DNA from: Phormidesmis priestleyi ULC007
Lineage (GTDB): Bacteria; Cyanobacteriota; Cyanobacteriia; Leptolyngbyales; Leptolyngbyaceae
Length of the DNA stretch: 64,000 nucleotides
Direction of reading: 5' to 3'
Assembly: GCF_001895925.1 (NCBI RefSeq)
Contig: NZ_MPPI01000002.1
Coordinates: 154,095 to 218,094 of the forward strand
Under the pieces are notes generated by a model that was not told the DNA's origin, searched no databases, and worked only from the letters and a program-made list of their open reading frames with translations. How positions within the stretch are numbered: the first letter of the stretch is position 1; the number at the start of each line of letters is the position of its first letter. The translations under genes were made by a program, and so were the position numbers. Shown piece by piece: positions 1-64,000 of this stretch.

Positions 1-96
1 GCTGCGATCGTCCTTTAATTTGTGAAGGGCGATCGTATCAATGGTGAATGGATGGTTTTGTTTAACAGTGCGGAAAGTTTGACGAAAGGTTGGAAT

Positions 97-128
97 TGTT
101 GGGCTTCGCAAGCTCAAGCCAACCTACA
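97..128. repeat. Short palindromic dispersed-repeat relic
   Basis: TTGGGCTT and AAGCCAA flank a short spacer and the sequence ends in AACCTAC. It resembles the TGTTGGG...CCCAACCTAC palindromes that I recall being common in filamentous cyanobacteria. The family assignment is from memory; the imperfect inverted repeat itself is visible. The rest of 1-227 shows no gene. Confidence 0.4.
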
Positions 129-227
129 GAAGATTACTCACCCAGGTTACGATCGCTGTTTTGTCCGACAATCGATGGGAGCAATACGATAAACTAAAAC
201 CTATCATCTATTGTGGGAAGGAAACGT

Positions 228-488
228 ATGGTCACACAAATAATGGTACAGCCCTCCTCTTGGGTCGAAGCCGGAATTCAAATTCAAAAAGTACGTGGAC
301 TCAACCTCTTCAAGTTCACCGACGAACTGCAAACCCATCTCGAAATGCTTCTTGATAAGCATAAAGACAACACGCTTACCGAAGCCGAAGCCGCTGAATT
401 TGCTGGCATTACCGAACTCGATCGCATCTTCACACTGATCAATGCTCGGATGATCGCGGAATCACCAGTAACCACTCGTGACAATTAG
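228..488 (+). CDS. Small helical partner protein of an HNH endonuclease (cassette 1)
   Basis: An 86-residue protein of unknown function. The ATG at 228 is preceded by a purine-rich GGAAGGAA, so I prefer it to the in-frame GTG at 213. The second half is charged and predicted helical, with the segment LTEAEAAEFAGITELDRI. A matching segment (LTPLEQSELDEFERIEHL) occurs in the protein at 6717, which also precedes an HNH gene. The end overlaps the GTG start of the HNH gene at 478 by 11 bases, which implies translational coupling. By position it could be an accessory, targeting or antitoxin-like partner, but nothing in the sequence shows which. Confidence 0.7.
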   Translation: MVTQIMVQPSSWVEAGIQIQKVRGLNLFKFTDELQTHLEMLLDKHKDNTLTEAEAAEFAGITELDRIFTLINARMIAESPVTTRDN

Positions 489-927
489 TCGTGCTACCCG
501 TCAACGTGTCCGCCAACGTGCTAATTCCTTGTGTGAATACTGCCACTCCGCAGAAGAAGGCAGCACCGCGCTATTTACCTTCGACCATATCATTCCTCAG
601 TCTCTCAATGGCAGTGATGATGAAGACAATCTTGCCCTAGCCTGCACCCGCTGCAACGGTCGCCGCTATAACTTCATGGATGGCATAGACCCAGACACCC
701 AAACCACTCAGCGATTATTTAATCCTCGACAAGATCATTGGACAGACCACTTTATCTGGAACCATGATGGTCAAAAGATTATTGGTATCAGTCCAATGGG
801 ACGCGCAACAATTAATCGGCTAGATATAAACGACGATCGCCATGACGATGGCTCTATTCGTCGCGCCCGTCGGCTTTGGATGCGTGGCGGATGGCATCCC
901 CCCAATCATGATCCACAACAACAGTAA
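478..927 (+). CDS. HNH endonuclease (cassette 1)
   Basis: A 149-residue HNH nuclease with a GTG start inside the upstream gene. The motif is seen as Cys19-x2-Cys22, then DHIIPQ at residues 36-41, then NLALAC at 51-56 with Cys59 and Asn60. This is the beta-beta-alpha metal fold with two CxxC knuckles holding a structural zinc. After the domain comes an RLFNPR...W..HF segment and an arginine-rich tail. The same order occurs in the paralogue at 7067. HNH proteins nick or cut DNA; the target is unknown. Loner HNH genes can belong to mobile elements, defence or repair, and no intron or restriction partner is visible here. Confidence 0.88.
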   Translation: MTISRATRQRVRQRANSLCEYCHSAEEGSTALFTFDHIIPQSLNGSDDEDNLALACTRCNGRRYNFMDGIDPDTQTTQRLFNPRQDHWTDHFIWNHDGQKIIGISPMGRATINRLDINDDRHDDGSIRRARRLWMRGGWHPPNHDPQQQ

Positions 928-1273
928 AGCTATCCTCGAACGAAAGAGAGACCGCCGAGTCAGGTAAAAAAAGTCTAATTTACTTAGCCATCGATTGAAT
1001 TGATCACCCTCAAGTGATCGCCTGCAAACGATTAAGTGCAGTGAAACCCGACAGAATCGACCCGATCGCCCTTTTTATTTTCTTCTTTAATAAAATACCC
1101 ATCATCCAGCCGCCCCTCTCAGGAAAAACTGACTTTTATCTGACCTTTTACCGACTGCCAAGTAGAGTAGTCGGCGGCTACATTTAATTCATCGATTAGG
1201 GGTGCGATCTCCAAGTGATGGAATCTTCTCTATATCTGAGTTTGATTGTTGCCCCTTCTCTTAATTAAACGAT
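928..1273. other. Gene-free stretch with a TTTTATC/TTTTACC repeat
   Basis: No convincing ORF in 346 bases. It contains a 27-bp sequence at 1129-1155 that recurs with one mismatch at 3807-3833 (see findings). The T/A-rich stretch before the hydrolase gene at 1274 probably holds its promoter, but I see no clear -35/-10 pair. Confidence 0.5.
1129..1155 (+). repeat. Copy 1 of a 27-bp motif with internal TTTTAYC direct repeats
   Basis: TTTTATC at 1134 and TTTTACC at 1146 are spaced 12 bp apart, each followed by a YGAC/CGAC sequence. The whole 27 bp recurs at 3807-3833. It lies 119 bp upstream of the hydrolase start. Helical-turn spacing suits a regulator that binds direct repeats; that role is inference. 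Confidence 0.5.
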
Positions 1274-2059
1274 ATGCCTAAAGTCACGATCGGCGACCTG
1301 AATATCAACTACAAAATTCAAGGTCAGGGCGATCCACTGTTAATGATTATGGGTCTTAGCTTCAGTTTATTAGATTGGGGCACAGAACTTCCTGAGCTAC
1401 TCTCACAGCGTTACAAAGTGATTCTGTTTGATAATCGGGATGCAGGAGAAACCAGTCGCGCTGCTTCGCAGATACCGCAAGGGTCGCCCCATGCCTATAC
1501 CATTGATCAGATGGCAGATGATGCCGCAGCTTTACTTAATGTATTAGGTGAGTCTAAAGTTAATGTATTGGGTGTCAGCATGGGCGGCATGATTGCCCAG
1601 CACTTTGCCCTCAATCACGCTGACAAATTGCATAAGCTGATTCTCGGCTGCACAATGGCTGGAGGAACCTGTAGTCAATTTGGAGCTTTGAGTAACTTGT
1701 TCAACAGCGATGTCCTGGAGTTACTCTTCACACCAGAGTTTATCCAACAGCATCAACTCGACTTAGAAACATTCTTCCAAACAACTACACCGCTTCACAG
1801 CAAAGGGGATGCTTTAGCACGTCAGTTTTATGCGATGAGCAGTCACGATACTTGTGATCGATTGGGAAAGATCACAGCCCCGACGCTGGTGATCACTGGA
1901 GATCGCGATCGCGTCATTCCTCCACAAAACAGTGATATTCTGACCCAAAAAATCTCTGGTGCTAAACAAGAAACCATCAAAGATGCCGCTCATGCTTTCT
2001 GTTTCAGCCATCCAGATTCTACCGCAACAGCTATCATCAACTTTTTGGAGCATTCGTAA
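1274..2059 (+). CDS. Alpha/beta-hydrolase fold enzyme
   Basis: A 261-residue single-domain cytoplasmic hydrolase. The nucleophile elbow GVSMGG places the catalytic serine at 102. TLVITGDRD near 204-212 supplies the acid (Asp210 or Asp212), and DAAHAF places the catalytic histidine at 240. The N-terminal DNRDAGETS strand-loop is typical of the esterase/haloalkane-dehalogenase-like branch often annotated as 3-oxoadipate enol-lactonase-like. The substrate cannot be assigned. It overlaps the next gene by one base (TAATG), so the two form an operon. The ATG at 1274 lies directly before the conserved first strand. Confidence 0.88.
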   Translation: MPKVTIGDLNINYKIQGQGDPLLMIMGLSFSLLDWGTELPELLSQRYKVILFDNRDAGETSRAASQIPQGSPHAYTIDQMADDAAALLNVLGESKVNVLGVSMGGMIAQHFALNHADKLHKLILGCTMAGGTCSQFGALSNLFNSDVLELLFTPEFIQQHQLDLETFFQTTTPLHSKGDALARQFYAMSSHDTCDRLGKITAPTLVITGDRDRVIPPQNSDILTQKISGAKQETIKDAAHAFCFSHPDSTATAIINFLEHS

Positions 2060-2538
2060 TGACAGACGAAAAAGACCTGATTGAGAAGGCATTTCAGCAA
2101 TATGCAGATGCTTTTCAAGCGCTTGACCCTGCAAAAGTGCTACCTTTTTTCCACTTCCCGGCAATGCTGATTTCACCTGAAAAAGCTGCTGTAATCGGCA
2201 ACCCAATCATCGGTTACTTTGGCTTTAGCAAGGTGATGAAAGATCTGAAGCGGCGTTGTTTTACTCGAAGTGTTGCTGAATCGCTGCATGTTCAGCAACT
2301 CAGCGATAATCTGGCGATCGTGACTGGAGTTGTGATTCGTTTCAAACAGTGCAAGGAAGAACACCCAGAAACGTTTCTTGAGTGCTTCAACTTAAATTAC
2401 ACCATGCGTAAGGTGGATGGTAATTGGAAGATCATCGTGGGTGCGCTGACAGAAACTACTTGCCCTTCCATATCAGATGCCAAAACAAATGCAGCTACCA
2501 ATTCGGGCGCAAGTGGACTTAAAGAGCAGCCAACATAA
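2059..2538 (+). CDS. NTF2-like (SnoaL-type) protein
   Basis: A 159-residue soluble protein. The opening helix (LIEKAFQQYADAFQALDPAKV) and the beta-strand pattern ending in NYTMRKVDGNWKIIVGALTE are characteristic of the NTF2/SnoaL cone fold. Such proteins can be isomerases, cyclases or ligand binders. The last 25 residues are polar and probably disordered. Its start overlaps the hydrolase stop, suggesting co-translation and a shared pathway, but no catalytic residue set is clear enough to name a reaction. Confidence 0.75.
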   Translation: MTDEKDLIEKAFQQYADAFQALDPAKVLPFFHFPAMLISPEKAAVIGNPIIGYFGFSKVMKDLKRRCFTRSVAESLHVQQLSDNLAIVTGVVIRFKQCKEEHPETFLECFNLNYTMRKVDGNWKIIVGALTETTCPSISDAKTNAATNSGASGLKEQPT

Positions 2539-2635
2539 CCTAACCTAGCTGAACAACCAGCCCCAAAAAACCACCCCGCTAAACAATCAGCAAAGTGGCA
2601 ATTCAAACCAACCGGATCACCTCAAACCCATTGAC

Positions 2636-3022
2636 TCAGGCAGCATCCGCTGGCGCTTTTTTCTTGGGTATGCCCATTCGAGCTTTCGACATTGTATGCG
2701 CCACATCGCTCTTGCGGGCACCTCCCGCCATTACATATTCCTCGCTGTCTTTGCCATAAAAGGCAGCCACACCCAGCAGCATCCGCTCACTCAGATCTTT
2801 TAACACCTTCTCAGATTCCTCAACCGCAAGTGCCAGTTGTTCGATCGCAGACAAGGTGCGATTGTAGTCATCCAAATGGGTTTTGTGGGTCGCGATCGCA
2901 GTTTGATAAGCCGCTAAGGTCAGGCTTCTGCCGAGATCGAGGGCAGGATCGATCGACTGTAGACTAATAGCGCGGTGTTGCGCTCGGTCTAATGATTGGG
3001 AATTGCGTTTTTGCCGAGGCAT
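2636..3022 (-). CDS. Conserved hypothetical protein, helical with basic tail
   Basis: A 128-residue protein I do not recognise. Residues 35-95 form long helices (YNRTLSAIEQLALAVEESEK) with heptad character, likely a short coiled coil. The C-terminus is lysine/alanine rich (KKKAPADAA). No signal peptide or membrane segment. It converges on the NTF2-like gene and is followed upstream by the long gene-free region. Coding is supported by composition and a clean ATG. Confidence 0.6.
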   Translation of the reverse strand: MPRQKRNSQSLDRAQHRAISLQSIDPALDLGRSLTLAAYQTAIATHKTHLDDYNRTLSAIEQLALAVEESEKVLKDLSERMLLGVAAFYGKDSEEYVMAGGARKSDVAHTMSKARMGIPKKKAPADAA

Positions 3023-3151
3023 CGGAATGCACCCTTTGCTAATGTTTACAGTTGCACTCTAACCGCCTGGGTTTTGCCAAACCCTCAGAGGATTCAAGGA
3101 TCATTCCCGTGGAGCTTGAGTAAATTCGCATTAAAGTTGGCAATTGTACGG

Positions 3152-3332
3152 AATTAACGTGAATTCGATCAAGCTTTTCGCTATGGTTTCAGATTCGGGC
3201 TGCCCCTAAATTCCCAAAATTGGGGGACTTCAAGCCAAGCTTTCCGGTTCAAAGTCCCCCAATTTTGGGGGATTTAGGGGGCTGAATCGCTGAATAACGC
3301 AGTGAGAAAACTCATCGAACTGATATTGAATT
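3152..3332. mobile_element. Family A palindromic element (MITE-like), degenerate copy
   Basis: The left end AATTAACGTGAATTCGAT and the inverted right end AATTCAATATCAGTTCGAT are related to the AACGTCAGTTCGACG termini of the other copies. The centre (3203-3281) is the shared core: CCCCTAAATTCCC, an inner CCCAAAATTGGG hairpin, GGGACTTCAAGCC, then the mirror half ending GATTTAGGGGG. No transposase is encoded. Confidence 0.7.
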
Positions 3333-3434
3333 AGATCGACTTGGGTGTTAGTTTCACTTAGGAATGCTTTTGTTGAACAAACCTGAGCCTCGGCTTTTCT
3401 CAGGAAGGCTTTGATTACATCGCTTTAAGCGTTA

Positions 3435-3530
3435 GCATTCCCTACCAACGCTTTCATTCTATTGACTTGAGCTTTGGCATTCCCTACCAACGCTTTCATT
3501 TCATTGACTTGAGCTTTGGCATTCCTAGAT
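3435..3530 (+). repeat. 42-bp tandem repeat, about 2.3 copies
   Basis: The sequence GCATTCC recurs at 3435, 3477 and 3519, exactly 42 bp apart. The first two units are nearly identical (...CCTACCAACGCTTTCATT...GACTTGAGCTTTG). The unit is a multiple of three and one frame stays open across it, but there is no start codon for that frame, so I do not call a gene. Confidence 0.85.
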
Positions 3531-3800
3531 GGACGATCGACGCAAGTAATTTCAGCTAGAGGTTGACCTCGTGTTTACCTCAAGGCAAGAGTAGACTCTC
3601 CTGCACGCATCCGGGAACGCCTCCTTCTCCTGCCAAACGTCCCAGAGGGAGCAGGCGCTCGATCGTTTGCAAGGTTTCGTCGATCGTCGTGACTAAGGTG
3701 AACATTGAGGAAGTTGGTGATTATATTCACCGAAGAATTCTCGATTCCAGAAAAATCCCGGAGAAATTTTCAGTAACTTTACAGAGGTCATCTACTTTTC

Positions 3801-3833
3801 TTTTATCTGACTTTTATCCGACCTTTTACCGAC
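3801..3833 (+). repeat. Copy 2 of the TTTTAYC motif, three tandem units
   Basis: TTTTATC at 3801, TTTTATC at 3812 and TTTTACC at 3824 are spaced 11 and 12 bp, each followed by (T/C)GAC-like bases. Positions 3807-3833 match 1129-1155 with one mismatch. It lies about 310 bp before the amidase start. Confidence 0.5.
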
Positions 3834-3868
3834 CGACGAAGAGCAGTTCATCCAGATAGGATTTAACT

Positions 3869-3890
3869 AAACGTGAGTTCGACGAGTTTG
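3869..3890 (+). mobile_element. Solo family A terminus
   Basis: AACGTGAGTTCGACGAGTTT matches the outer end of the family A palindromic elements (compare 30092). No partner terminus is found downstream, so this is a truncated remnant or a one-ended fragment. Confidence 0.55.
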
Positions 3891-4146
3891 TAGCTCTCTC
3901 ACCGCCAATAAGGTGACTGACGTTTATGACTCCATAACTCAGGTCGCGGTCAAAAATTTTCAAGAGATAACCGGATTAGGTAAAGACAGAATTGTAGGAA
4001 CCCAAAGTAAGTTTTTGGGATTACCTGCTTAGTCAGAAAGCCCCTAAACTCCTCGAACAATACTTGCGATCGCAGCTATCAAAACCCACGAAGTCGCGAT
4101 CGCAGATCATCCTTCTATCCCAAGTCATTTTTGAGGAACGATCATC

Positions 4147-4971
4147 ATGCCTTTTACTGCCAAAGTCATTACAGCCGATGAGTGGGATGCCAAACCTCCC
4201 GTTCCAGGAACATTTCCCTTTCCAGTCACTTCCCCTCGTTACATCATTGTTCACCACACAGACAACAAAAACCCTCCCAATGACCCATCACAAAGCACTC
4301 TAGATGGAGCAAAGCAGTTTGCCCGCAACATTCAACACGGGCATTTTCGTAGGGGATGGTCAGATTCTGGACACAACTTTCTCAACACGACCGGAGGCTT
4401 CATTCTTGAAGGAAGACATGGTTCTCTAAATGCCGTTGAGCAGGGACTTTGCATTCGCTCTGCCCACGCTGCCCAAGACGACGGGAAACTAGCTGGCGGC
4501 AATGACTCCCCCGGCATTGAGAATGAGGGAAATTTCATGACGTTTCAAATGGAGCAGAACCAGTGGGATAGCCTGGTAGAGCTATGTGCTTCCCTTTGTA
4601 GCTCTTGTCAAATCAGCCCTGTCAACATCAAAGGACACCGAGACTTTAGCGATACTGATTGTCCGGGTGACTGGCTCTATAATCAGCTTCCCCAACTGCG
4701 AAAAGAGGTGACAGACAAGCTGGGGATGAACTTGAGTCCTGATGAATTAAGCAACGATCGTCCGATCCGATCGCTAAAACTTGGCTCTACAGGCGAAGAT
4801 GTTCTGCAACTGCAAAAAGCTCTGATTGCTAGAGGCTTTAAGCCCGGAGCAGCAGATGGTCTTTTTGGTGAAAACACCAGAGCCGCAGTCATAGCATTTC
4901 AGAGGTCTTTAGGATTTGAAATGGTTGACGGCATTGTCGGCCCGCAAACTCGTGCTGCGTTGAGGCTTTAA
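4147..4971 (+). CDS. N-acetylmuramoyl-L-alanine amidase (PGRP-like) with peptidoglycan-binding domain
   Basis: A 274-residue amidase_2/PGRP-type zinc amidase that would cleave the lactyl-L-alanine bond of peptidoglycan. Residues 31-39 (RYIIVHHTD) give the first zinc histidine. KGHRDF places His164 and TDCPG places Cys172 as the other ligands, the usual H-H-C set. Residues about 208-272 form a PG_binding_1 domain (LKLGSTGEDVLQLQKAL ... DGIVGPQTRAAL). There is no signal peptide at the ATG used here or just upstream, which is odd for a wall enzyme. It could act on recycled muropeptides, or leave by lysis or a non-Sec route. Confidence 0.9.
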   Translation: MPFTAKVITADEWDAKPPVPGTFPFPVTSPRYIIVHHTDNKNPPNDPSQSTLDGAKQFARNIQHGHFRRGWSDSGHNFLNTTGGFILEGRHGSLNAVEQGLCIRSAHAAQDDGKLAGGNDSPGIENEGNFMTFQMEQNQWDSLVELCASLCSSCQISPVNIKGHRDFSDTDCPGDWLYNQLPQLRKEVTDKLGMNLSPDELSNDRPIRSLKLGSTGEDVLQLQKALIARGFKPGAADGLFGENTRAAVIAFQRSLGFEMVDGIVGPQTRAALRL

Positions 4972-5128
4972 TCATCTCAAAGCGGTATGCAATTCTTGCC
5001 CTAATTTCGGTGTGGTTAAAGAATCATCCAACTACACTGCTTTGATGTTGTGCGATCGCCGTTTTATAAAAGCAGCTTGATAATGTTGCCTCCAAACACT
5101 TTTATTTCACCTTTTGGACTTAGAGATT

Positions 5129-6361
5129 ATGAATGGTAACCCTTCTATCAAATCCACGCTGAATTCTAATGAAATTCAAGATCTGATGGATAAAATAAGC
5201 GAACTGATTCCTGTTTCAGATGCTTTAGTCGAGCTGATAAAGCTGCGAGCAGTTTCCACAGGATTTCCATTAGAGCCGAATCATAAGTCAAGATCTTTGC
5301 CAAACTTTAAAGCAAGAGCAACTCACGAGATAACCTATGAGCCTTTGCTTGAATTAGCATCTTCACTAAAATCAAATAGTTTAGAAGAGTACGGAAAACA
5401 GCTAAACGCTCTATGGTCTGACTCTGAAGATGGAAACACCAGACAGACAAGACAATTACTAGACATTAAAAGCAATGTTAATTTAGTCCGTCAAAGACTA
5501 AGTAGCCTTTTTAATCATTCTGTTTTGCCGATTTCTATAAGAGGAAAAGTCGTTCAGATCCTAGTTTCAAAAATTGGTCATCCAGAGTTAATTAAGGAAG
5601 CAGAAAGCAACAGCGAAATCATTAGCCAACTGTTGAACTCAATTAATCAGTTACTGCAAGAAAAAGAAGAAGATTCTAGCTTAACTTTGCCTAAGACAAA
5701 TACTACAAGCTTGTTAGCTTTAGATATCCTAGACAATAGAGCAACGGCTTTAATAGGGGCGATGACTGCGATCGAGACGCGTAGATTGCGGATAGAAGAG
5801 TTAGTTCGTGAAGACCAAAAACGGCACAGAAATACTGTTTTTGGCGTTTCTGTTTACATTGTAATTATTGCAATATGTCTTATTGTCCTACCCCTATTGA
5901 AAACTATTTTTCCAAGTCTTCCAGTTTCAACTATCAACTTAAGTGAAGAGCCACTCACCCAAGCTACGGTTTCTTTTTGGGGAATCCCTACTCCTATTCT
6001 GATTTGGAGCTTTATTGGCAGCTTTGCGGCAATGATACACCGTTTCAACAGTCAGTCTGTTTACTATTTCAACGATGCTATAAAGTGGATGCTAACTCGC
6101 CATGTTCAAGGCATTGTGCTTAGTTCAGCCTTTTATTTAGTTTTGACTTCAGGCTTGTTTTTGATTACAAACGGCGCAGCTTCTCAAGCATCCACTCCTC
6201 AACCGTCCATTAAAGACGAACTCGTTTTAGTTCTCTCATTTCTAATTGGGTTTAGCGATCGCTTTGTGGATAGTGTCTTTAATACCCTTATCGAAAGATA
6301 TACAGGAACAGCAAAGCCTTCTGAGAAAATACCTCTAAAAGAGCCTGGATCTTTAACTTAG
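5129..6361 (+). CDS. Multi-pass membrane protein of unknown function
   Basis: A 410-residue protein. The N-terminal 230 residues are soluble and helical, with a charged segment (EELVREDQKRHRN) just before the membrane. Hydrophobic segments follow: VYIVIIAICLIVLPLL, ILIWSFIGSFAAMI, IVLSSAFYLVLTSGLFLI and VLVLSFLIGFSDRFVDSVF, giving three or four transmembrane helices. The end (FSDRFVDSVFNTLIERYTG) looks like a conserved cytoplasmic motif. Base composition is more AT-rich than its neighbours, consistent with accessory DNA. I prefer the ATG at 5129 to an in-frame TTG at 5114. No function assigned. Confidence 0.75.
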   Translation: MNGNPSIKSTLNSNEIQDLMDKISELIPVSDALVELIKLRAVSTGFPLEPNHKSRSLPNFKARATHEITYEPLLELASSLKSNSLEEYGKQLNALWSDSEDGNTRQTRQLLDIKSNVNLVRQRLSSLFNHSVLPISIRGKVVQILVSKIGHPELIKEAESNSEIISQLLNSINQLLQEKEEDSSLTLPKTNTTSLLALDILDNRATALIGAMTAIETRRLRIEELVREDQKRHRNTVFGVSVYIVIIAICLIVLPLLKTIFPSLPVSTINLSEEPLTQATVSFWGIPTPILIWSFIGSFAAMIHRFNSQSVYYFNDAIKWMLTRHVQGIVLSSAFYLVLTSGLFLITNGAASQASTPQPSIKDELVLVLSFLIGFSDRFVDSVFNTLIERYTGTAKPSEKIPLKEPGSLT

Positions 6362-6716
6362 AATCTGTTAAGAAGGTATTTTGCTGTCTATTTTATGGCA
6401 GGATTCCAGAGGTTACACAGCCCTTAAAATGGAAGCGATCGCTTTTTCATCGGGCGATCAAGCGCCAAATTGCTCGGTTTGTCACCCCCTCGAACGCGGT
6501 CGCCTGCCCTTACAGTGGGTTTCTAGCGATCGGGCTGCTGGGGGGATTTCGCAAAGCGACGTAGAGGTTGAGCCATTCTAGATGCAACGACCTCTAAACC
6601 ATACTGAAGCCTCTAACTTCTGCAAGTGCATGGCAGTGAGCGCGCAGTATTTACTATTCGCAGCCTGGATTCCGCCCTGCTAAAATACCCACAGAGTGCT
6701 TACACAAAACTCTGCC
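6362..6716. other. 355-base gap containing the left direct repeat of HNH cassette 2
   Basis: No credible gene. Positions 6392-6442 resemble 7525-7575 (see the next entries). CTAAAATA around 6680 is a plausible -10-like sequence for the cassette 2 operon. Confidence 0.4.
6392..6442 (+). repeat. Left imperfect direct repeat flanking HNH cassette 2
   Basis: ATGGCAGGATTCCAGAG...ACACAGC...TTAAAATG..AGCGATCGC aligns with 7525-7575, about four fifths of positions identical with two single-base gaps. Both copies include an A/T-rich hexamer followed by GCGATCGC. Confidence 0.55.
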
Positions 6717-7070
6717 ATGCCCCAAATCACCCTAGATCTTCCAGACGATCTCCTGCAACAGATCAACCAAAGCGGTAGCCGAGATCGCCTAATCGAACTT
6801 CTCACCTTGAGCCTTCAGCAACCTGCCGTGCCTGCCGCCATTTACCGCTACATTTTCGACTTCATCATTAGCAATCCCACCGCCCAACAAATCGCCAACT
6901 TTTGCCCTACTGCTGCTATGCGAGAGCGGCTATCGATTTTGCTCGATCGCGGCCAAGCTAACCAACTTACCCCCCTAGAACAATCCGAACTCGACGAATT
7001 TGAACGCATTGAACATCTCATCATCATGCTGAAGTCCGGCAATTTTCACGCCTTCCCTCCCGTCGGATGA
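6717..7070 (+). CDS. Partner protein of HNH endonuclease (cassette 2)
   Basis: A 117-residue protein. The N-terminus (MPQITLDLPDDLLQQINQ...RDRLIELLTLSLQ) resembles the opening of antitoxin/UPF0175-like or ribbon-helix-helix small proteins. Residues 60-115 carry a helical segment ending ILLDRGQANQLTPLEQSEL, related to the tail of the protein at 228. Its stop overlaps the ATG of the HNH gene in ATGA, so translation is coupled. The ATG at 6717 is chosen over an in-frame GTG at 6696. Function unknown; an accessory or immunity partner is a guess from position. Confidence 0.75.
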   Translation: MPQITLDLPDDLLQQINQSGSRDRLIELLTLSLQQPAVPAAIYRYIFDFIISNPTAQQIANFCPTAAMRERLSILLDRGQANQLTPLEQSELDEFERIEHLIIMLKSGNFHAFPPVG

Positions 7071-7477
7071 GCAAGACCCCTATTCCTGCCGCTATCAGGC
7101 GGTTAGTCGAAGAACGGGCAGGGTATCGCTGCGAACTTTGCCTCGTCCCGATCGACATTACGTTCTTTCCCCACGAGGTTGACCACATCATTGCCGAAAA
7201 ACATCAAGGTAAGACCGAACCAGAAAATTTAGCCCTCGTCTGCTGGCGATGCAATCGACATAAAGGCAGTGATCTTGGCTCGTTCGACCCCGTAACCCGT
7301 CGGTTTTGCTTCTTATTCAATCCGCGCACTCAAATTTGGTCAGAACACTTCACGCTGCAAAATCACGAAATTATCGGCACTACACCAGAAGGACGCACAA
7401 CCGCCTCTCTGCTCCAACTCAATACAAACCAACGCAAAACAGAAAGACAACGGTTTATGCCATCGCCTGAAACGTAA
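7067..7477 (+). CDS. HNH endonuclease (cassette 2)
   Basis: A 136-residue HNH nuclease paralogous to the gene at 478. Cys22-x2-Cys25, VDHIIAEKHQG at 38-48, NLALVCWRCN at 54-63 (Cys59, Cys62, Asn63), then FLFNPR..IW..HF, aligning with the same stretch of the first copy. Shared architecture and a shared type of upstream partner mark a two-gene family present twice within 7 kb. No signal peptide. DNA is the expected substrate; specificity and role are unknown. Confidence 0.9.
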   Translation: MSKTPIPAAIRRLVEERAGYRCELCLVPIDITFFPHEVDHIIAEKHQGKTEPENLALVCWRCNRHKGSDLGSFDPVTRRFCFLFNPRTQIWSEHFTLQNHEIIGTTPEGRTTASLLQLNTNQRKTERQRFMPSPET

Positions 7478-7524
7478 AGAATGCGATCGGACTGCACCTA
7501 TCTCAAATAAGTCTCTCTAGGTCG

Positions 7525-7575
7525 TTTCATGGCATGATTTCAGAGTCACACCGCTTTTAGAATGAGAGCGATCGC
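7525..7575 (+). repeat. Right imperfect direct repeat, overlapping the HIT-gene promoter region
   Basis: CATGGCATGATTTCAGAG...ACACCGC...TTAGAATG..AGCGATCGC matches 6392-6442. TAGAAT, about 30 bases before the HIT start, is a good -10 candidate, so the left copy may be a duplicated promoter fragment. Confidence 0.55.
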
Positions 7576-7590
7576 ACCTAGCAGTCTGCC

Positions 7591-7941
7591 ATGAGTGAAA
7601 CCAACGACACGATTTTCGGCAAAATCATCCGCAAAGAGATTCCTGCCGACATTGTTTATGAAGACAATCTCGCCCTCGCCTTTCGCGATGTGAATCCGCA
7701 AGCGCCCGTGCATATTTTAGTGATTCCTAAACAAGCGATCGCCAAACTCTCTAACGCAGACTCGCAAGATCACGCGCTGATGGGGCACCTACTTTTAACC
7801 GCCAAGCGAGTCGCCGAGCAAGTCGGGCTTACCAACGGCTATCGAGTTGTGATCAACACAGGCGACGATAGCGGACAAACCGTTGATCATCTGCATCTGC
7901 ACATCCTTGGTGGTCGCCCCCTGACTTGGCCACCCGGTTAA
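7591..7941 (+). CDS. HIT (histidine triad) family nucleotide hydrolase, HinT-like
   Basis: 116 residues, normal for the HinT branch. The diagnostic HLHLHILGG gives His100, His102 and His104, with the first histidine in PVHILVIPK near 41. HinT proteins hydrolyse purine nucleoside phosphoramidates and acyl-adenylates in the cytoplasm. Residue 1 is the ATG at 7591, matching the family N-terminus (TIFGKIIRKEIPADIVYED). recR follows 49 bases later in the same direction. Confidence 0.95.
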   Translation: MSETNDTIFGKIIRKEIPADIVYEDNLALAFRDVNPQAPVHILVIPKQAIAKLSNADSQDHALMGHLLLTAKRVAEQVGLTNGYRVVINTGDDSGQTVDHLHLHILGGRPLTWPPG

Positions 7942-7981
7942 GCAAACACCCGCCCCGATGCGCTAGGATCTGGACAGAATC

Positions 7982-7986
7982 GGAGG
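7982..7986 (+). promoter_or_regulatory. Strong Shine-Dalgarno GGAGG before a non-canonical recR start
   Basis: GGAGG is followed after 4 bases by ATC (7991) and after 7 bases by ACG (7994). No ATG, GTG or TTG exists in the recR frame between the in-frame TAG at 7964 and the GTG at 8111. The site therefore points to initiation at ATC or ACG. Confidence 0.65.
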
Positions 7987-7990
7987 AAAG

Positions 7991-8602
7991 ATCACGGTTT
8001 ACACACGCCCCCTCGCTCGTTTAATTGAGCACCTTCAACATCTCCCTGGTGTTGGCCCTAAAACAGCCCAACGGCTTGCGCTCCATATTCTCAAGCGCCC
8101 TGAAGAAGAGGTGAAGGCACTCGCTCAGGCATTGGTAGAGGCAAAGCTGCAAGTGGGCTTCTGTTCGGTTTGCTTTCATTTGTCGGCTGAACCAGTTTGT
8201 GACATCTGCCGCGCTCCCAATCGCGATAGCAGCACGATTTGCGTAGTTGCCGATTCTAGAGACGTGATCGCGTTAGAAAAAACTCGTGAATATCGCGGGA
8301 AATATCACGTTTTGGGTGGATTGATCTCTCCGATCGACGGCATCGGCCCTGATCAGCTAAATATTCACCCGCTACAGCGCCGCGTCAGTCAACAGAAGAT
8401 TGACGAGGTGATATTGGCGATCAGCCCCAGTGTTGAAGGCGAGACGACGACTCTGTTTGTGGGTCACTTGCTCAAACCGTTCACACGGGTGACTCGGATT
8501 GCGTTTGGTCTGCCGATGGGCGGCGACTTAGAATATGCCGATGAGTTGACGCTGGCACGCGCCCTAGAGGGTAGACGAGATTTAGAGTTTGGCAGTCGCT
8601 AA
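7991..8602 (+). CDS. recR: Recombination protein RecR, apparent ATC/ACG start
   Basis: About 203 residues, the normal RecR length. In order: a helix-hairpin-helix [13 protein letters not shown] at 18-30, a zinc finger Cys58-x2-Cys61 and Cys70-x2-Cys73, then a Toprim domain ([15 protein letters not shown]). RecR acts with RecO and RecF to load RecA at gaps. The first canonical codon in frame is GTG at 8111, which would remove 40 residues including the essential hairpin, so that start is wrong. The frame opens after TAG at 7964 and offers only ATC 7991 or ACG 7994 next to GGAGG. Either a true rare start codon or a single-base difference from ATG. Confidence 0.9.
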
Positions 8603-8650
8603 ACCTCAGAGTTTGCCATACTAAAACCATTCCCAATTTTGATTTGCCTG

Positions 8651-9034
8651 ATGTTTGGTATCTTTCAACAAAGCAGTTTGCGGATTGAAGTTGCGGCCTC
8701 TGAAGCCCTGCTTCGTCAGAGTCTCGCCAACCCTGCCCAGTTTTCTAAGTGGCTTTGGTTTGAGCGATTCTCACCTGGCTTGCCCACAACGTTGCATCCC
8801 GGATTGACGTTTATGAGTTGGGCAGGTGCGATCGCGATTCAACATCAGGTCGAGATTGCAGAACCTAATCGGGTGCGGTTTTTGCTCAGTCAAGGCATTG
8901 ATGGCTTTCACGAATGGGCGTGGGGTGATGGTTGGGTGCAGTCGCGCATCGAAGGCATTTCAGTTTTGCCGATTAATTTAGGCCAAACGATCAGTCTTTT
9001 GAGTCTAAAGCAATTTTTAGCCACCACCTCATAA
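8651..9034 (+). CDS. Conserved cyanobacterial hypothetical protein (possible SRPBCC fold)
   Basis: A 127-residue soluble protein. Alternating strands with WEW-like aromatic motifs (FHEWAWGDGWVQSRIEGIS) and the opening FQQSSLRIEVAASEALLRQSL suggest a START/SRPBCC-like lipid- or ligand-binding sandwich. I recognise it only as a conserved cyanobacterial hypothetical. I use the ATG at 8651 rather than the TTG at 8639. It lies 48 bases after recR in the same direction. Confidence 0.65.
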   Translation: MFGIFQQSSLRIEVAASEALLRQSLANPAQFSKWLWFERFSPGLPTTLHPGLTFMSWAGAIAIQHQVEIAEPNRVRFLLSQGIDGFHEWAWGDGWVQSRIEGISVLPINLGQTISLLSLKQFLATTS

Positions 9035-9170
9035 AGACTTTCTGGCAATCTGTGCCTAAAGACCTAGGACGGTTTTTGAAGTGGTTAAGGGCGATCGTCT
9101 TCCTGTAGATGGATGATGCACAAACGCTTAACCTGTTTCGCTCATCGGTGTAGTTTTGTTGAATTTGTCA

Positions 9171-9731
9171 ATGCTGAAGTATTCTGTTAGGCGAATGGGC
9201 TGGTTAGGAATGATGGTCGCCCTCACCGTTTCTCAATCAGGACTGGCGATCGGCGCAGAGCCTAGCTTGAATGAAACCACACCCACTCCTACCCAATCTC
9301 TCGATTCTCCTCAAACTCCTCAAACCCAGCCTGTCACTCAGCCTTTGCGGCTAGAAATTCGTCTCAGCAAACGTCAGGTCACGCTTTATCAAGGAGATGT
9401 CAAAGTCAAAACCTACCCGATCGCAGTGGGTCGCCCTGGGTGGGAAACACCGACAGGCAACTTTCGAGTCAGGCAAAAAGTCAGAAACCCAGTCTGGGTG
9501 CATCCCTTCACAGGTGAGAAAGTAGCGGGCAAAGACCCTGAAAACCCCTTAGGTGGCTATTGGCTGGGTTTTTGGACAGACGGCAAAAACTCGATCGGGC
9601 TTCACGGTACGCCCACACCTCTCTCAATTGGAAAAGCTGCATCTCATGGCTGTGTTCGCATGCATGTCAAAGATGCGGCAGAACTTTTTGAAAAGATCAA
9701 CGTGGGAACAGTCGTCAAAGTGGTGAAATGA
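9171..9731 (+). CDS. L,D-transpeptidase (YkuD family), secreted
   Basis: 186 residues. A signal peptide occupies roughly 1-29 (arginine-rich start, hydrophobic core, LAIGA). A Pro/Thr/Gln linker follows to residue 58, then the YkuD domain. The signature is complete: HGT at 145-147, ISHGC-type SHGCVRM with His159, Cys161 and Arg163. Such enzymes make 3-3 cross-links in periplasmic peptidoglycan or attach proteins to it. The ATG at 9171 is chosen because it precedes the signal peptide; an in-frame TTG at 9156 adds five residues. Confidence 0.93.
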   Translation: MLKYSVRRMGWLGMMVALTVSQSGLAIGAEPSLNETTPTPTQSLDSPQTPQTQPVTQPLRLEIRLSKRQVTLYQGDVKVKTYPIAVGRPGWETPTGNFRVRQKVRNPVWVHPFTGEKVAGKDPENPLGGYWLGFWTDGKNSIGLHGTPTPLSIGKAASHGCVRMHVKDAAELFEKINVGTVVKVVK

Positions 9732-9937
9732 ATCCCAATATCAGCCCTTTGTTGAGCATTTGTTGAGAAACATAGATCTATATCCGGGGGGAGAGTATCC
9801 GCAACTCGTGAATCCTTACACTTCTGGCTAGTGGCGATGATTCTAGATCAGATTATTCGTGCAGCAATGAGTCGTGATTTCGGCTCTTGAACAGCAGCCT
9901 CTGTGGTTGCTAGATCATCAACAGTAAGGAGATCAAT

Positions 9938-10702
9938 ATGAACGGAACTAACAAACGCGTCAACACTTTTAGTGCAGCAAAGCTATGCGCTAAACTTGCC
10001 GGAACTTTAGGGCTTGCTGGTGCCAGCTCTCTGCTTGCCTTCCCTGCTTTCTCAGCCACTCCTTCTCTCTCGAAGGTCAATCCTAATCCTACTATCTTTA
10101 ACGAAGCTCCCTACAACCGCATTTCCCAGTCATCAGGTGGCGGGATGAATAACGTAACCCCTAGTGGCACCCCGACGAATCCCTCTTCGGCTCCCACTGC
10201 GGAACCTTCTAATGTAGGGCCTACTTTAGATCGTTCAACGAGTCCTGGCAGTGTGAACATGGATCGTTCAACAACTCCTGGCAGTTCACCAAATTCACCG
10301 AGCGCGGCTCCGAGCGGCACTCCTACCAATCCTTCGGCGGCTCCGAGCGGTTCGGGTGGCACTGGGGCTGATGTCGTGGTTCCGTCGTCTGGCGGCTCTA
10401 TGACACCGGGCGGCATGAGTATGCCTACGGCTGCTCCGGGTGGATCTATCTCTCCGGCTGGCGGCAATCCTACCGATTCGACGACGACACCCAACAGCAT
10501 CCCTGGCACACCTGGTAATCCGACCACCCCATCTTCTACACCTGACAGCACGATCACACCGTCAACGTCTCCTGATAGCACGACTACGCCATCGACGAGT
10601 CCTGACAGTACGACCACGCCATCTTCTACCCCTGACAACACCACGACCACCCCGTCTTCTACTTCTGATGATGGAAGCGGAGGAGTTCGTGCCCTTTGGT
10701 AA
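9938..10702 (+). CDS. Secreted Ser/Thr/Pro-rich low-complexity repeat protein
   Basis: 254 residues. A clear AAGGAG precedes the ATG. Residues 1-40 form a signal peptide (LCAKLAGTLGLAGASSLLAF ... FSA). The mature part is almost entirely Ser, Thr, Pro, Gly and Asn with short repeats: SAAPSGTPTNPS, then TPDST/SPDSTTTPS units repeated at the end. No enzymatic domain. It probably forms an extended, possibly glycosylated, wall or sheath protein; that is inference. The antisense strand is also open because of repeat composition but is not a gene. Confidence 0.8.
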   Translation: MNGTNKRVNTFSAAKLCAKLAGTLGLAGASSLLAFPAFSATPSLSKVNPNPTIFNEAPYNRISQSSGGGMNNVTPSGTPTNPSSAPTAEPSNVGPTLDRSTSPGSVNMDRSTTPGSSPNSPSAAPSGTPTNPSAAPSGSGGTGADVVVPSSGGSMTPGGMSMPTAAPGGSISPAGGNPTDSTTTPNSIPGTPGNPTTPSSTPDSTITPSTSPDSTTTPSTSPDSTTTPSSTPDNTTTTPSSTSDDGSGGVRALW

Positions 10703-10734
10703 GGCTGGACAATGGGTTTAGATAACTGGTAAAT

Positions 10735-10763
10735 AAAGGGACACGATCGAATTGTGTCCCTTT
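10735..10763 (+). terminator. Perfect 10-bp hairpin after the repeat-protein gene
   Basis: AAAGGGACAC at 10735-10744 and GTGTCCCTTT at 10754-10763 form a perfect stem with a 9-base loop. There is no clean T-run after it, so it may be a weak terminator or an mRNA 3' stabiliser. It overlaps the GTG/ATG region that could otherwise start the next gene, favouring the start at 10783. Confidence 0.6.
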
Positions 10764-10782
10764 GATGTTTCAAGAGTTTTTC

Positions 10783-11277
10783 ATGCGTCCTCAACCTATT
10801 GCCCCGCAGCCTGGTCAAGAATCTGTTTGGAATTATCCCCGTCCGCCTCGGTTAGAGTTGACTGAGAAGCCGATTCAAGTAGTGTTGAATGGCGAAGTGA
10901 TTGCCGACACGCGACGGGCGATGCGGGTGTTAGAAACCAGTCATCCTCCGGTTTACTACATTCCGCCTGACGATATCCAGATGCAGTATTTAATTGCGTC
11001 TGCCCGATCGACCTACTGCGAGTGGAAGGGTTCTGGAAATTACTACACAGTGTCAGTCGGCGACAAACAAGCGGTAGATGTCGCCTGGTATTATGCCAAT
11101 CCGACTCCTGAGTTTGCGGCGATCGCGCACTATGTCGCCTTCTATGCGGCACCGATGGATGCTTGTTATGTCGATGGTGAAAAGGTGACACCGCAGCCTG
11201 GAAACTTTTATGGTGGCTGGGTGACTAGCGATATTGTGGGGCCCTTTAAAGGGGAACCTGACTCTTGGGGTTGGTGA
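10783..11277 (+). CDS. DUF427 domain protein
   Basis: 164 residues. The family signature is seen as ESVWNYPRPPRLE, then VVLNGEVIADT and VLETSHPPVYYIPPDDI, with a second half-motif (STYCEWKGSGNYYTV) and AWYYANPTPE. DUF427 is a small beta-rich domain of unknown function common in cyanobacteria and actinobacteria. In-frame ATGs at 10762/10765 lie within the hairpin and would add a poorly conserved MFQEFF stretch, so 10783 is preferred. No signal peptide. It converges on the transporter gene at 11295. Confidence 0.85.
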   Translation: MRPQPIAPQPGQESVWNYPRPPRLELTEKPIQVVLNGEVIADTRRAMRVLETSHPPVYYIPPDDIQMQYLIASARSTYCEWKGSGNYYTVSVGDKQAVDVAWYYANPTPEFAAIAHYVAFYAAPMDACYVDGEKVTPQPGNFYGGWVTSDIVGPFKGEPDSWGW

Positions 11278-11294
11278 CGAGTCAGGCAGCCGAG

Positions 11295-12749
11295 CTATTG
11301 ATTTTCTTGAGACCTTTCGCGGTTGCGTTCTTGCAGCTTGAGCAAGATTTCAGCGTGAACTTCTTTGGTGATGGGGTAGAAGTAGGCTAGCACCAAGCCA
11401 ATGATCAGCACGACGAGAGGAGCGGGCCCGACTAAAACGCGAATTGCCCAGAGTGCAGAAGCAGGCTGAGTCGGGTCTGCCTCACCTGTGATGGTTTTTA
11501 AGAAGCCTGATTGTTGCAGCACCCAGCCGACGAGGAACAGCCCGATCGCGAGTGCCACTTTTTGCAACAGCACCATAAATGCGTAGAACACTCCTTCGCG
11601 GCGTTGCCCAGTTTGCAACTCGTCTAGCTCAATTACATCGGGAATCATCGACCAGGGAATTAGATAAGCTGTCGAGACCCCAAAACCTGCCATTACCGCT
11701 AAGACATACAGCAGTCCGGTTTGTCCGGGCTGTAGCATGAATAGCCCGATTTCACCAATGATCCAAACGGTCATACCCATAAAGTAGACCGCTTTCTTGC
11801 CGACTCGTTTGCTGACCTCGCTCCAGACAAACAGCATGATAAAAGATGTCACCTGAACCGCAATAATGACATTGATAAAATCCTGCGTGGTTAGACCCAT
11901 CCAATTCTTGACGAAGTAGGGAATGACTGACACGGTGTTTTGCACGGCAAGCCACGAACAAAGATAGATCCCAATCACATACAAAAATGGTCTGTTGCTG
12001 AAGACGATTTTAAGCTGTTCGAGATAGGGAAGCGACACCTCGTTACTCGTTTCTTGACGCAGGTGCTCTGTTTCTTTGACTCGCTGACGAGTGCCCCAAA
12101 CGCACCAAAATAAGGGTAAAACAGAGATTACAGCACAGGCTGCTCCCATGACTGAGTATTGTTGAAGAGGATTATCTTTTAGCAATGGCAGATCGAAGAT
12201 GCGTCCTACTAAAAGCAGCGACAAAATGCTGCCCCCGATCGAAAACCCAAATCGAAAGCTGGTGAGGCTAGTGCGTTCGTCATAGTCTTGGGTGAGTTCG
12301 GGTGTGAGAGCCGTGTAGGGTAAGTTGACAGCCGTGTAGAAGCTGTTGAAGAGAATGCTAATCGCGATGTAATACCAAAACAAACTCCACTGATTGGTAG
12401 TCGGGTCGCTGCTAAACTGGGGCACCAGCCACTGTAGAAAGAAGAAAAACCCGAAGGGAATTGCGCCAAAGATCATCCAGGGGTGACGGCGACCCCAACG
12501 GCTGCGAGTCTTATCGCTCAGCATCCCCACGATCGGATCGTTCACCGCATCCCAAATTTTGCTGATTAGCAGAATGCTGCCTGCCATTCCTGGGTCTAGC
12601 CCTGCAACGCTGGTGAAGAAAATGAGCAAGAATACAGATAGGATGTTTGCAGTGACGGCTGGCCCAAAATCACCTGCCCCGTATGCCAACTTGGTGCTTA
12701 AATTGAGTTTTCCTGACATTGCGGCAGGTTGATCGGCAGAATTATTCAT
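11295..12749 (-). CDS. GPH-family (MelB-like) sugar:cation symporter
   Basis: 484 residues with about twelve hydrophobic segments, typical of the major facilitator fold. The N-terminal LAYGAGDFGPAVTANI and the loop motifs DPIVGMLSDKTRSRWGRR and PWSMIPDVIELDE are hallmarks of the glycoside-pentoside-hexuronide:cation symporters. Likely role is sodium- or proton-coupled uptake of a sugar or related solute across the plasma membrane; the substrate is unknown. It is divergent from the phosphoribosyltransferase gene, with 105 bases between starts. The second gene-length ORF inside on the same strand is a frame shadow. Confidence 0.88.
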   Translation of the reverse strand: MNNSADQPAAMSGKLNLSTKLAYGAGDFGPAVTANILSVFLLIFFTSVAGLDPGMAGSILLISKIWDAVNDPIVGMLSDKTRSRWGRRHPWMIFGAIPFGFFFFLQWLVPQFSSDPTTNQWSLFWYYIAISILFNSFYTAVNLPYTALTPELTQDYDERTSLTSFRFGFSIGGSILSLLLVGRIFDLPLLKDNPLQQYSVMGAACAVISVLPLFWCVWGTRQRVKETEHLRQETSNEVSLPYLEQLKIVFSNRPFLYVIGIYLCSWLAVQNTVSVIPYFVKNWMGLTTQDFINVIIAVQVTSFIMLFVWSEVSKRVGKKAVYFMGMTVWIIGEIGLFMLQPGQTGLLYVLAVMAGFGVSTAYLIPWSMIPDVIELDELQTGQRREGVFYAFMVLLQKVALAIGLFLVGWVLQQSGFLKTITGEADPTQPASALWAIRVLVGPAPLVVLIIGLVLAYFYPITKEVHAEILLKLQERNRERSQENQ

Positions 12750-12854
12750 AGGAACATCATAGAAACCGGGTTACTAGCTGTATTATTTTCATCATCTTTG
12801 GGTTTCGATCGTCCAAATCGTGCCAAATCTTTAACCGACTTAATATGCCTTCCC

Positions 12855-13349
12855 ATGTCAGATCTTCATGTATCTTGGTCAGATTATCACCGCACGATCG
12901 AGCACCTAGCCGCTCAAGTTTACAAGTCTAATTGGGAATTTAATCAAATTGTCTGCCTTGCTAAAGGGGGTTTGCGGGTTGGAGATGTCTTGGCTCGTAT
13001 CTATGACGTGCCCCTGGCAATTTTGGCGACTTCTTCTTATCGAAGTGGCAAAAGCCGCAGTAGCTTAGTGTTTTCGCGCGACTTGACGATGACCACACCT
13101 AACTTGGGCAGCCATGTCTTGCTCGTGGATGATTTAGTAGATTCTGGGGTGACACTACAAAAAACGATTCCTTGGCTTGAGCATCACTACGGATTTTATA
13201 TCGAAGAGGTGCGGACAGGTGTGTTGTGGTACAAAGCCTGCTCGGTGATCAAGCCTGATTATTATGTCGATTATTTGGCTGATAATCCTTGGATTCATCA
13301 GCCGTTTGAGCGTTATGAAGACATGACCCCAGCAGATTTAATCATTTGA
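12855..13349 (+). CDS. Phosphoribosyltransferase (purine/xanthine PRT-like)
   Basis: 164 residues. The PRPP-binding loop is LLVDDLVDSGVTL, with an upstream IVCLAKGGLRVGD substrate/PPi loop and a C-terminal WYKACSVIKPDYYVD like that of xanthine-guanine PRTs of the COG2236 group. It would transfer ribose-5-phosphate to a purine base in salvage. The ATG at 12855 matches the family start (SDLHVSWSDYHRTIEHLA). The stop codon TGA at 13347 overlaps the target-site duplication of the palindromic element that follows. Confidence 0.88.
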   Translation: MSDLHVSWSDYHRTIEHLAAQVYKSNWEFNQIVCLAKGGLRVGDVLARIYDVPLAILATSSYRSGKSRSSLVFSRDLTMTTPNLGSHVLLVDDLVDSGVTLQKTIPWLEHHYGFYIEEVRTGVLWYKACSVIKPDYYVDYLADNPWIHQPFERYEDMTPADLII

Positions 13350-13511
13350 ATCTTTGGCGTTGCTGAATCCAAGTATGAATCGGTGGGTAGCGACATTTCT
13401 GGAACGCCCCCTAAATCCCCCACAAGTGAGGGACTTTGAAAGTCCAAGAGTCCCCCAAAATGGGGGGTTGGGGGGCGAATTCATACCATTGTTCAGCAAC
13501 GCCGAATCTTT
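13348..13511. mobile_element. Family B palindromic element with perfect 8-bp target duplication
   Basis: The element is 13356-13503 (148 bp). Its ends are GGCGTTGCTGAATCCAAGTA at the left and, read inward from the right, GGCGTTGCTGAACAATGGTA; both continue TGAAT, so the 25-bp termini differ at about five positions. GAATCTTT occurs at 13348-13355 and again at 13504-13511. The centre is the C-rich/G-rich core shared with family A (CCCCCTAAATCCCCC ... GGGGGTTGGGGGGC). Removing it restores two convergent genes whose stop codons lie about 5 bp apart. Confidence 0.9.
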
Positions 13512-15811
13512 TACTTCTTGTTCGACAGCGCTTTAAATTCGTATTGCTTGCCCGATCGAGCAGCCGTCACTTTCACCAGTTCGAGATCAATCGGGCGATC
13601 GCCGCTCTCAGAAAACTTGACTTGATGAATTGCGCCCATCACCGCAAAATCAGGACTTGCCAGCGATCGCCGAATGCCATTGCGAGTTGGTGTGCGCTGA
13701 AGTGCCCCAATCAACGCTTCGGTCGCGTCGTATGCCAACACTGTTCGCCACCGCACTGGGCTTCCCCAAAGTGTCTTGGCTTGCTTTTGAAATGCAGATT
13801 TTGAGATCTCAGCTTGATAAGACGGCACGGCTAAAACCATGCCTGCGATAGTCTTGCCGCCGATCTGTAAGGTTTTAGGTGAATAAAGCGCATCACCTGC
13901 CAAAAGAGGCAACCGATTTTGATTGGCGTTAATGACTAGAAGAGTCCGATCGAAGAATTCGTTATTGGGTGCAAGCATGATCACCTGTGCCCCTTTCTTA
14001 ATCGCTTGATCGACACTTTCAACGGGGTTAAAGTCCGGTTTGCTTAGATCGATCGCGTCGATTACTTGACCACGATCGCCATAGAACAAAGCTTTACTAA
14101 ATTCGTCTTTAAGCGAGTTGCTATAAGCACTGGCAGAATTAAAGAACACTACAGCTTTGCGTTTTTTAAGCTGCGTCACCATATAATTGCCAAGCTGTTT
14201 TGCAGGCAGTTGATCACTAGGCATGGTGCGAAACACATAGGGACTAAACCCCGACAGCGCAACAGCAGAACTGACGGGGGAGATAACAACAAGTTCTCCA
14301 GATTGATAGATTGTTCCAGCCGCGAGAGTGGTATCGCTCGTGCCGTGACCAATTACGCCTAAAACTGTTGCATCATCAACAAAGGCTTTTGCCACTTGTT
14401 TAGCAATTTCTGGTTCACTGTTGTCTGTGGCGATCGCCACCTTTAACTGCACTCCATTAATACCCCCAGTTTGATTAACCTGATTTTGCGCCTGCGCCAC
14501 TCCCTGCAAAACTTCTGCCGAAGAACCGGGTTGAGTGCTGAGGGGCACCACTACGGCAACGGTGTAAGACTTCTGCTGACCAATTCGCGCGTTGTTGAGA
14601 TAGATCAGAGTTTCGGGGTCGGCGACGTTGGCTCGACGCGCTTTTTCTAGGAGAGTGACCGCTTGTTTGAGGTTTCCGACGGCGATCTGGTCGGTGGCTT
14701 CTTGCTTAAGCGGGAGAACCGTTCCGGGTGTGAGGATTTTTTCACCTACGCTAATCTGAGTCTGAATCGAACTCGGACTGACGATCGGAAGTGCTTTGGG
14801 CGTTAATGTGCGAGTCACCGTCCAAGTGGCCAGAGCTAGAGAAGCCGCTGCACCGATGCTAGTCGCGATCTTCAGCGGCATTGCAGCCCCGGCTAAAAAT
14901 CGAGGGCGTGGTGGTACGATCGCGGCACGAACATTAGCACCCCGAACGGCATCAAATCGAGAGAGCGGGGCTTGGGTTTGATTCTCTGTTTCCTGAAGAT
15001 GTTGCAGTGCTTCTAGTGCTTCATCAGCAGTTTGATAGCGCTGGTTGAAGTGAAACTTTGTCATCTTTTCCAGCACGGTGGCGAGTTCTGGCTGCACTTC
15101 GACCAAATCTTGCCAAACGAGTTCGCAGGTGTTGGGGTCTTGCGGCAACTGCACAGGGCGCGCTCCTGTCAAAGCTTGAATGCCGATCACTCCTAACGCA
15201 TAGACATCGCTGCTAAAGCGAGGTTTGCCCAAACACTGCTCACTTGCTCCATAGCCTGACGTGTAGACTGGCATACTGATCTCAGTGGTTCCGGTGGCTT
15301 CGGCGATCGTATGTTCGATGGTTTTAACGGCACCAAAATCGATTAGAACTAGTTTTTGATCGCGATCGCGGCGAATTAAATTCTCAGGTTTAATGTCTCG
15401 ATGAATAACGTTTTGAGCATGAACAAAGTTCAATATGCCTAAGACATCTTTTAACAGTAGAATTACCTGGGCTTCAGAGAGCTTTTTTCCGGGCAGTAAT
15501 TCGTCACTGAGCGGGTGCCCTTCAATAAATTCTTGAACGAGATAAAACTCTTTGTCTTCCTCAAAATATGCCAACAGTCGCGGAATTTGATCATGTTCGC
15601 CCAACTTCTCCAAGGTTTCTGCCTCTGAGAGAAACATCCGCCTCGCTTGCTGCAAAATCGCAGGATTATGGCTGGCAAAACTGAGGTGTTTCAATACACA
15701 CAAAGGGTTCCCAGGACGCTGAGTATCCTGAGTGACATACGTGTGACCAAACCCGCCTGACCCAAGCACCCTGACGATTCGATAGCGCGAACTGAGCAGT
15801 CGTCCTAACAT
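13511..15811 (-). CDS. Receptor-like Ser/Thr kinase with extracytoplasmic ligand-binding (LivK-like) domain
   Basis: 766 residues from the ATG at 15811. The N-terminal kinase (8-275) has a glycine loop GSGGFG at 17-22, Lys41 in VLKHL, HRDIKPENL at 137-145 and DFG at 158-160; all catalytic residues are present. A single membrane helix follows at about 310-332, then a short helical TPR-like segment, then a type I periplasmic-binding fold from about 390 to the end (VVVPLSTQPG, VIGHGTSDTT, VVISPVSS, LAYDATEALIGAL), like branched-chain amino-acid binding proteins. It should sense an external small molecule and signal by phosphorylation. A 43-residue upstream extension is open but not conserved-looking. 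The stop sits at the family B duplication. Confidence 0.9.
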   Translation of the reverse strand: MLGRLLSSRYRIVRVLGSGGFGHTYVTQDTQRPGNPLCVLKHLSFASHNPAILQQARRMFLSEAETLEKLGEHDQIPRLLAYFEEDKEFYLVQEFIEGHPLSDELLPGKKLSEAQVILLLKDVLGILNFVHAQNVIHRDIKPENLIRRDRDQKLVLIDFGAVKTIEHTIAEATGTTEISMPVYTSGYGASEQCLGKPRFSSDVYALGVIGIQALTGARPVQLPQDPNTCELVWQDLVEVQPELATVLEKMTKFHFNQRYQTADEALEALQHLQETENQTQAPLSRFDAVRGANVRAAIVPPRPRFLAGAAMPLKIATSIGAAASLALATWTVTRTLTPKALPIVSPSSIQTQISVGEKILTPGTVLPLKQEATDQIAVGNLKQAVTLLEKARRANVADPETLIYLNNARIGQQKSYTVAVVVPLSTQPGSSAEVLQGVAQAQNQVNQTGGINGVQLKVAIATDNSEPEIAKQVAKAFVDDATVLGVIGHGTSDTTLAAGTIYQSGELVVISPVSSAVALSGFSPYVFRTMPSDQLPAKQLGNYMVTQLKKRKAVVFFNSASAYSNSLKDEFSKALFYGDRGQVIDAIDLSKPDFNPVESVDQAIKKGAQVIMLAPNNEFFDRTLLVINANQNRLPLLAGDALYSPKTLQIGGKTIAGMVLAVPSYQAEISKSAFQKQAKTLWGSPVRWRTVLAYDATEALIGALQRTPTRNGIRRSLASPDFAVMGAIHQVKFSESGDRPIDLELVKVTAARSGKQYEFKALSNKK

Positions 15812-15877
15812 TGCGCCCGTAGATGGTAGACCACTTGATTGTAGGGCGATATCAAGAGGAAGGATGAGGGATGAAGC

Positions 15878-16537
15878 ATGAAAATTGAGCAGAAACATGA
15901 GTGGGTTTTGACCGCAGAAGCCGCGATCGAGATTCAGCAAACGCTGCGAACTGAGGTGATCACGCGCGATCGCTTCGGGGTGGTGAACTATGTGGCGGGC
16001 GTTGATGTCGGTTTTGAGGCAGACGGGACAGTGACTCGTGCAGCCGTTGCCGTGCTGAGTTATCCAGAATTGCAGTTGTGTGATCAGGCGATCGCGCGTC
16101 GTCCCACCACGTTTCCTTACATTCCGGGGTTTCTCTCGTTTCGAGAAGTTCCGGCGGTTTTAGATGCGTTAGAGAATGTCAAAATTATGCCTGATTTACT
16201 GCTCTGCGATGGTCAAGGCATCGCGCATCCTCGACGGTTTGGTATCGCGTGTCATCTGGGAGTGTTGACCAATTTACCTGCGATTGGAGTGGCAAAATCT
16301 CGTCTGATTGGCAAACACGCCGAAGTACCAGACAAAAGAGGCACTTGGGAGCCACTGTACGATCGCGGCGAGACGATCGGCGCAGTGCTCAAAACTCGCC
16401 CCAATACAAACCCGCTCTATATTTCTCCCGGTCATCGCATTAGTTTAGAAACGGCGATCGCTTATGTGATGGGCTGCACGACCAAATATCGTTTGCCCGA
16501 AACGACTCGCTTTGCTCACAAGTTAGCTTCTGGCTGA
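15878..16537 (+). CDS. nfi: Endonuclease V
   Basis: 219 residues, full length. Metal-binding Asp43 lies in VAGVDVGF, then PYIPGFLSFRE (the wedge/recognition motif), then LLCDGQGIAHPRRFG with the second acidic site and CHLGVL. The enzyme nicks DNA (and cuts RNA) near inosine in repair of deaminated adenine. Divergent from the kinase gene, with 66 bases between start codons. It ends just before a family A element that fills the convergent gap to folB. Confidence 0.95.
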   Translation: MKIEQKHEWVLTAEAAIEIQQTLRTEVITRDRFGVVNYVAGVDVGFEADGTVTRAAVAVLSYPELQLCDQAIARRPTTFPYIPGFLSFREVPAVLDALENVKIMPDLLLCDGQGIAHPRRFGIACHLGVLTNLPAIGVAKSRLIGKHAEVPDKRGTWEPLYDRGETIGAVLKTRPNTNPLYISPGHRISLETAIAYVMGCTTKYRLPETTRFAHKLASG

Positions 16538-16548
16538 TTATCGTGTTT

Positions 16549-16712
16549 AACACGTCAGTTCGACGAGTTTTTTCGCTTCGTTCTCAGCGGCTTCTGCCCC
16601 CTAAATCCCCCATTCTGGGGGACTTTGAACCGGAATTTTTGGCTTGAAGTCCCCCAAAATTGGGGGATTTAGGGGGCGCGATGGACTCGTAACGAAGTCT
16701 CGAATTCACGTT
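16549..16712. mobile_element. Family A palindromic element between nfi and folB
   Basis: The left arm starts ACGTCAGTTCGACGAG and continues TTTTTTCGCTTCG...CAGCGGCTTCT. The core follows from CCCCCTAAATCCCCC to GGGGGATTTAGGGGGC, and the right arm ends GAATTCACGTT. The right arm is diverged. Flanks GTTTA and GTTTT give at best a 4 of 5 match as a target duplication. It occupies nearly all of the gap between two convergent stop codons. Confidence 0.8.
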
Positions 16713-16715
16713 GTT

Positions 16716-17075
16716 TTATGATCGAGTGCGAGTGATGTCGATCGTGATTTTGCCGCCAAAGTCAGGAATCGGAGCCGCAGGTTTGATCAACTGCACCCGC
16801 ACCTGAGAGACGCGATCGAAGTTAAGAACAGATTCTGCAATCAGCGTTGCCAATCTCTCTAACAAGATTAAACGAGAAGTCTTCACTAAGTTCTGCACAA
16901 TTTCGATCACATCGCAATAATCTAAAGTGTGTGCCAATAGATCGCTTTCTCCAGCTTGAGAGAGATCGAGCCACAGCGTTATATCGACTTCAAACCACTG
17001 TCCTAATCGTTGTTCTTCAGGCAATGCACCCGTGTAGCCATAACTGAGAATGCCTGTTATGTGAATACAGTCCAT
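16716..17075 (-). CDS. folB: Dihydroneopterin aldolase
   Basis: 119 residues, the usual length. MDCIHITGILSYGYTGALPEEQ is the family N-terminus (shortened here), followed by LDLSQAGESDLLAHTLDYCDV and ILLERLATLIAESVL with the catalytic-region glutamate, then VQLIKPAAPIP with the conserved lysine. It converts dihydroneopterin to 6-hydroxymethyl-dihydropterin in folate synthesis. It abuts the glycosyltransferase gene with no gap, so the two are co-transcribed. Confidence 0.94.
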   Translation of the reverse strand: MDCIHITGILSYGYTGALPEEQRLGQWFEVDITLWLDLSQAGESDLLAHTLDYCDVIEIVQNLVKTSRLILLERLATLIAESVLNFDRVSQVRVQLIKPAAPIPDFGGKITIDITRTRS

Positions 17076-18542
17076 TTATTTCAATCCATAGCCTCTTTGA
17101 ACATAGTAGTTCTTGATCCACACGCCAAACCGAATGATCGGAACAGTAATCGGTGGTGAAACTCGATCGAACTTTGCAAGTAGCTTTGACTGCACCGGAA
17201 ACCAATCATCCGACAAAATTACTGCATTTTTGTCTCGAAAGGGCAGATCATCGGGATACCAAAAGTCAAATTGATCGACCCGATCGGAGATCGCTCTCAC
17301 AGTTTTATCGTTAAGTTGATAAGCCAGAGCAGATGCCGATCGATAATCGGTGGTGATCAACAAGGGCGAAGTCTGAAGTTCTGATGCCTGCTGTGTAACG
17401 ACAACAGCAACTTCGTTCCAGCCAAACAACATCCGTGAATCTGGATCAGCGTCTTTGCTGACCAGTGCTGACAACGGTAAAGCACAATAATGTACCACTA
17501 GCAGGGTTGCAAATAATAATCCATAAAGCTGAAAGCCAGATAACGCTTTAGATCCGAAATTTGAAGCCCGAATAAAACAGGCCGGGAGTAAAGGAAACAA
17601 TAAAAGATAAGCAGTAATATTCCAATAATAAAGCGCAGCCGAAATCAGAGAAATAACCGTCAAAATAATGGTAGAGACTGCGAACATCCAAAATGCGACG
17701 ATCGGGTAAACAGAATCAGTGCGAATCAAATGACTGGGCTGTTTAAAACTCCGATAAAAGCCTCTCCAATAGAATGGAGAAACTACAAAAAATGAAACGC
17801 CAATGAAAGCAAGACACGAACCTAATTTAATTCCACCATTAACCGGATGAATACTGCGATCGACATAATAATGAAACGACTGAAAATCATTCGAGAGATT
17901 CCACACCAGAATCGGAATCAACGCACTGCTGGCGATCGCGATCGCAAAATAGAGCCGACGATCACGCAAAAATGGTCTTAATCGGCGATCGGCAATCATC
18001 GCAGCGAGAAATCCAAGCGGCACAAACACGGCATTATATTTGCACAATCCAGCAAGCGCGATCGCAATAGCTGATGAATAGAGTCGCCAACTTTCACCTT
18101 TTTGCTCTGTAACATAACCATCCAGAAACGTAATAAATAAGTATGCAGAAATTAACGAAAACGTAATTAGTAAGTGATCGTGCCACGCCAACCCCAAAAA
18201 TAAAAAATACAACGGGGACGCAAGCACTAATATAATCACTAACCAAAAATGTTGTTCAATCTTATCTCGATAAAGATAATGAACAATTCTATAGTAGGTA
18301 TAACCGATCGCGCCACTACTGATTAAGTTGGGCAACCGCAGTGTGAAATTAGAGCGTCCAAAAACCGCAGTAAAAGCCCCTTGAACCCAAGCATTTAAGG
18401 GCGGATGGTCATAGTAAGACCAGTCTAGATGCTGACCCCAAAGCCAATAGTAAGCTTCGTCAGGGTTTGGAAACGCCGTCAGCCAAAACACCAAACGAAG
18501 CACCGCGAAAGCGATTATCACAAACAGCCAAGATTTAGGCAT
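17076..18542 (-). CDS. GT-C glycosyltransferase, ArnT/PMT-like (GT39/GT83 type)
   Basis: 488 residues, polytopic with about ten to twelve hydrophobic segments. The first periplasmic loop carries the GT-C acidic motif in NPDEAYYWLWGQHLDWSYYD, followed by HPPLNAWVQG, characteristic of ArnT/YycA-like lipid-sugar transferases. Such enzymes transfer a sugar from a polyprenyl carrier to lipid or protein on the outer face of the membrane; acceptor and donor are unknown. Its stop abuts the folB start codon on the same strand. Confidence 0.88.
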   Translation of the reverse strand: MPKSWLFVIIAFAVLRLVFWLTAFPNPDEAYYWLWGQHLDWSYYDHPPLNAWVQGAFTAVFGRSNFTLRLPNLISSGAIGYTYYRIVHYLYRDKIEQHFWLVIILVLASPLYFLFLGLAWHDHLLITFSLISAYLFITFLDGYVTEQKGESWRLYSSAIAIALAGLCKYNAVFVPLGFLAAMIADRRLRPFLRDRRLYFAIAIASSALIPILVWNLSNDFQSFHYYVDRSIHPVNGGIKLGSCLAFIGVSFFVVSPFYWRGFYRSFKQPSHLIRTDSVYPIVAFWMFAVSTIILTVISLISAALYYWNITAYLLLFPLLPACFIRASNFGSKALSGFQLYGLLFATLLVVHYCALPLSALVSKDADPDSRMLFGWNEVAVVVTQQASELQTSPLLITTDYRSASALAYQLNDKTVRAISDRVDQFDFWYPDDLPFRDKNAVILSDDWFPVQSKLLAKFDRVSPPITVPIIRFGVWIKNYYVQRGYGLK

Positions 18543-18691
18543 TCAGAGAACTTATCAAATTAGTTACAAAACTTTAAAGAATTTCCTCAACGATCGCTAT
18601 TCTTCCACGATCGTTAAATTTGGTACATCACGATGCACTTTTATCGAATAAAAAGGCTTATATTCTTTCATCATCCTTCACTCGGTTGCGT

Positions 18692-19786
18692 ATGCTGACT
18701 AGCGCTCATTGGCGTAAAACGTTAGAAGCGGTTTCGATTCCGATCGCTGCTCTGATCTTCTCACTTTTTTTGTTTGGCTTGTTTTGTGCGGCAGCGGGGG
18801 CCAATCCCTTTGCGGTCTATGGGGCAATTTATAAAGCAGCCTTTGGCAGTTGGTTTGCCTTTCAAAATACGCTAATTCGAGCCGCCCCGTTGATGCTGAC
18901 CTCTTTGTGTACCGCGCTTCCTGCTCGATTGGGGTTGGTAATCATTGGCAACGAAGGGGCACTAGTCATGGGTGGGATTGCCGCGATCGCCGCAGGCTTA
19001 TCCGTCGCGGGTTCTGCCCCAGCGCTCGTCGTTCAAATCGTCATGGCGATCGCAGGCATCCTCGCTGGAGGGGTGTGGATCGGCATAGTCGGAGCGTTGC
19101 GTCACTATCGAGCTGTCAACGAGACGATTAGCAGCCTATTGATGAATTACATCGCGATCGCGATCCTCAACCATCTGGTAGGCGGCCCGATGCGCGATCC
19201 GACTTCTCTTAACAAGCCCTCTAGCTTCCCGATTCCTGATGCCGATAAGCTAGGCAACATTCCCTTTACACGAGTCCATTACGGGTTGCTCTACGGCATT
19301 GTCGTGTGCATCATTGCTTACTACCTGATCCAGCGCACCACGTTTGGATTCGCAGCACGAACGGCAGGCGGAAACGTCAAAGCCGCCCGAATTGCCGGAT
19401 TGCCCGTCGGCAAATTGACGATCGCGATCTGCTTTCTAGCTGGATCTGCTGCTGGGTTAGCCGGGATGGTCGAAGTCGCGGCAGTACACGGTCGAGCCAA
19501 CGAATCACTCAATGCTAACTATGGCTATGCGGGAATTTTGGTGGCATTTATTGCGCGACATAACCCGATCGCTGCCAGCGTTGTGGCAATTCTACTCGGC
19601 GGAATTCTCGCCAGCGGCAGCATCTTGCAGCGACAGTTAGGCTTACCCGATGCCACAGTCTATGTCTTTCAAGGCTTAGTGTTTCTCGTCGTTCTCTACA
19701 GCGAATCTCTCTACGGACGGTTCGCCATCTTTAAAGAACCCGAAGCACCGAGTTTGCCTCCCCCTTCAGCAACCCTGGCAGTATAA
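18692..19786 (+). CDS. ABC transporter permease, BMP (nucleoside-type) family, subunit 1
   Basis: 364 residues, about nine to ten transmembrane segments. The motifs GANPFAVYGAIYKAAFGS, RLGLVIIGNEGALVMGG and TISSLLMNYIAI match NupP/YufP-type permeases that work with BMP-family lipoproteins. Upstream in-frame GTG/TTG codons exist but the ATG at 18692 fits the family start. It forms an operon with the second permease, a double ATPase and a hydrolase. A family A palindromic element has entered at its stop codon. Confidence 0.9.
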   Translation: MLTSAHWRKTLEAVSIPIAALIFSLFLFGLFCAAAGANPFAVYGAIYKAAFGSWFAFQNTLIRAAPLMLTSLCTALPARLGLVIIGNEGALVMGGIAAIAAGLSVAGSAPALVVQIVMAIAGILAGGVWIGIVGALRHYRAVNETISSLLMNYIAIAILNHLVGGPMRDPTSLNKPSSFPIPDADKLGNIPFTRVHYGLLYGIVVCIIAYYLIQRTTFGFAARTAGGNVKAARIAGLPVGKLTIAICFLAGSAAGLAGMVEVAAVHGRANESLNANYGYAGILVAFIARHNPIAASVVAILLGGILASGSILQRQLGLPDATVYVFQGLVFLVVLYSESLYGRFAIFKEPEAPSLPPPSATLAV

Positions 19787-19967
19787 ATTAACGTCAGTTC
19801 GACGGAAGCGGTTCGCTCCGGTTGTGAATTCTGGAAGCCCCCTAAATCCCCCAAATTGGGGGACTTCAAGCCACAAGTTCCGGTTCAAAGTCCCCCAGAA
19901 TGGGGGATTTAGGGGGCAGAAGCCGCTGACAACGAAGCGAAAAACCTCGTCGAACTGACGTTAAATT
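19785..19967. mobile_element. Family A palindromic element inside the ABC-transporter operon
   Basis: The element is 19790-19962 (173 bp) with 15-bp perfect termini AACGTCAGTTCGACG and CGTCGAACTGACGTT. The 5-bp sequence AAATT flanks both sides (19785-19789 and 19963-19967) and overlaps the permease stop codon. The core hairpins are 19837-19917. The right arm (AGAAGCCGCTGACAACGAAG...) matches the left arm of the copy at 30092, so the two copies are in opposite orientation. Before insertion the two permease genes were about 40 bp apart. Confidence 0.9.
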
Positions 19968-20004
19968 ACTTGCGATCGCACCCAAATTCAATGGAGATAT
20001 TCAA

Positions 20005-20952
20005 ATGGCAACAGAAGCACTAGGTTGGTGGGGCGTTCCTTTAGGAATCATGGCGGGTATGTTACGCGGCAGTGCCCCCTTCTTATTTGTGAGTTTGGGC
20101 GAGTGCCTAACTGAGAAAAGCGGCAAAGTCAACTTGGGGTTAGAAGGAACGCTTTTGACCGGGGCAATGAGTGCCTACGCGATCTCTTATCTGACCGAAA
20201 AGAGCGTCGGCCCGGCAATTTCTCCCTGGCTGGGCGTTCTAGTAGCAGGTCTAGCCGGAATGGTTTTAGGCTTTATTCACGCGTGGCTATCTCAGCAGCC
20301 CAAGGTGAATGATGTCGCTGTCGGCATTGCCATGATTATCTTTGGCAGTGGCATCGCCTTCTTTTTAGGAAAACCGTTTATTCAACCGCCTGCCCCTCAA
20401 CTGCCAACATTTGATCTGGGTGCCTGGAGCAACGTTCCTCAAATTCAATCCGCTCTAAAAATCAGTCCTCTGCTGATCATCGGAATTTTGCTCGCGCCGT
20501 TAATGGCTTGGTTTTTTAAGTCTACTCGTTGGGGATTATTTATTCGAGCGGTTGGCGATAGTCCCGATGCAGCGTTAGCGATGGGCATCTCGATCGCAAA
20601 AGTGAGAATGCTGTGCATCATCGCTGGCAGCTTTTTAGCTGGGATTGGCGGGGCATATTTGTCGCTTTACTACCCCGGTAGCTGGTCAGAGCGCATTTCT
20701 AGCGGTCAGGGCTTGATGGCGGTTGCTCTGGTGATCTTTGCCCGTTGGAATCCGATTCAGTGCCTTTGGGCATCGCTCTTATTTGGAGGCGCACAAGCGA
20801 TCGGCCCTGCCTTGCAAGCGGTCGGCGTTGAGGGCGGTTATTATCTCTTCAACGCGTCTCCTTACATTCTGACGCTGCTGATCATGATCATTACTTGTTC
20901 TCCCAAGAAGACGCTCACAGGCGCACCTGGCGCTTTAGGAACTTTCACTTAA
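20005..20952 (+). CDS. ABC transporter permease, BMP (nucleoside-type) family, subunit 2
   Basis: 315 residues with about eight to nine membrane segments. GSAPFLFVSLGECLTEKSGK and VNLGLEGTLLTGAMSAY are the NupQ/YufQ signature; SPDAALAMGISIAKVR is the coupling loop. A GGAGAT sequence sits 10 bases before the ATG. It should pair with the permease at 18692 to form the channel of a purine nucleoside-like importer. The next gene starts 24 bases on. Confidence 0.92.
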   Translation: MATEALGWWGVPLGIMAGMLRGSAPFLFVSLGECLTEKSGKVNLGLEGTLLTGAMSAYAISYLTEKSVGPAISPWLGVLVAGLAGMVLGFIHAWLSQQPKVNDVAVGIAMIIFGSGIAFFLGKPFIQPPAPQLPTFDLGAWSNVPQIQSALKISPLLIIGILLAPLMAWFFKSTRWGLFIRAVGDSPDAALAMGISIAKVRMLCIIAGSFLAGIGGAYLSLYYPGSWSERISSGQGLMAVALVIFARWNPIQCLWASLLFGGAQAIGPALQAVGVEGGYYLFNASPYILTLLIMIITCSPKKTLTGAPGALGTFT

Positions 20953-20976
20953 AAACTCTAAATTTCAATAAAAGTC

Positions 20977-22524
20977 ATGAATCCAGCCGTCGAAATCAGC
21001 CAAACCAAAGAACTCGACCTGCCCCCCGAACTCGAAGTCGTAAATATGACCAAACAATTTGGTCAACTGATCGCCCTCGATCAGGTTTCATTGACCCTAA
21101 AACCCGGCACGTTTCACGCCCTGTTGGGAGAAAACGGAGCCGGAAAAAGTACGCTCGTAAAATGCGTCATGGGCTTTTATCAGCCCACTTCTGGAGAGGT
21201 GCGCTTTAACCAGCAGGTGCAAACGATCGCTAGCCCCCGCGACGCTCAAAGACACGGAATTGGCATGGTCTATCAGCACTTCACCTCAGTTCCGGCGATG
21301 ACGGTGGCAGAAAATTTGGTGCTTTGCCGCTATGAAAGTGCCGCGCTGATTGACTGGAAAGCTGAATACGAGGTGCTGAACGCATTTATGGAGACGGCTC
21401 CGTTTAAGCTGCCGTTGAGTGCGATCGTGGCTCAACTCGCGGCTGGAGAAAAGCAAAAACTAGAGATTCTCAAACAGCTTTATCTCAAGAGCAAGATTCT
21501 AATTCTAGATGAGCCAACCTCAGTGCTAACGCCCGGTGAAGCCGATGAGGTGTTGGGCTTGATTCGCCAAGAAGTCGTCGCGGGGCATTTAAGCGTGCTG
21601 CTAATCAGCCACAAATTTCGCGAGGTGACAGCGTTTGTAGACGAGATCACCGTCTTACGAAAGGGCAAATTTGCGGGGAGCGGCAGCGTTAAAGATCTGA
21701 CGATCGCCGACATGGCAGAGATGATGATGGGCGAAAAACGCGATCCTCAAAAAGTTGAGAAGACGGTGCATCCCGACCCGACCCCGGTGCTGCAAATTCA
21801 GGAGATTCACGCCAATAAAGACAATGGGCTAGAGGCGATTTCGGGCGTAAATCTGACCGTCAATAGTGGCGAAATTGTCGGGATTGCAGGCATTTCTGGC
21901 AACGGTCAGCGCGAATTAGTCGAAGTCTTGGCAGGTCAACGCATCGCCACCGCTGGGCAGGTTTTGGTCAATGGCGAAGTCTATCGGGCCAGTCGCCGCG
22001 AAATGTTTAAGCATCGCGTCTTTGTGCTGCCCGAAGAGCCGCTTAAAAATGCCTGTGTGCCTCAAATGAGCGTGGCAGAGAATTTGGCACTGAGAACGTT
22101 TGATCGTTCGCCTCAAGCCAAAGGCTGGATGCTGCTTTTTAAGCCGATTCGAGAGGCTGCCCAGCGCTTGATTAAAATCTTTAAAATTAAAACGCCTTCT
22201 CCCGAAACTCCAGTCAGCAATCTCTCTGGTGGAAACGTCCAGCGCACCGTTCTTGCACGAGAGCTTTCTTCAGATCACATTAACCTTCTGATTGCCGCTA
22301 ACCCCTGTTTTGGTCTGGACTTTGCCGCCGTCGATTATATTCACAGCGAAATTTTGGAGACTCGAAACCGAGGCGTTGCGGTGCTGCTCGTCAGCGAAGA
22401 TCTGGACGAGTTGCTGAAATTGTCCGATCGCATCCTCGTGATCAGTGAAGGCAAATTTGCTTATGAAAGCCCGATCGCAACGGCTGATTTTGCTGCGATC
22501 GGTCGCAGCATGGCAGGACATTAG
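20977..22524 (+). CDS. ABC transporter double ATPase, BMP (nucleoside-type) family
   Basis: 515 residues with two ABC domains, like NupO/RbsA. Domain 1 has a canonical Walker [10 protein letters not shown] at 51-59 and Walker [10 protein letters not shown]. Domain 2 has a degenerate Walker A (GISGNGQRE), a canonical LSGGNVQR signature, and LLIAANP where LLIADEP would be expected. That asymmetry is usual in this family, so one site hydrolyses ATP. It drives import through the two permeases upstream. The matching substrate-binding lipoprotein gene is absent from this locus. Confidence 0.93.
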
Positions 22525-22528
22525 CCCT

Positions 22529-23221
22529 ATGACTATTATTTCTGCACAGCCTTATGACTACGAGTTGCCTGAAGACGGCAACATTGCGCTGATCGTGATT
22601 GATATGCAGCGTGACTTTATGGAACTGGGTGGATTTGGTGACATTTTGGGGAACGATGTTAGCCTTTTGCAAGCGATCGTGCCGACTCTAAAAACGCTGT
22701 TAGCAGGCTGTCGATCGCGAAACCTCCCCATTTTCCACACGACTGAGGGACATCAACCCGATCTGTCAGACTGTCCCGACTCTAAGCGCAAACGGGGTAA
22801 AGGAAAATTGACGATCGGCGATGCCGGATCGCTGGGACGAATTCTCATTTTGGGTGAACCAGGTAACGGCATCATCCCCGAATTGGCTCCGCTTCCAGGA
22901 GAAATCGTGATCCCAAAACCGGGCAAAGGTGCGTTCTACAACACCGACCTCGAACCGTTGTTAAAAGAGCGCAACGTGACCCACCTGCTGATCACAGGCG
23001 TAACGACTGAAGTTTGTGTCCAAACAACCATGCGAGAAGCCAACGATCGGGGCTATGAGTGCTTGCTCGTCGAAGATGCGACCGAGAGCTACTTTCCAGA
23101 ATTCAAGCAAGCGACGCTAGAAATGGTGCGCGCCCAAGGTGGCATCGTCGGCTGGACTGCCACCACCGATCAAGTACTGCAAGGATTGCAAACCTGGAAA
23201 TCGGCTTCAGCGATCGCGTGA
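22529..23221 (+). CDS. Isochorismatase-fold cysteine hydrolase (RutB/biuret-hydrolase-like)
   Basis: 230 residues. The triad is visible: Asp25 in IVIDMQRDF, Lys130 in IPKPGKGAF, and nucleophile Cys163 in [11 protein letters not shown] with the usual cis-peptide VTT. Family members hydrolyse amide or ureido bonds (ureidoacrylate, biuret, N-carbamoylsarcosine) or isochorismate. It begins 4 bases after the ATPase stop, so it is the last gene of the transporter operon and probably processes the imported nitrogen compound. The substrate is inference only. I use ATG 22529 rather than an overlapping in-frame upstream codon. Confidence 0.9.
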
Positions 23222-23235
23222 CGAAATCACATTGG

Positions 23236-25212
23236 TTATGAACCTGTGGTGACTATACTCGCCTCAGAAACAGCCGCCTCCAGGGTGTGAGATTCTTCGG
23301 CTAGCTTCAACGCTGCGATCGCAGCAATCTCATCTTGATAAATGGGGAGGTCAAGCCAAAACGTGGTTCCGACTCCCACTTCACTGACTAGATAGACGCG
23401 GCTGTGGTGACGCTGCACAATATTGCGGACGATCGACAGCCCTAAACCCGTTCCTTCTAGCGTGTGAACCCGGTTCTCAACTCTAAAAAATCGCTCAAAG
23501 ATGGCATTTTGGTCTTCCTGGTCAATGCCAATTCCGGTATCTGCGATCTCAACGCGAACCGTTTCGGGCGAATGCAGAGAGGCGCGAATCATCACCTTGC
23601 CGCCCGCTTCAGTAAACTTAAGGGCATTGCCCACCAGATTTGCAAACACCTGCAAAAGCAAATCATAGTGCCCCATCACCGCAGGCAAATCGGCTTCAAC
23701 TTCTTGCAGTAGCTCGATGCCTTTGTCTTTAGCGTTGAGTCGATAAGTGCGAAGAATTTGCTCGATCGGTTGTGCCAGATCGACGGCTTCTAAGTGATAA
23801 ATCTTGCACGACTCTAAGCGAGACAGATCCAACACATCATTGACTAGTCGAGTCAGACGATCGGTTTCTCGATTTGCCGTTTCTAAAAACTCTTGCCGCT
23901 CCGTCTCAGTTAGTTCATCGCCATATTCATGCAGCGTTTCGATAAAGGATTTGATGTTAAACAGGGGCGTTCTCAACTCATGAGACACGTTGCTAATAAA
24001 CTGACTTTTTGCTTCATTTAGCTCCGCTTCACGGGTGATATCTTGCACCGTCACCGCCACACCTTTGACGTTTTCTTTAGAAGAATCCAGAACGGTGTTT
24101 AACAAAATTCTCAGGGTGCGATTCACTGGCTCGGTGAGCGTGATCCGAAATTCAGCTTCCTCACGCAGTTCACCTCTGGCAACCTGATAGAGTGGGCGAG
24201 TCAATTCGACCTGCACAGGCACTGGGAAACAGTAAAGCGCGTTGGTTCCTTCCACGGGCTTGCCTTCCCAGCCAAAGATGCGGCGAGCAGTCGGGTTCAC
24301 CAACACCACTTGCAGATTGGTATCGAGCAAAACAGCACCATCGGCGATCGTCGCCACCAAAGTCTCTAACTTCGCCTTTTCCGCCGTGAGTTCTTCAATG
24401 TTTTGTTCTTCGTAGCGCTCTAGTTTTTCTGCCATCTCGTTAAAGCTAGCAATCAGTTCGCTCAACTCAACGCCGCCCCCCACAGGCAGATCAACCCTCT
24501 GCTGAAAGTTGCCCTTGGCAATATTTTTAACGCCAACTACAAGCTCTTTAATCGGCTTAGTGATTTGCAGCGCATTAAACACCGCCCCTAAAATCACCAT
24601 CACCCAGATCGAGACAAACACAGCCACCGTGACATCTCGCGTTAGGTGAGATGACGCGGCCACCGTCGGGTTTGGATTAGTGCCGATCGCCAACACACCC
24701 AAATATTTGCCCTCATACACCAAGGGCACAAACACGTCGGTGACTTCACCATCGGGCGTTAAGTGCTGGCGCACCATCGGTAAATCTGAGGTTTCAGCAA
24801 AATTTTCGGGTAGCTGAATGCGACGGCGAATCGTCAGCGAATTTTGCACCTCAGAATCTGAGAAAGGAATCCCAAAATAGATTTCGCCATTCGTATCGGC
24901 ATAGAGCATATAGCGCACGCTGGAAGTGCTGCCATAAAAGCGATGCGAAAAACGAGCTAACTCAGTACGATCGTCCTCTCCAACCAGAGGAGCCACGTTT
25001 GCCGCCAGCAGCAGCCCCAAATCGCTGCCGAACCGCGTATCGTTAACGCGAGCATCTTGCTGAATTGTGTTGACTGCCCAAAAAGTCAGCCCACTCATAA
25101 TCAGCGACACGACTAGGGTTGCCGCCGCCATCAGCTTAGTCTGGAGCGTAAACTCCGACCACCAGCGCACCAAAACTTCTCGAACGGGGTTGAAGAAGGA
25201 AAACAAGAGCAA
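23236..25212 (-). CDS. nblS: Sensor histidine kinase NblS (Hik33/DspA type)
   Basis: 658 residues. Transmembrane helices at about 28-48 and 193-215 bracket a periplasmic sensor. A HAMP linker (ITKPIKELVVGVKNIAKGN) follows, then a PAS domain (about 280-400), then the HisKA box SQFISNVSHELRTPLFNI with phospho-acceptor His411, and the ATPase domain with N, G1 (IADTGIGID) and G2 (EGTGLGLSIV) boxes. NblS controls phycobilisome degradation and high-light, cold and nutrient-stress genes through RpaB/SrrA-type regulators. It follows purD by 66 bases on the same strand, a neighbourhood I recall in other cyanobacteria. Confidence 0.93.
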   Translation of the reverse strand: MLLFSFFNPVREVLVRWWSEFTLQTKLMAAATLVVSLIMSGLTFWAVNTIQQDARVNDTRFGSDLGLLLAANVAPLVGEDDRTELARFSHRFYGSTSSVRYMLYADTNGEIYFGIPFSDSEVQNSLTIRRRIQLPENFAETSDLPMVRQHLTPDGEVTDVFVPLVYEGKYLGVLAIGTNPNPTVAASSHLTRDVTVAVFVSIWVMVILGAVFNALQITKPIKELVVGVKNIAKGNFQQRVDLPVGGGVELSELIASFNEMAEKLERYEEQNIEELTAEKAKLETLVATIADGAVLLDTNLQVVLVNPTARRIFGWEGKPVEGTNALYCFPVPVQVELTRPLYQVARGELREEAEFRITLTEPVNRTLRILLNTVLDSSKENVKGVAVTVQDITREAELNEAKSQFISNVSHELRTPLFNIKSFIETLHEYGDELTETERQEFLETANRETDRLTRLVNDVLDLSRLESCKIYHLEAVDLAQPIEQILRTYRLNAKDKGIELLQEVEADLPAVMGHYDLLLQVFANLVGNALKFTEAGGKVMIRASLHSPETVRVEIADTGIGIDQEDQNAIFERFFRVENRVHTLEGTGLGLSIVRNIVQRHHSRVYLVSEVGVGTTFWLDLPIYQDEIAAIAALKLAEESHTLEAAVSEASIVTTGS

Positions 25213-25278
25213 GACCAGGGGTGAGGGACTAGAAGCTAAAAAGCTTCCTTTTGACGACTTCCTGATCCTAAATATAAA

Positions 25279-26571
25279 TCAATTTTGAGGAGAGCTAACC
25301 GTTCGGACTCGGTAGCCGATATCTCGACGATAATACATGCCCTCAAATTGAATCTGCGCGATCGCGGCATAGGCTTGGGCGATCGCTTGCTCAAAGTCAT
25401 TACCCATCGCAGTCACGCCTAGCACTCGCCCACCGTCGCTGACTAAAACTTGCTGTTTACGCTGAGTTCCCGCGTGAAAGACGATCGCTCCCGTTGTCTC
25501 AGCTTGCTCAATGCCAGTGATCGGAAACGCCTTCTTAAAGTTGCCGGGATAGCCTTCTGAAGCCACCACAACACAGGCAGCAGCACCGGGCTTCCATTCA
25601 AGGGGCGGAAACTGCTCTAGCTTCTGTTGAGTACAAGCCGCCAACAGTTTTTCTAGCGGAGTGACAAGCAAAGGCAGAATTGCCTGAGCTTCGGGGTCAC
25701 CAAACCGACAGTTAAACTCAATCACTTTTGGATCACCTGCTGGCGTGATCATCAAACCTGCGTAGAGAACGCCGCGATAGTCAATATTGCGATCGCGCAA
25801 CGCCGTGATCGTCGGCTCTAAAATTTCAGCCTGAATGCGGTTCATCAAAGCGGGCGTGACGATCGCAGCCGGAGCGTAAGCCCCCATACCGCCTGTGTTT
25901 TCCCCGGTGTCGCCCTCGCCGATGCGCTTGTGATCTTGGGCAGGCAACAGTGGGCGAATCGTCAACCCGTCGGTGACTGCCAAAATTGAGACTTCTTGAC
26001 CGAGCAGGCATTCTTCAACCACGACCTGATATCCGGCAGCACCGAACTGCCCGTCGAAGCAAAGGTCGATCGCGGCTTCTGCGGCTGCTACTGTTGGTGC
26101 CACTGTCACGCCTTTTCCGGCGGCAAGTCCATCGGCTTTGATGACGATCGGGGTTGCTTGCTGACGTACATAAGTCTTTGCAGCCTCCGCAGTCGTAAAC
26201 ACTTCTGCGTTTGCGGTCGGAACTCTGGCTTCCTGCATCAGCGCTTTTGCCCATGCCTTGCTCGACTCAATCTGAGCACCCTCACGAGTGGGGCCAAACA
26301 CCGCCAAGTTTTGCTGAGTCAGAGCATCTGTAATTCCTTGAGATAAAGGAACTTCAGAACCCACGACCACCATAGAAATATTGTGCACCAACGCAAATCG
26401 CGCAATCCCCTCAAAATCGTCTGGAGACAGCGCTAAGTTGCTACAGCGCTCTAGCGTGGCAGTTCCCCCGTTGCCCGGAACACAGACCACCTGCTGAACT
26501 TGTGGCGACTGCAATAACGTCCAAGCCAGGGCATGTTCACGACCCCCATTGCCGACAATCAAAACCCTCAC
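25279..26571 (-). CDS. purD: Phosphoribosylamine--glycine ligase
   Basis: 430 residues, full length. The N-terminal VLIVGNGGREHALAW is diagnostic, with the ATP-grasp core (PIVIKADGLAAGKGV, EECLLGQEVSILAV, TGGMGAYAP, EFNCRFGDPEAQ). It is step two of purine synthesis, forming GAR from phosphoribosylamine and glycine. Upstream of nblS on the same strand. The divergent 273-base gap to the TPR gene at 26845 should hold its promoter. Confidence 0.96.
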   Translation of the reverse strand: MRVLIVGNGGREHALAWTLLQSPQVQQVVCVPGNGGTATLERCSNLALSPDDFEGIARFALVHNISMVVVGSEVPLSQGITDALTQQNLAVFGPTREGAQIESSKAWAKALMQEARVPTANAEVFTTAEAAKTYVRQQATPIVIKADGLAAGKGVTVAPTVAAAEAAIDLCFDGQFGAAGYQVVVEECLLGQEVSILAVTDGLTIRPLLPAQDHKRIGEGDTGENTGGMGAYAPAAIVTPALMNRIQAEILEPTITALRDRNIDYRGVLYAGLMITPAGDPKVIEFNCRFGDPEAQAILPLLVTPLEKLLAACTQQKLEQFPPLEWKPGAAACVVVASEGYPGNFKKAFPITGIEQAETTGAIVFHAGTQRKQQVLVSDGGRVLGVTAMGNDFEQAIAQAYAAIAQIQFEGMYYRRDIGYRVRTVSSPQN

Positions 26572-26844
26572 GTTGCCCTCGCTCAGAAATTATTAGTTAG
26601 CATTTGACAGTGCATCCACCGTTAATCGAAACCTCGATCGGGTTTCCTTAAGGGGTGTTTTTATTCGGTAGACTTAACATCTTACCGATAAAATTTTAAT
26701 GATCTGGCAAATGGCATCCCATTATGTCATGGGAGGACGGAATTTTGGGGAAGCTCTCGGGAATTAGAGGTCAATGGAGAGTCTGAAACCTTCTAGTCTT
26801 GAGTCAGTCACCTAAATATTAGGGATCGCTAACATTTATTTATC

Positions 26845-28122
26845 ATGACCGCCAATTTTCTTCAACAGCCCTGGGTAGGAACGATCGCGTTTATTTGCTT
26901 GATAGGAACATTGCCTGGACAAGCCGCAACTTCACCCGTGCCTCAACCGAGTCCTGTCGGAAAGCCTGCACCTCAAAAGCCACCGTCTCAACCCGACAAG
27001 TTTCCGCCTAGCCCGCTAGAGTTGACGGCACCTGATCCTCTATTGCCGGGAGGATTGCAGCGTCCTTTAAGTGAGTCGGAGCGCCAGAAGCTTGGCACTG
27101 CTTTGGATGATCTCAACGCCCAAGCGATCGCAAAGTATCGATCGGGCGATATTATCAACGCCTTTGAGATCTGGAATCGCGAATTGCGCTTGCGTCGAGC
27201 GTTAGGTTTGTTGAATGAAGTCGAAGCACTGGGTCGGGTCGGCGATATCGCCTGGAAGCAAAATCAGCCCAATCAGGTGATTGTGATCACGAGACGGCTG
27301 CAAGCGATTCAGAAGCAGGTGCAAGCCCCAAGCGCCAAGACAAATCTGTCAGAGCGTCCTCAAATCTTGCAGGCCCTAGGGACGGCCTATCAACTGGTGC
27401 GATCGCCCGGTTTGGCAGTCAGCGTCTATGAGCAGATGCTAGCAGAAGCTCGTCAGCGCAAAGATGCCACCGAAGAAGTGAGTTTGCTCAACACGATCGG
27501 GCAACTGCATCTCAGTTGGTTTGACTACCCCAAGGCGACAGCAACTTATCAAGAATTGCTCACCCTTTCTCAGGGGCAGCGCGATCGAGCGGGTGAAGCC
27601 TTCTATCTCAATCAGCTTGCCTATGTTCATGAACAAGCCAAACAACCTGCTCAAGCCATTCCATATCAGCAGCAACTCGCTGATCTTTATCAAAAAAATT
27701 CACAGCCTGAGTTGCTTCCCGCTCTCAAAATCAGAATCGCCGATAACTACGCAACGAGTGGTCAGATCAATTTAGCCGAGCAGAACTATCAGGAAGCCTT
27801 TAAGCTGGCACAACCCGTCTTTCAACTGGCATATGCAGGGGATGCTTTGCGAAAATTGGGGGTGCTGTATCGCTCCAACGATCGCTTAGATGCCGCTTTG
27901 CAGGTTTATGAATATCTAGCTGGAGTCGAGCAGCAGGCCTATGACACTTATGGACTGATGGATACCTACGATCAGATTGGACAGATTCATCTGGCGCGCA
28001 AAGCCTATCCACAAGCGTTGACTGCGTTTAATCAAGGGTTAGCCGTGGCAAAGCAACTCAACTACCGAACCGATTATTTCACCAGTCAAATTCAGCAAGT
28101 GGCTCAGAAAACTGGGCAATAG
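26845..28122 (+). CDS. Secreted tetratricopeptide-repeat protein
   Basis: 425 residues. A signal peptide at about 1-28 ends in GQAATS; a proline-rich linker follows to residue 60. From about 90 onward there are tandem helix pairs of TPR type (AIAKYRSGDIINAFEIWNRE, LGVLYRSNDRLDAALQVYEY, AYPQALTAFNQGLAVAKQL). Probably a periplasmic scaffold for protein interactions; no enzyme domain. Convergent with the small gene at 28135. Confidence 0.85.
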   Translation: MTANFLQQPWVGTIAFICLIGTLPGQAATSPVPQPSPVGKPAPQKPPSQPDKFPPSPLELTAPDPLLPGGLQRPLSESERQKLGTALDDLNAQAIAKYRSGDIINAFEIWNRELRLRRALGLLNEVEALGRVGDIAWKQNQPNQVIVITRRLQAIQKQVQAPSAKTNLSERPQILQALGTAYQLVRSPGLAVSVYEQMLAEARQRKDATEEVSLLNTIGQLHLSWFDYPKATATYQELLTLSQGQRDRAGEAFYLNQLAYVHEQAKQPAQAIPYQQQLADLYQKNSQPELLPALKIRIADNYATSGQINLAEQNYQEAFKLAQPVFQLAYAGDALRKLGVLYRSNDRLDAALQVYEYLAGVEQQAYDTYGLMDTYDQIGQIHLARKAYPQALTAFNQGLAVAKQLNYRTDYFTSQIQQVAQKTGQ

Positions 28123-28134
28123 TGCTTGAATCTG

Positions 28135-28647
28135 CTAATCGGCTTGAATGTCTAAGTTCAACACATAAGAGCCTAGTTGAATCTTGTCTGACCAAAGTTC
28201 ATATTCTAAGTGCAAGCGCTCAGGCAGAGTCTTGCCATCAAGGTTTAGCCGACGCGTAAAATTGCGAAGCTGTAGCTGACTGCCCAGCCCAGCCTGACCG
28301 CCTTGCAGCCAATAGCGGCTGATGCCATAAACGCCGCGCTCCCAGTGGTGACGATAACTGAGCTTGCCATCGCCCTGCATCGTCATGGTGATGCGGTAGG
28401 GAGACATTTCTAACCACAACAATCGAGGCGTGGATGGCTGATTCTGGGTTGATGGCTGATCGCGCTGCTCGTGATCCACTGCGACTTTAGGCTCGGTCAA
28501 CAGCAGATGAAACCGTTCTTGATCTCGCTGATAGATTGTGGCGATCGCCTGCACGTCAGACCAAACAGGCAAGTCTGTAGACACGATCGAAAGCGAGACA
28601 AGTCTGTGATGGTGGGTCAGCATGGAATGGTAGGATGACTTACGCAT
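28135..28647 (-). CDS. Conserved cyanobacterial hypothetical protein
   Basis: 170 residues. I do not recognise a named domain. It is beta-rich, with LLWLEMSPYRITMTMQGDG and RHHWERGVYGISRYWLQGG as striking segments and a Gln/Pro insert around 60-75. No signal peptide or membrane helix. The start is uncertain: the ATG at 28623 (MLTHHHRLVSL) is as likely as the one used. It is divergent from aroA, with only 25 bases between start codons, so their promoters overlap the gene ends. Confidence 0.65.
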   Translation of the reverse strand: MRKSSYHSMLTHHHRLVSLSIVSTDLPVWSDVQAIATIYQRDQERFHLLLTEPKVAVDHEQRDQPSTQNQPSTPRLLWLEMSPYRITMTMQGDGKLSYRHHWERGVYGISRYWLQGGQAGLGSQLQLRNFTRRLNLDGKTLPERLHLEYELWSDKIQLGSYVLNLDIQAD

Positions 28648-28672
28648 TGCGATGTCAGTCTAGCTGATCCCC

Positions 28673-30019
28673 ATGACAACTCCTACTTCGATCGCTTTAA
28701 AGATTACTGACCAGCAGCATGAGTTAATCATCAAAAGCACAGGGCAAGCACTACACGGGCGAATTCGAGTGCCGGGAGACAAATCGATTTCTCATCGATC
28801 GCTGATGTTAGGTGCCCTCGCTGAAGGGGAAACGATCATTCACGGGTTGTTGCTGGGTGAAGATCCGCGCAGCACGGCAGAGTGCTTTCGGGCAATGGGA
28901 GCAACGATTTCAAAACTTAATGCAGAAGAAGTGCGGGTGAATGGCATCGGGTTGGGCAATCTGCAAGAACCTGAAGATGTGCTTAACACTGGGAACTCTG
29001 GGACTACAACTCGATTAATGCTGGGGATTTTAGCGTCGCATCCAGGCAAGTTTTTCACGGTGACGGGCGATCGCTCGATTCGTTCTCGTCCGATGTCTCG
29101 CGTCGTTAAACCTTTGCAGCAAATGGGCGCACAGATTTGGGGACGTAACGAAAATTCCCTCGCACCTTTGGCGATTCAAGGACAGGCTTTAAAGCCGATT
29201 CACTATCATTCTCCGATCGCCTCTGCCCAAGTCAAATCCTGCATTCTCTTAGCGGGGCTGATGACTCAAGGACAAACAACCATCACCGAACCTGCTCTCT
29301 CACGCGATCACAGCGAACGGATGCTCAGAGCATTTGGGGCAGAGTTGAGCGTTGATTCCGAAACCAATAGTGTCACGATTACCGGACAAGCCCGACTTAA
29401 AGGACAAACCGTGATCGTTCCGGGAGACATCAGTTCGGCAGCATTTTGGCTCGTGGCTGGGGCGATCGTCCCCGGTTCTGATTTGACGATCGAGAATGTC
29501 GGTGTGAATCCGACTCGCACTGGCGTGTTAGAAGCCTTGGCACAAATGGGCGCAGACATTGCTCTCGAAAATCAGCGCGAAGTTGCCGGAGAGCCTGTTG
29601 CAGATCTGCGAGTGCGTCACAGCAAACTCAAGGCTTGCACGATCGCCGGAGATTTAATTCCTCGCCTGATTGACGAAATTCCGATTTTGGCAGTCGCCGC
29701 CACCTTTGCCGAAGGAACCACCGTGATTCGAGACGCTGAAGAGTTGCGGGTCAAAGAGAGCGATCGCATCACCATCACTGCAACTCAACTTAATCTCATG
29801 GGAGCCAGCATCACCGAGTTGCCCGACGGTATGGAAATTGTCGGCGGCAAGTCGTTAAGGGGGGCTGAAGTCGATAGTCATACTGACCACCGGATTGCGA
29901 TGAGTTTAGCGATCGCGGCGCTCAACGCGACGGGTGTCACAACTATTCATCGTGCAGAAGCGGCGGCGATTTCTTATCCTGATTTTACCGCCACTTTGCA
30001 ACAAGTGACCCCAGAGTGA
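28673..30019 (+). CDS. aroA: 3-phosphoshikimate 1-carboxyvinyltransferase (EPSP synthase)
   Basis: 448 residues. [19 protein letters not shown] and [13 protein letters not shown] are the substrate-loop signatures; RVKESDRI and [11 protein letters not shown] occur near the C-terminus. It catalyses the sixth step of the shikimate pathway, joining PEP to shikimate-3-phosphate. The motif around residue 118 (GNSGTTTR) with alanine lacking is of the bacterial class II-like type rather than the plant NAGTA... form. Followed downstream by a family A element. Confidence 0.95.
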
Positions 30020-30091
30020 ACCGCAAATCTACGTATCGGCACGGCACTGCCGTGCCCAGAGTCGTTCCAAGTAACCAACGTGATGTAATTC

Positions 30092-30265
30092 AACGTGAGT
30101 TCGACGAGTTTTTTCGCTGCGTTGTCAGCGGCTTCTGCCCCCTAAATCCCTCAATTTGGGGGACTTCAAGCCAAAATTCCCGGTTCAAAGTCCCCCAAAA
30201 TTGGGGGACTTAGGGGGCTTCCCGAATTCATCATCGGAGTGAACCACTTCTATCGAACTCACGTT
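30092..30265. mobile_element. Family A palindromic element between aroA and the fasciclin gene
   Basis: 174 bp. The left arm AACGTGAGTTCGACGAG continues TTTTTTCGCTGCG...CAGCGGCTTCT; the right arm ends TCGAACTCACGTT. The core lies at about 30137-30217 with inner CTCAATTTGGGG and CCCCCAAAATTGGGGG hairpins. Flanks AATTC and AATTT match 4 of 5. The arms correspond to those at 19790 in reverse orientation. Again in a gap between convergent genes. Confidence 0.85.
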
Positions 30266-30277
30266 AATTTACGATCG

Positions 30278-30679
30278 CTAACCCATTAAAATCACCGTAT
30301 CAATAACATGGATCACGCCGTTATCAGCTTCGATGTCGGGAGCGATCACGGTAGCATTCTTTACCTCGAAACCATCGGTGAAATTTAGTTTAATGGGCGA
30401 ACCTTCGAGCGACGTGACAAAATCGAGCTTCTCTAAATCAGCTTTTGTATATTTTCCAGCCACCACATGAAAGGTCAAAATTCGAGCCAGCTGAGGAATA
30501 TTTTGCACCAGGGTTTGAATCGTTCCGGGTGGTAGTTTAGCAAAAGCATCGTCCGTCGGCGCAAACACCGTAAACGGGCCGGGACTCTTGAGCGCATCTA
30601 CTAAGTTAGCGGCTTTGACGGCGGTCACTAACGTATTAAAAGATCCTGCACCAACAGCAATGTCAACGATATCAGCCAT
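30278..30679 (-). CDS. Fasciclin (FAS1) domain protein
   Basis: 133 residues, a single FAS1 domain: [19 protein letters not shown], the H1 motif [17 protein letters not shown], and the H2-type [18 protein letters not shown]. There is no signal peptide, unlike secreted homologues, though many cyanobacterial single-FAS1 proteins share this form. FAS1 proteins mediate adhesion or bind small molecules; the cellular role here is unknown. A 57-codon ORF ends 21 bases upstream. Confidence 0.93.
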
Positions 30680-30987
30680 AGTAAATATAAAATTGAGAAT
30701 CTACAGGAGAAACGGATTTGCGATCGCGACCAGATTTTGAACCTGATTAGAAAAGCGCTGCACGTCAGAGGTGAAGGTGCCAGTCTGCGATCGCTGCAAG
30801 TCAGAAACCCGCAATAGCTGGGCAACGGCTCCAACAAAACTTTGAATCGTGCAACGCTGATTGGAAGGGAGCATATGCTCTTATGGATTATCATATCTAC
30901 AAAATTCATAGTGAAAAGTCATTGTTATCAATAGACGCAATAGACTTTTTTCTATGAGTAGATGCTTATCGCCAGGAGCCATTCGCC
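30680..30987. promoter_or_regulatory. Divergent region between the fasciclin operon and the LysR gene
   Basis: It holds a small ORF (30701-30874, minus) and, close to the LysR gene, the palindrome ATTG-TTAT-CAAT at 30921-30932, which fits the dyad type bound by LysR-family proteins. Autoregulation and control of the divergent small ORF/fasciclin pair would be typical; this is inference. Confidence 0.4.
30701..30874 (-). CDS. Putative 57-residue protein upstream of the fasciclin gene
   Basis: ATG at 30874-30872, TAG at 30703-30701. The product opens MLPSNQRCTIQSF and continues VGAVAQLLRVSDLQR and FSNQVQNLVAIANPF. The hydrophobic/polar pattern looks like two amphipathic helices rather than random sequence. 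The stop is 21 bases before the fasciclin ATG on the same strand. A weak purine run precedes the start. No family recognised; coding status rests on composition and position. Confidence 0.4.
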   Translation of the reverse strand: MLPSNQRCTIQSFVGAVAQLLRVSDLQRSQTGTFTSDVQRFSNQVQNLVAIANPFLL

Positions 30988-31914
30988 TTGCAGAACGCTA
31001 CCCTCCACCAACTCAAAGTCTTTGAAGCGGTTGCTCGTCACAGCAGTTTTACCCGTGCTGCCGAGCAACTATTTCTGACTCAGCCAACAGTTTCAATGCA
31101 GGTCAAGCAGTTGTCAAAAACGGTAGGTTTGCCACTGTTTGAGCAAGTCGGCAAACGCCTTTATCTGACCCCTGCTGGCAAAGAACTTTATGCTACCTGT
31201 CGAGATTTATTCGATCGCATTGCTCAATTTGAGATCGCGATCGCTGACCTTAAAGGACTCAAACAGGGCTGTTTGCGAATCGCCGTTGTCACCACTGCAA
31301 AATATGTGATTCCTCGCATTCTCGGCCCGTTTTGTCAGCGCTATCCCGGCATTGATATTTCTCTGACGGTGACTAATCATCAATATGTATTAGATAGTCT
31401 CAACGACAACCGCGACGATTTATATATTCTCAGCCAGTTGCCCGAAGATTCTGACGCGACGGCGCATTCATTTATGGAAAACCCATTAGTGATGTTAGCC
31501 CCGCGTAATCATCCTCTTGCTCACGAGAAAAACATTCCCCTAAAGCGGATTGCTGAAGAACCTTTGATCATGCGAGAACCAGGTTCGGGCACACGCAAGG
31601 CGGTGAAACAACTGTTTGACTCCCAGGGGTTGCTGATGAAAGTCAAACTCGATTTGGGCAGCAATGAAGCCATCAAACAAGCGATCGTAGGCGGCTTAGG
31701 GCTTTCGGTGCTCTCTAAACACACGCTGGCGCTGGAAGGACTCAATAACCAGTTGATGATCTTAGATGTCGAAGGCTTTCCGATCGAGCGCTATTGGTAT
31801 GTGGTTTATCCATCAGGCAAACAGCTATCCGCGATCGCGCAAGCTTTCTTTGACTATTTGTTGAATGAGGGCAAACAAGTTGCTGAAGAAACGGCGTTTG
31901 AGAAACTGCTCTAA
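30988..31914 (+). CDS. LysR-family regulator of the CmpR/NdhR/RbcR group
   Basis: 308 residues from a TTG start at 30988, supported by CAGGAG nine bases upstream; no in-frame ATG precedes the conserved region. The winged helix-turn-helix is TLHQLKVFEAVARHSSFTRA then LTQPTVSMQVKQLSK. The effector domain begins LRIAVVTTAKYVIPRIL and includes GSNEAIKQAIVGGLGLSVLS. Strong resemblance to the cyanobacterial carbon-assimilation regulators CmpR and NdhR; these sense 2-phosphoglycolate, RuBP or 2-oxoglutarate and control inorganic-carbon uptake or Calvin-cycle genes. Which member it is cannot be told without a tree. Confidence 0.88.
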   Translation: MQNATLHQLKVFEAVARHSSFTRAAEQLFLTQPTVSMQVKQLSKTVGLPLFEQVGKRLYLTPAGKELYATCRDLFDRIAQFEIAIADLKGLKQGCLRIAVVTTAKYVIPRILGPFCQRYPGIDISLTVTNHQYVLDSLNDNRDDLYILSQLPEDSDATAHSFMENPLVMLAPRNHPLAHEKNIPLKRIAEEPLIMREPGSGTRKAVKQLFDSQGLLMKVKLDLGSNEAIKQAIVGGLGLSVLSKHTLALEGLNNQLMILDVEGFPIERYWYVVYPSGKQLSAIAQAFFDYLLNEGKQVAEETAFEKLL

Positions 31915-31956
31915 AGTTTGGGGTTTGAATGGGAATTCCTCACTCAAACCTCAAAA

Positions 31957-33150
31957 TTAGTCTGGTAGTTTATATTGCCCTACAATCCGTTTTGCGTAGT
32001 CTGGGACGTGCTGCTCTAGCTTTTCGGGGTAGTTGCGCTTGACATATAAATAGTTGCGGGTGAAGTGAGAATCGATCGAGAATCGCGCATACTCCAATCC
32101 CTTAGGGCCGATTTTCTCGATTACCACACCCATCAGTTTGGCTGCCCACATCGGCAAAGTCACACCTTTATCATAGGCAGGAATGCTTTGCTGGACGGCG
32201 TTTTTGCGATCGCCCTGCGACATCACAGGCTGAGTTTCGATTTGGTCTTGCACTAAATCGAGCATTTCTTGACCGCGATCGTTTCGCACCACAATCCACT
32301 GCCAGCCAAAGGGCGCGCCCATATATCCAACCACCAGATCTGATAGGGAATTTACATAGTCAAAGCAACTCAGGCACGAGGGCGCGAATACGTCTTTAAG
32401 CTCATTGGTTTTTAAGCCAAAGAAGGGCACCAATTCAGTCGAGCCATCTTCATGCTTAAAATGCACCTTAAAGTCTTGCATAAACTCGTAGTAGACGACT
32501 GTATCGGGCGATCGGCTCGTCGTATCTAAAAATTTCTGCAATCCTGCGCGGGTCACATTGTCGGTGCAGGGAGTGCCCAACACGTAAAGCTTTTCGAGTC
32601 CTAGCTGCTGTTCGACGGCTCGAAGGGCTTGAATCTGACAGCCGACTCCGATCGCTAACAATCGCTTCATTCCAGACTGTTCGATCTCTTCTAAAATCGA
32701 CAAATTTGGCGAAAGCGTCGGTTTATTCACTCGTGCAGCCAAAATATCTTCAGGTGTGCGAGCAATGACAGGTTTAGGTTGAAAGCGATCGTCCTCACTA
32801 TTTTGCACACAGACGACTCCTTCAACCATGCCGCGATTCAGCATTTCAATGGCGATCGCACTCACAATCCCCGTCCATTGCGCTCCTGGAATCGGTTCTT
32901 TTTTCCGCGCTGCCATCATGTCTTGACTCACGCCAAAATACCAATCGTCCTGGTTTTCTAAATCGCGACTGCGCCCGTGAACGGTTTCTTCGAGGGCGGC
33001 AATCTGTTGATTGAGAAATGCACACGCATCTTTAACATAGTGAATATAGTAGGTGTCACACAGCCCACACTCGCTGCACAGTTCTTTAGCAGGGCGACGG
33101 CTAGACGATTTGAGGGCTTTTGCCTTTTTGTGAGGATGCGCCAGAGTCAT
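31957..33150 (-). CDS. bciB: Ferredoxin-dependent 3,8-divinyl (proto)chlorophyllide 8-vinyl reductase BciB
   Basis: 397 residues from the ATG at 33150 (MTLAHPHKKAKALK). The N-terminal KELCSECGLCDTYY gives Cys25, Cys28 and Cys31 of an iron-sulfur cluster; further cysteines lie in APSCLSCFDYVNSL. The FrhB-type flavin core carries VGYMGAPFGWQWIVVRN and the tail MWAAKLMGVVIEKIGPKGLEYARFS (shortened here). This matches the Slr1923-type enzyme that reduces the C8 vinyl group in chlorophyll synthesis; the related HCAR of plants is the main alternative. Divergent from the small membrane protein at 33195. Confidence 0.92.
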   Translation of the reverse strand: MTLAHPHKKAKALKSSSRRPAKELCSECGLCDTYYIHYVKDACAFLNQQIAALEETVHGRSRDLENQDDWYFGVSQDMMAARKKEPIPGAQWTGIVSAIAIEMLNRGMVEGVVCVQNSEDDRFQPKPVIARTPEDILAARVNKPTLSPNLSILEEIEQSGMKRLLAIGVGCQIQALRAVEQQLGLEKLYVLGTPCTDNVTRAGLQKFLDTTSRSPDTVVYYEFMQDFKVHFKHEDGSTELVPFFGLKTNELKDVFAPSCLSCFDYVNSLSDLVVGYMGAPFGWQWIVVRNDRGQEMLDLVQDQIETQPVMSQGDRKNAVQQSIPAYDKGVTLPMWAAKLMGVVIEKIGPKGLEYARFSIDSHFTRNYLYVKRNYPEKLEQHVPDYAKRIVGQYKLPD

Positions 33151-33194
33151 GGGAGGGCAGATTCTATAAAAGGTCACTTGATCACAATAACCTA

Positions 33195-33509
33195 ATGCTG
33201 TCGCCTGAAATCGTCTCTGATTGCTATCTTGAACAGAGTGACGTTTATGAATTGCGATCGATGCAGCCTGATATCAACAAATCCTCTAGCGTTTGGGACT
33301 ATAAGCCTTGGTGGTGTCGACCCTGGTCAATTTTGCTGACCGGAGTCACGTTGATTAGCGGCAGTTGGATTGTGTTTAAAGCGATTTGGGTGACAGTGCT
33401 GGTGGCGATTCCGATTTTGACCTGGATGGGCTTTTTTCTGTTGGTTTATCCAAGGTCAATGGCTGAAAGTGGCGTGTTGCAGGTGCAAGAGGAAAGCGAT
33501 CGGATTTGA
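33195..33509 (+). CDS. Small two-helix membrane protein (DUF6737-like)
   Basis: 104 residues. A polar N-terminus ends at VWDYKPWWCRPWSI, followed by two closely spaced hydrophobic helices (LLTGVTLISGSWIVF and VTVLVAIPILTWMGFFLLVY). This WDYKPWWCQPWSI-type motif before a helical hairpin is one I recall in small cyanobacterial proteins of unknown function. ATG at 33195. Divergent from bciB with 44 bases between starts. Confidence 0.7.
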   Translation: MLSPEIVSDCYLEQSDVYELRSMQPDINKSSSVWDYKPWWCRPWSILLTGVTLISGSWIVFKAIWVTVLVAIPILTWMGFFLLVYPRSMAESGVLQVQEESDRI

Positions 33510-33944
33510 TTTGGGGGCACTCGGATGAAATTTTTAGTGAATAAAGGCTTTTTTATTATATTGATGCGTTTTGTTGTTTGCAATTAGCGATCGCTTATAC
33601 AAAACTTGAAAACGAAATATAAATATAACTATTTTTTACAGCTTTCTTGATCTCGTCTTTAAATACAAGAGTTTGCTTATCCGATCGTTGATTTTGTAAT
33701 CTGTTCAAGGATTTCGTTTTTGTGTACACAATTTTGCTTACGCGTTTAAGTATTTCTTAGCGGATTATCGCTTGAAGAAGTGCAGCAACTTCAACAAATA
33801 GATAAGTTTTCGCCGAAATGAAGTTGATGAGATTTATGTACATAGGTAACAAGGCTATTTTTCTGAATCTGCTGATAAGCATCATTCCTAGCATTCTGTT
33901 TAACTAGCAAGCAAATTCTGATTGATCGTCACAAGCCATCATAC
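33510..33944. other. AT-rich 435-base gap
   Basis: Nothing clear. The composition is distinctly AT-rich compared with the flanking housekeeping genes, and only very short ORFs occur (the longest looks like 20 codons at 33523). It marks the left border of the accessory island ending near 37.6 kb. Confidence 0.5.
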
Positions 33945-34457
33945 TTAATTCCTCAATAATTTCTGAAATTGCTCATCGTTCCTGATTGGCTTAAAATCAG
34001 AATCTTCTTGTGCCATATTCTTATATTTTCCATCGGATGCTGTAAGCTCAACCGCTTTTCGTAGACTTTCGATCGCCGGTTCAATTTTGTTTAGTAATGC
34101 CAAATAACAAGCTTTGTTGTACCAAGCTCTTGCATAATTAGGCTTAATTTTGATGGCTTGTTCACATGATTTAATCGCATCGTCATATTGTTCTTTGCGT
34201 CTGAGAGCAGCACCTTGCTCAACCCATGCAGAATAGTATTTATCGTCAATCTCAAGAACCTTTTTATGTGCCGCAATTGCCTCATCGTATCTTCCCAACC
34301 ATCTCAGCGCTTTTCCCTTACCTAGCCAAGCATCGGAGGAGTTAGAATTTGCTTCGACTGCTTTCTCATAAGCATTAAACGCTTTTTCATACTGGCGACC
34401 ATAATAAAATATTTTCCCCAAAGTTACGAAATCCTTTTCTGTGCATGACTCAGGCAA
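33945..34457 (-). CDS. Tetratricopeptide-repeat protein, start unclear, possibly 5'-degraded
   Basis: 170 residues from a TTG at 34457. Four TPR units are visible: LGKIFYYGRQYEKAFNAYEK, GKALRWLGRYDEAIAAHKKV, GAALRRKEQYDDAIKSCEQA, and ACYLALLNKIEPAIESLRKA. The frame stays open upstream to a TAG at about 34529, reading YQVEVAPDQKEQFRDLAK, which looks like real protein, yet no ATG or GTG lies in it. A 19-codon ORF with an ATG at 34599 in another frame precedes it. Either a TTG start or a gene broken by a frameshift. Confidence 0.65.
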   Translation of the reverse strand: MPESCTEKDFVTLGKIFYYGRQYEKAFNAYEKAVEANSNSSDAWLGKGKALRWLGRYDEAIAAHKKVLEIDDKYYSAWVEQGAALRRKEQYDDAIKSCEQAIKIKPNYARAWYNKACYLALLNKIEPAIESLRKAVELTASDGKYKNMAQEDSDFKPIRNDEQFQKLLRN

Positions 34458-34627
34458 AATTAGGGTACTTAATGTTTTTGCTAAGTCTCGAAATTGTTCC
34501 TTTTGGTCGGGTGCGACCTCTACCTGATACTAAAGTGACTCAAGCCTCCTGCTGATAAGGTTTTTGAACGATTTCACAGTAGTCTTTTTGATTATTCATT
34601 GATCAATTTTACAGGCACTCAAAACCC

Positions 34628-35191
34628 TTATGGAGCAAAAGGTAATCGGTTTTTTCCAATGTATCGGATGGAGGTCGCACCCTTTTGGTCAGGCGTAACA
34701 CTCTCTTCAAAGCTTAGAGTTGAGTAGGTTGGAAGCACCAAGGACATAAACAGAGCTACAGTTTCTTTCTGCAAATTGATAATTGTCTTCCTTGTTTTCT
34801 CGATATCATCTCCAGTTTTTCGCATATACTCTTCTTTAAACTCCTTTTTCCACCTATCAGCTAATACTAGCCCTGCTGTACTTCCAAATAGCACAGCGAC
34901 TAGGGAAGCGATCAGAGAGATAGAGCCTACAGAAGTGGTAAATTTTTCGTTAACTTTGTTTTGAATATAAAGCTCAACCTGATCTTTATTATCTTTCTTA
35001 AGCCGATCAACCTCCTCTCTAGTCGTCCGATATATTTTGTCCTCGATTGCTTTATCTTGCTGGGTTAAACTCGTAGAAGGTTGTGTTGACGATTGAGATG
35101 GATTTATTGGTTTAGGTTGAGCGACGATAGCACTTGCAGATAGAAGGCAAAAAGATAGCACCGAAGAAAGGAGTTGCAAAGAAACTTTCAT
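34628..35191 (-). CDS. Exported membrane-anchored coiled-coil protein, unknown function
   Basis: 187 residues. A signal peptide spans about 1-24 (LLSSVLSFCLLSASAIVAQ). A charged helical stretch (IEDKIYRTTREEVDRLKKD) follows, then a transmembrane helix at about 90-112 (ISLIASLVAVLFGSTAGLVL), then another charged helix (FKEEYMRKTGDDIEKTRKT). The short tail is polar. It resembles a small single-pass envelope protein with coiled-coil arms. I do not recognise a family. The gene is AT-rich like its neighbours. Confidence 0.7.
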   Translation of the reverse strand: MKVSLQLLSSVLSFCLLSASAIVAQPKPINPSQSSTQPSTSLTQQDKAIEDKIYRTTREEVDRLKKDNKDQVELYIQNKVNEKFTTSVGSISLIASLVAVLFGSTAGLVLADRWKKEFKEEYMRKTGDDIEKTRKTIINLQKETVALFMSLVLPTYSTLSFEESVTPDQKGATSIRYIGKNRLPFAP

Positions 35192-35360
35192 CTTTGATTA
35201 ATGTAAATATGGTGACTTGCTATGCTCTACACGAAGAAATTTTGATTTTCCGTATATTTTTACGATTATTTAGAGAAAAATCGATATAGACAGAATAGAT
35301 ATCGCTCCGGGTAGGTTTGGAGCCAGTTACTATAGAGCTAACTTCTAGAAGGTTGTGGCT

Positions 35361-35735
35361 ATGACTCCAAGACCCAACGAGCAAGTTAATATTGTCCGTA
35401 CCGAGCGAGGATTGACGATCTCTGGAACACGCATTACTCTGTACGACGTGATGGATTATGTGACAGAACATTATCCACCTAAATTTATTCGCACCATGCT
35501 CGACCTTACGGATGACCAAGTGAATGCTGCTTTGTCCTACATTGATGCCCACTATGCAGAGGTTGAAGCAGAATATTATCTTGTTCTCCAGCAGTCTGAA
35601 GAGCTACGGCGGTATTATGAAGAGCAAAATCGCGAACGAACTGCACGCATTGCATCAAATCCTCCTAAACCAGGAACAGAAGCAATCCGAGCAAAACTTC
35701 AGGCAGAAAGAGCGAAGCTTGAGTCGCAGGCATGA
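35361..35735 (+). CDS. DUF433 domain protein, antitoxin-like
   Basis: 124 residues. The DUF433 helix-turn-helix-like core is LTISGTRITLYDVMDYVTEH ... FDLTDDQVNAALSYID type (here MLDLTDDQVNAALSYID). A charged helical tail follows. DUF433 proteins are commonly the first gene of pairs with a PIN-like DUF5615 protein, as here: the last four bases (ATGA) overlap the next start. The likely role is DNA-binding antitoxin and autorepressor. I use the ATG at 35361 over a GTG two codons earlier. Confidence 0.85.
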   Translation: MTPRPNEQVNIVRTERGLTISGTRITLYDVMDYVTEHYPPKFIRTMLDLTDDQVNAALSYIDAHYAEVEAEYYLVLQQSEELRRYYEEQNRERTARIASNPPKPGTEAIRAKLQAERAKLESQA

Positions 35736-36127
35736 AATTTCTGGTTGATCATAATTTAAGAGGGCATTCTGTTGTCTTAGCAGGCAGTCTTACAGCGAGT
35801 GGATGGCTTGACTTAATCTCTATATGCTTCGTCTTGTTTGAAGAAGTAGGGTTAGCGATCACTAGCGATGATCGCGTTGTTTGGCAGTGCGCTCAAACTA
35901 ATGAAATGATTCTCCTGACCGCTAATCGGAGCATGAAGGGAAAAGACTCGTTAGAACAAGTGATGCGAGAAGAAAACACTTCCATATCGCTTCCTGTCGT
36001 GACGATCGGAAACATCGATCGATTACTGGTTGAACCAGATTATCGAGAGCGCTGTGTCAACCGTTTGGTTGATATCGTCGTTGACATCGAAGACTATCGG
36101 GGCGCAAGGCGAATTTTCATCCCGTGA
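35732..36127 (+). CDS. DUF5615 PIN-like protein, putative toxin
   Basis: 131 residues. It begins MKFLVDHNLRGHSV, the typical start of DUF5615 (COG4634) PIN-like proteins with the first acidic residue in VDHN. Further acidic candidates are in ITSDDRVVWQCA and the N/S motif is LLTANRSMKGKDS. PIN-fold proteins are metal-dependent ribonucleases. The ATGA overlap with the DUF433 gene supports a toxin-antitoxin pair; activity has not been shown from sequence. Confidence 0.82.
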   Translation: MKFLVDHNLRGHSVVLAGSLTASGWLDLISICFVLFEEVGLAITSDDRVVWQCAQTNEMILLTANRSMKGKDSLEQVMREENTSISLPVVTIGNIDRLLVEPDYRERCVNRLVDIVVDIEDYRGARRIFIP

Positions 36128-36187
36128 CGCAATCAATATTTGAGTTGGTGGTTAATATAGTCTTGAAGTGATAAATAATACATTGCT

Positions 36188-36934
36188 ATGAATTCATCCC
36201 CTCAGCTTCGCATTGCTACTTGGAACCTGGAACGCCCCAAACAAAACGGTTGGGTTAAAAATCAGCGTCGTCTTGATAAAATTCGTGAGATTGATGCAGA
36301 CGTGTGGGTGCTGACTGAGACGAATACGGCGATCGCGCTTCCCAGTGATTGTGAGGCTGTCACATCAGCTTCCATTTCTGGATATCACGCAGCAGGTGAA
36401 AATCTCTCAACAATTTGGTCACGCTTGAAAGTGCTGCGTTCTATTCCCACATTTGATCCAGCTTGGGCGGTTTGTGCTGAGGTAGATTCGCCACTCGGAG
36501 CCATGATTATTTATGGAACCGTGATTACTTTCGCTAATGATAAAGGAATGAGTGGAACTGCAAAGCGATGGGAAGAACATCGTCGATTCATTCAACGGCA
36601 TCATGAGGATTGGTTGCGGATTCAGAAACAGTATCCCAATCATTTAATGTGTGTTTCGGCTGATTTTAATCAGAGTCGAGATCAGTCAGGTTGGTATGAA
36701 GAGAAGCAGTCAGTTGAGATGCTGAGTGCAGCCTTACACGATCTTTCAATGGTCTGTGTGACTGAGGAAAATCTGCAACTTAAAGGATTCTCTCGATCGA
36801 CCGTTGATCATATCTGTTTGTCTGAGCGTTTAATTTCTCACCAGGTAGAAGTAGGGGCTTGGGAAGGCACAACACAAGAAGATGGAAAGATGAGTGACCA
36901 TAACGGTGTGTTCGTAGATCTACGGCGTGAGTGA
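36188..36934 (+). CDS. Endonuclease/exonuclease/phosphatase (EEP) family protein
   Basis: 248 residues. Motifs in order: RIATWNLERPK with metal-site Asn13, VWVLTETNT with the metal-binding Glu, a central VSADFNQSRD with the general-base-region Asp and Asn, STVDHICLS, and a final MSDHNGVFVDL with the catalytic His. That is a complete EEP set. Members cleave phosphodiesters in DNA, RNA or lipids; the substrate is unknown. Convergent with the Uma2 gene at 36947. Confidence 0.85.
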   Translation: MNSSPQLRIATWNLERPKQNGWVKNQRRLDKIREIDADVWVLTETNTAIALPSDCEAVTSASISGYHAAGENLSTIWSRLKVLRSIPTFDPAWAVCAEVDSPLGAMIIYGTVITFANDKGMSGTAKRWEEHRRFIQRHHEDWLRIQKQYPNHLMCVSADFNQSRDQSGWYEEKQSVEMLSAALHDLSMVCVTEENLQLKGFSRSTVDHICLSERLISHQVEVGAWEGTTQEDGKMSDHNGVFVDLRRE

Positions 36935-36946
36935 AAAGTGAAATCT

Positions 36947-37585
36947 CTATTCTTTTCCAAACTCTGATATTAACCAAGCAACAACCTGACTTTGATTGGT
37001 TTGACGAGATTGCTGCAATGCTGTTTGAAGTAAAGAGATTTGCAGCTTAGGTAATACTTTAGATTCCGTAATCCGATAGCTACCTTGGTTCTCAATTGCA
37101 AACGCCAGCACTCGAACATTTTTCACATCCAAGACCCAATATTCCTTGACCCCCAAATCTTCGTAGAGCAATCGCTTTGCACCTTGATCGTCAGCGAGAG
37201 AAGTATTTGCGACTTCGATGACCAAATCAGGAGGTGGATAGGTGTCTAAGTCGATAATAGTAGTCCCCCAAGGAATCGCTTCAGCATTGGCTCCGATGTA
37301 ATACGCAATATCGGGTTGAGCCTCCTCAAACTCTACTTTACGGAATGTGCAGTTTGTTAACCCTTGAGTTGGAATGGCTTTGAGACCGCAAAATAAGTTG
37401 ACTGTAAAACTCGCGATCGTATTGTCGGCAGCATGATCATGCCCAAGGGGAGCCATTTCAATCCTCATTCTGTGGTCATAATAATATCCTTTAGCTTTTG
37501 CATAAGCCTGATGACCAATCACTTGCAGATACTCTTCCCAAGTGGCGCTAACCCATGTGTCGGTGGAAATTTGAACCTGTTGCAT
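36947..37585 (-). CDS. Uma2 family endonuclease-like protein (DUF820)
   Basis: 212 residues from the ATG at 37585 (MQQVQISTDTWVSATWEEYLQ). The Uma2 PD-(D/E)xK fold is seen in PDIAYYIGANAEAIPWGTT, PPPDLVIEVANTSLADD and YEDLGVKEYWVLDV. This family is greatly expanded in filamentous cyanobacteria; its function is not established, but a restriction-endonuclease-like fold suggests nucleic acid cleavage. A start five codons upstream (ATG 37600) is possible. Confidence 0.9.
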   Translation of the reverse strand: MQQVQISTDTWVSATWEEYLQVIGHQAYAKAKGYYYDHRMRIEMAPLGHDHAADNTIASFTVNLFCGLKAIPTQGLTNCTFRKVEFEEAQPDIAYYIGANAEAIPWGTTIIDLDTYPPPDLVIEVANTSLADDQGAKRLLYEDLGVKEYWVLDVKNVRVLAFAIENQGSYRITESKVLPKLQISLLQTALQQSRQTNQSQVVAWLISEFGKE

Positions 37586-37752
37586 ATCTATACGCGGCAC
37601 ATCAAATGAGGATATTCACACGCTATCACACCGTTAGAGTTTGAATTCGAGATGAGCTTTAAAACACAGATCACGACTGATTTGACTGACAATCTCTCGA
37701 AGCTTCATTCTGATTGCTATTCTGAATATGGCAATTTTAGAACATCGCTCTC

Positions 37753-39084
37753 TTGACCCAAACCTCTCGCCAACTCGCATTTCTTGCCCTCCGCTTAATC
37801 AAAAAAGGCGCTTTTGCAGATGTCGCCGTTGACAAAGTGCTGCATCAGACCGAATTGAGTGCGGTCGATCGCCGCCTGCTGACCGAACTAGTCTATGGCT
37901 GTGTGAGACGACAGCGAACGCTAGATACTCTGATTGACCAGCTTGCAACCAAAAAAGATCAACCCCCAGATCTGCGAATCATTTTGCATTTGGGATTGTA
38001 TCAACTGCGCTATCTCAATCAAATCCCGGCATCGGCGGCGGTCAATACCACTGTTGAGTTAGCCAAGCAAAACGGATTTTCAGGGTTAACTGGATTTGTC
38101 AACGGATTGTTGCGGCAATATCTGCGCGCTAGTGAAGCCAGCGATCCCCTAAAACTACCTGACGATCCGATCGAGCGATTAGGCGTTTTGCACAGCTTTC
38201 CAGATTGGATTGTGCAAGTTTGGCTCGATCAGTTTGGGCTGGCAGAAACCGAAAAGCTCTGCGAGTCTATGAACCAGCCGCCTCACATTGATCTGAGGGT
38301 GAATACGCTGCGATCGTCCCTCTCTGAAGTCGAAGCCGCGATGCAGTCTGCGGGCATCCCAGTCGAGCGAGTTCCCCATCTGCCCCAGGCGTTGAGATTG
38401 CCGCAAGGCTCAGGGGCAATTCAAAATCTACCTGGCTTTCAAGAAGGCTGGTGGATCGTCCAAGACAGTAGCGCTCAACTTGTGGGCTATCTCGTCGATC
38501 CGCAACCAGGCGAAGTCATTGCAGATGCGTGTGCGGCTCCAGGCGGAAAGACTATGCACCTGGCAGAATTGATGCACGATCATGGCACGGTTTGGGCCTG
38601 CGATCGCACGCCTTCTCGCCTCAAACGATTGCAGCAAAATGTCGATCGGCTGGGTTTAAAGTCGATTCAGATTTGCATTGGAGACAGCCGCGACTTGCCG
38701 CAGTTGGTTGGACAGTGCGATCGTGTTCTCATTGATGCGCCTTGCTCTGGCTTAGGCACTCTCAATCGCCACGCTGATGCTCGTTGGCGACAAAATCCCG
38801 AAACCGTTCAAGAACTCTCTCAGCTTCAGAGAGAAATTCTCAATCACACGGCATCTTGGGTCAAGCCAAAGGGCAGTTTAGTTTATGCAACCTGTACGCT
38901 TCATCCTGTTGAAAATGAGTCAGTGATTCAAAACTTTTTGAGTCAGCATTCTGATTGGAGGATTGAGCGCCCAGAGTCTGATGCAACGATCGCGCCATTT
39001 TTGCAACCTGAAGGTTGGGCGAAAGTATTGCCCCATCAGCAAGTCATGGATGGATTTTTTATGATAAGACTAAAGCGGGTGTAA
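37753..39084 (+). CDS. rsmB: 16S rRNA (cytosine-C5)-methyltransferase RsmB (Sun)
   Basis: 443 residues from a TTG at 37753; no in-frame ATG fits the conserved start TSRQLAFLALRLIKKGAFAD. The N-terminal NusB-like domain occupies about 1-140. The methyltransferase domain has the SAM motif DACAAPGGKT, DAPCSGLGTLNRHAD with the release cysteine, and YATCTLHPVENE with the catalytic cysteine. It methylates C967 of 16S rRNA. The next gene starts 22 bases downstream. Confidence 0.94.
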   Translation: MTQTSRQLAFLALRLIKKGAFADVAVDKVLHQTELSAVDRRLLTELVYGCVRRQRTLDTLIDQLATKKDQPPDLRIILHLGLYQLRYLNQIPASAAVNTTVELAKQNGFSGLTGFVNGLLRQYLRASEASDPLKLPDDPIERLGVLHSFPDWIVQVWLDQFGLAETEKLCESMNQPPHIDLRVNTLRSSLSEVEAAMQSAGIPVERVPHLPQALRLPQGSGAIQNLPGFQEGWWIVQDSSAQLVGYLVDPQPGEVIADACAAPGGKTMHLAELMHDHGTVWACDRTPSRLKRLQQNVDRLGLKSIQICIGDSRDLPQLVGQCDRVLIDAPCSGLGTLNRHADARWRQNPETVQELSQLQREILNHTASWVKPKGSLVYATCTLHPVENESVIQNFLSQHSDWRIERPESDATIAPFLQPEGWAKVLPHQQVMDGFFMIRLKRV

Positions 39085-39106
39085 GACCGGGAGAAATGAT
39101 AAACCG

Positions 39107-39520
39107 ATGGCAACTGATATTAAAACGCTGATCAAAATTTTAGTTGGGGTCGCTTGGCTCGACGGCAAAATCCAGCCCGAAGAGCGGCAATATCTGCATC
39201 AGATTACCCAAGAGAAAGGCATGGCAAACGATCGCGAAATTCAGCCACTTTTGCACGAACTCCGAGCAGTGAAGCCAGAAGAATGCTATCAATGGCTGCG
39301 AGATTATCTGGGTGAGCGTCCCACCTCTGAAACCTGTCAAAACCTAATCGAGTCGATTAGCGCTCTAATCTACAGCGATGGGACGGTAGCGATCGAGGAA
39401 GCCAAACTGCTCTCAAGATTGCAGCTAATCGACACAGGCAATGATACCCCAGAGCGTTTCTATAACAAAGTTTTGTCTGCGCTCCGCAAAGTTTATCAGC
39501 GTTGGCTGACTGAACTGTAA
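39107..39520 (+). CDS. TerB-like (tellurite-resistance/DjlA fold) protein
   Basis: 137 residues, all helical. ILVGVAWLDGKIQPEERQYLH and ISALIYSDGTVAIEEAKLL are the two acidic helix pairs typical of the TerB/DjlA metal-binding fold. Such proteins are often stress-linked or act as membrane-associated adaptors; no specific role is visible. Probably co-transcribed with rsmB. Confidence 0.75.
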   Translation: MATDIKTLIKILVGVAWLDGKIQPEERQYLHQITQEKGMANDREIQPLLHELRAVKPEECYQWLRDYLGERPTSETCQNLIESISALIYSDGTVAIEEAKLLSRLQLIDTGNDTPERFYNKVLSALRKVYQRWLTEL

Positions 39521-39534
39521 AAACTCAGATCGGT

Positions 39535-39738
39535 TTACAGACCCGGAGTTTCTTCTTTTTTGACTTCTGGCACCACGTCAGGGCGCTCTTTATCTTCCCA
39601 ACCCACTGGGCGCTTAGAGTTATACCAGGCAAGCGACCCAAAGGTAACGGCGGCAATGAATCCCACTACATAAACTACAGTGGCAGACACCGGAAAGTTC
39701 ATGCCGCCGTAATTAGACACATCCATAAGAATACTCAT
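39535..39738 (-). CDS. Small single-helix membrane protein, Psb35-like
   Basis: 67 residues from the ATG at 39738, which has GAGGAA eight bases upstream. One transmembrane helix (ATVVYVVGFIAAVTFGSLAW) is followed by YNSKRPVGWEDKERPD and an acidic/lysine tail. The FIAAV...AWYNSKRPxGWE motif is what I remember for the photosystem II assembly factor Psb35 (Ssl2148), which stabilises the CP47 module. Identification is from memory, so I leave the symbol blank. Confidence 0.6.
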   Translation of the reverse strand: MSILMDVSNYGGMNFPVSATVVYVVGFIAAVTFGSLAWYNSKRPVGWEDKERPDVVPEVKKEETPGL

Positions 39739-39831
39739 TTGCACAATTCCTCAAATATTTTACTAGGGTCAGGATATTAGAGTGAGTTTATCAATACATC
39801 CACCACAGGTTTGATTCGCTCAGTTTATCTT

Positions 39832-42207
39832 CTAGTTCCCTGGTGGGGGTAGTGGGTCTGAAGAAGCAGGAGCCGGATCTAACGGAGCTTCTCGTCGAGG
39901 AGGTGGCTCTGGTAGGGGAGCCGCTGACTCTGGAGGAGGCTCTTCTTGACGAGGGGCTGGCTCTGGTGCCGTCTCAGCCGGGGGTGGATCGGCAGGCACA
40001 GATTCATACGATCGCTCAGATCTTGGCTCTGAATAACTGCTTTCGGGGGCATCACCGCTTTGACTTTGAGACTCATCCGGGTCAGCAGATCCGCCTAGCG
40101 ATCGTGTGCGATTGGGTTTGACGGGTTCAGCTTTGAGGCTACCCTTGCGATCGTCCAAATTTGCAGGAATCTCTGGAAACTTCTGAATCGGCATCCCCTC
40201 GACGGAGGCTTTCATAAATTGGTGCCAAGCATAGGCGGCGGTGCCACTGCTGCCCCAAGTCGGGCTATTGTCATCGTTGCCCAACCACACCCCTGCCACC
40301 AGTTGAGGAATATAGCCAATAAACCAGAGATCTCGCGCTTTCTCAGAAGTGCCTGTTTTGCCTGCGACTGGTCGATCGATTTGAGCGGGTCGCCCTGTGC
40401 CATCAGAAACAACGTTTCGCAGCATCCAGGTCATAATTGCGGCAGTTTCGGCATCAAGGACTTGTTTTCTTTTAACGTCAGCTTGATAAAGCACTTTGCC
40501 CTTGCTGTTGATGATGCGACGAATGCCGTGAGGCTCGATCGCTTTCCCCTGAGCCGCCAAGGTGCCATAAGAACTGACCAACTCTAGCAGGTTAACTTCA
40601 TAAGCACCCAAAGCCATCGAGTAAGTAGGATTCAGCTTTGAATGAATTCCCATACTCTCGGCAGTTTTAATTACGGGGTTGAAGCCGACATCAATCAGAG
40701 TTTTAACTGCAATCACATTCACCGATGCCGTCAACGCATTGCGGATGTTCATCCAGCCTTTGTATTTGTTGCTGTAATTTTTGGGCTGGTAGCCGTCTAC
40801 CACAAATCGTTCGTCTAAGTAGGAACGATAGGGAGAAAACCCAGCCGCGATCGCCGTTGTGTAGACAAATGACTTAAAAGTCGAACCGGGCTGTCGCTGG
40901 GCTTGAGTGGCTCGGTTAAACTGACTTTCTTTATAAAAGTCGTAGCCGCCAACCATCGCTCGAACTTCACCACTGCGGGGATCGATCGCCACCATTGCCG
41001 CTTGTTTAAAGTTTTCAGCAGAACCCTCTACTTCAATGGCATCTTTGATCGCTTTGTCTGCCGCTTTTTGAAACTTCGGACTGAGTGTCGTTTCTACCGT
41101 GATTCCGCCTGCTTCGAGTGCCGCTTTTGAGATATATTTCGGCAACTGCTGCTGCACATAATAGGTGAAGTAAGGCGAATCACTTTCTATTTTCTTGGGC
41201 GAACTCGGCTTAATTTTCAGGTCTTCAGCTTTTGCAGTTTCAGCTTCCGCAGGCGTGATATAGCCTGCCTCAACCATTTTATCAAGTACCACATTGCGAC
41301 GCTCACGAGCCTTTTCTAAGCTGACTATGGGCGAATAGAGGCTCGGCGCGGGAGGAAGTCCGGCGATCGTAGCAGACTCTGAGAGCGTCAATTGATTGAC
41401 CGACTTGCTGAAATAAATCCAAGCCGCGTCGCCGACCCCATAGGCGTTAGAACCCAGATAAACCAGATTGAGATAGCGTTCTAGAAGCTGTTGCTTATCA
41501 ACTTCTCGCTCTAGTTTTTGGGCGAGTAGAGCCTCTTTGACTTTGCGTCCGATGCTGCGATCTTGGTTAAGAAACACCACGCGAGCCAACTGCTGCGTGA
41601 TCGTGCTGCCGCCTTCGACCAAACTGCCGGAGGTCAGGTTACGCCCGATCGCTCGCACGATCGCCTGATAGTCAACGCCTGTGTGTTCATAAAATCGGCG
41701 ATCTTCTGAGGCAATAAACGCATTGATTAAAGGCTTAGGAATTTGGCTGATCGTCAGCTTTTCGCGGGTTGCCGGCCCTAGCTGGTGCAAAACGGTGCCA
41801 TCTGAAGCTTTGATCGTGAGGGTGCCGGGGCGCGAAAACACAGCCAAATCAGCAGGGTTGGGCAGACTACGATCGATCTGCCAGGTGGCAATTTTAAAAA
41901 CTCCAAAGCCTCCTACCAAAATCCCTAGCCAAAGAAGTCGCCGACGTACGATAGGATTCTTGAGCGGAGGAGGCAGCTTTTGCTCAAATTCATTTAGCTT
42001 TCCGCCCGCTTTGTCGAAGCGTGCCTGCCACCCTGGTAGCCGAAGATTATTTAGCAACCTTGTAAATCTGCGGTTTTTTCGGGCGCGTCGATCGCGTCGT
42101 GCGATTTGCCGATTTTGATCATTTTGTCCATCAGTCATGGCTTCCAGCCTGGTTGCTTGGGAGTTATGGGTAGATCTGCCTGTAGAGTTTGAGTCATCCT
42201 TTGTCAT
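39832..42207 (-). CDS. Class A penicillin-binding protein (PBP1A-type)
   Basis: 791 residues. A basic cytoplasmic tail is followed by a membrane anchor at about 91-108. The GT51 glycosyltransferase has catalytic Glu168 in ASEDRRFYEHTGVD and EGGSTITQQLARV. The transpeptidase has Ser442-TF-Lys445 (PGSTFKS), Ser495-Val-Asn497, and KTG at 617-619. All catalytic residues are present. The last 110 residues are Pro/Glu/Ser rich and probably span the thick cyanobacterial wall. It polymerises and cross-links peptidoglycan. An internal ATG at residue 24 is an alternative start. Confidence 0.94.
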   Translation of the reverse strand: MTKDDSNSTGRSTHNSQATRLEAMTDGQNDQNRQIARRDRRARKNRRFTRLLNNLRLPGWQARFDKAGGKLNEFEQKLPPPLKNPIVRRRLLWLGILVGGFGVFKIATWQIDRSLPNPADLAVFSRPGTLTIKASDGTVLHQLGPATREKLTISQIPKPLINAFIASEDRRFYEHTGVDYQAIVRAIGRNLTSGSLVEGGSTITQQLARVVFLNQDRSIGRKVKEALLAQKLEREVDKQQLLERYLNLVYLGSNAYGVGDAAWIYFSKSVNQLTLSESATIAGLPPAPSLYSPIVSLEKARERRNVVLDKMVEAGYITPAEAETAKAEDLKIKPSSPKKIESDSPYFTYYVQQQLPKYISKAALEAGGITVETTLSPKFQKAADKAIKDAIEVEGSAENFKQAAMVAIDPRSGEVRAMVGGYDFYKESQFNRATQAQRQPGSTFKSFVYTTAIAAGFSPYRSYLDERFVVDGYQPKNYSNKYKGWMNIRNALTASVNVIAVKTLIDVGFNPVIKTAESMGIHSKLNPTYSMALGAYEVNLLELVSSYGTLAAQGKAIEPHGIRRIINSKGKVLYQADVKRKQVLDAETAAIMTWMLRNVVSDGTGRPAQIDRPVAGKTGTSEKARDLWFIGYIPQLVAGVWLGNDDNSPTWGSSGTAAYAWHQFMKASVEGMPIQKFPEIPANLDDRKGSLKAEPVKPNRTRSLGGSADPDESQSQSGDAPESSYSEPRSERSYESVPADPPPAETAPEPAPRQEEPPPESAAPLPEPPPRREAPLDPAPASSDPLPPPGN

Positions 42208-42359
42208 GATCTGCGACTCATCTCACCAAGTTTTTTGGATCAAAATATTGGGATCGCAATTCTGAGACTCAGATTGACCGAAAGCGCTCAGATAGTCAAC
42301 CGTATGCATCAAAATGTGATGACTTCTGCCTGGTGACCTAGAGCCTATGTTAAAGCGGC

Positions 42360-43382
42360 TTAAATTGCAGCATGACCAAATGCTAAGGCAGCCACTAACA
42401 TTCCTAGCACCAAAAAGGGTTGAGCGCTTGCCTGATATTTCACATCGTTTTTGAGCGGATCGCGCAGGAAATACATATCCTGAAAAGTAATTTGCGGAAT
42501 TATCAGCAGAATTAGAATGACCGCGTACAAGTTTTGATGAATGCTGATCAAATAAGCAGCAATTCCGGCTTGAAACAGGTCGATCATCAAAACGCAAATC
42601 CAGGCAGCGTTAGTGACTCCAAACATCACAGGGAGCGATTTGAGTCCGAGTTGACGATCGCCCTCCACACTCTTGAAGTCATTAATAATCGCAATTCCTA
42701 ACCCAGAAAAGCTATAGAAGAGAGTCAGCAGCACGATCGTGCTATCCAACTCGCCAAACAAAGCGTGACCCGTCCACCAAGGGATTGCAATATAGCTAGC
42801 ACCGAGCGCAAAACTGCCCATCCAGCCATTTTGCTTGAGCTTGAGCGGCGGCGCAGAATAGATGTAAGACAAAAAAGAACCGCCGATCGCCAACGCTGTA
42901 ATGGTCGGAAATTCGTGCCCCGCCCATTGATCAAGCGCATAAGCAACGCCGATCCCCGCCAGCAGCAGCACCCAAATCTGAATTACAACTTGAGGCAAAG
43001 AAATTGCACCAGAGGGAATCGGGCGATAGGGTTCGTTGATGGCATCAATGTCACGATCGTAATAATCATTGAGAATCTGCGTGTAGCCCGTTAATAAAGG
43101 CCCTGCTAACAGCATGCAAGCGGCTGAAATCAGCACATTTTCTAAAGTCCAGGTATAGTTGCCCGATGAGGCTGCACCGCAGATAATTCCCCACATGAGC
43201 GGAATCCAGGTGATCGGCTTCATCAACTGCAATCGGATCTTCGTCATCGAAGCCCCTTTTACATCGGCTCCTTTCATGCCGAGGAGTTGACGAGTTTTTG
43301 CGCTGCGGTCATCCGCTACAACTCCCGGCAAAGAGTCCGGGGAACTAGAAGTCACTTCAATCTCAGGGGATGAGTCAGACAT
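42360..43382 (-). CDS. chlG: Chlorophyll synthase (geranylgeranyl/phytyl transferase)
   Basis: 340 residues with about nine membrane helices, a UbiA-family prenyltransferase. The first Asp-rich motif is NDYYDRDIDAINEPYRPIP; the second is INDFKSVEGDRQLGLKSLP. KPITWIPLMWGIICGAASSG is the usual start of the core. It esterifies chlorophyllide with phytyl or geranylgeranyl pyrophosphate in the thylakoid or plasma membrane. The 45-residue N-terminal tail is typical. It lies 21 bases after the Get3-like ATPase gene on the same strand, so they are co-transcribed. Confidence 0.96.
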   Translation of the reverse strand: MSDSSPEIEVTSSSPDSLPGVVADDRSAKTRQLLGMKGADVKGASMTKIRLQLMKPITWIPLMWGIICGAASSGNYTWTLENVLISAACMLLAGPLLTGYTQILNDYYDRDIDAINEPYRPIPSGAISLPQVVIQIWVLLLAGIGVAYALDQWAGHEFPTITALAIGGSFLSYIYSAPPLKLKQNGWMGSFALGASYIAIPWWTGHALFGELDSTIVLLTLFYSFSGLGIAIINDFKSVEGDRQLGLKSLPVMFGVTNAAWICVLMIDLFQAGIAAYLISIHQNLYAVILILLIIPQITFQDMYFLRDPLKNDVKYQASAQPFLVLGMLVAALAFGHAAI

Positions 43383-43403
43383 AACGAAAGATTGTGAAGA
43401 GGT

Positions 43404-44504
43404 CTAGAACGAAATAATTAGATAGCCGTCTTGAAACTTAGCACCTTTAACGGGTTGTCCCCGCAGTTGCGGCGGCAGATCCACATTACGCCGCTGGTCG
43501 CCCGCTTCGATCGTGATTTCAGGGCCCGATTGGGTCAGTTTGACTTGCTTTTTATCAAACCCTGGTAGAAAGAGCGAAACTTTGCGCTCGGAGACGTTAA
43601 CCGCGATCGGACGTGGAGCCTGACTTGCCTGATCTTGAAAGTTTGGCAAGACATCGATCAAGGGCTGCCAGTCGTTGACGGATTGGATCGGAATCGTCGT
43701 CACCAAAAGCGGATCAAAGGCAGTCGTCACCTCATCGGCTCCAGATGCCCGGTTGAGAATCACACCGCCCACCGTCAATCCAATTTGTTGAGCGCTGCCC
43801 CAAAGATATTGAGCCGTGGCGATCGCCGCCGGATCATTAGTCGTCACTAAATAGGCTGCCATGCGCTGCGGGTTAGCGACCACCTGCTTACCCTGCTCTA
43901 GCAGATCATTCACCTGACCTGTAGGTTGAGCAAAGTTGTCGCCTACAAAGCTGACATTGGTCAAGACGGTGCTTGCTGCGAGTTGAATCACAGGTGACAG
44001 CGCTTTACCTAGATCAGACTCAACAAATAGCTTGCGAAATCGCCGAATATACCAGCTAATCGTTTCGGGTAGTCCTAACATTCGCAGCGTAGCTTGATCG
44101 CCAGACCCGTCATAGACGATCGCGTCATATTTGCCGCTGCTCTCATATTCTCGAATGGCATTCAGCGCCAAGGCAGTATCCATTCCTGGCAAAACGCTCA
44201 ATTCTTGCCCAAACACTTCCTTAAAAAAAGGCGTGCGAAGGTATTGCGCTTCTAGTTTTTTGACTTCTTCCCAACTGCGTTCTAAAAGCGTTGCAGTCTG
44301 TAGCTGAACGGCGTATAAGTTGGGGGAAATCTCTTGGGGATCGAGGCTCAAAGCTGTGCCCAGTGCCGCCCCAAACGCCGGACTAGAATCCTGTCCGAGT
44401 AGTAAAACTCGCTTGCCCTGATTTGCAAGTTTTTTGGCAGCCGCGATCGCGATCGTCGTTCGCCCGGTGCCACCTTTGCCTAAAAACGTCAAGATAAAAG
44501 CCAT
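43404..44504 (-). CDS. Get3/ArsA-fold ATPase with alpha-crystallin-like tail (Get3d-like)
   Basis: 366 residues. The deviant P-loop is FLGKGGTGRTTIAIAAAKK: the signature lysine (GKGG) is present, but arginine replaces the usual second lysine before TT. The central region (YDAIVYDGSGDQATLRML) is the switch area. From about 295 the C-terminus (VSLFLPGFDKKQVKLTQSG) is a small beta-sandwich like HSP20/ArsA_HSP20. This two-part layout is the Get3d class described in phototrophs. The client is unknown; the chlG neighbour suggests a link to chlorophyll or membrane protein biogenesis. Confidence 0.88.
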   Translation of the reverse strand: MAFILTFLGKGGTGRTTIAIAAAKKLANQGKRVLLLGQDSSPAFGAALGTALSLDPQEISPNLYAVQLQTATLLERSWEEVKKLEAQYLRTPFFKEVFGQELSVLPGMDTALALNAIREYESSGKYDAIVYDGSGDQATLRMLGLPETISWYIRRFRKLFVESDLGKALSPVIQLAASTVLTNVSFVGDNFAQPTGQVNDLLEQGKQVVANPQRMAAYLVTTNDPAAIATAQYLWGSAQQIGLTVGGVILNRASGADEVTTAFDPLLVTTIPIQSVNDWQPLIDVLPNFQDQASQAPRPIAVNVSERKVSLFLPGFDKKQVKLTQSGPEITIEAGDQRRNVDLPPQLRGQPVKGAKFQDGYLIISF

Positions 44505-44538
44505 ATTTAACTATTCCGAGCCAACTTAACCATTAGAG

Positions 44539-44582
44539 TTTTGAATTTTGAACCAACGCAACCGAAAATTCAAAATTCAAAA
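44539..44582. repeat. Perfect 14-bp inverted repeat between petP and the get3d-like gene
   Basis: TTTTGAATTTTGAA at 44539-44552 and TTCAAAATTCAAAA at 44569-44582 are exact inverted copies separated by 16 bases. AT-rich AATTCAAAATT strings are a common dispersed repeat in cyanobacteria. On the minus strand it could end petP transcription or form a leader hairpin for the downstream ATPase gene. Confidence 0.7.
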
Positions 44583-44628
44583 TTCTTTCATTTCCTCATG
44601 TTAGCGACTGCACGGAATCGGGAGCGCT

Positions 44629-44823
44629 TTAATTAAACAACTCTAGTTCGTCTTCAAAGAACCAGGTTCCGGTGTTGTCTTCAAACTGAACTAACATCCC
44701 AACTCCATAACCGTCCACAACTTTAAAGTCGCGAATAGTGCCAGTTTTACCCAGTTTTTTAATGATTTCCTGAGAAACCCGATCGCGCAAACGTCGAACC
44801 CGAACTTTTTGACCGATTTCCAT
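44629..44823 (-). CDS. petP: Cytochrome b6f complex subunit PetP
   Basis: 64 residues from the ATG at 44823 (MEIGQKVRVRRLRDRV). The sequence continues LGKTGTIRDFKVVDGYGVG and ends ENTGTWFFEDELEL-like (seen as EDNTGTWFFEDELELF). This is the SH3-like PetP/DUF2862 protein bound to the cytoplasmic face of b6f in cyanobacteria, where it affects linear electron flow. The upstream extension to 44847 (MACISLFA) is not conserved in the family and is rejected as the start. Confidence 0.88.
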   Translation of the reverse strand: MEIGQKVRVRRLRDRVSQEIIKKLGKTGTIRDFKVVDGYGVGMLVQFEDNTGTWFFEDELELFN

Positions 44824-44961
44824 TGCAAACAGACTGATACAAGCCATTCAAAAGTTTACCAGGATGTTGCATCAGATTAAGGCTTTTGGTAATTCGTCAT
44901 TCACAAAGAACAAAAGCCAGAATGATAGGATTCAAGGACTATTTCAGGTCTTAGAGGCTCC

Positions 44962-45732
44962 ATGCTGGCTAAAAGAATTTTGCCTTGTCTAGATGTAAAA
45001 GCAGGGCGCGTGGTCAAGGGCGTGAATTTTGTTGATTTACGGGATGCGGGTGATCCGGTTGAGTTAGCGAAAGCTTATAACGAGGCAGGCGCTGACGAAC
45101 TGGTGTTTCTCGACATTACAGCCACCCACGAAGACCGAGACGTGATCTACGACGTGGTTTATCGAACGGCGGAACAGGTGTTCATTCCCTTAACCGTTGG
45201 TGGAGGCATTCAAAACTTAGAGACGATTAAGAAATTGTTACGAGCGGGAGCCGATAAAGTCAGCATTAATTCTTCTGCGGTGCGCGATCCCGACTTTGTT
45301 AATCAAGCAAGTCAGCGATTTGGCAATCAGTGTATTGTGGTCGCGATCGATGCCCGTCGTCGCTCCGATCCCGCAAATCCAGGCTGGGATGTGTTTGTGC
45401 GCGGAGGGCGAGAAAACACGGGACTAGACGCGATCGCGTGGGCAAGAGAAGTCACAGAACGCGGGGCTGGAGAGCTTTTGATCACTAGCATGGATGCCGA
45501 TGGCACTCAGTCTGGCTATGACTTAGAGCTGACTCGGACGATCGCAGAGCAAGTCCAGATCCCCGTAATTGCATCGGGGGGTGCAGGTAACTGTGAACAT
45601 ATCTATGAAGCAGTCACCGAAGGGAAAGCTGAGGCGGCGCTGCTTGCGTCTTTATTACATTACGGACAGTTAAGCGTGGCTCAGATCAAGACCTACTTGA
45701 GCGATCGCCAAATTCCGGTGCGCTTCACATAG
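44962..45732 (+). CDS. hisF: Imidazole glycerol phosphate synthase subunit HisF
   Basis: 256 residues. [20 protein letters not shown] contains catalytic Asp11; the second acid lies in [11 protein letters not shown] near 130. VGGGIQ and [10 protein letters not shown] are the phosphate-binding loops of the TIM barrel. HisF uses ammonia from HisH to make imidazole glycerol phosphate and AICAR in histidine synthesis. A monocistronic setting; hisH is not in the window. Confidence 0.97.
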
Positions 45733-45865
45733 AGAAACTCCACGACTGATAAGCGTTTCAAACTATTTGCCAAATCAATAATTTGCACTATTATTGGGAT
45801 CTGAAGTGCTGACAAATATTAAAAGAGAGCAACGTTTTATGAGCGTCTGTTACACTGTGTAAACT

Positions 45866-46150
45866 ATGCTAATCATTATTCTCGTGATTGTGATTGCTCT
45901 TGTCGCCTGGTCTTTGCAATTAATGCAAGAGGCAGTTGAGCAGCGTGAATTTTCTCTAATGTTGGCAGGCACGCTTGTGGCATCTTCGGCAGCCGCATTG
46001 ATGACTGTCTATTTTTTGATGGGCAACTGTATGGGTCACATGGCTCGAATGTCTCATGACACGTCTGCTTACTATAGTCAGCCTTATGAGTCAGTCACCT
46101 GGTCTTTAGATCAGGAAGAGTTAGAAGAGGCACAGGCTTACTATCGATGA
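45866..46150 (+). CDS. Small membrane protein, unknown function
   Basis: 94 residues. Two hydrophobic helices: LIIILVIVIALVAWSLQLM at the very start and LMLAGTLVASSAAALMTVYFLM, joined by a short acidic loop (EAVEQREF). A polar, tyrosine-rich tail follows (SAYYSQPYESVTW...EEAQAYYR). I do not recognise it. It ends about 100 bases before a hairpin with a T-run. Confidence 0.6.
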   Translation: MLIIILVIVIALVAWSLQLMQEAVEQREFSLMLAGTLVASSAAALMTVYFLMGNCMGHMARMSHDTSAYYSQPYESVTWSLDQEELEEAQAYYR

Positions 46151-46257
46151 AGCGAATAATCGTCTTGAAGGTTTTAACCTGCTCAATCTCTTCAAATACA
46201 GGCACATTCCTTCTGTAGGATCTAGACAGCGATCGCACAATATAGCGAGACTGATCA

Positions 46258-46283
46258 GGTGGGTAATACCCATCTTATTTTTT
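46258..46283 (+). terminator. Probable intrinsic terminator
   Basis: GGTGGGT at 46258-46264 pairs with ACCCATC at 46268-46274 (one G-T pair) around AAT, followed by TTATTTTTT. It is about 108 bases after the small membrane protein and before rca. Confidence 0.45.
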
Positions 46284-46333
46284 GTCTTGACTCGCCTTTT
46301 CTCTGATGTCTCCAATCATTGGTTTCTAGCTTC

Positions 46334-47599
46334 ATGAGTTACTACATCTCTCCCCGCTTTATCGATAAACTTTCGGTTCATATCACCAAAAATTACTTAG
46401 ATCTCCCCCAGGTCAAAGTGCCTCTAATCTTGGGAGTTCACGGACGCAAGGGAGAGGGCAAATCGTTTCAATGCGAGTTGGTGTTTGAGCGGATGGGAGT
46501 CGAAGCCGTTTATATGTCAGCAGGAGAACTAGAAAGCCCTGATGCAGGCGATCCGGCTCGGTTGATTCGGTTGCGCTATCGCGAGGCGGCAGATATTGTC
46601 AAAGTGCGCGGCAAAATGGCGGTGTTGATGATCAACGACATCGACGCAGGAGCGGGGCGCGTTGATCAATTCACTCAATACACGGTGAATACACAGCTAG
46701 TTCACGGCACATTGATGAATATTGCCGACAATCCAACCAATGTGCAACTTCCGGGCAGTTATGAAATTGAGCCGATTCAGCGCATTCCGATCATTGTCAC
46801 GGGTAACGATTTAGGCACTCTTTACGCCCCGTTGACTCGTGATGGACGCATGGAGAAGTTTTTCTGGGAACCCGATCGCGACGATCGCATTGGCATCGTC
46901 AGCGGCATTTTTGAAGTCGATCACCTCGATCGCCGCGACGTTGAGCAACTGGTGGATGCGTTTCCTGACCAGTCGATCGACTTTTATGGAGCGCTGCGAT
47001 CGCGCCTCTATGATGAACAAGTCCGCAAACTCATTCAAGAAGTTGGCTTAGACCACATCTCAATGCGAGTCGTCAACAGTGCCGAACGTCCGCCAGAGTT
47101 CCGCAAACCCGATTTCACCCTGTCACATCTTCTAGAACTGGGGCAGTTGATGGTCGGTGAGCAGCAGCGATTAAAAGAAATGCGGTTAGTAGATGAATAT
47201 AATCGTGTGATTGGCAATCGCAAGCTTGGCGAAGTCAACATGATGCCGTCTGCCCCAGCTCCCATCAAATCAAATGGACATACGCCGCCATCGACCAGCA
47301 GCTATAGTGGTCAGCCTTCTAGCACGCGCCTCGATCCAGAAATGGTGAGCGAACTCAATCGCATTTTGGGACACGGACACCGCTTAGGAATCGAGTTTGT
47401 AGACGATCGACGTTTTCGCAACAATTCCTGGAGTTGTTACGGCACTTTTGAAGGGAATGGAGCCGACGCGATCGCAGCATTAGAGTCCTGCCTTGCCGAA
47501 CATCCGCGAGACTATGTACGTCTAGTAGGAGTTGATTCGCGCGATCGTCGCCGAGTGATCGAAACCATTATTCATCGTCCCGATGGCAAACCTGCTTGA
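46334..47599 (+). CDS. rca: Rubisco activase with C-terminal small-subunit-like domain
   Basis: 421 residues from the ATG at 46334. An AAA+ core has Walker A GRKGEGKS at 37-44, Walker B in VLMINDIDAG, and sensor residues in PIIVTGNDLGTLYAPLTRDGR (shortened). A flexible linker (about 305-340, PAPIKSNGHTPPSTSS) leads to an 85-residue domain like the Rubisco small subunit (LGIEFVDDRRFRNNSWSCYG). This SSUL fusion docks the activase to Rubisco and recruits it to carboxysomes in cyanobacteria. It removes inhibitory sugar phosphates from Rubisco. rbcL/rbcS are not in the window. Confidence 0.94.
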   Translation: MSYYISPRFIDKLSVHITKNYLDLPQVKVPLILGVHGRKGEGKSFQCELVFERMGVEAVYMSAGELESPDAGDPARLIRLRYREAADIVKVRGKMAVLMINDIDAGAGRVDQFTQYTVNTQLVHGTLMNIADNPTNVQLPGSYEIEPIQRIPIIVTGNDLGTLYAPLTRDGRMEKFFWEPDRDDRIGIVSGIFEVDHLDRRDVEQLVDAFPDQSIDFYGALRSRLYDEQVRKLIQEVGLDHISMRVVNSAERPPEFRKPDFTLSHLLELGQLMVGEQQRLKEMRLVDEYNRVIGNRKLGEVNMMPSAPAPIKSNGHTPPSTSSYSGQPSSTRLDPEMVSELNRILGHGHRLGIEFVDDRRFRNNSWSCYGTFEGNGADAIAALESCLAEHPRDYVRLVGVDSRDRRRVIETIIHRPDGKPA

Positions 47600-47616
47600 T
47601 CGTGAATTTATCGCTT

Positions 47617-48018
47617 CTAGGGTGGTTGCGTCCCGATCGCCAGCCGCACCCCTGGAATTGATCGCAGCCGATCCATCACGGTGATCACCTGCCCGTGACT
47701 GACCCGCCGATCGGCATCAATTATCACTAAAATCTGGCGATTCTTGCCTTTGATCCCCTGAACCTGATTTTCTAAACTATTGAGTTGAATCGGTTTGCGG
47801 TTGAGGGCAAGCTTGCCACCTTGGTCGATCGTCACCGTTGCTTGAGTCGATTTTTGTGCCTCAGCCGTAGCCGCGCTTGGAAGATTAACGGGCAACCCTT
47901 GAGAGCGCGTTAAAAATAGCGTAGACATAATAAAAAACGTCAGCAGCGCAAAGATCACATCAATCATTGGCACGATGTAAATCTGAGGCGGCAGATCAGG
48001 CTCTTCAGGTAGACGCAT
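47617..48018 (-). CDS. exbD: ExbD/TolR-type biopolymer transport protein (pair 1)
   Basis: 133 residues. A short cytoplasmic N-terminus, then one membrane helix with the proton-relay aspartate in IYIVPMIDVIFALLTFFIM, then a periplasmic domain (ILVIIDADRRVSHGQVITVMD). It overlaps the ExbB gene by 14 bases. With ExbB it forms a proton-driven motor in the plasma membrane. No tonB gene is adjacent. Confidence 0.92.
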   Translation of the reverse strand: MRLPEEPDLPPQIYIVPMIDVIFALLTFFIMSTLFLTRSQGLPVNLPSAATAEAQKSTQATVTIDQGGKLALNRKPIQLNSLENQVQGIKGKNRQILVIIDADRRVSHGQVITVMDRLRSIPGVRLAIGTQPP

Positions 48019-48652
48019 AGGAACTTTCCCCCTTTTCGTGGCGGCGGCGATAGAGCAGTTCTAACTGTCCACCATACTCTTGAATCAGAGCAATCTGTCG
48101 AATATATAACCCTCGAAAGGTGTTAGCGAAGAGAAGAGTCACGATCGCCACCACCAATCCCGATGCTGTCGAAATCAACGCTTCACTGATCCCACCCGTC
48201 ACATTGGAGGTGTTAGTGCCGCCGACATCTCCCAATCGCAGCGAGGCAAATGAGGTGATCAATCCTAAAATGGTGCCCAATAGCCCTAGCAGAGGCGCAA
48301 GACTAATGATGGTTTCAAAGACGGTATTGAAGCGCTTTAAAAGCGGAATTTCTGCCTGAGCAGCACTTTCTAGCGCTAGCCGAAACTCTTCTGAGGTCGC
48401 TTCTTCTAACTCTAGGGCAGCCATGAAAATGCGGGCAACGGGCAAATCAGAATTTTGCTCTAACATCAAGAAAGCGGCTCTAGGACTGCGCTTATAAAGC
48501 ACTAGTGTTTCTCGAAGCACCCGATCGTGGCGTTTTCTAACTTTCGCCCAAAAGATAATTCGTTCCAAGATTAGCGCGACTGCCAGGATCGAAAATCCGA
48601 GCAGGGGAACCATGACAACGCCGCCAGCAGCAAACCAATTATTAGACCCCAT
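48005..48652 (-). CDS. exbB: ExbB/TolQ-type proton channel (pair 1)
   Basis: 215 residues with three membrane helices: VVMVPLLGFSILAVALIL near the start, [21 protein letters not shown], and GISEALISTASGLVVAIVTLLF. The [13 protein letters not shown] and EALxxTAxGLxxAI motifs define the MotA/TolQ/ExbB family. It drives an envelope process using the proton motive force. Co-transcribed with exbD; the DUF2993 gene lies upstream on the same strand. Confidence 0.92.
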   Translation of the reverse strand: MGSNNWFAAGGVVMVPLLGFSILAVALILERIIFWAKVRKRHDRVLRETLVLYKRSPRAAFLMLEQNSDLPVARIFMAALELEEATSEEFRLALESAAQAEIPLLKRFNTVFETIISLAPLLGLLGTILGLITSFASLRLGDVGGTNTSNVTGGISEALISTASGLVVAIVTLLFANTFRGLYIRQIALIQEYGGQLELLYRRRHEKGESSYAST

Positions 48653-48743
48653 ATCGATCGTTCAGCCACTTGAAGAGTCACGAGGGTTCATTTTAGTGCT
48701 TCGTGGGCTTCCTCGCTACAATTCTCAGTTAGGACGCAGAGAT

Positions 48744-49535
48744 TCAGGCGATGTTAGGAAAGCGCTCAATCTGGGCGTAGCCACTAAAAACCAGATGGTC
48801 TCCCTGCGTTTCGAGACGATTAATGCGTAGCAGTACCCCATCGAGGTCAAAGCGATCGAGATCGACCATGTTGTCAAGAATCTCAGCAAATGCCATCGTT
48901 AATACTTCTGAAATGCTGCGTAACTCTTCTGGAACCGCTTCTGGCTCAAACTGAGGATTTTGAAAGGCAACGCGCCGCCGCCGCTCGATCGCCAGAGTCG
49001 CTGTCATGCTCACAGGTAAGGTGTTGTTTGGCAGCAAGGCTTTCGCAAAAATCTGAATTCTGTTTTCGGGTAAAAGCTTCAGTGCAATGTCTGAGAAGGA
49101 GACAGGCTCACCTCCTGACAGATTCATCAGCGCGGGTTCAGTCACATTTTGCAGTTTTTTAACGACTAGCTCAGACTTAAACGCTTCATTGATGCCTGCT
49201 TCGGTAAGCGTAATTTGAGCGATCGCTTGAGTTGGTTGCTTGAGCCGAATCTTGCCACTGAGAACTGAGCCAAAGTCGAGCGCGACCGCATCGGTTTCAA
49301 ATCGCATCTCTTCGACCCAAAAATCTTTGCGAATCAACAACCCGCGTCCGCCCATCTTGAAGCTGTCGAGACTGCCCTGCAACAGCTTGCTAGAAGGAGA
49401 GCAACGAATCGAAACCTCAACAGACTCGCTCTTTGAAAACAGGCGACGAATGGATTCACTCGCAACCTTGTTTAGCATCCGTTCACCAAAGTCGGTGCCC
49501 GAAGCATTTTTTAGATTTGTGAAGCCATTGAGCAT
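48744..49535 (-). CDS. DUF2993 (LmeA-like) lipid-binding protein
   Basis: 263 residues. The pattern VEVSIRCSPSSKLLQGSLDSF, DSFKMGGRGLLIRKDFWVEEM and LRLKQPTQAIAQITLTEAGIN-type strands fits DUF2993, a tubular lipid-binding fold (relatives include mycobacterial LmeA). No obvious signal peptide: the N-terminus MLNGFTNLKNASGTDFGERML is polar. It may act at the membrane face. It lies 91 bases upstream of exbB on the same strand, possibly one operon. Confidence 0.78.
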   Translation of the reverse strand: MLNGFTNLKNASGTDFGERMLNKVASESIRRLFSKSESVEVSIRCSPSSKLLQGSLDSFKMGGRGLLIRKDFWVEEMRFETDAVALDFGSVLSGKIRLKQPTQAIAQITLTEAGINEAFKSELVVKKLQNVTEPALMNLSGGEPVSFSDIALKLLPENRIQIFAKALLPNNTLPVSMTATLAIERRRRVAFQNPQFEPEAVPEELRSISEVLTMAFAEILDNMVDLDRFDLDGVLLRINRLETQGDHLVFSGYAQIERFPNIA

Positions 49536-49973
49536 AGTTCTATTTGCAACGGTTCTTTACTAGTTTGTAACAGATTGTAAAGAGCTGTCAATTCCTGACT
49601 TGATCGGCTTCGACTGGAAAAAGGTAGAAACTAGAGATGATTAAACTTCAAATAAACAGCCCTAAGCGGTGTAAATGCCTAGTTGAGATGATTGTAACGT
49701 TTACTTCTTACTCCAATCGTCTAATTGTCGCCTTGGGACATAAAATCTATTTATACTTCGTAACAAATTGTCTTATTACTTATAGTTCTCACCTTAATGC
49801 ATTGTGAATACCTTCCTAGTGTCGAGCGCATCATCCACGGCCCTAGACTTTATTCTCTGTAGAGAGCAGCACTCCATACAGCCATCCAAGATCATTCTTC
49901 AGCCAGACGTTGAGGCATTTGAAGTGCGATTGGGTTGAATGGTTAGCTTTTAAACCTATTGATCATACTCATC
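49536..49973. other. 438-base divergent intergenic region
   Basis: Between the DUF2993 gene (minus) and the small lipoprotein-like gene (plus). AT-rich, no ORF or repeat that stands out. It must contain promoters for both directions; I see no confident box. Confidence 0.4.
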
Positions 49974-50300
49974 ATGGCTAAGTTCTTGGCGATCGCTGTT
50001 CTCCCATGGTTACTCGTCCTGCCGTTACAGGCGTGTTCTCCTGCTCAGGCACAAGCCGGACTCGATTCGCGAGTCTCAAGACTAGAGACGGAACTATTGG
50101 GCATTCAAAATCGACTCAATCAGATAGAAGCGAGTCGCTCAAGGCAAGGGGTCGCTGTCCCGGCTCCCGTATTGCCCTCTGGCGATCGCCGTGGAGATAG
50201 GCGAATTGTGTCGGCTGATCCTCAATTCGATCGGCTAGCGACCCTGGTGATCGAACTCAAAGAAAGAGTCACAGCTTTAGAAACCCGCCTTAATCGATGA
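49974..50300 (+). CDS. Small exported coiled-coil protein, possible lipoprotein
   Basis: 108 residues from the ATG at 49974. A hydrophobic signal (FLAIAVLPWLLVLPLQAC) ends in LQAC, a weak lipobox, or could be cut after AQA. Two heptad segments follow: LDSRVSRLETELLGIQNRLNQ and LATLVIELKERVTALETRL, so it probably forms a trimeric or dimeric coiled coil in the periplasm. No family recognised beyond that. Confidence 0.7.
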   Translation: MAKFLAIAVLPWLLVLPLQACSPAQAQAGLDSRVSRLETELLGIQNRLNQIEASRSRQGVAVPAPVLPSGDRRGDRRIVSADPQFDRLATLVIELKERVTALETRLNR

Positions 50301-50496
50301 GAACGCCGTTAGTAAAGAGGGAAATTCTTGGGTCAACAGAGCAAGTTCTTCACATCTTCGTATCTTACATACCCAAAACATTTCTGGGGGTTCCATAGAA
50401 TTTTCTCTAAAAGTAGGTTCAAAAAAACCGTATCTTCAATTGAGATCCCTGGCAGTGTCTTCTTAGCTGCTTAACACCCGGCAACAAAAATTTGCT

Positions 50497-51438
50497 ATGA
50501 GAAAATTTCTACAGGTCTTTGTTATCCTGGCTTTAGGAATCGCTGCCCTTATCCTGACTGTTAATTCTGGAGATGCTCAACTGGTCGAGGGTCAAAAAAA
50601 TAGGCTTCCTAGCTTTTCGATTCTCAGCTTACAACCTCAAACAGTCAGCGATTCTAGTTCTGCTCTATCCTCTGCTTGTGCCCTTAAGCCCATCCCTAGA
50701 GCGAATAAATCAAAATCAACTGTTGCTGCCGTGCGTGACCCAGTTCCCTTAAGTCGATTTAGACAAGATCCAAATCTTGCTGACCCGACAAAAGAAACTC
50801 TAGGCAAGGCAACGCCGAAGTACAACCCCAGAGAAGAAGTTGCACTCGCTCACCCAACCAATTTTGGGAGACGATTTGTGCAAGATCTCTACGGTAAACC
50901 AGCCGATAATGCAGCGATCGTGGTTCTCCATGAAACCGTCGGATCTGCCCAATCTACGATCGGCTTTTTTCAAACTCCTCACCCTAACGATAATGATCAA
51001 GTTAGCTACCATACGCTAATTACCCTAGATGGCACGATCGTCTATTTGGTGCCACCAGATAGACGAGCCTTCGGAGCCGGAAACTCCGTTTTTGTAGGTG
51101 AAACAGGTCAAGAAGCAGTTCAAACAAACCCAGACTTTCCGCCATCTGTTAACAACTTTGCCTATCACATTTCCCTGGTGACTCCGCCTGATGGGCGCAA
51201 CAATACCAATCGACATAGTGGATATACCCGCGCCCAATATCAATCACTGGCGTGGTTGGTGGCAAAAACAGGGGTGCCCGAATCGCGAATTACCACTCAC
51301 CGAACAGTGGATCGATCGCGCCAGCGCAAAGATCCCAGAAGTTTTGATGGAGAATACTTTTCGCGTTTGTTGAGCTTCTATCCTAAAACTCAGGAGATCT
51401 CAACTCAGTGTTCAACCCCGGCTGTTTTAGAGGAATAA
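50497..51438 (+). CDS. Secreted N-acetylmuramoyl-L-alanine amidase (amidase_2 family)
   Basis: 313 residues with a signal peptide at about 1-27 (FLQVFVILALGIAALILTV). The catalytic domain begins near 140: AIVVLHETVGSAQSTIGFF gives a zinc histidine, VSYHTLITLDGTIVYLVPP the central strand, and ITTHRTVDRSRQRKDP the second histidine and a downstream Asp in place of Cys. It hydrolyses peptidoglycan stem amides in the periplasm. It is distinct from the unsignalled enzyme at 4147. Confidence 0.88.
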   Translation: MRKFLQVFVILALGIAALILTVNSGDAQLVEGQKNRLPSFSILSLQPQTVSDSSSALSSACALKPIPRANKSKSTVAAVRDPVPLSRFRQDPNLADPTKETLGKATPKYNPREEVALAHPTNFGRRFVQDLYGKPADNAAIVVLHETVGSAQSTIGFFQTPHPNDNDQVSYHTLITLDGTIVYLVPPDRRAFGAGNSVFVGETGQEAVQTNPDFPPSVNNFAYHISLVTPPDGRNNTNRHSGYTRAQYQSLAWLVAKTGVPESRITTHRTVDRSRQRKDPRSFDGEYFSRLLSFYPKTQEISTQCSTPAVLEE

Positions 51439-51528
51439 ATGAAAAAAGGGAAAGGAGAATTACTTCCCCTCTCCCTCTACCTCAGTCAACTAAGGTCAAG
51501 ACCTCTAATTAATTGATCAAGACTCTAA

Positions 51529-54147
51529 CTACAGGTTCACCGTGATTTCCACCCAATCAATACCCTGTCCGAGATTTTGGTTATCGTCTGGGTCGATGTC
51601 ATTCACGACTTCATTATTGTTTTGAATCATCCCAATGTAAACCGTTTGCAGCCCAGACGGACTTGCCCAACCAATCCAATTTGCGGGGGGAAGCTTGAAG
51701 CTGGTGTTTTGGGGCCCTGAGTTACTCTTACCAGCGATGCCATCAATGCTGGGTCGAGCAAGGTTGTAGGCAGTAGTACTACTCTTATTGAAGACAGGAG
51801 TTGTAGATAGGTAGAAGCCAACCTGGATTCGCGTATCTGTTGGAACCATATTGAATGCGCTTTTGAACCCATTGTTTTCAGTCACAAATGTTGCAGTTAC
51901 CGTTTCTGCGGCAGCAAAGGTTGTTTTATTTACGGTCAGACTCTTGCCTCTCAGGTTAGTGGTCGGAATCTGTTGAACATCTAAGGTCAGAACACTCACG
52001 TTGTTGGTTTCATCGGTTTCGGCGATCGCGTTACTTGGATCGACAACCGCAAGAAGATAATAAGCTCCATCCACTACCCAAAAAGTGTCTCTCCAGGCGG
52101 GTAGATTCAACGTTAGAGGCGTTGTGGGGCTAGACTGATTTGCTGCAAGGTCAAAACTTAGGTCAGAAACAACTTTGTAATCGTTAGGGCTAAACGTCTG
52201 ATCTCTTGAGATGTAGAAAGAAACCTTGACGTTGGGGGCAAAAATCGTTCCAGCATTCTTAACGCTGTAGTTAACCGATACGGTAGAAACCGGGCTGTCA
52301 GTGTCATTCGCTCCTAGAGTCAAGAAAACTTGAGAATCACCTGTAAAGCCATTGCCGACAAGTTCCGTAAATTGTGGCTTACCTTCAACGTTTAGCCGAT
52401 AGTTGATCTCGTCAAGACTACTGGAGACTTTGATGTAGTAGTCTCCAGGCTCTAGAAGTTGTGTCGCATCGTTTGACAAAGGGGTTGAGGCGGTGCCATC
52501 AGTGCTTGCCTTATAAAGTTGCAGACCGATCGAGCTGAGAGGCTGACCCGTTAAATCAGTTGCAGACAAAACCAGGTTAGACCTGAAGCCAAGATTAAAT
52601 TTGAAGTAATCAGGCACATCAGAACTGATTGAGTCGGTATAAACCCCAGCCGTGTTGAGGGTGCCAATATTAAAAGCAGAAAGCTCTGCCTTGCCACCGA
52701 TGCTTTGAATAGTGGACTTAAACTGTCGTCGCTGAATGCCATCAAGTTGATCACTGCTAGAACGCTGAGGAAGAAAAGCTGCATCTAAAAGGCTTGTGCC
52801 GTTCATCAGCCAAACAGCAACTTCACCCGATGCTGAATCGCGCAAAAGCAGATCGGTTTTGCCATCGTTGTTAAAGTCAGCGAGTCGCTCAATATTGAAT
52901 CGAGATGGAAGAGGAGAAGGCAGGAAGGCGGCCCCCGAAGGCGCGATTTGAGTGCCATCTAACAACCAGACGGCAAGCTGGTCAGTCTGAGTATTGCGCC
53001 AAAGAATGTCGTCTGCTTTGTTGCCTTCAAAGTCACCCACTTGAGCAGTCCATTCGATCGGAACACTCGAAAGCGATGCCGCTCCGCCAGTGGCGATCTG
53101 ATTGCCGTTCATTAGCCAAATGGCGACTCCTCCAGTCTGAGTATTGCGCCAAAGAATATCTGATATGCCGTCTTTGTTAAAGTCACCCAACTGAGGCTTC
53201 CAGCTATCTGGAACGTTCGAAAGAGACGCGGCTCCTCCTTTGATAATTTTGGTGCCATCCATCAACCAAACGGCAACTTCTCCAGTTTGGGTGTTGCGCC
53301 AAAGAATATCTTTTTTCCCATCTTTACCGTTAAAGTCGCCTAGAGTCGGATCCCAACCACTAGGAACTCCAGGGAGAGGTGCCGCACTGCTAAACCCCAA
53401 ACCTGTGCTGTTGGTGAGCCAAATAGCCGTTTCACCAGTCTGTTTATTGCGCCAGAAAATATCAGCGCGATCGTCATTGTTAAAATCTGCTAGGGTTGAC
53501 TGCCAACTCGCAGGCACTTTATAAGGAGATCCTGCAAACTGTAAAAGGGTGCCGCCCTGCATAATCCAATAGCCGATCGAGCCATCTTTCTGATTTCGCA
53601 ACAGAATATCGTCTTCGCCGTCCCCATTCAAGTCACCAAACTGGCTTTGCCAATCGGTAGAAAGGCTTTGCGGGGTAGCGCCTAATTTGATCGGGTCACT
53701 AGATTGCACAATTTTGCCATCTGTCTGCACAACCGAAAAACCGCCATCTGGCTTGCTGCGCCAAACCAAATTATTAAGCGTTGCATCTGTGCTGACAGAC
53801 AGGTTTAACTTGTAGTTAGCTTCGATCGCGGTAACATCGCTGGGGTCTAACTCTGCTTGGATATAATAAGTTCCAGGAGCCAGAGGGGTTGAGAGGGCTT
53901 CTGAAAGCTGTTTAGAGTTGCTTGTGGGGTTTGGAGTGATCTCAACCTTTGCACCGTTAAAAAGATGGAGACGGGCATTACCAGTCAGTTCGGTTAGCGT
54001 AACGCTGGTGCTGCTGCTGCCGTTGAGCGTAAATTGGTAAAAATCGGTTTTGTCACCTGCGTTCAGCAACCCTGAAAGAGGAGGTGTTCCAATCAGATTT
54101 GTGATTGGAGTCGCTGTAGCAAAGGTGTTGTTGTCGGTAGGCGGCAT
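51529..54147 (-). CDS. VCBS/FG-GAP-repeat protein with pre-peptidase and CARDB domains
   Basis: 872 residues. N-terminal PPC domain (ADKTDFYQFTLNG-like, seen as GDKTDFYQFTLNG). About seven FG-GAP-type units of roughly 45-50 residues follow, each with D-x-N-x-D-G and WRNTQTGEVAVWLM segments. A second PPC-like domain (PDYFKFNLGFRSNLVLSAT) comes next, then CARDB-like beta domains (VNYSVKNAGTIFAPNVKVSFY). Calcium-binding beta-propeller and adhesion modules are expected. There is no classical signal peptide; export by a type I system is plausible since cyanobacterial VCBS proteins often use it, but no RTX nonapeptides are visible. Confidence 0.88.
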   Translation of the reverse strand: MPPTDNNTFATATPITNLIGTPPLSGLLNAGDKTDFYQFTLNGSSSTSVTLTELTGNARLHLFNGAKVEITPNPTSNSKQLSEALSTPLAPGTYYIQAELDPSDVTAIEANYKLNLSVSTDATLNNLVWRSKPDGGFSVVQTDGKIVQSSDPIKLGATPQSLSTDWQSQFGDLNGDGEDDILLRNQKDGSIGYWIMQGGTLLQFAGSPYKVPASWQSTLADFNNDDRADIFWRNKQTGETAIWLTNSTGLGFSSAAPLPGVPSGWDPTLGDFNGKDGKKDILWRNTQTGEVAVWLMDGTKIIKGGAASLSNVPDSWKPQLGDFNKDGISDILWRNTQTGGVAIWLMNGNQIATGGAASLSSVPIEWTAQVGDFEGNKADDILWRNTQTDQLAVWLLDGTQIAPSGAAFLPSPLPSRFNIERLADFNNDGKTDLLLRDSASGEVAVWLMNGTSLLDAAFLPQRSSSDQLDGIQRRQFKSTIQSIGGKAELSAFNIGTLNTAGVYTDSISSDVPDYFKFNLGFRSNLVLSATDLTGQPLSSIGLQLYKASTDGTASTPLSNDATQLLEPGDYYIKVSSSLDEINYRLNVEGKPQFTELVGNGFTGDSQVFLTLGANDTDSPVSTVSVNYSVKNAGTIFAPNVKVSFYISRDQTFSPNDYKVVSDLSFDLAANQSSPTTPLTLNLPAWRDTFWVVDGAYYLLAVVDPSNAIAETDETNNVSVLTLDVQQIPTTNLRGKSLTVNKTTFAAAETVTATFVTENNGFKSAFNMVPTDTRIQVGFYLSTTPVFNKSSTTAYNLARPSIDGIAGKSNSGPQNTSFKLPPANWIGWASPSGLQTVYIGMIQNNNEVVNDIDPDDNQNLGQGIDWVEITVNL

Positions 54148-54441
54148 GGCTGGACTCTCTATGAGCTAATGACGGGTTCGACCGAAATAGATTCTTTAGC
54201 GTTCCCAAATTCGGGCTGAAAATTAAGTCAGAGCAAGATTTGAGCGGTAATCAAGATGAAATCAATTGAAATGATCTGTACAATTTATTGAGATTGAGTC
54301 TAAATTTATACAACAACGGCACCAGTTACGTCAGAATTGCTACTGAGATTATTGCCTCAGTAGAAAACTCATGTCAGTTATTTCTCTCATCAGCTTTATA
54401 AGAAATCGTCCGTTACAAGAAGCTGCTTGCCTGGGGTTGCA

Positions 54442-55110
54442 CTAGAACTCAATTCCCGGTTGTGCCTTGACCCCTTGCTCTCTAAACGGATGTTTAACCA
54501 ACGTCATTTCTGTCACGAGATCTGCCCGCTCAATCAATGCTGGAAGCGCACCTCGACCCGTCAATATGACATGGGAGTCTTCAGTCTTTTCTGATAATCC
54601 AGCGATGACGGCTTCAATGCTCAAGTAACCCAGTTTCAGAGCAATATTAATTTCGTCTAGCAGCACCAGCTTGAAGTCGGGGTCTTTGATAAATGCCAGC
54701 GCCGTCTCCCATGCTTGAGTTGCTTTGAGAATGTCGCGATCGCGATCTTGAGTCTCCCAGGTAAAACCTTCACCCAGGGCATGAAATTCAAGCTGATCGC
54801 CCCAATGCTCAAACGCTGCTTTTTCAGCAGGTTCCCATGCGCCCTTGATGAACTGAACGATCGCGACTTTATAGCCATGACCCAGCGATCGCAGCACCAT
54901 TCCCAGAGCCGCCGTAGTTTTGCCTTTGCCATTTCCAGTGTGAACCATGATCAATCCCTTTTCGGAGGTCATGTTGGCGAGACGCTGATCCTGCACCTCT
55001 TTCCGTCGCTGCATCTTTTTGCGGTGCTGATCTGCTTCTGGTGACGGTGCGCCTGTGTCCAGTTCAGGAGACACATCTGAGTTGATCGGAAGCTGAGAAT
55101 CAAGAGTCAT
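54442..55110 (-). CDS. cobO: Cob(I)yrinic acid a,c-diamide adenosyltransferase
   Basis: 222 residues. The N-terminal 50 residues are charged and variable. The P-loop GNGKGKTTAALG starts at 59, then VQFIKGAWEPAEK, LVLLDEINIALKLGYL and HVILTGRGALPALIE, the CobA/CobO/BtuR signature. It adenosylates cob(I)yrinate in cobalamin synthesis or salvage. Monocistronic. No cobalamin riboswitch is apparent upstream. Confidence 0.94.
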   Translation of the reverse strand: MTLDSQLPINSDVSPELDTGAPSPEADQHRKKMQRRKEVQDQRLANMTSEKGLIMVHTGNGKGKTTAALGMVLRSLGHGYKVAIVQFIKGAWEPAEKAAFEHWGDQLEFHALGEGFTWETQDRDRDILKATQAWETALAFIKDPDFKLVLLDEINIALKLGYLSIEAVIAGLSEKTEDSHVILTGRGALPALIERADLVTEMTLVKHPFREQGVKAQPGIEF

Positions 55111-55807
55111 GACATACCAGAGTGAAATTTGAGAAAAAAGTCACAAGCCGACTGCTCTTAGCCTACCAACAGGGAGACCCCACTTTATGAATAAATGGGA
55201 GAGTCTCAGTATTTTGGACGATCATCATCTTCAAAGATAGATGGTAGGATGAAAGCGTTCGTGTCTAAAAGGTTGCGTAAAGAGCATTGAAATTTTTCTC
55301 TTTGACTGGATACCCTTGGCGACCTTTGTGGTATCTCGAAATGAAGTTAAAGCGGAAGCGGCAATGCGACCCTGCACTTTCGTGGGTCGATCGCTGCGAA
55401 GCTCCCAGTATGAATTGACCGATCTGTAACTCAAGGTTTGCGTCTGTCGTTGACTTTTAGCATCCAAAAGCATGGCTGCTCTCAACCCCGACCCAAACTG
55501 GATCGGTCAAGTTCTCTTTTAGGGGAATTCTTTAACCTAATGGCTGAAGCGCTCTGCCGCTAGTCATCATGTGGCGCAGGCTGAGCTTGGACTCGGTTCT
55601 GCAAAATTTTCAGCCTTTGTAGGTTTTGCTTGTCTACTGCTTAAAGTCAGTCTAAGTTTGTGTCCTCAATTCCTGAAAGCATTCTGACTGAGGGCGTAGA
55701 GTCCTTTCTGCATTCTGGCGACTTACTAAAAATTTCAGTCCGGTGTCGGGCTGTTCCTCACTGTTTAGCCCTCACTTTATGCTTCTTAAGCTTTTCGGAG
55801 TAAAAAA
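55111..55807. other. 697-base gap with long leader of speY
   Basis: The right 250 bases could be a long 5' leader; TGCCGC...GTGGCGCA (about 55556-55578) is one of several short dyads. The only notable ORF is a doubtful one at 55231-55473 (minus). I see no known riboswitch consensus. Confidence 0.4.
55231..55473 (-). CDS. Doubtful small basic protein
   Basis: 80 residues from an ATG at 55473 (MLLDAKSQRQTQTLSYRSVN). Basic and Ser/Thr rich with no recognisable motif. The TLSYRSVNSYW stretch faintly recalls small cyanobacterial DUF4278 proteins (LTYRGVxY), but the rest does not fit. Could equally be noncoding. It is divergent from speY and downstream of nothing on its strand. Confidence 0.22.
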   Translation of the reverse strand: MLLDAKSQRQTQTLSYRSVNSYWELRSDRPTKVQGRIAASALTSFRDTTKVAKGIQSKRKISMLFTQPFRHERFHPTIYL

Positions 55808-57004
55808 ATGTCCAAACTTCTCAGTCAAAAAATCACACCCTCCCCCATGCCTGCCGAGATCAGCGTTGTTGACCTGATTGATGGTTACTTTACGGCTTAT
55901 AACTCTGCACGGTTGCGAGAAATTTGTCATCTTCTCAGCCGTGAGGTGATGAAAGAGGGTGTCACAGTCGGACTCAGCTTGTCAGGCGCAATGACCCCGG
56001 CAGGGCTAGGAGTCTCTGTGATAGCGCCCTTGATGCGAAACGGATTCATTGATTGGATCATCAGCACAGGCGCTAACCTCTATCACGATATGCACTATGG
56101 GCTAGGGCTAGATCTCTACGCCAGCAGCCCATTTTTGGATGATGTGAAATTGCGGCAAGAAGGTCGCATTCGCATTTACGACATCATTTTTGATTATGAT
56201 GTGCTACTGGGAACGGATGCCTTCATTCGACAAATTCTCAAAGCAGAACCGTTTCAGAAGCGCATGGGCACGGCTGAGTTTCACTATCTACTGGGTCGGT
56301 ATGTGTCTGAAGTAGAGCGGAAACTGGGCGTAAAGCATCCTTCTCTACTCGCAACGGCTTATGAGTGTGGCGTTCCGATCTACACGTCTTCGCCGGGAGA
56401 TAGCTCGATCGGCATGAATGTGGCAGCGATGGCGCTAGAAGGCTCAAAGCTAGTCATTGACCCAATGCTAGATGTGAATGAAACCGCCGCGATCGTCTAT
56501 TCTGCCCGCGAGTCTGACATCCCAGATGTGGAAGGCAAGAGCGCAGCGCTGATCATCGGTGGCGGCAGTCCTAAAAACTTCTTGCTGCAAACTCAGCCGC
56601 AACTGCATGAAGTTCTGGGTTTAGAAGAGCGGGGACACGATTACTTCATTCAAGTCACTGATGCTCGTCCTGATACAGGCGGGTTGTCAGGTGCAACTCC
56701 AAATGAAGCTGTCAGTTGGGGCAAGGTTGATCCCGAAGAACTGCCCAATACGGTCGTCTGCTACACCGATAGCACGATCGCGCTGCCCATCCTGACTGCT
56801 TATGTGATCAACCAGTGTGAGCCTCGCCCGTTAAAGCGGCTATACGATCGGCGCGACGAACTGCTGGCAAAGCTGAAGGCAGATTATGAAGCGGCTAAAC
56901 AACGGCCCTCCCATCCCGCCCCAGAACCAATTTCGATCGGTGTGACGAAGCAGCCTGTTGCCACCTATCCCTGCGGGACTCCCATTCGCAACAGCCGTCA
57001 TTGA
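55808..57004 (+). CDS. speY: Deoxyhypusine-synthase-family homospermidine synthase
   Basis: 398 residues, full length for the bacterial DHS family. NAD-binding and core motifs: [49 protein letters not shown], and [11 protein letters not shown] with the active-site lysine at 306. Bacteria lack eIF5A, and these proteins make homospermidine by transferring an aminobutyl group to putrescine or related amines. The C-terminal tail (about 360-398) is variable. A good intrinsic terminator follows 23 bases after the stop. Confidence 0.9.
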
Positions 57005-57026
57005 GATAGCCTACAAATCTTTTCTT

Positions 57027-57053
57027 AAGGGTGAGTCTATCTCACCCTTTTTT
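57027..57053 (+). terminator. Intrinsic terminator of speY
   Basis: AAGGGTGAG (57027-57035), loop TCTAT, CTCACCCTT (57041-57049), then a T-run to 57053. Perfect 9-bp stem. Confidence 0.9.
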
Positions 57054-57060
57054 GTGGCTT

Positions 57061-57696
57061 TCATTGAGGAGGGATTGAAGGAACTGTTGGGGTAGATTGT
57101 TGAGGAGAAACGGGAGATTGACCTGTAGGCACCTGACTAGGATTAGTTGGCTGTAAGTTAGGACTAGTGGGTGAAATCGGATTTAGAGAAGGTTGAGGAT
57201 TGAGGGGATCGATCGATGGGGCAGGAGTCGTCAACCCTGGGTTTAAAGGAGTCTGACCGGGGATCGCTGGATTCTGATTGGGCGATGGGCTAGTTTGGGG
57301 AGCCGTTTCGAGGGCAACACGATCGCCGCCCACTGCGCGTAATACATCCAAAACCTGAATCACATCATTGTAGAAAGAGGTTTGGGAGGCACTCAAAACG
57401 AGCAACCCTTGCGGATTCTGCTGGTGATAATTTTGCAGAACTTGATAAAGCTGAACCCGATCGACAGGTTGATTCTTAACCGAGGTCAGCCCCGTGGAGT
57501 CGATATTGACCACCAACATCTCCTGATTCTGGGGCGTACCTGTGCTGGCTGTGGGCAAATCTAAATTAATGCCTTCTCGACGGGTTAGCTGCAAAGCTGC
57601 CAGGATGAAAAAGGTCAGAATGCAAAAGATCACGTCGATCAAAGGAATAATTTGAATTTGTGCCTCATCTTGGGAAGCGTCGAGATTAATCTTCAT
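57061..57696 (-). CDS. exbD: ExbD/TolR-type protein with Pro-rich tail (pair 2)
   Basis: 211 residues from the ATG at 57696 (MKINLDASQDEAQIQIIP). One membrane helix with the relay aspartate in IIPLIDVIFCILTFFILAAL, then the periplasmic core (LLVLSASQTSFYNDVIQVLDVL). Unlike pair 1, it has a C-terminal extension of about 75 residues rich in Pro, Asn, Gln, Ser and Thr (PSLNPISPTSPNLQPTNP), probably reaching through peptidoglycan. Upstream extension to 57744 is rejected. It follows exbB by 66 bases. Confidence 0.9.
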   Translation of the reverse strand: MKINLDASQDEAQIQIIPLIDVIFCILTFFILAALQLTRREGINLDLPTASTGTPQNQEMLVVNIDSTGLTSVKNQPVDRVQLYQVLQNYHQQNPQGLLVLSASQTSFYNDVIQVLDVLRAVGGDRVALETAPQTSPSPNQNPAIPGQTPLNPGLTTPAPSIDPLNPQPSLNPISPTSPNLQPTNPSQVPTGQSPVSPQQSTPTVPSIPPQ

Positions 57697-57762
57697 GAGC
57701 ATCAAGTGTGAAGGGTGGAGCCAGCCAGAGAATTTGTCTATCATGACAAACTCTAAAATTTT

Positions 57763-58395
57763 CTAGCGGTTGCTGTCTTGCCAGTTTTGTCTATAGAGCA
57801 GTTCTAACTCGTTGCCTGCTCTGCGAAAGATTTTTGCCTGATTGAAAACTAGGGCTTGAAAAATGCGGTAGAAGGCGACGCTAAAAACAGCCACGACTAG
57901 ACCCGTTGCAGTACTAATCAGCGCTTCACCAATGCCTGTCGTCACCCCAGCAGTCGAGGCGGTGCCAATATCGCCGATGCGAATCGATCGCAATGACGTG
58001 ATTAAACCAATCACCGTTCCTAACAACCCTAACAAAGGAGCCAGCGCGATCACGGCTTCTAGGATTTTGTCACCTCGACGCATCGACACAATCTCTTCAT
58101 CAGCCGCTGATTCTAGCGCCAAACGAAACGATTCGGGATCAGGTTTTTCCAAGCGAAGAGCGGCGTAGAGAAACCTGCCGATCGGTTGATCATAGGCTTG
58201 CCGAGCAATCTCGCCTGCCATCTGCCAATCTTTGCGAGAGGCATCCAAAATCCGGTTGACCGTTTCTTTCTCTTTATTGAGAACGTTAAACCAAAACCAC
58301 GATCGCTCAATAATTGCACTCAACGCCAAGATCGAGAGCAGCAATAACGGCAGCATCGTTACGCCGCCTTTTTGAAATAGTTCTACGATGTTCAT
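57763..58395 (-). CDS. exbB: ExbB/TolQ-type proton channel (pair 2)
   Basis: 210 residues from the ATG at 58395 ([18 protein letters not shown]). Three helices with the family motifs [19 protein letters not shown] and [20 protein letters not shown]. It is clearly paralogous to the channel at 48005. A second, separately transcribed ExbB/ExbD pair suggests a different envelope partner. The upstream region holds the 45-bp palindromic element. Confidence 0.92.
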
Positions 58396-58488
58396 CGTTG
58401 CCCTTCCTTCTAGTCGTGCCCACAGCAAATCCTGGCTTCTAGCCTCTCACTAATCTGAGGCATTTTAATTTTAGAGACTTCGTTGCTT

Positions 58489-58545
58489 CTTGTTAACGTC
58501 AGTTCGATCGCAGTCGAAAAACCTAGTCGAACTGACGTTCTTGTT
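58489..58545. mobile_element. Minimal 45-bp family A element with 6-bp target duplication
   Basis: Element 58495-58539: terminus AACGTCAGTTCGA, a short middle, and the exact inverted TCGAACTGACGTT. It lacks the C-rich/G-rich core. CTTGTT flanks both sides (58489-58494 and 58540-58545). Confidence 0.8.
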
Positions 58546-58626
58546 ACAGCCTCGATCGCATCTACCAGTAAACCAGTATGAATGATTTTGCTAACAGCAA
58601 AGAACTTCTTGAGCAAAAGAAAATTT

Positions 58627-58670
58627 CAAAAAAATCTCCACAACTGGGCTTGATGTGGAGATTTTATTTT
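58627..58670 (-). terminator. Bidirectional-looking hairpin terminator
   Basis: AAATCTCCAC (58632-58641) pairs perfectly with GTGGAGATTT (58655-58664). On the minus strand the stem is followed by a T-run (complement of 58628-58634), ending the gene at 58689. On the plus strand it is followed by TATTTT. Confidence 0.88.
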
Positions 58671-58688
58671 AGATGTGAGGATGCCAAA

Positions 58689-60155
58689 TTAGCGTTTGTT
58701 TTTACCTGGTTTGCGTCCATCTTCGTCATTGCTACCACCGTGAGGGCGAGAATTCCCCGGATCGCAGCCTTCTGAGCCGTTGCCAATTCCTTGATTGCAG
58801 TGACGCTTTCTGCCTTTTTTGTCATCATCCGAGTCGATCGTTTGAGTCGTGTTGACCGTTTGATAGGTGGTTAGTAACTGACTAACTTCATAAACCGAAA
58901 GGTTAGTGCTGCTGATATTAATGGTCTGCACGACCTGCCCCGGAGCCGCCACAAACACCGAATTCAGACTAGACTGGAACACGTCGATCGACCGATTCAC
59001 CAACAAAAAAGCCCCACTCTCAAAGGAGGTCGGGTAGCTACAGTTCGATCGTGGAGTTGGCAACCCGGCCAGCGTAAACCCATTCAAATTCAGATTTTGA
59101 ACGCTGTTGAAGAATGTTACCCGTGCATTTCGATAAGTCTGGCTCGTGACTTGTGAAACCTGAGTGAAATAGTCGTAAACCTGAGTGTTGGAATCGATCG
59201 AGCCGTCCTGATTGACATCCATTCCATAAACGGTGCGAACGATGCGGGTAGCGCTGGGGCGATCGGGTAAGACTAGCGTCACCGTCGCATTTTCTGACAG
59301 CAGTTCAAATTCGCTGTAGCCGATGAATTGATTTGCTGGGTCGAATAGCCGAACGATCACCCGATCGCCTGCCTTCAGTCCTTTCATGAACTTGGCTTTC
59401 TTGTTGATTTTGTAGCTAAAATCGCCGACAAATTGTTCTGCGGAAAAGCCTTGTGACGCTCGACTGCGAACCGAAACTCGTGCAATCACTTTAGAAAGAG
59501 TGGCTTTTTTCTGAGAAATTGCCAAGCTAAAACTGCCTTGATTAACTGCGATCGCAGATTGAGTCGAGGAACTGCTAATTAGCTGAGTGCTGGTGGTTTG
59601 GGCGATCGTTTGATAAGACTGAGTTTGCTCAAAGAAAACGGAGCGATCGCGCACACTGCCGCGAATGTCGTAGCGCAGTTGAGCCGTAACGCGCAGGTCT
59701 ACTTTGCTGAGGTCTACGTCGTTGCCGAGTTGTTGTCGCAAGTCATTAAAAGAGATCACTTCAGGTAGCAGAGTGGTCTGTCCTGAAGCGTTGGTGATCA
59801 GACGCGCCCCTGTGCTGGTGAAAATCTGCACCCACCGATCGTTCCGACGCGCAAACACCTGATAAACCGCGTTGGCGTAGCTGGTTTGCGGCTTGTTAAG
59901 AATGCCCAGTTGCACCACTAGGGCTGAATCTTGCCGAGTTTGCACCAGCCGCGCAACTTTGAGAACGGCATTCCAGCTTTGTTGTTGACTGACTTGTAAG
60001 GGAGCCGCCGTTACTGCTTTTTGAGTGCTGTAGCTACCCAAAAGCAACGTGGATGCCATGAGCGCGATCGCAGCTTTCCTCCAAATCGACCTGCGAGTCT
60101 CACGATCTTTCAGAGTCTCGTTGTGTGAATCGAAACTAGGCACAGAATTCTTCAT
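58689..60155 (-). CDS. Exported protein with a conserved Cys/Gly/Asn C-terminal motif, unknown function
   Basis: 488 residues. Residues 24-50 form a signal region after a basic stretch (IWRKAAIALMASTLLLGSYS). The body is beta-rich, without a recognised domain (IARVSVRSRASQGFSAEQF, FMKGLKAGDRVIVRLFDP). The tail is remarkable: acidic DSDDDKKGRKRH, then CNQGIGNGSEGCDPGNSRP and HGGSNDEDGRKPGK, holding the only paired cysteines near the end. I recall very similar tails on otherwise unrelated cyanobacterial exported proteins, which suggests a sorting, cross-linking or metal-binding module. That is inference. A clear terminator follows. Confidence 0.8.
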   Translation of the reverse strand: MKNSVPSFDSHNETLKDRETRRSIWRKAAIALMASTLLLGSYSTQKAVTAAPLQVSQQQSWNAVLKVARLVQTRQDSALVVQLGILNKPQTSYANAVYQVFARRNDRWVQIFTSTGARLITNASGQTTLLPEVISFNDLRQQLGNDVDLSKVDLRVTAQLRYDIRGSVRDRSVFFEQTQSYQTIAQTTSTQLISSSSTQSAIAVNQGSFSLAISQKKATLSKVIARVSVRSRASQGFSAEQFVGDFSYKINKKAKFMKGLKAGDRVIVRLFDPANQFIGYSEFELLSENATVTLVLPDRPSATRIVRTVYGMDVNQDGSIDSNTQVYDYFTQVSQVTSQTYRNARVTFFNSVQNLNLNGFTLAGLPTPRSNCSYPTSFESGAFLLVNRSIDVFQSSLNSVFVAAPGQVVQTINISSTNLSVYEVSQLLTTYQTVNTTQTIDSDDDKKGRKRHCNQGIGNGSEGCDPGNSRPHGGSNDEDGRKPGKNKR

Positions 60156-60356
60156 AGGTTTTGTCAGTGAATGTTTGGCTTAGTATGGTCAAATCGAACT
60201 TGAGTAGACACAGCAAAGCTGCCTTCTACCAATCCAATGAGGAAGCTCTGCGGATCAGTAGAATGGAATCATCTCTTGCTCACGAGACCTGTTAGAAATG
60301 TGACAAGTTCCGTACGGATGTGAAGATCACATCAAGAAGGTTTCTTTTATATGAAG

Positions 60357-61079
60357 CTAAGGTGCAAGACGCGCTTTCTTGAGGCGATTGGCTTCGTACC
60401 AGTTCGCAATCTCTGGCACCCATTTCTGAAAGGGTTCCCAAATGCATTCGCAGAGCTTTTGAGCTTCTAGCTGGGCATCTGCTTTCCAGCGCAGGTCAAT
60501 TAAGTGCATCATCGATCGCACGTTGGCAGACATCACCCAATGCTGACGCACATCAAACGGGATCAATCCTCTCGCGTGTTCTTCTGAGAACCCCTGATCA
60601 ATTCGGTCTTTATAGCGCTGACAGGCGGTGACACACCATTCAATATCTTGTTGACGCTGTTCTAGCGTGTATTCATATTTTTTGCCCTGGCGATCGCTAT
60701 AAAAGCCCAACGGACGCAAATAAAACACCTCTTCAATGTCGCGCTTGCCTTCTACCACATCCAGAACCCGTTGCCCTGTATAGCGTCCAGATTGGACATC
60801 AAATGAGATTCCCACACGATGAGTGCGGATTTGCTGCATGGTGCTATGGGGAAACCAGCCGCAGTTCAACACGATTTGCGGATGTTCTAACGGGCCGTAG
60901 TGACCCCGATTGCCTGCCAGCAGTTGTTTGATGATCACTTCGCCGCACTTGGCTTCGTCGGGAAAGCGATCGCGATCATCACAGACGAAATTCTCTGCAT
61001 AATCTTGGTGCATCGCTGCATAGATAGTCTGCTGCGGGTTTGGCGTTTGGGAAATGACTTCGACTTTAAAACGATCCAT
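60357..61079 (-). CDS. thyX: FAD-dependent thymidylate synthase
   Basis: 240 residues. The ThyX motif is RTHRVGISFDVQSGRY at 85-100 (RHR-x7-S type). FPHSTMQQI precedes it and RGLIPFDVRQHW with MHLIDLRW completes the active site. It makes dTMP from dUMP with methylene-tetrahydrofolate and NADPH; folate from the FolB pathway also feeds it. Common in cyanobacteria in place of ThyA. Divergent from the TPR gene at 61274. Confidence 0.95.
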   Translation of the reverse strand: MDRFKVEVISQTPNPQQTIYAAMHQDYAENFVCDDRDRFPDEAKCGEVIIKQLLAGNRGHYGPLEHPQIVLNCGWFPHSTMQQIRTHRVGISFDVQSGRYTGQRVLDVVEGKRDIEEVFYLRPLGFYSDRQGKKYEYTLEQRQQDIEWCVTACQRYKDRIDQGFSEEHARGLIPFDVRQHWVMSANVRSMMHLIDLRWKADAQLEAQKLCECIWEPFQKWVPEIANWYEANRLKKARLAP

Positions 61080-61273
61080 AAAAGGAGCCAGGTTAGCCTT
61101 GGGCGGTTGAGAACAAATTGTTTAAGGTTAATAAGATTAGCTCCGATCGTGCCCGATATTGACTTTTTGATCCTTAAATTTTCGATTCTCTTCGGATGCT
61201 TTTTTGCCCCGATCCTCCGCAAGATGGATTAAGCTAACTGAAGCCCCACTGTTTTTTCGGACAAGCTTATACC

Positions 61274-62158
61274 GTGCCCAAACGTATTTCTTTTCTTTCT
61301 GCCCTGACCATTTTGAGTGTGTGGACTGCCGCTCATCCCGCTTTCGGACAGGCGTTGGTGCCCCACATGCTGCAACTTGACACCAAAAAGCTAGAGCAGC
61401 AGGGCATTGGTCTAGTGCAGGAAGCGACACAACTGGCTCAGTTTCAACAGTTTGATCTGGCATTATCGCGCGCACGGTTAGCAACCCAATTAGCTCCAAA
61501 GATTCCTGAAGCTTGGGCAGTTTTAGGCGGGTTATATCTTCAAGCCAATCAGATTGATCCGGGAATTAATGCGCTCAAACGTGCACAGACGATTGATCCC
61601 CGTAATGCCGCAATTTTATTTGCCTTGGGAACAGCGCACTTTCAGAAAGCCAGCTATCAGCAATCGATCGACTACATTCAATCTGGGCTGAAGTTAAAAC
61701 CAAATGTGCCTGGAGCGCTATTTGATCTGGGCAACGCCTACCTGATGCTGAAGCAAAATCGGGAAGCGATCGCCAGTTACGAAAAAGCTTATGCTCAAGA
61801 CAAAGAATATTGGCCCGCTATCAATAATGTGGCGCTGGTTAAATATGAGCAGGGAGACGTTGACGATGCGATTCGGCTGTGGCGGACTTCGGTAGCGATC
61901 GACCCCAAAGCGGCAGAACCTAAATTAGCAGCCGCCGTCGCGCTTTATAACAAAGGCGATCGTGAGCAAGGTTTAACCCTGGGCGAAGCAGCCATTCGGT
62001 TAGATAGTCGCTATGGTGACTTGAAGTTTCTCAAAGACAATTTGTGGGGCGAAAAGCTGTTGGCGGCAACCCAAAAGTTCTTGTCTGTGCCGAGAATTCA
62101 GGCGACGATCGCTCAAGCCCAATCAGCCCCTCCCGTTCAGCCACAGCGACCTGAGTAA
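61274..62158 (+). CDS. Exported TPR protein
   Basis: 294 residues from a GTG at 61274. The signal peptide is about 1-25 (FLSALTILSVWTAAHPAFGQ). Five to six TPR units follow (AWAVLGGLYLQANQIDPGIN, LFALGTAHFQKASYQQSIDY, LFDLGNAYLMLKQNREAIAS, NNVALVKYEQGDVDDAIRLW). The tail is Gln/Pro rich. Likely a periplasmic scaffold. The GTG is chosen because it precedes the signal peptide directly; no ATG lies upstream in frame nearby. Confidence 0.85.
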   Translation: MPKRISFLSALTILSVWTAAHPAFGQALVPHMLQLDTKKLEQQGIGLVQEATQLAQFQQFDLALSRARLATQLAPKIPEAWAVLGGLYLQANQIDPGINALKRAQTIDPRNAAILFALGTAHFQKASYQQSIDYIQSGLKLKPNVPGALFDLGNAYLMLKQNREAIASYEKAYAQDKEYWPAINNVALVKYEQGDVDDAIRLWRTSVAIDPKAAEPKLAAAVALYNKGDREQGLTLGEAAIRLDSRYGDLKFLKDNLWGEKLLAATQKFLSVPRIQATIAQAQSAPPVQPQRPE

Positions 62159-62233
62159 TCGGCGAGGTCTTGAGTTGATCAGGGGTGTGCAGTAGACTTT
62201 GTATCGAGTGAGTGGTTGAGTTCGGGTGTCATC

Positions 62234-62854
62234 ATGCGATCGAGAGAAGCGTCTCACAATCATCAGCTTCACCACTCAAAGAAGAAAACTCGATCGAAAG
62301 GGAAACGATTTCCCTGGATGTTGTTCATCTTGCCTTTAGTGGTTTGGTTTGGCTTCCGAGCCGTTCGTATCTATTTTGAGAAGCCTCAAGCAATTCTCGT
62401 CTTAGGCGGTTCGACCGTGGCGTTGGAGCGTGAGAGGTTTACGGCGGAGTTTGCTCGTGAGCATCCTGGCTTGCCGATCTGGATTTCTTCAGGCAGCCCA
62501 AGAGATTATACAGAACAGGTATTTTCAGAAGCGGGCGTTGATCTGCATCGACTCAATTTAGACTATCAAGCCGTAGATACGGTGACAAACTTCACGACGC
62601 TAGTCGATGAGTTAAAGCAGCAAGGCGTTCAAAGCGTCTATTTGGTGACTTCTGACTATCACATGCGACGCGCTCAAATCATTGGCGAGATTGTGCTGGG
62701 AAGTCGAGGAATTCATCTCAAACCCGTCTCAGTGCCTTCTGAGCAGCCTGAAGAACCCTTATCGAAGGCACTCCGAGACGGAGGTAGAGCAGTTCTCTGG
62801 GTGACTACAGGGCATACGGGGGCAAGCTGGAGCCGACTGCATGGAGGGCGATAG
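62234..62854 (+). CDS. YdcF/SanA-like DUF218 membrane protein
   Basis: 206 residues from the ATG at 62234. A basic N-terminus leads to one membrane helix (WMLFILPLVVWFGFRAVRIY). The DUF218 domain has QAILVLGGSTVALER, PIWISSGSPRDY, DTVTNFTTLVDELKQ and YLVTSDYHMRRAQ. DUF218 proteins (ElyC, SanA, YdcF) act at the envelope, linked to lipid-carrier and barrier functions. Orientation suggests the domain is periplasmic. Confidence 0.87.
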   Translation: MRSREASHNHQLHHSKKKTRSKGKRFPWMLFILPLVVWFGFRAVRIYFEKPQAILVLGGSTVALERERFTAEFAREHPGLPIWISSGSPRDYTEQVFSEAGVDLHRLNLDYQAVDTVTNFTTLVDELKQQGVQSVYLVTSDYHMRRAQIIGEIVLGSRGIHLKPVSVPSEQPEEPLSKALRDGGRAVLWVTTGHTGASWSRLHGGR

Positions 62855-62874
62855 TTGGCAGAGAATCCTAAAGC

Positions 62875-63171
62875 TCAAGCTGCGATCGAGTCCTGCACCA
62901 ATACATAAGGCTGAACAATCAAGGCATGAAATCGCTTGTCTTGATGCGCGTTCCAGTCAGTTTTTTGTTGCTCAGACGGCTTGTAAATCAGACCTTCAGC
63001 GATCCAATGTTGGACTGAGGCGGAGTGGTCATTGACGATCGCCATTCCCACATCGACTAAATTTAGTTGAGGAGCGACGACGATCACGGCATCTCGATCG
63101 ACGTGGGGAATCAGCCAATTCCATTCGGCTTCGTCTAGAGATTCGGTGAGTTCTGATCTTAAATCTGACAT
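62875..63171 (-). CDS. DUF2288 domain protein
   Basis: 98 residues. The pattern LTESLDEAEWNWLIPHVDRD, AVIVVAPQLNLVDVGMAIV, WIAEGLIYKPSEQQKTDW and FHALIVQPYVLVQDS matches DUF2288 from start to end. A small soluble protein of unknown function, common in cyanobacteria and proteobacteria. Convergent with the YdcF-like gene. Confidence 0.82.
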   Translation of the reverse strand: MSDLRSELTESLDEAEWNWLIPHVDRDAVIVVAPQLNLVDVGMAIVNDHSASVQHWIAEGLIYKPSEQQKTDWNAHQDKRFHALIVQPYVLVQDSIAA

Positions 63172-63225
63172 TTCAAGAATCGTGATGAGAGACAGAATTT
63201 TACTCTAGCAATTCAAACTTCAACT

Positions 63226-63888
63226 CTAGCGTCCCAAGTCATGCAGGCTATTGATTTTTAGTGCACAGCGTTGAGTGATAGCTTCGAGTTCTGAGCGATC
63301 GCTCGATGCTGGGGGTGCAATCAGTTCCCCAATTCGCACCGTAACTGGAGCCGGGTGAGGAATAGCAGAGCCTTTGCGAAAGATGGTATGAGTTCCCCAG
63401 AGGCTGACGGGGAGTAGAGGCGATTGAGTCTTTGCCGCGATCCAAGCTGCGCCGAGTTTGGCATCTGCAATGCGTCCGTCAAGGGTGCGAGTGCCATCGA
63501 GAAACACGCCTGTTGCCCAACCTGACTCAATGGATGCGATCGCCGCTTTCATTGCACTGCGATCGGCAGATCCTCGCTTAACCGGGTAGGCTCCATAGGC
63601 TCGAATTGCCTGCTTCAGTACAGGAACCTGAAACAGTTCCTCTTTTGCCATATAGGCCACCGGACGACCCACACCGCACGAGAGCAAAAGCGGATCAAAA
63701 TCGCTGGCATGGTTGCTGACGACGAGCAAGCGTCCCTTTTGGGGCACATTCTCGGCTCCATAAATCCGTCCTCTAAAATAGGTGTGCAGCACCGGGCTGA
63801 CGATCGACCATTTGAACAGACGGTAAAGCAGCAGGCTGATCAACGGTTCTCGATCGGGAAATGGTTCTGAGTGAGAAGCGCGAGTCAT
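63226..63888 (-). CDS. plsC: 1-acyl-sn-glycerol-3-phosphate acyltransferase family protein
   Basis: 220 residues. The acyltransferase box VSNHASDFDP gives His60 and Asp65; the second motif is VFLDGTRTLDG, where the common form is FPEGTR, so Glu is replaced by Asp. AYMAKEELFQVPVLKQAI is the third block. It would acylate lysophosphatidate or a related acceptor in membrane lipid synthesis. Its ATG overlaps the fabD stop in ATGA, linking it to fatty acid synthesis. Symbol given on family grounds. Confidence 0.88.
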   Translation of the reverse strand: MTRASHSEPFPDREPLISLLLYRLFKWSIVSPVLHTYFRGRIYGAENVPQKGRLLVVSNHASDFDPLLLSCGVGRPVAYMAKEELFQVPVLKQAIRAYGAYPVKRGSADRSAMKAAIASIESGWATGVFLDGTRTLDGRIADAKLGAAWIAAKTQSPLLPVSLWGTHTIFRKGSAIPHPAPVTVRIGELIAPPASSDRSELEAITQRCALKINSLHDLGR

Positions 63889-64000
63889 GAAGAGAGATCG
63901 GCAAACCTACCGATATTTTCTAGCATTAAATCAGGGCAGGTGCGCTTAATAATTCCAGTCAAGACTTTGCCAGGGCCCACTTCGACCACACGCTTAACGC
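63885..64000 (-). CDS. fabD: Malonyl-CoA:ACP transacylase, C-terminal fragment (runs off the window)
   Basis: The last 37 codons: VKRVVEVGPGKVLTGIIKRT then CPDLMLENIG and a short tail. VVEVGPGKVLTGLIKRT-type sequence is the conserved FabD C-terminus. The rest lies beyond base 64000. The stop overlaps the acyltransferase start by ATGA. FabD charges acyl carrier protein with malonate for fatty acid synthesis. Confidence 0.9.
   Translation of the reverse strand, partial: VKRVVEVGPGKVLTGIIKRTCPDLMLENIGRFADLSS

What the first reader, a model, noticed from the sequence alone, without database searches (positions are those of the whole stretch)
228..7477. Two copies of a two-gene HNH nuclease plus small partner system
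228-927 and 6717-7477 both consist of a small helical protein overlapping an HNH gene (GTG overlap and ATGA). The HNH domains align beyond the catalytic core (FNPR..W..HF, IIG..P.GR.T...L). The partner tails also align (ELQTHLEMLLDKHKDNTLTE with MRERLSILLDRGQANQLTP). Conserved pairing and overlap in two diverged copies suggests an obligate two-component system: toxin-antitoxin, defence, or self-targeted nickase.
Basis: partly seen in the sequence, partly recalled or inferred. Interest (0 to 1): 0.6.

Follow-up and report, generated by a model that had tools for sequence, protein, structure and literature searches.

The report
Nuclease toxin with modular antitoxin, cyanobacteria
Two short gene pairs in this cyanobacterial genome belong to a widespread, apparently unnamed family in which a DNA/RNA-cutting HNH enzyme never occurs without a small partner gene just upstream, the pattern expected of a toxin and its antidote; the enzyme's toxicity has not been tested.

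Summary
Both pairs are present with the stated overlaps. The nucleases are 37% identical over 120 aa. The partners are homologous in their C-terminal ~50 residues (profile comparison E = 2.7e-9), although BLAST alone does not see it. The window's genome holds at least five such pairs, one orphan partner and one nuclease fragment. In a 146-genome draw I found about 100 nuclease relatives. With a partner profile trained only on partners under 40% identical, 95 of 101 open nucleases have the partner directly upstream (99 at E < 0.05; 0 of 101 downstream at E < 1e-3). No intact nuclease clearly lacks a partner. By contrast, 54 or more intact partners have lost the nuclease or keep only a remnant. 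Partner and nuclease distances co-vary (r = 0.75, permutation maximum 0.11). Partner N-termini are interchangeable (ribbon-helix-helix, Phd-like, none) in front of one shared helical hairpin. Pairs occur on plasmids, some conjugative, and in one viral contig. I conclude it is a type II toxin-antitoxin-like module: HNH nuclease toxin, modular antitoxin. Toxicity, neutralisation, autoregulation and the target (DNA or tRNA) are inferred, not shown. No Pfam, NCBIfam, PADLOC or PHROG family covers the partner, and I found no paper describing the pair.

The parts
228..488 (+). Partner 1 (86 aa), putative antitoxin without a recognisable DNA-binding N-terminus; shared helical-hairpin domain at about residues 28-75
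   Evidence: ORF; profile homology to partner 2; A3 match E=2.5e-18; family members upstream of HNH genes
478..927 (+). HNH 1 (149 aa, GTG start), putative nuclease toxin
   Evidence: Pfam HNH E=1.6e-14; C19, C22, H37, N51, C56, C59, N60, P83, W88, H91, F92 conserved across 102 relatives
6717..7070 (+). Partner 2 (117 aa), putative antitoxin: RHH-like N-terminus plus shared C-terminal helical hairpin
   Evidence: ORF; A3 match E=7.7e-17; profile alignment with the RHH-type partner group over 108 columns, E=2.5e-14; dN/dS about 0.09 against the congener
7067..7477 (+). HNH 2 (136 aa), putative nuclease toxin
   Evidence: Pfam HNH E=3.3e-13; dN/dS about 0.13 against the congener; pair absent next to the HIT gene in more distant relatives

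Best explanation
Each pair is a type II toxin-antitoxin-like module. The upstream gene is translated first and makes an antitoxin whose C-terminal helical hairpin binds and silences the HNH nuclease made from the overlapping second gene. In many relatives the antitoxin also carries an N-terminal DNA-binding domain (ribbon-helix-helix, perhaps Phd-like) that would repress the operon. When the antitoxin is lost (plasmid or locus loss, stress, possibly phage attack), the free HNH enzyme would cut nucleic acid and stop growth. Shown: gene order, overlap, near-obligate one-sided pairing, co-divergence, purifying selection on both genes, presence on plasmids, interchangeable antitoxin N-termini, conserved catalytic and zinc residues. 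Inferred: toxicity, direct neutralisation, repression, trigger, and target (DNA, or tRNA as reported for some PtuAB systems).
For: Jackknifed partner profile hits upstream of 95/101 open nucleases at E<1e-3 (99 at E<0.05), against 0/101 downstream; the single far-upstream hit (L067) is a genuine partner displaced by an insertion sequence. Apparent exceptions: L075 lacks its own first positions; in L051 partner and nuclease start are both broken; in L079 the partner runs into a contig end. 41 intact partners without nuclease trace and 13 more with truncated nuclease. Mirror-tree r=0.75, n=79, maximum of 2000 permutations 0.11. Predicted ribbon-helix-helix topology in one partner type (pLDDT 89.5; helices 10-22 and 27-40) with weak Foldseek hits to RHH proteins AmrZ, VapB, AtaR, CopG, Arc, MatP. 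dN/dS 0.09 and 0.13. Plasmid-borne copies: 36 records, 8 conjugative; comparing (and 46), all 15 plasmid partner-2 relatives sit beside an HNH match. Up to 10 matches per genome and many disabled nucleases.
Against: No wet data: toxicity and neutralisation are untested. Partner 1 itself lacks a recognisable DNA-binding domain. RHH assignment rests on AF2 topology and individually insignificant matches (Foldseek E>1; CopG by sequence E=1.3). Phd likeness is below Pfam cut-offs. No inverted repeat was found ahead of partner 2. One pair (L073) keeps an open nuclease although its partner has lost about 20 C-terminal residues. The HNH domain itself is common in non-toxin proteins.
Confidence: 0.72

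Rival explanations
1. A small anti-phage abortive-infection module: the partner holds the HNH nuclease inactive and releases it on infection. This is a role rather than a different anatomy, and overlaps with the toxin-antitoxin reading.
For: The nearest defence profiles are Septu PtuB HNH proteins, aligning along most of the protein (E=8e-9 for HNH 1, 1e-9 for HNH 2, 6e-11 for a plasmid relative); PtuAB degrades DNA or tRNA-Tyr (PMC11555353, PMC13096335). One viral contig carries a pair next to ORFs resembling a DUF433-DUF5615 toxin-antitoxin pair.
Against: No PtuA-like ATPase or other sensor next to the pairs; the window neighbours read as housekeeping genes; no full-length relative among 50,697 phage records.
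Confidence: 0.35
2. The HNH enzyme is a housekeeping or recombination nickase and the partner is a required activating subunit, not an inhibitor.
For: The near-obligate pairing and co-divergence would also be expected of a two-subunit enzyme; many characterised HNH domains nick DNA.
Against: A subunit lost with its enzyme would not persist alone: 54 or more intact solo partners, and three conserved upstream of the same rsmH-like gene with dN/dS about 0.05-0.08. Patchy distribution (59 of 146 genomes at E<=1e-10), disabled nucleases beside intact partners and plasmid carriage fit a toxin better.
Confidence: 0.15
3. Free-standing homing or mobile HNH element with a hitch-hiking small ORF.
For: HNH domains are typical of homing endonucleases; pair 2 is present in the congener and absent next to the HIT gene in other relatives.
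Against: The sampled pairs I looked at lie next to varied genes rather than in introns or inteins; partner under purifying selection and co-diverging with the nuclease; solo partners retained.
Confidence: 0.05

Closest known systems
Type II toxin-antitoxin systems (VapBC, ParDE, AtaRT, Phd-Doc type)
   Same: Antitoxin gene first, overlapping toxin gene, modular antitoxin with DNA-binding N-terminus in several types, plasmid and chromosome carriage, many paralogues, orphan antitoxins
   Different: The toxin is an HNH zinc-finger nuclease; the antitoxin's shared domain is a helical hairpin with no Pfam, NCBIfam, PADLOC or PHROG family; some antitoxins have no recognisable DNA-binding domain
Septu / retron effector PtuB (PtuAB)
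   Same: HNH domain and part of the C-terminal extension align with PtuB profiles
   Different: No PtuA ATPase; the partner is a 70-140 aa non-ATPase encoded upstream
UPF0291 protein YnzC (Bacillus)
   Same: The partner's C-terminal hairpin resembles its two-helix hairpin in sequence (E=7.5e-4) and fold (rmsd 1.0 A over 46 columns, Foldseek E 4.1)
   Different: YnzC is a small stand-alone protein, not known to me to pair with a nuclease; the sequence match covers about 35 residues and may be generic
HNH nucleases of IscB/Cas9, McrA, Gme HNH, Cap5
   Same: Catalytic HNH fold and CxxC zinc pairs
   Different: Here the whole protein is one HNH domain with a family-specific C-terminus; no RuvC or effector domain
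M. smegmatis HNH DNase MSMEG_1275 (PMC9416677)
   Same: Precedent for a chromosomal HNH enzyme that kills its own host by cutting DNA
   Different: Reported as controlled in trans by an ArsR regulator, not by a small overlapping partner gene

Membership tests
Type II toxin-antitoxin | Two-gene operon, antitoxin upstream and overlapping or adjacent | tested here: met
   Partner end to HNH domain start between -28 and +26 nt in all but four of 101 measured loci
Type II toxin-antitoxin | Toxin not kept without antitoxin; antitoxin can survive alone | tested here: met
   95-99 of 101 open nucleases with partner; 54 or more intact solo partners
Type II toxin-antitoxin | Antitoxin bears a DNA-binding domain | tested here: inconclusive
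   RHH topology predicted in one partner type, related by profile to partner 2; database matches individually insignificant; none recognised in partner 1
Type II toxin-antitoxin | Second protein is toxic alone and neutralised by direct binding of the first | not testable with these tools
   Read-through model of a natural in-frame pair reaches pLDDT 87, pTM 0.73, but no interface data were returned
Type II toxin-antitoxin | Autoregulation at an operator ahead of the antitoxin | tested here: inconclusive
   No inverted repeat ahead of partner 2; only distant ones ahead of partner 1
Septu | PtuA-type ATPase gene next to PtuB | tested here: not met
   Only a 70-140 aa partner upstream; no PtuA-like ORF seen in window 1-9500
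IscB/Cas9 nucleases | Split RuvC domain around HNH | tested here: not met
   Proteins are 136 and 149 aa; matches cover only the HNH part of the IscB model
Homing endonuclease | Intron/intein location or a fixed target site | tested here: inconclusive
   Pair 2 is intergenic and variably present; no target-site analysis was done

The most novel reading that the evidence does not exclude
A large unclassified family of toxin-antitoxin or abortive-infection modules in which a stand-alone HNH nuclease (possibly a tRNase like some PtuAB systems) is held by a new hairpin antitoxin domain that has been joined to at least two kinds of N-terminal domain. Conserved solo partners would then act as chromosomal anti-addiction factors against plasmid-borne copies.
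Probability: 0.35. Interest if true: 0.75.

Novelty: new variant of a known kind. Interest (0 to 1): 0.55.

Why it matters
If right, cyanobacterial genomes and plasmids carry several copies of a toxin-antitoxin family that annotation now splits into 'HNH endonuclease' and 'hypothetical protein'. It would add an HNH nuclease to the list of type II toxins and a new antitoxin domain with interchangeable N-termini. The many solo partners next to plasmid-borne pairs would let anti-addiction be tested directly. HNH counts in cyanobacteria would also need re-reading.

Tried and rejected
Pairwise BLASTP of the two partners found nothing; solved with profiles. Pfam, NCBIfam, PADLOC and PHROGs gave no family for the partner. 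A first count of pairing used a profile built from the very proteins tested, so I repeated it with training sequences under 40% identical and with downstream and far-upstream controls. PDB sequence searches for Phd-like and RHH-like N-termini gave no significant biological match. The complex could not be predicted as two chains; I used a natural in-frame pair read through its stop codon, and the tool returned no interface measure. Phage records hold only the HNH core. A HicB-like reading of the N-terminus in L109-L111 and L121 has no database support. Literature searches: no HNH mention in Makarova 2009 or in the Synechocystis 6803 TA survey; the others gave no HNH-partner pair. Only open-licence papers were searchable.

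Full report
Observation. Pair 1 is an 86-aa ORF (228-488) overlapping a GTG-started 149-aa HNH gene (478-927) by 11 nt. Pair 2 is a 117-aa ORF (6717-7070) overlapping a 136-aa HNH gene (7067-7477) by ATGA. The HNH proteins are 37% identical over 120 aa. The partners show no BLASTP match, but profiles of the two partner types align over 50 columns with E = 2.7e-9.

More copies. The window's genome has further pairs at C39:84.9 kb, C48:32.0 kb and C83:3.5 kb (nuclease with an in-frame stop), an orphan partner at C10 and a nuclease fragment at C66. In 146 genomes of the phylum draw, the nuclease family (E < 1e-30, about 100 members) stands apart from ordinary HNH proteins at about 1e-11; up to 10 matches occur per genome and many have stop codons.

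Pairing. I fetched the flanks of these loci and looked upstream. Of 95 nucleases open over the model from position 7 or earlier to 109 or later, 93 have a partner match; the other two are a partner cut by a contig end (L079) and a partner pushed away by an insertion sequence (L067/L163). Because that profile was built from these same partners, I repeated the test with training sequences under 40% identical to the one tested: 95 of 101 upstream regions hit at E < 1e-3 and 99 at E < 0.05, against 0 and 4 downstream. The two misses are L067 and L075, whose nuclease lacks its own first positions.

The reverse direction. The partner domain was searched in the same genomes (the table is cut off, so counts are lower bounds). 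Among 60 fetched loci, nearly all without a full nuclease beside the partner, 41 hold an intact partner with no nuclease trace and 13 an intact partner followed by a truncated nuclease. Three solo partners lie upstream of the same gene, rsmH by my reading, in three genomes and evolve with dN/dS of about 0.05-0.08. So the nuclease seems never kept without the partner, while the partner is kept without the nuclease. One exception of another kind: in L073 the nuclease is open although the partner ends about 20 residues early.

Co-evolution and selection. HNH and partner distances correlate at r = 0.75 over 79 pairs; the maximum of 2000 permutations is 0.11. Between this genome and its congener, dN/dS is about 0.09 for partner 2 and 0.13 for HNH 2. 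Pair 2 is present at the same place in the congener; the HIT gene is present without the pair in the 21 other relatives examined.

Partner anatomy. The shared part is about 55 residues at the C-terminus: two helices around 'LT..E..EL'. N-termini differ: an RHH-like type, a Phd-like type (Pfam RelB-like E = 0.0098, Phd 0.11, both under cut-off), others without assignment, and types such as partner 1 with nothing recognisable. An AF2 model of one RHH-like partner (pLDDT 89.5) shows helices 10-22 and 27-40 after an extended start, and a hairpin 62-76/82-111. Foldseek lists several RHH proteins and YnzC among hits whose E-values are all above 1, so this is support by topology and recurrence, not by significance. 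Partner 2 belongs with this group by profile (E = 2.5e-14 over 108 columns).

Nuclease anatomy. The catalytic His is kept in 101 of 102 relatives; the two CxxC pairs and N51 in all. PDB matches are HNH nucleases (Cas9, McrA, Gme HNH). The nearest defence profiles are PtuB of Septu. Published PtuAB targets are DNA or tRNA-Tyr (PMC11555353, PMC13096335), so the target here is open.

Mobility. 36 plasmid records carry a relative of HNH 1, nearly all cyanobacterial, 8 of them conjugative; a pair lies on conjugative pNsp_a of Nostoc and on pSYLA of Synechocystis PCC 6714. Comparing coordinates, all 15 plasmid relatives of partner 2 lie beside an HNH match. One IMG/VR contig carries a pair. Phage records hold only the HNH core.

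Conclusion. A toxin-antitoxin-like module is the best reading (0.72). What the pair does to the cell, what it cuts and when it is released are not shown. Membership in type II TA is met on architecture and retention pattern, inconclusive on DNA binding and autoregulation, and untestable here on toxicity. Limits: the taxonomic survey covers one phylum plus plasmid, phage and viral collections; partner counts are lower bounds; and absence from the literature means absence from the open-licence papers searched. Confidences of the best explanation and the abortive-infection rival overlap, because the second is a role that the first could play.

Noticed in passing
L150, L151, L164 (G066, G022, G097): Solo partner genes without nuclease sit directly upstream of an rsmH-like gene in three genomes and evolve under purifying selection, hinting at a retained function without the nuclease.
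   Followed up: partly
L202:1230-1890: A viral contig carries a pair in antisense among phage-like genes, close to ORFs that read like a DUF433-DUF5615 toxin-antitoxin pair; the pair may exist outside cyanobacteria.
   Followed up: partly
L154, L157, L161, L198: Some solo partners are followed by ORFs resembling other toxin-antitoxin genes (DUF433, DUF2281 plus PIN, HicB-HicA).
   Followed up: no
L067 / L163 (G040:C1:2277526-2279133): A transposase gene sits between an intact partner and an intact HNH gene.
   Followed up: partly
L073 (G103:C1): Partner gene has a stop about 20 codons early while the downstream HNH gene is open: the one clear exception to intact pairing.
   Followed up: partly
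L109, L110, L111, L121: Four divergent pairs whose partner matches the shared hairpin only weakly and has an unusual N-terminus.
   Followed up: no
window:1274-2056: The hydrolase-like gene downstream of pair 1 is found in only 3 of 20 relatives searched (itself included), so that end of the window may be variable in gene content.
   Followed up: no
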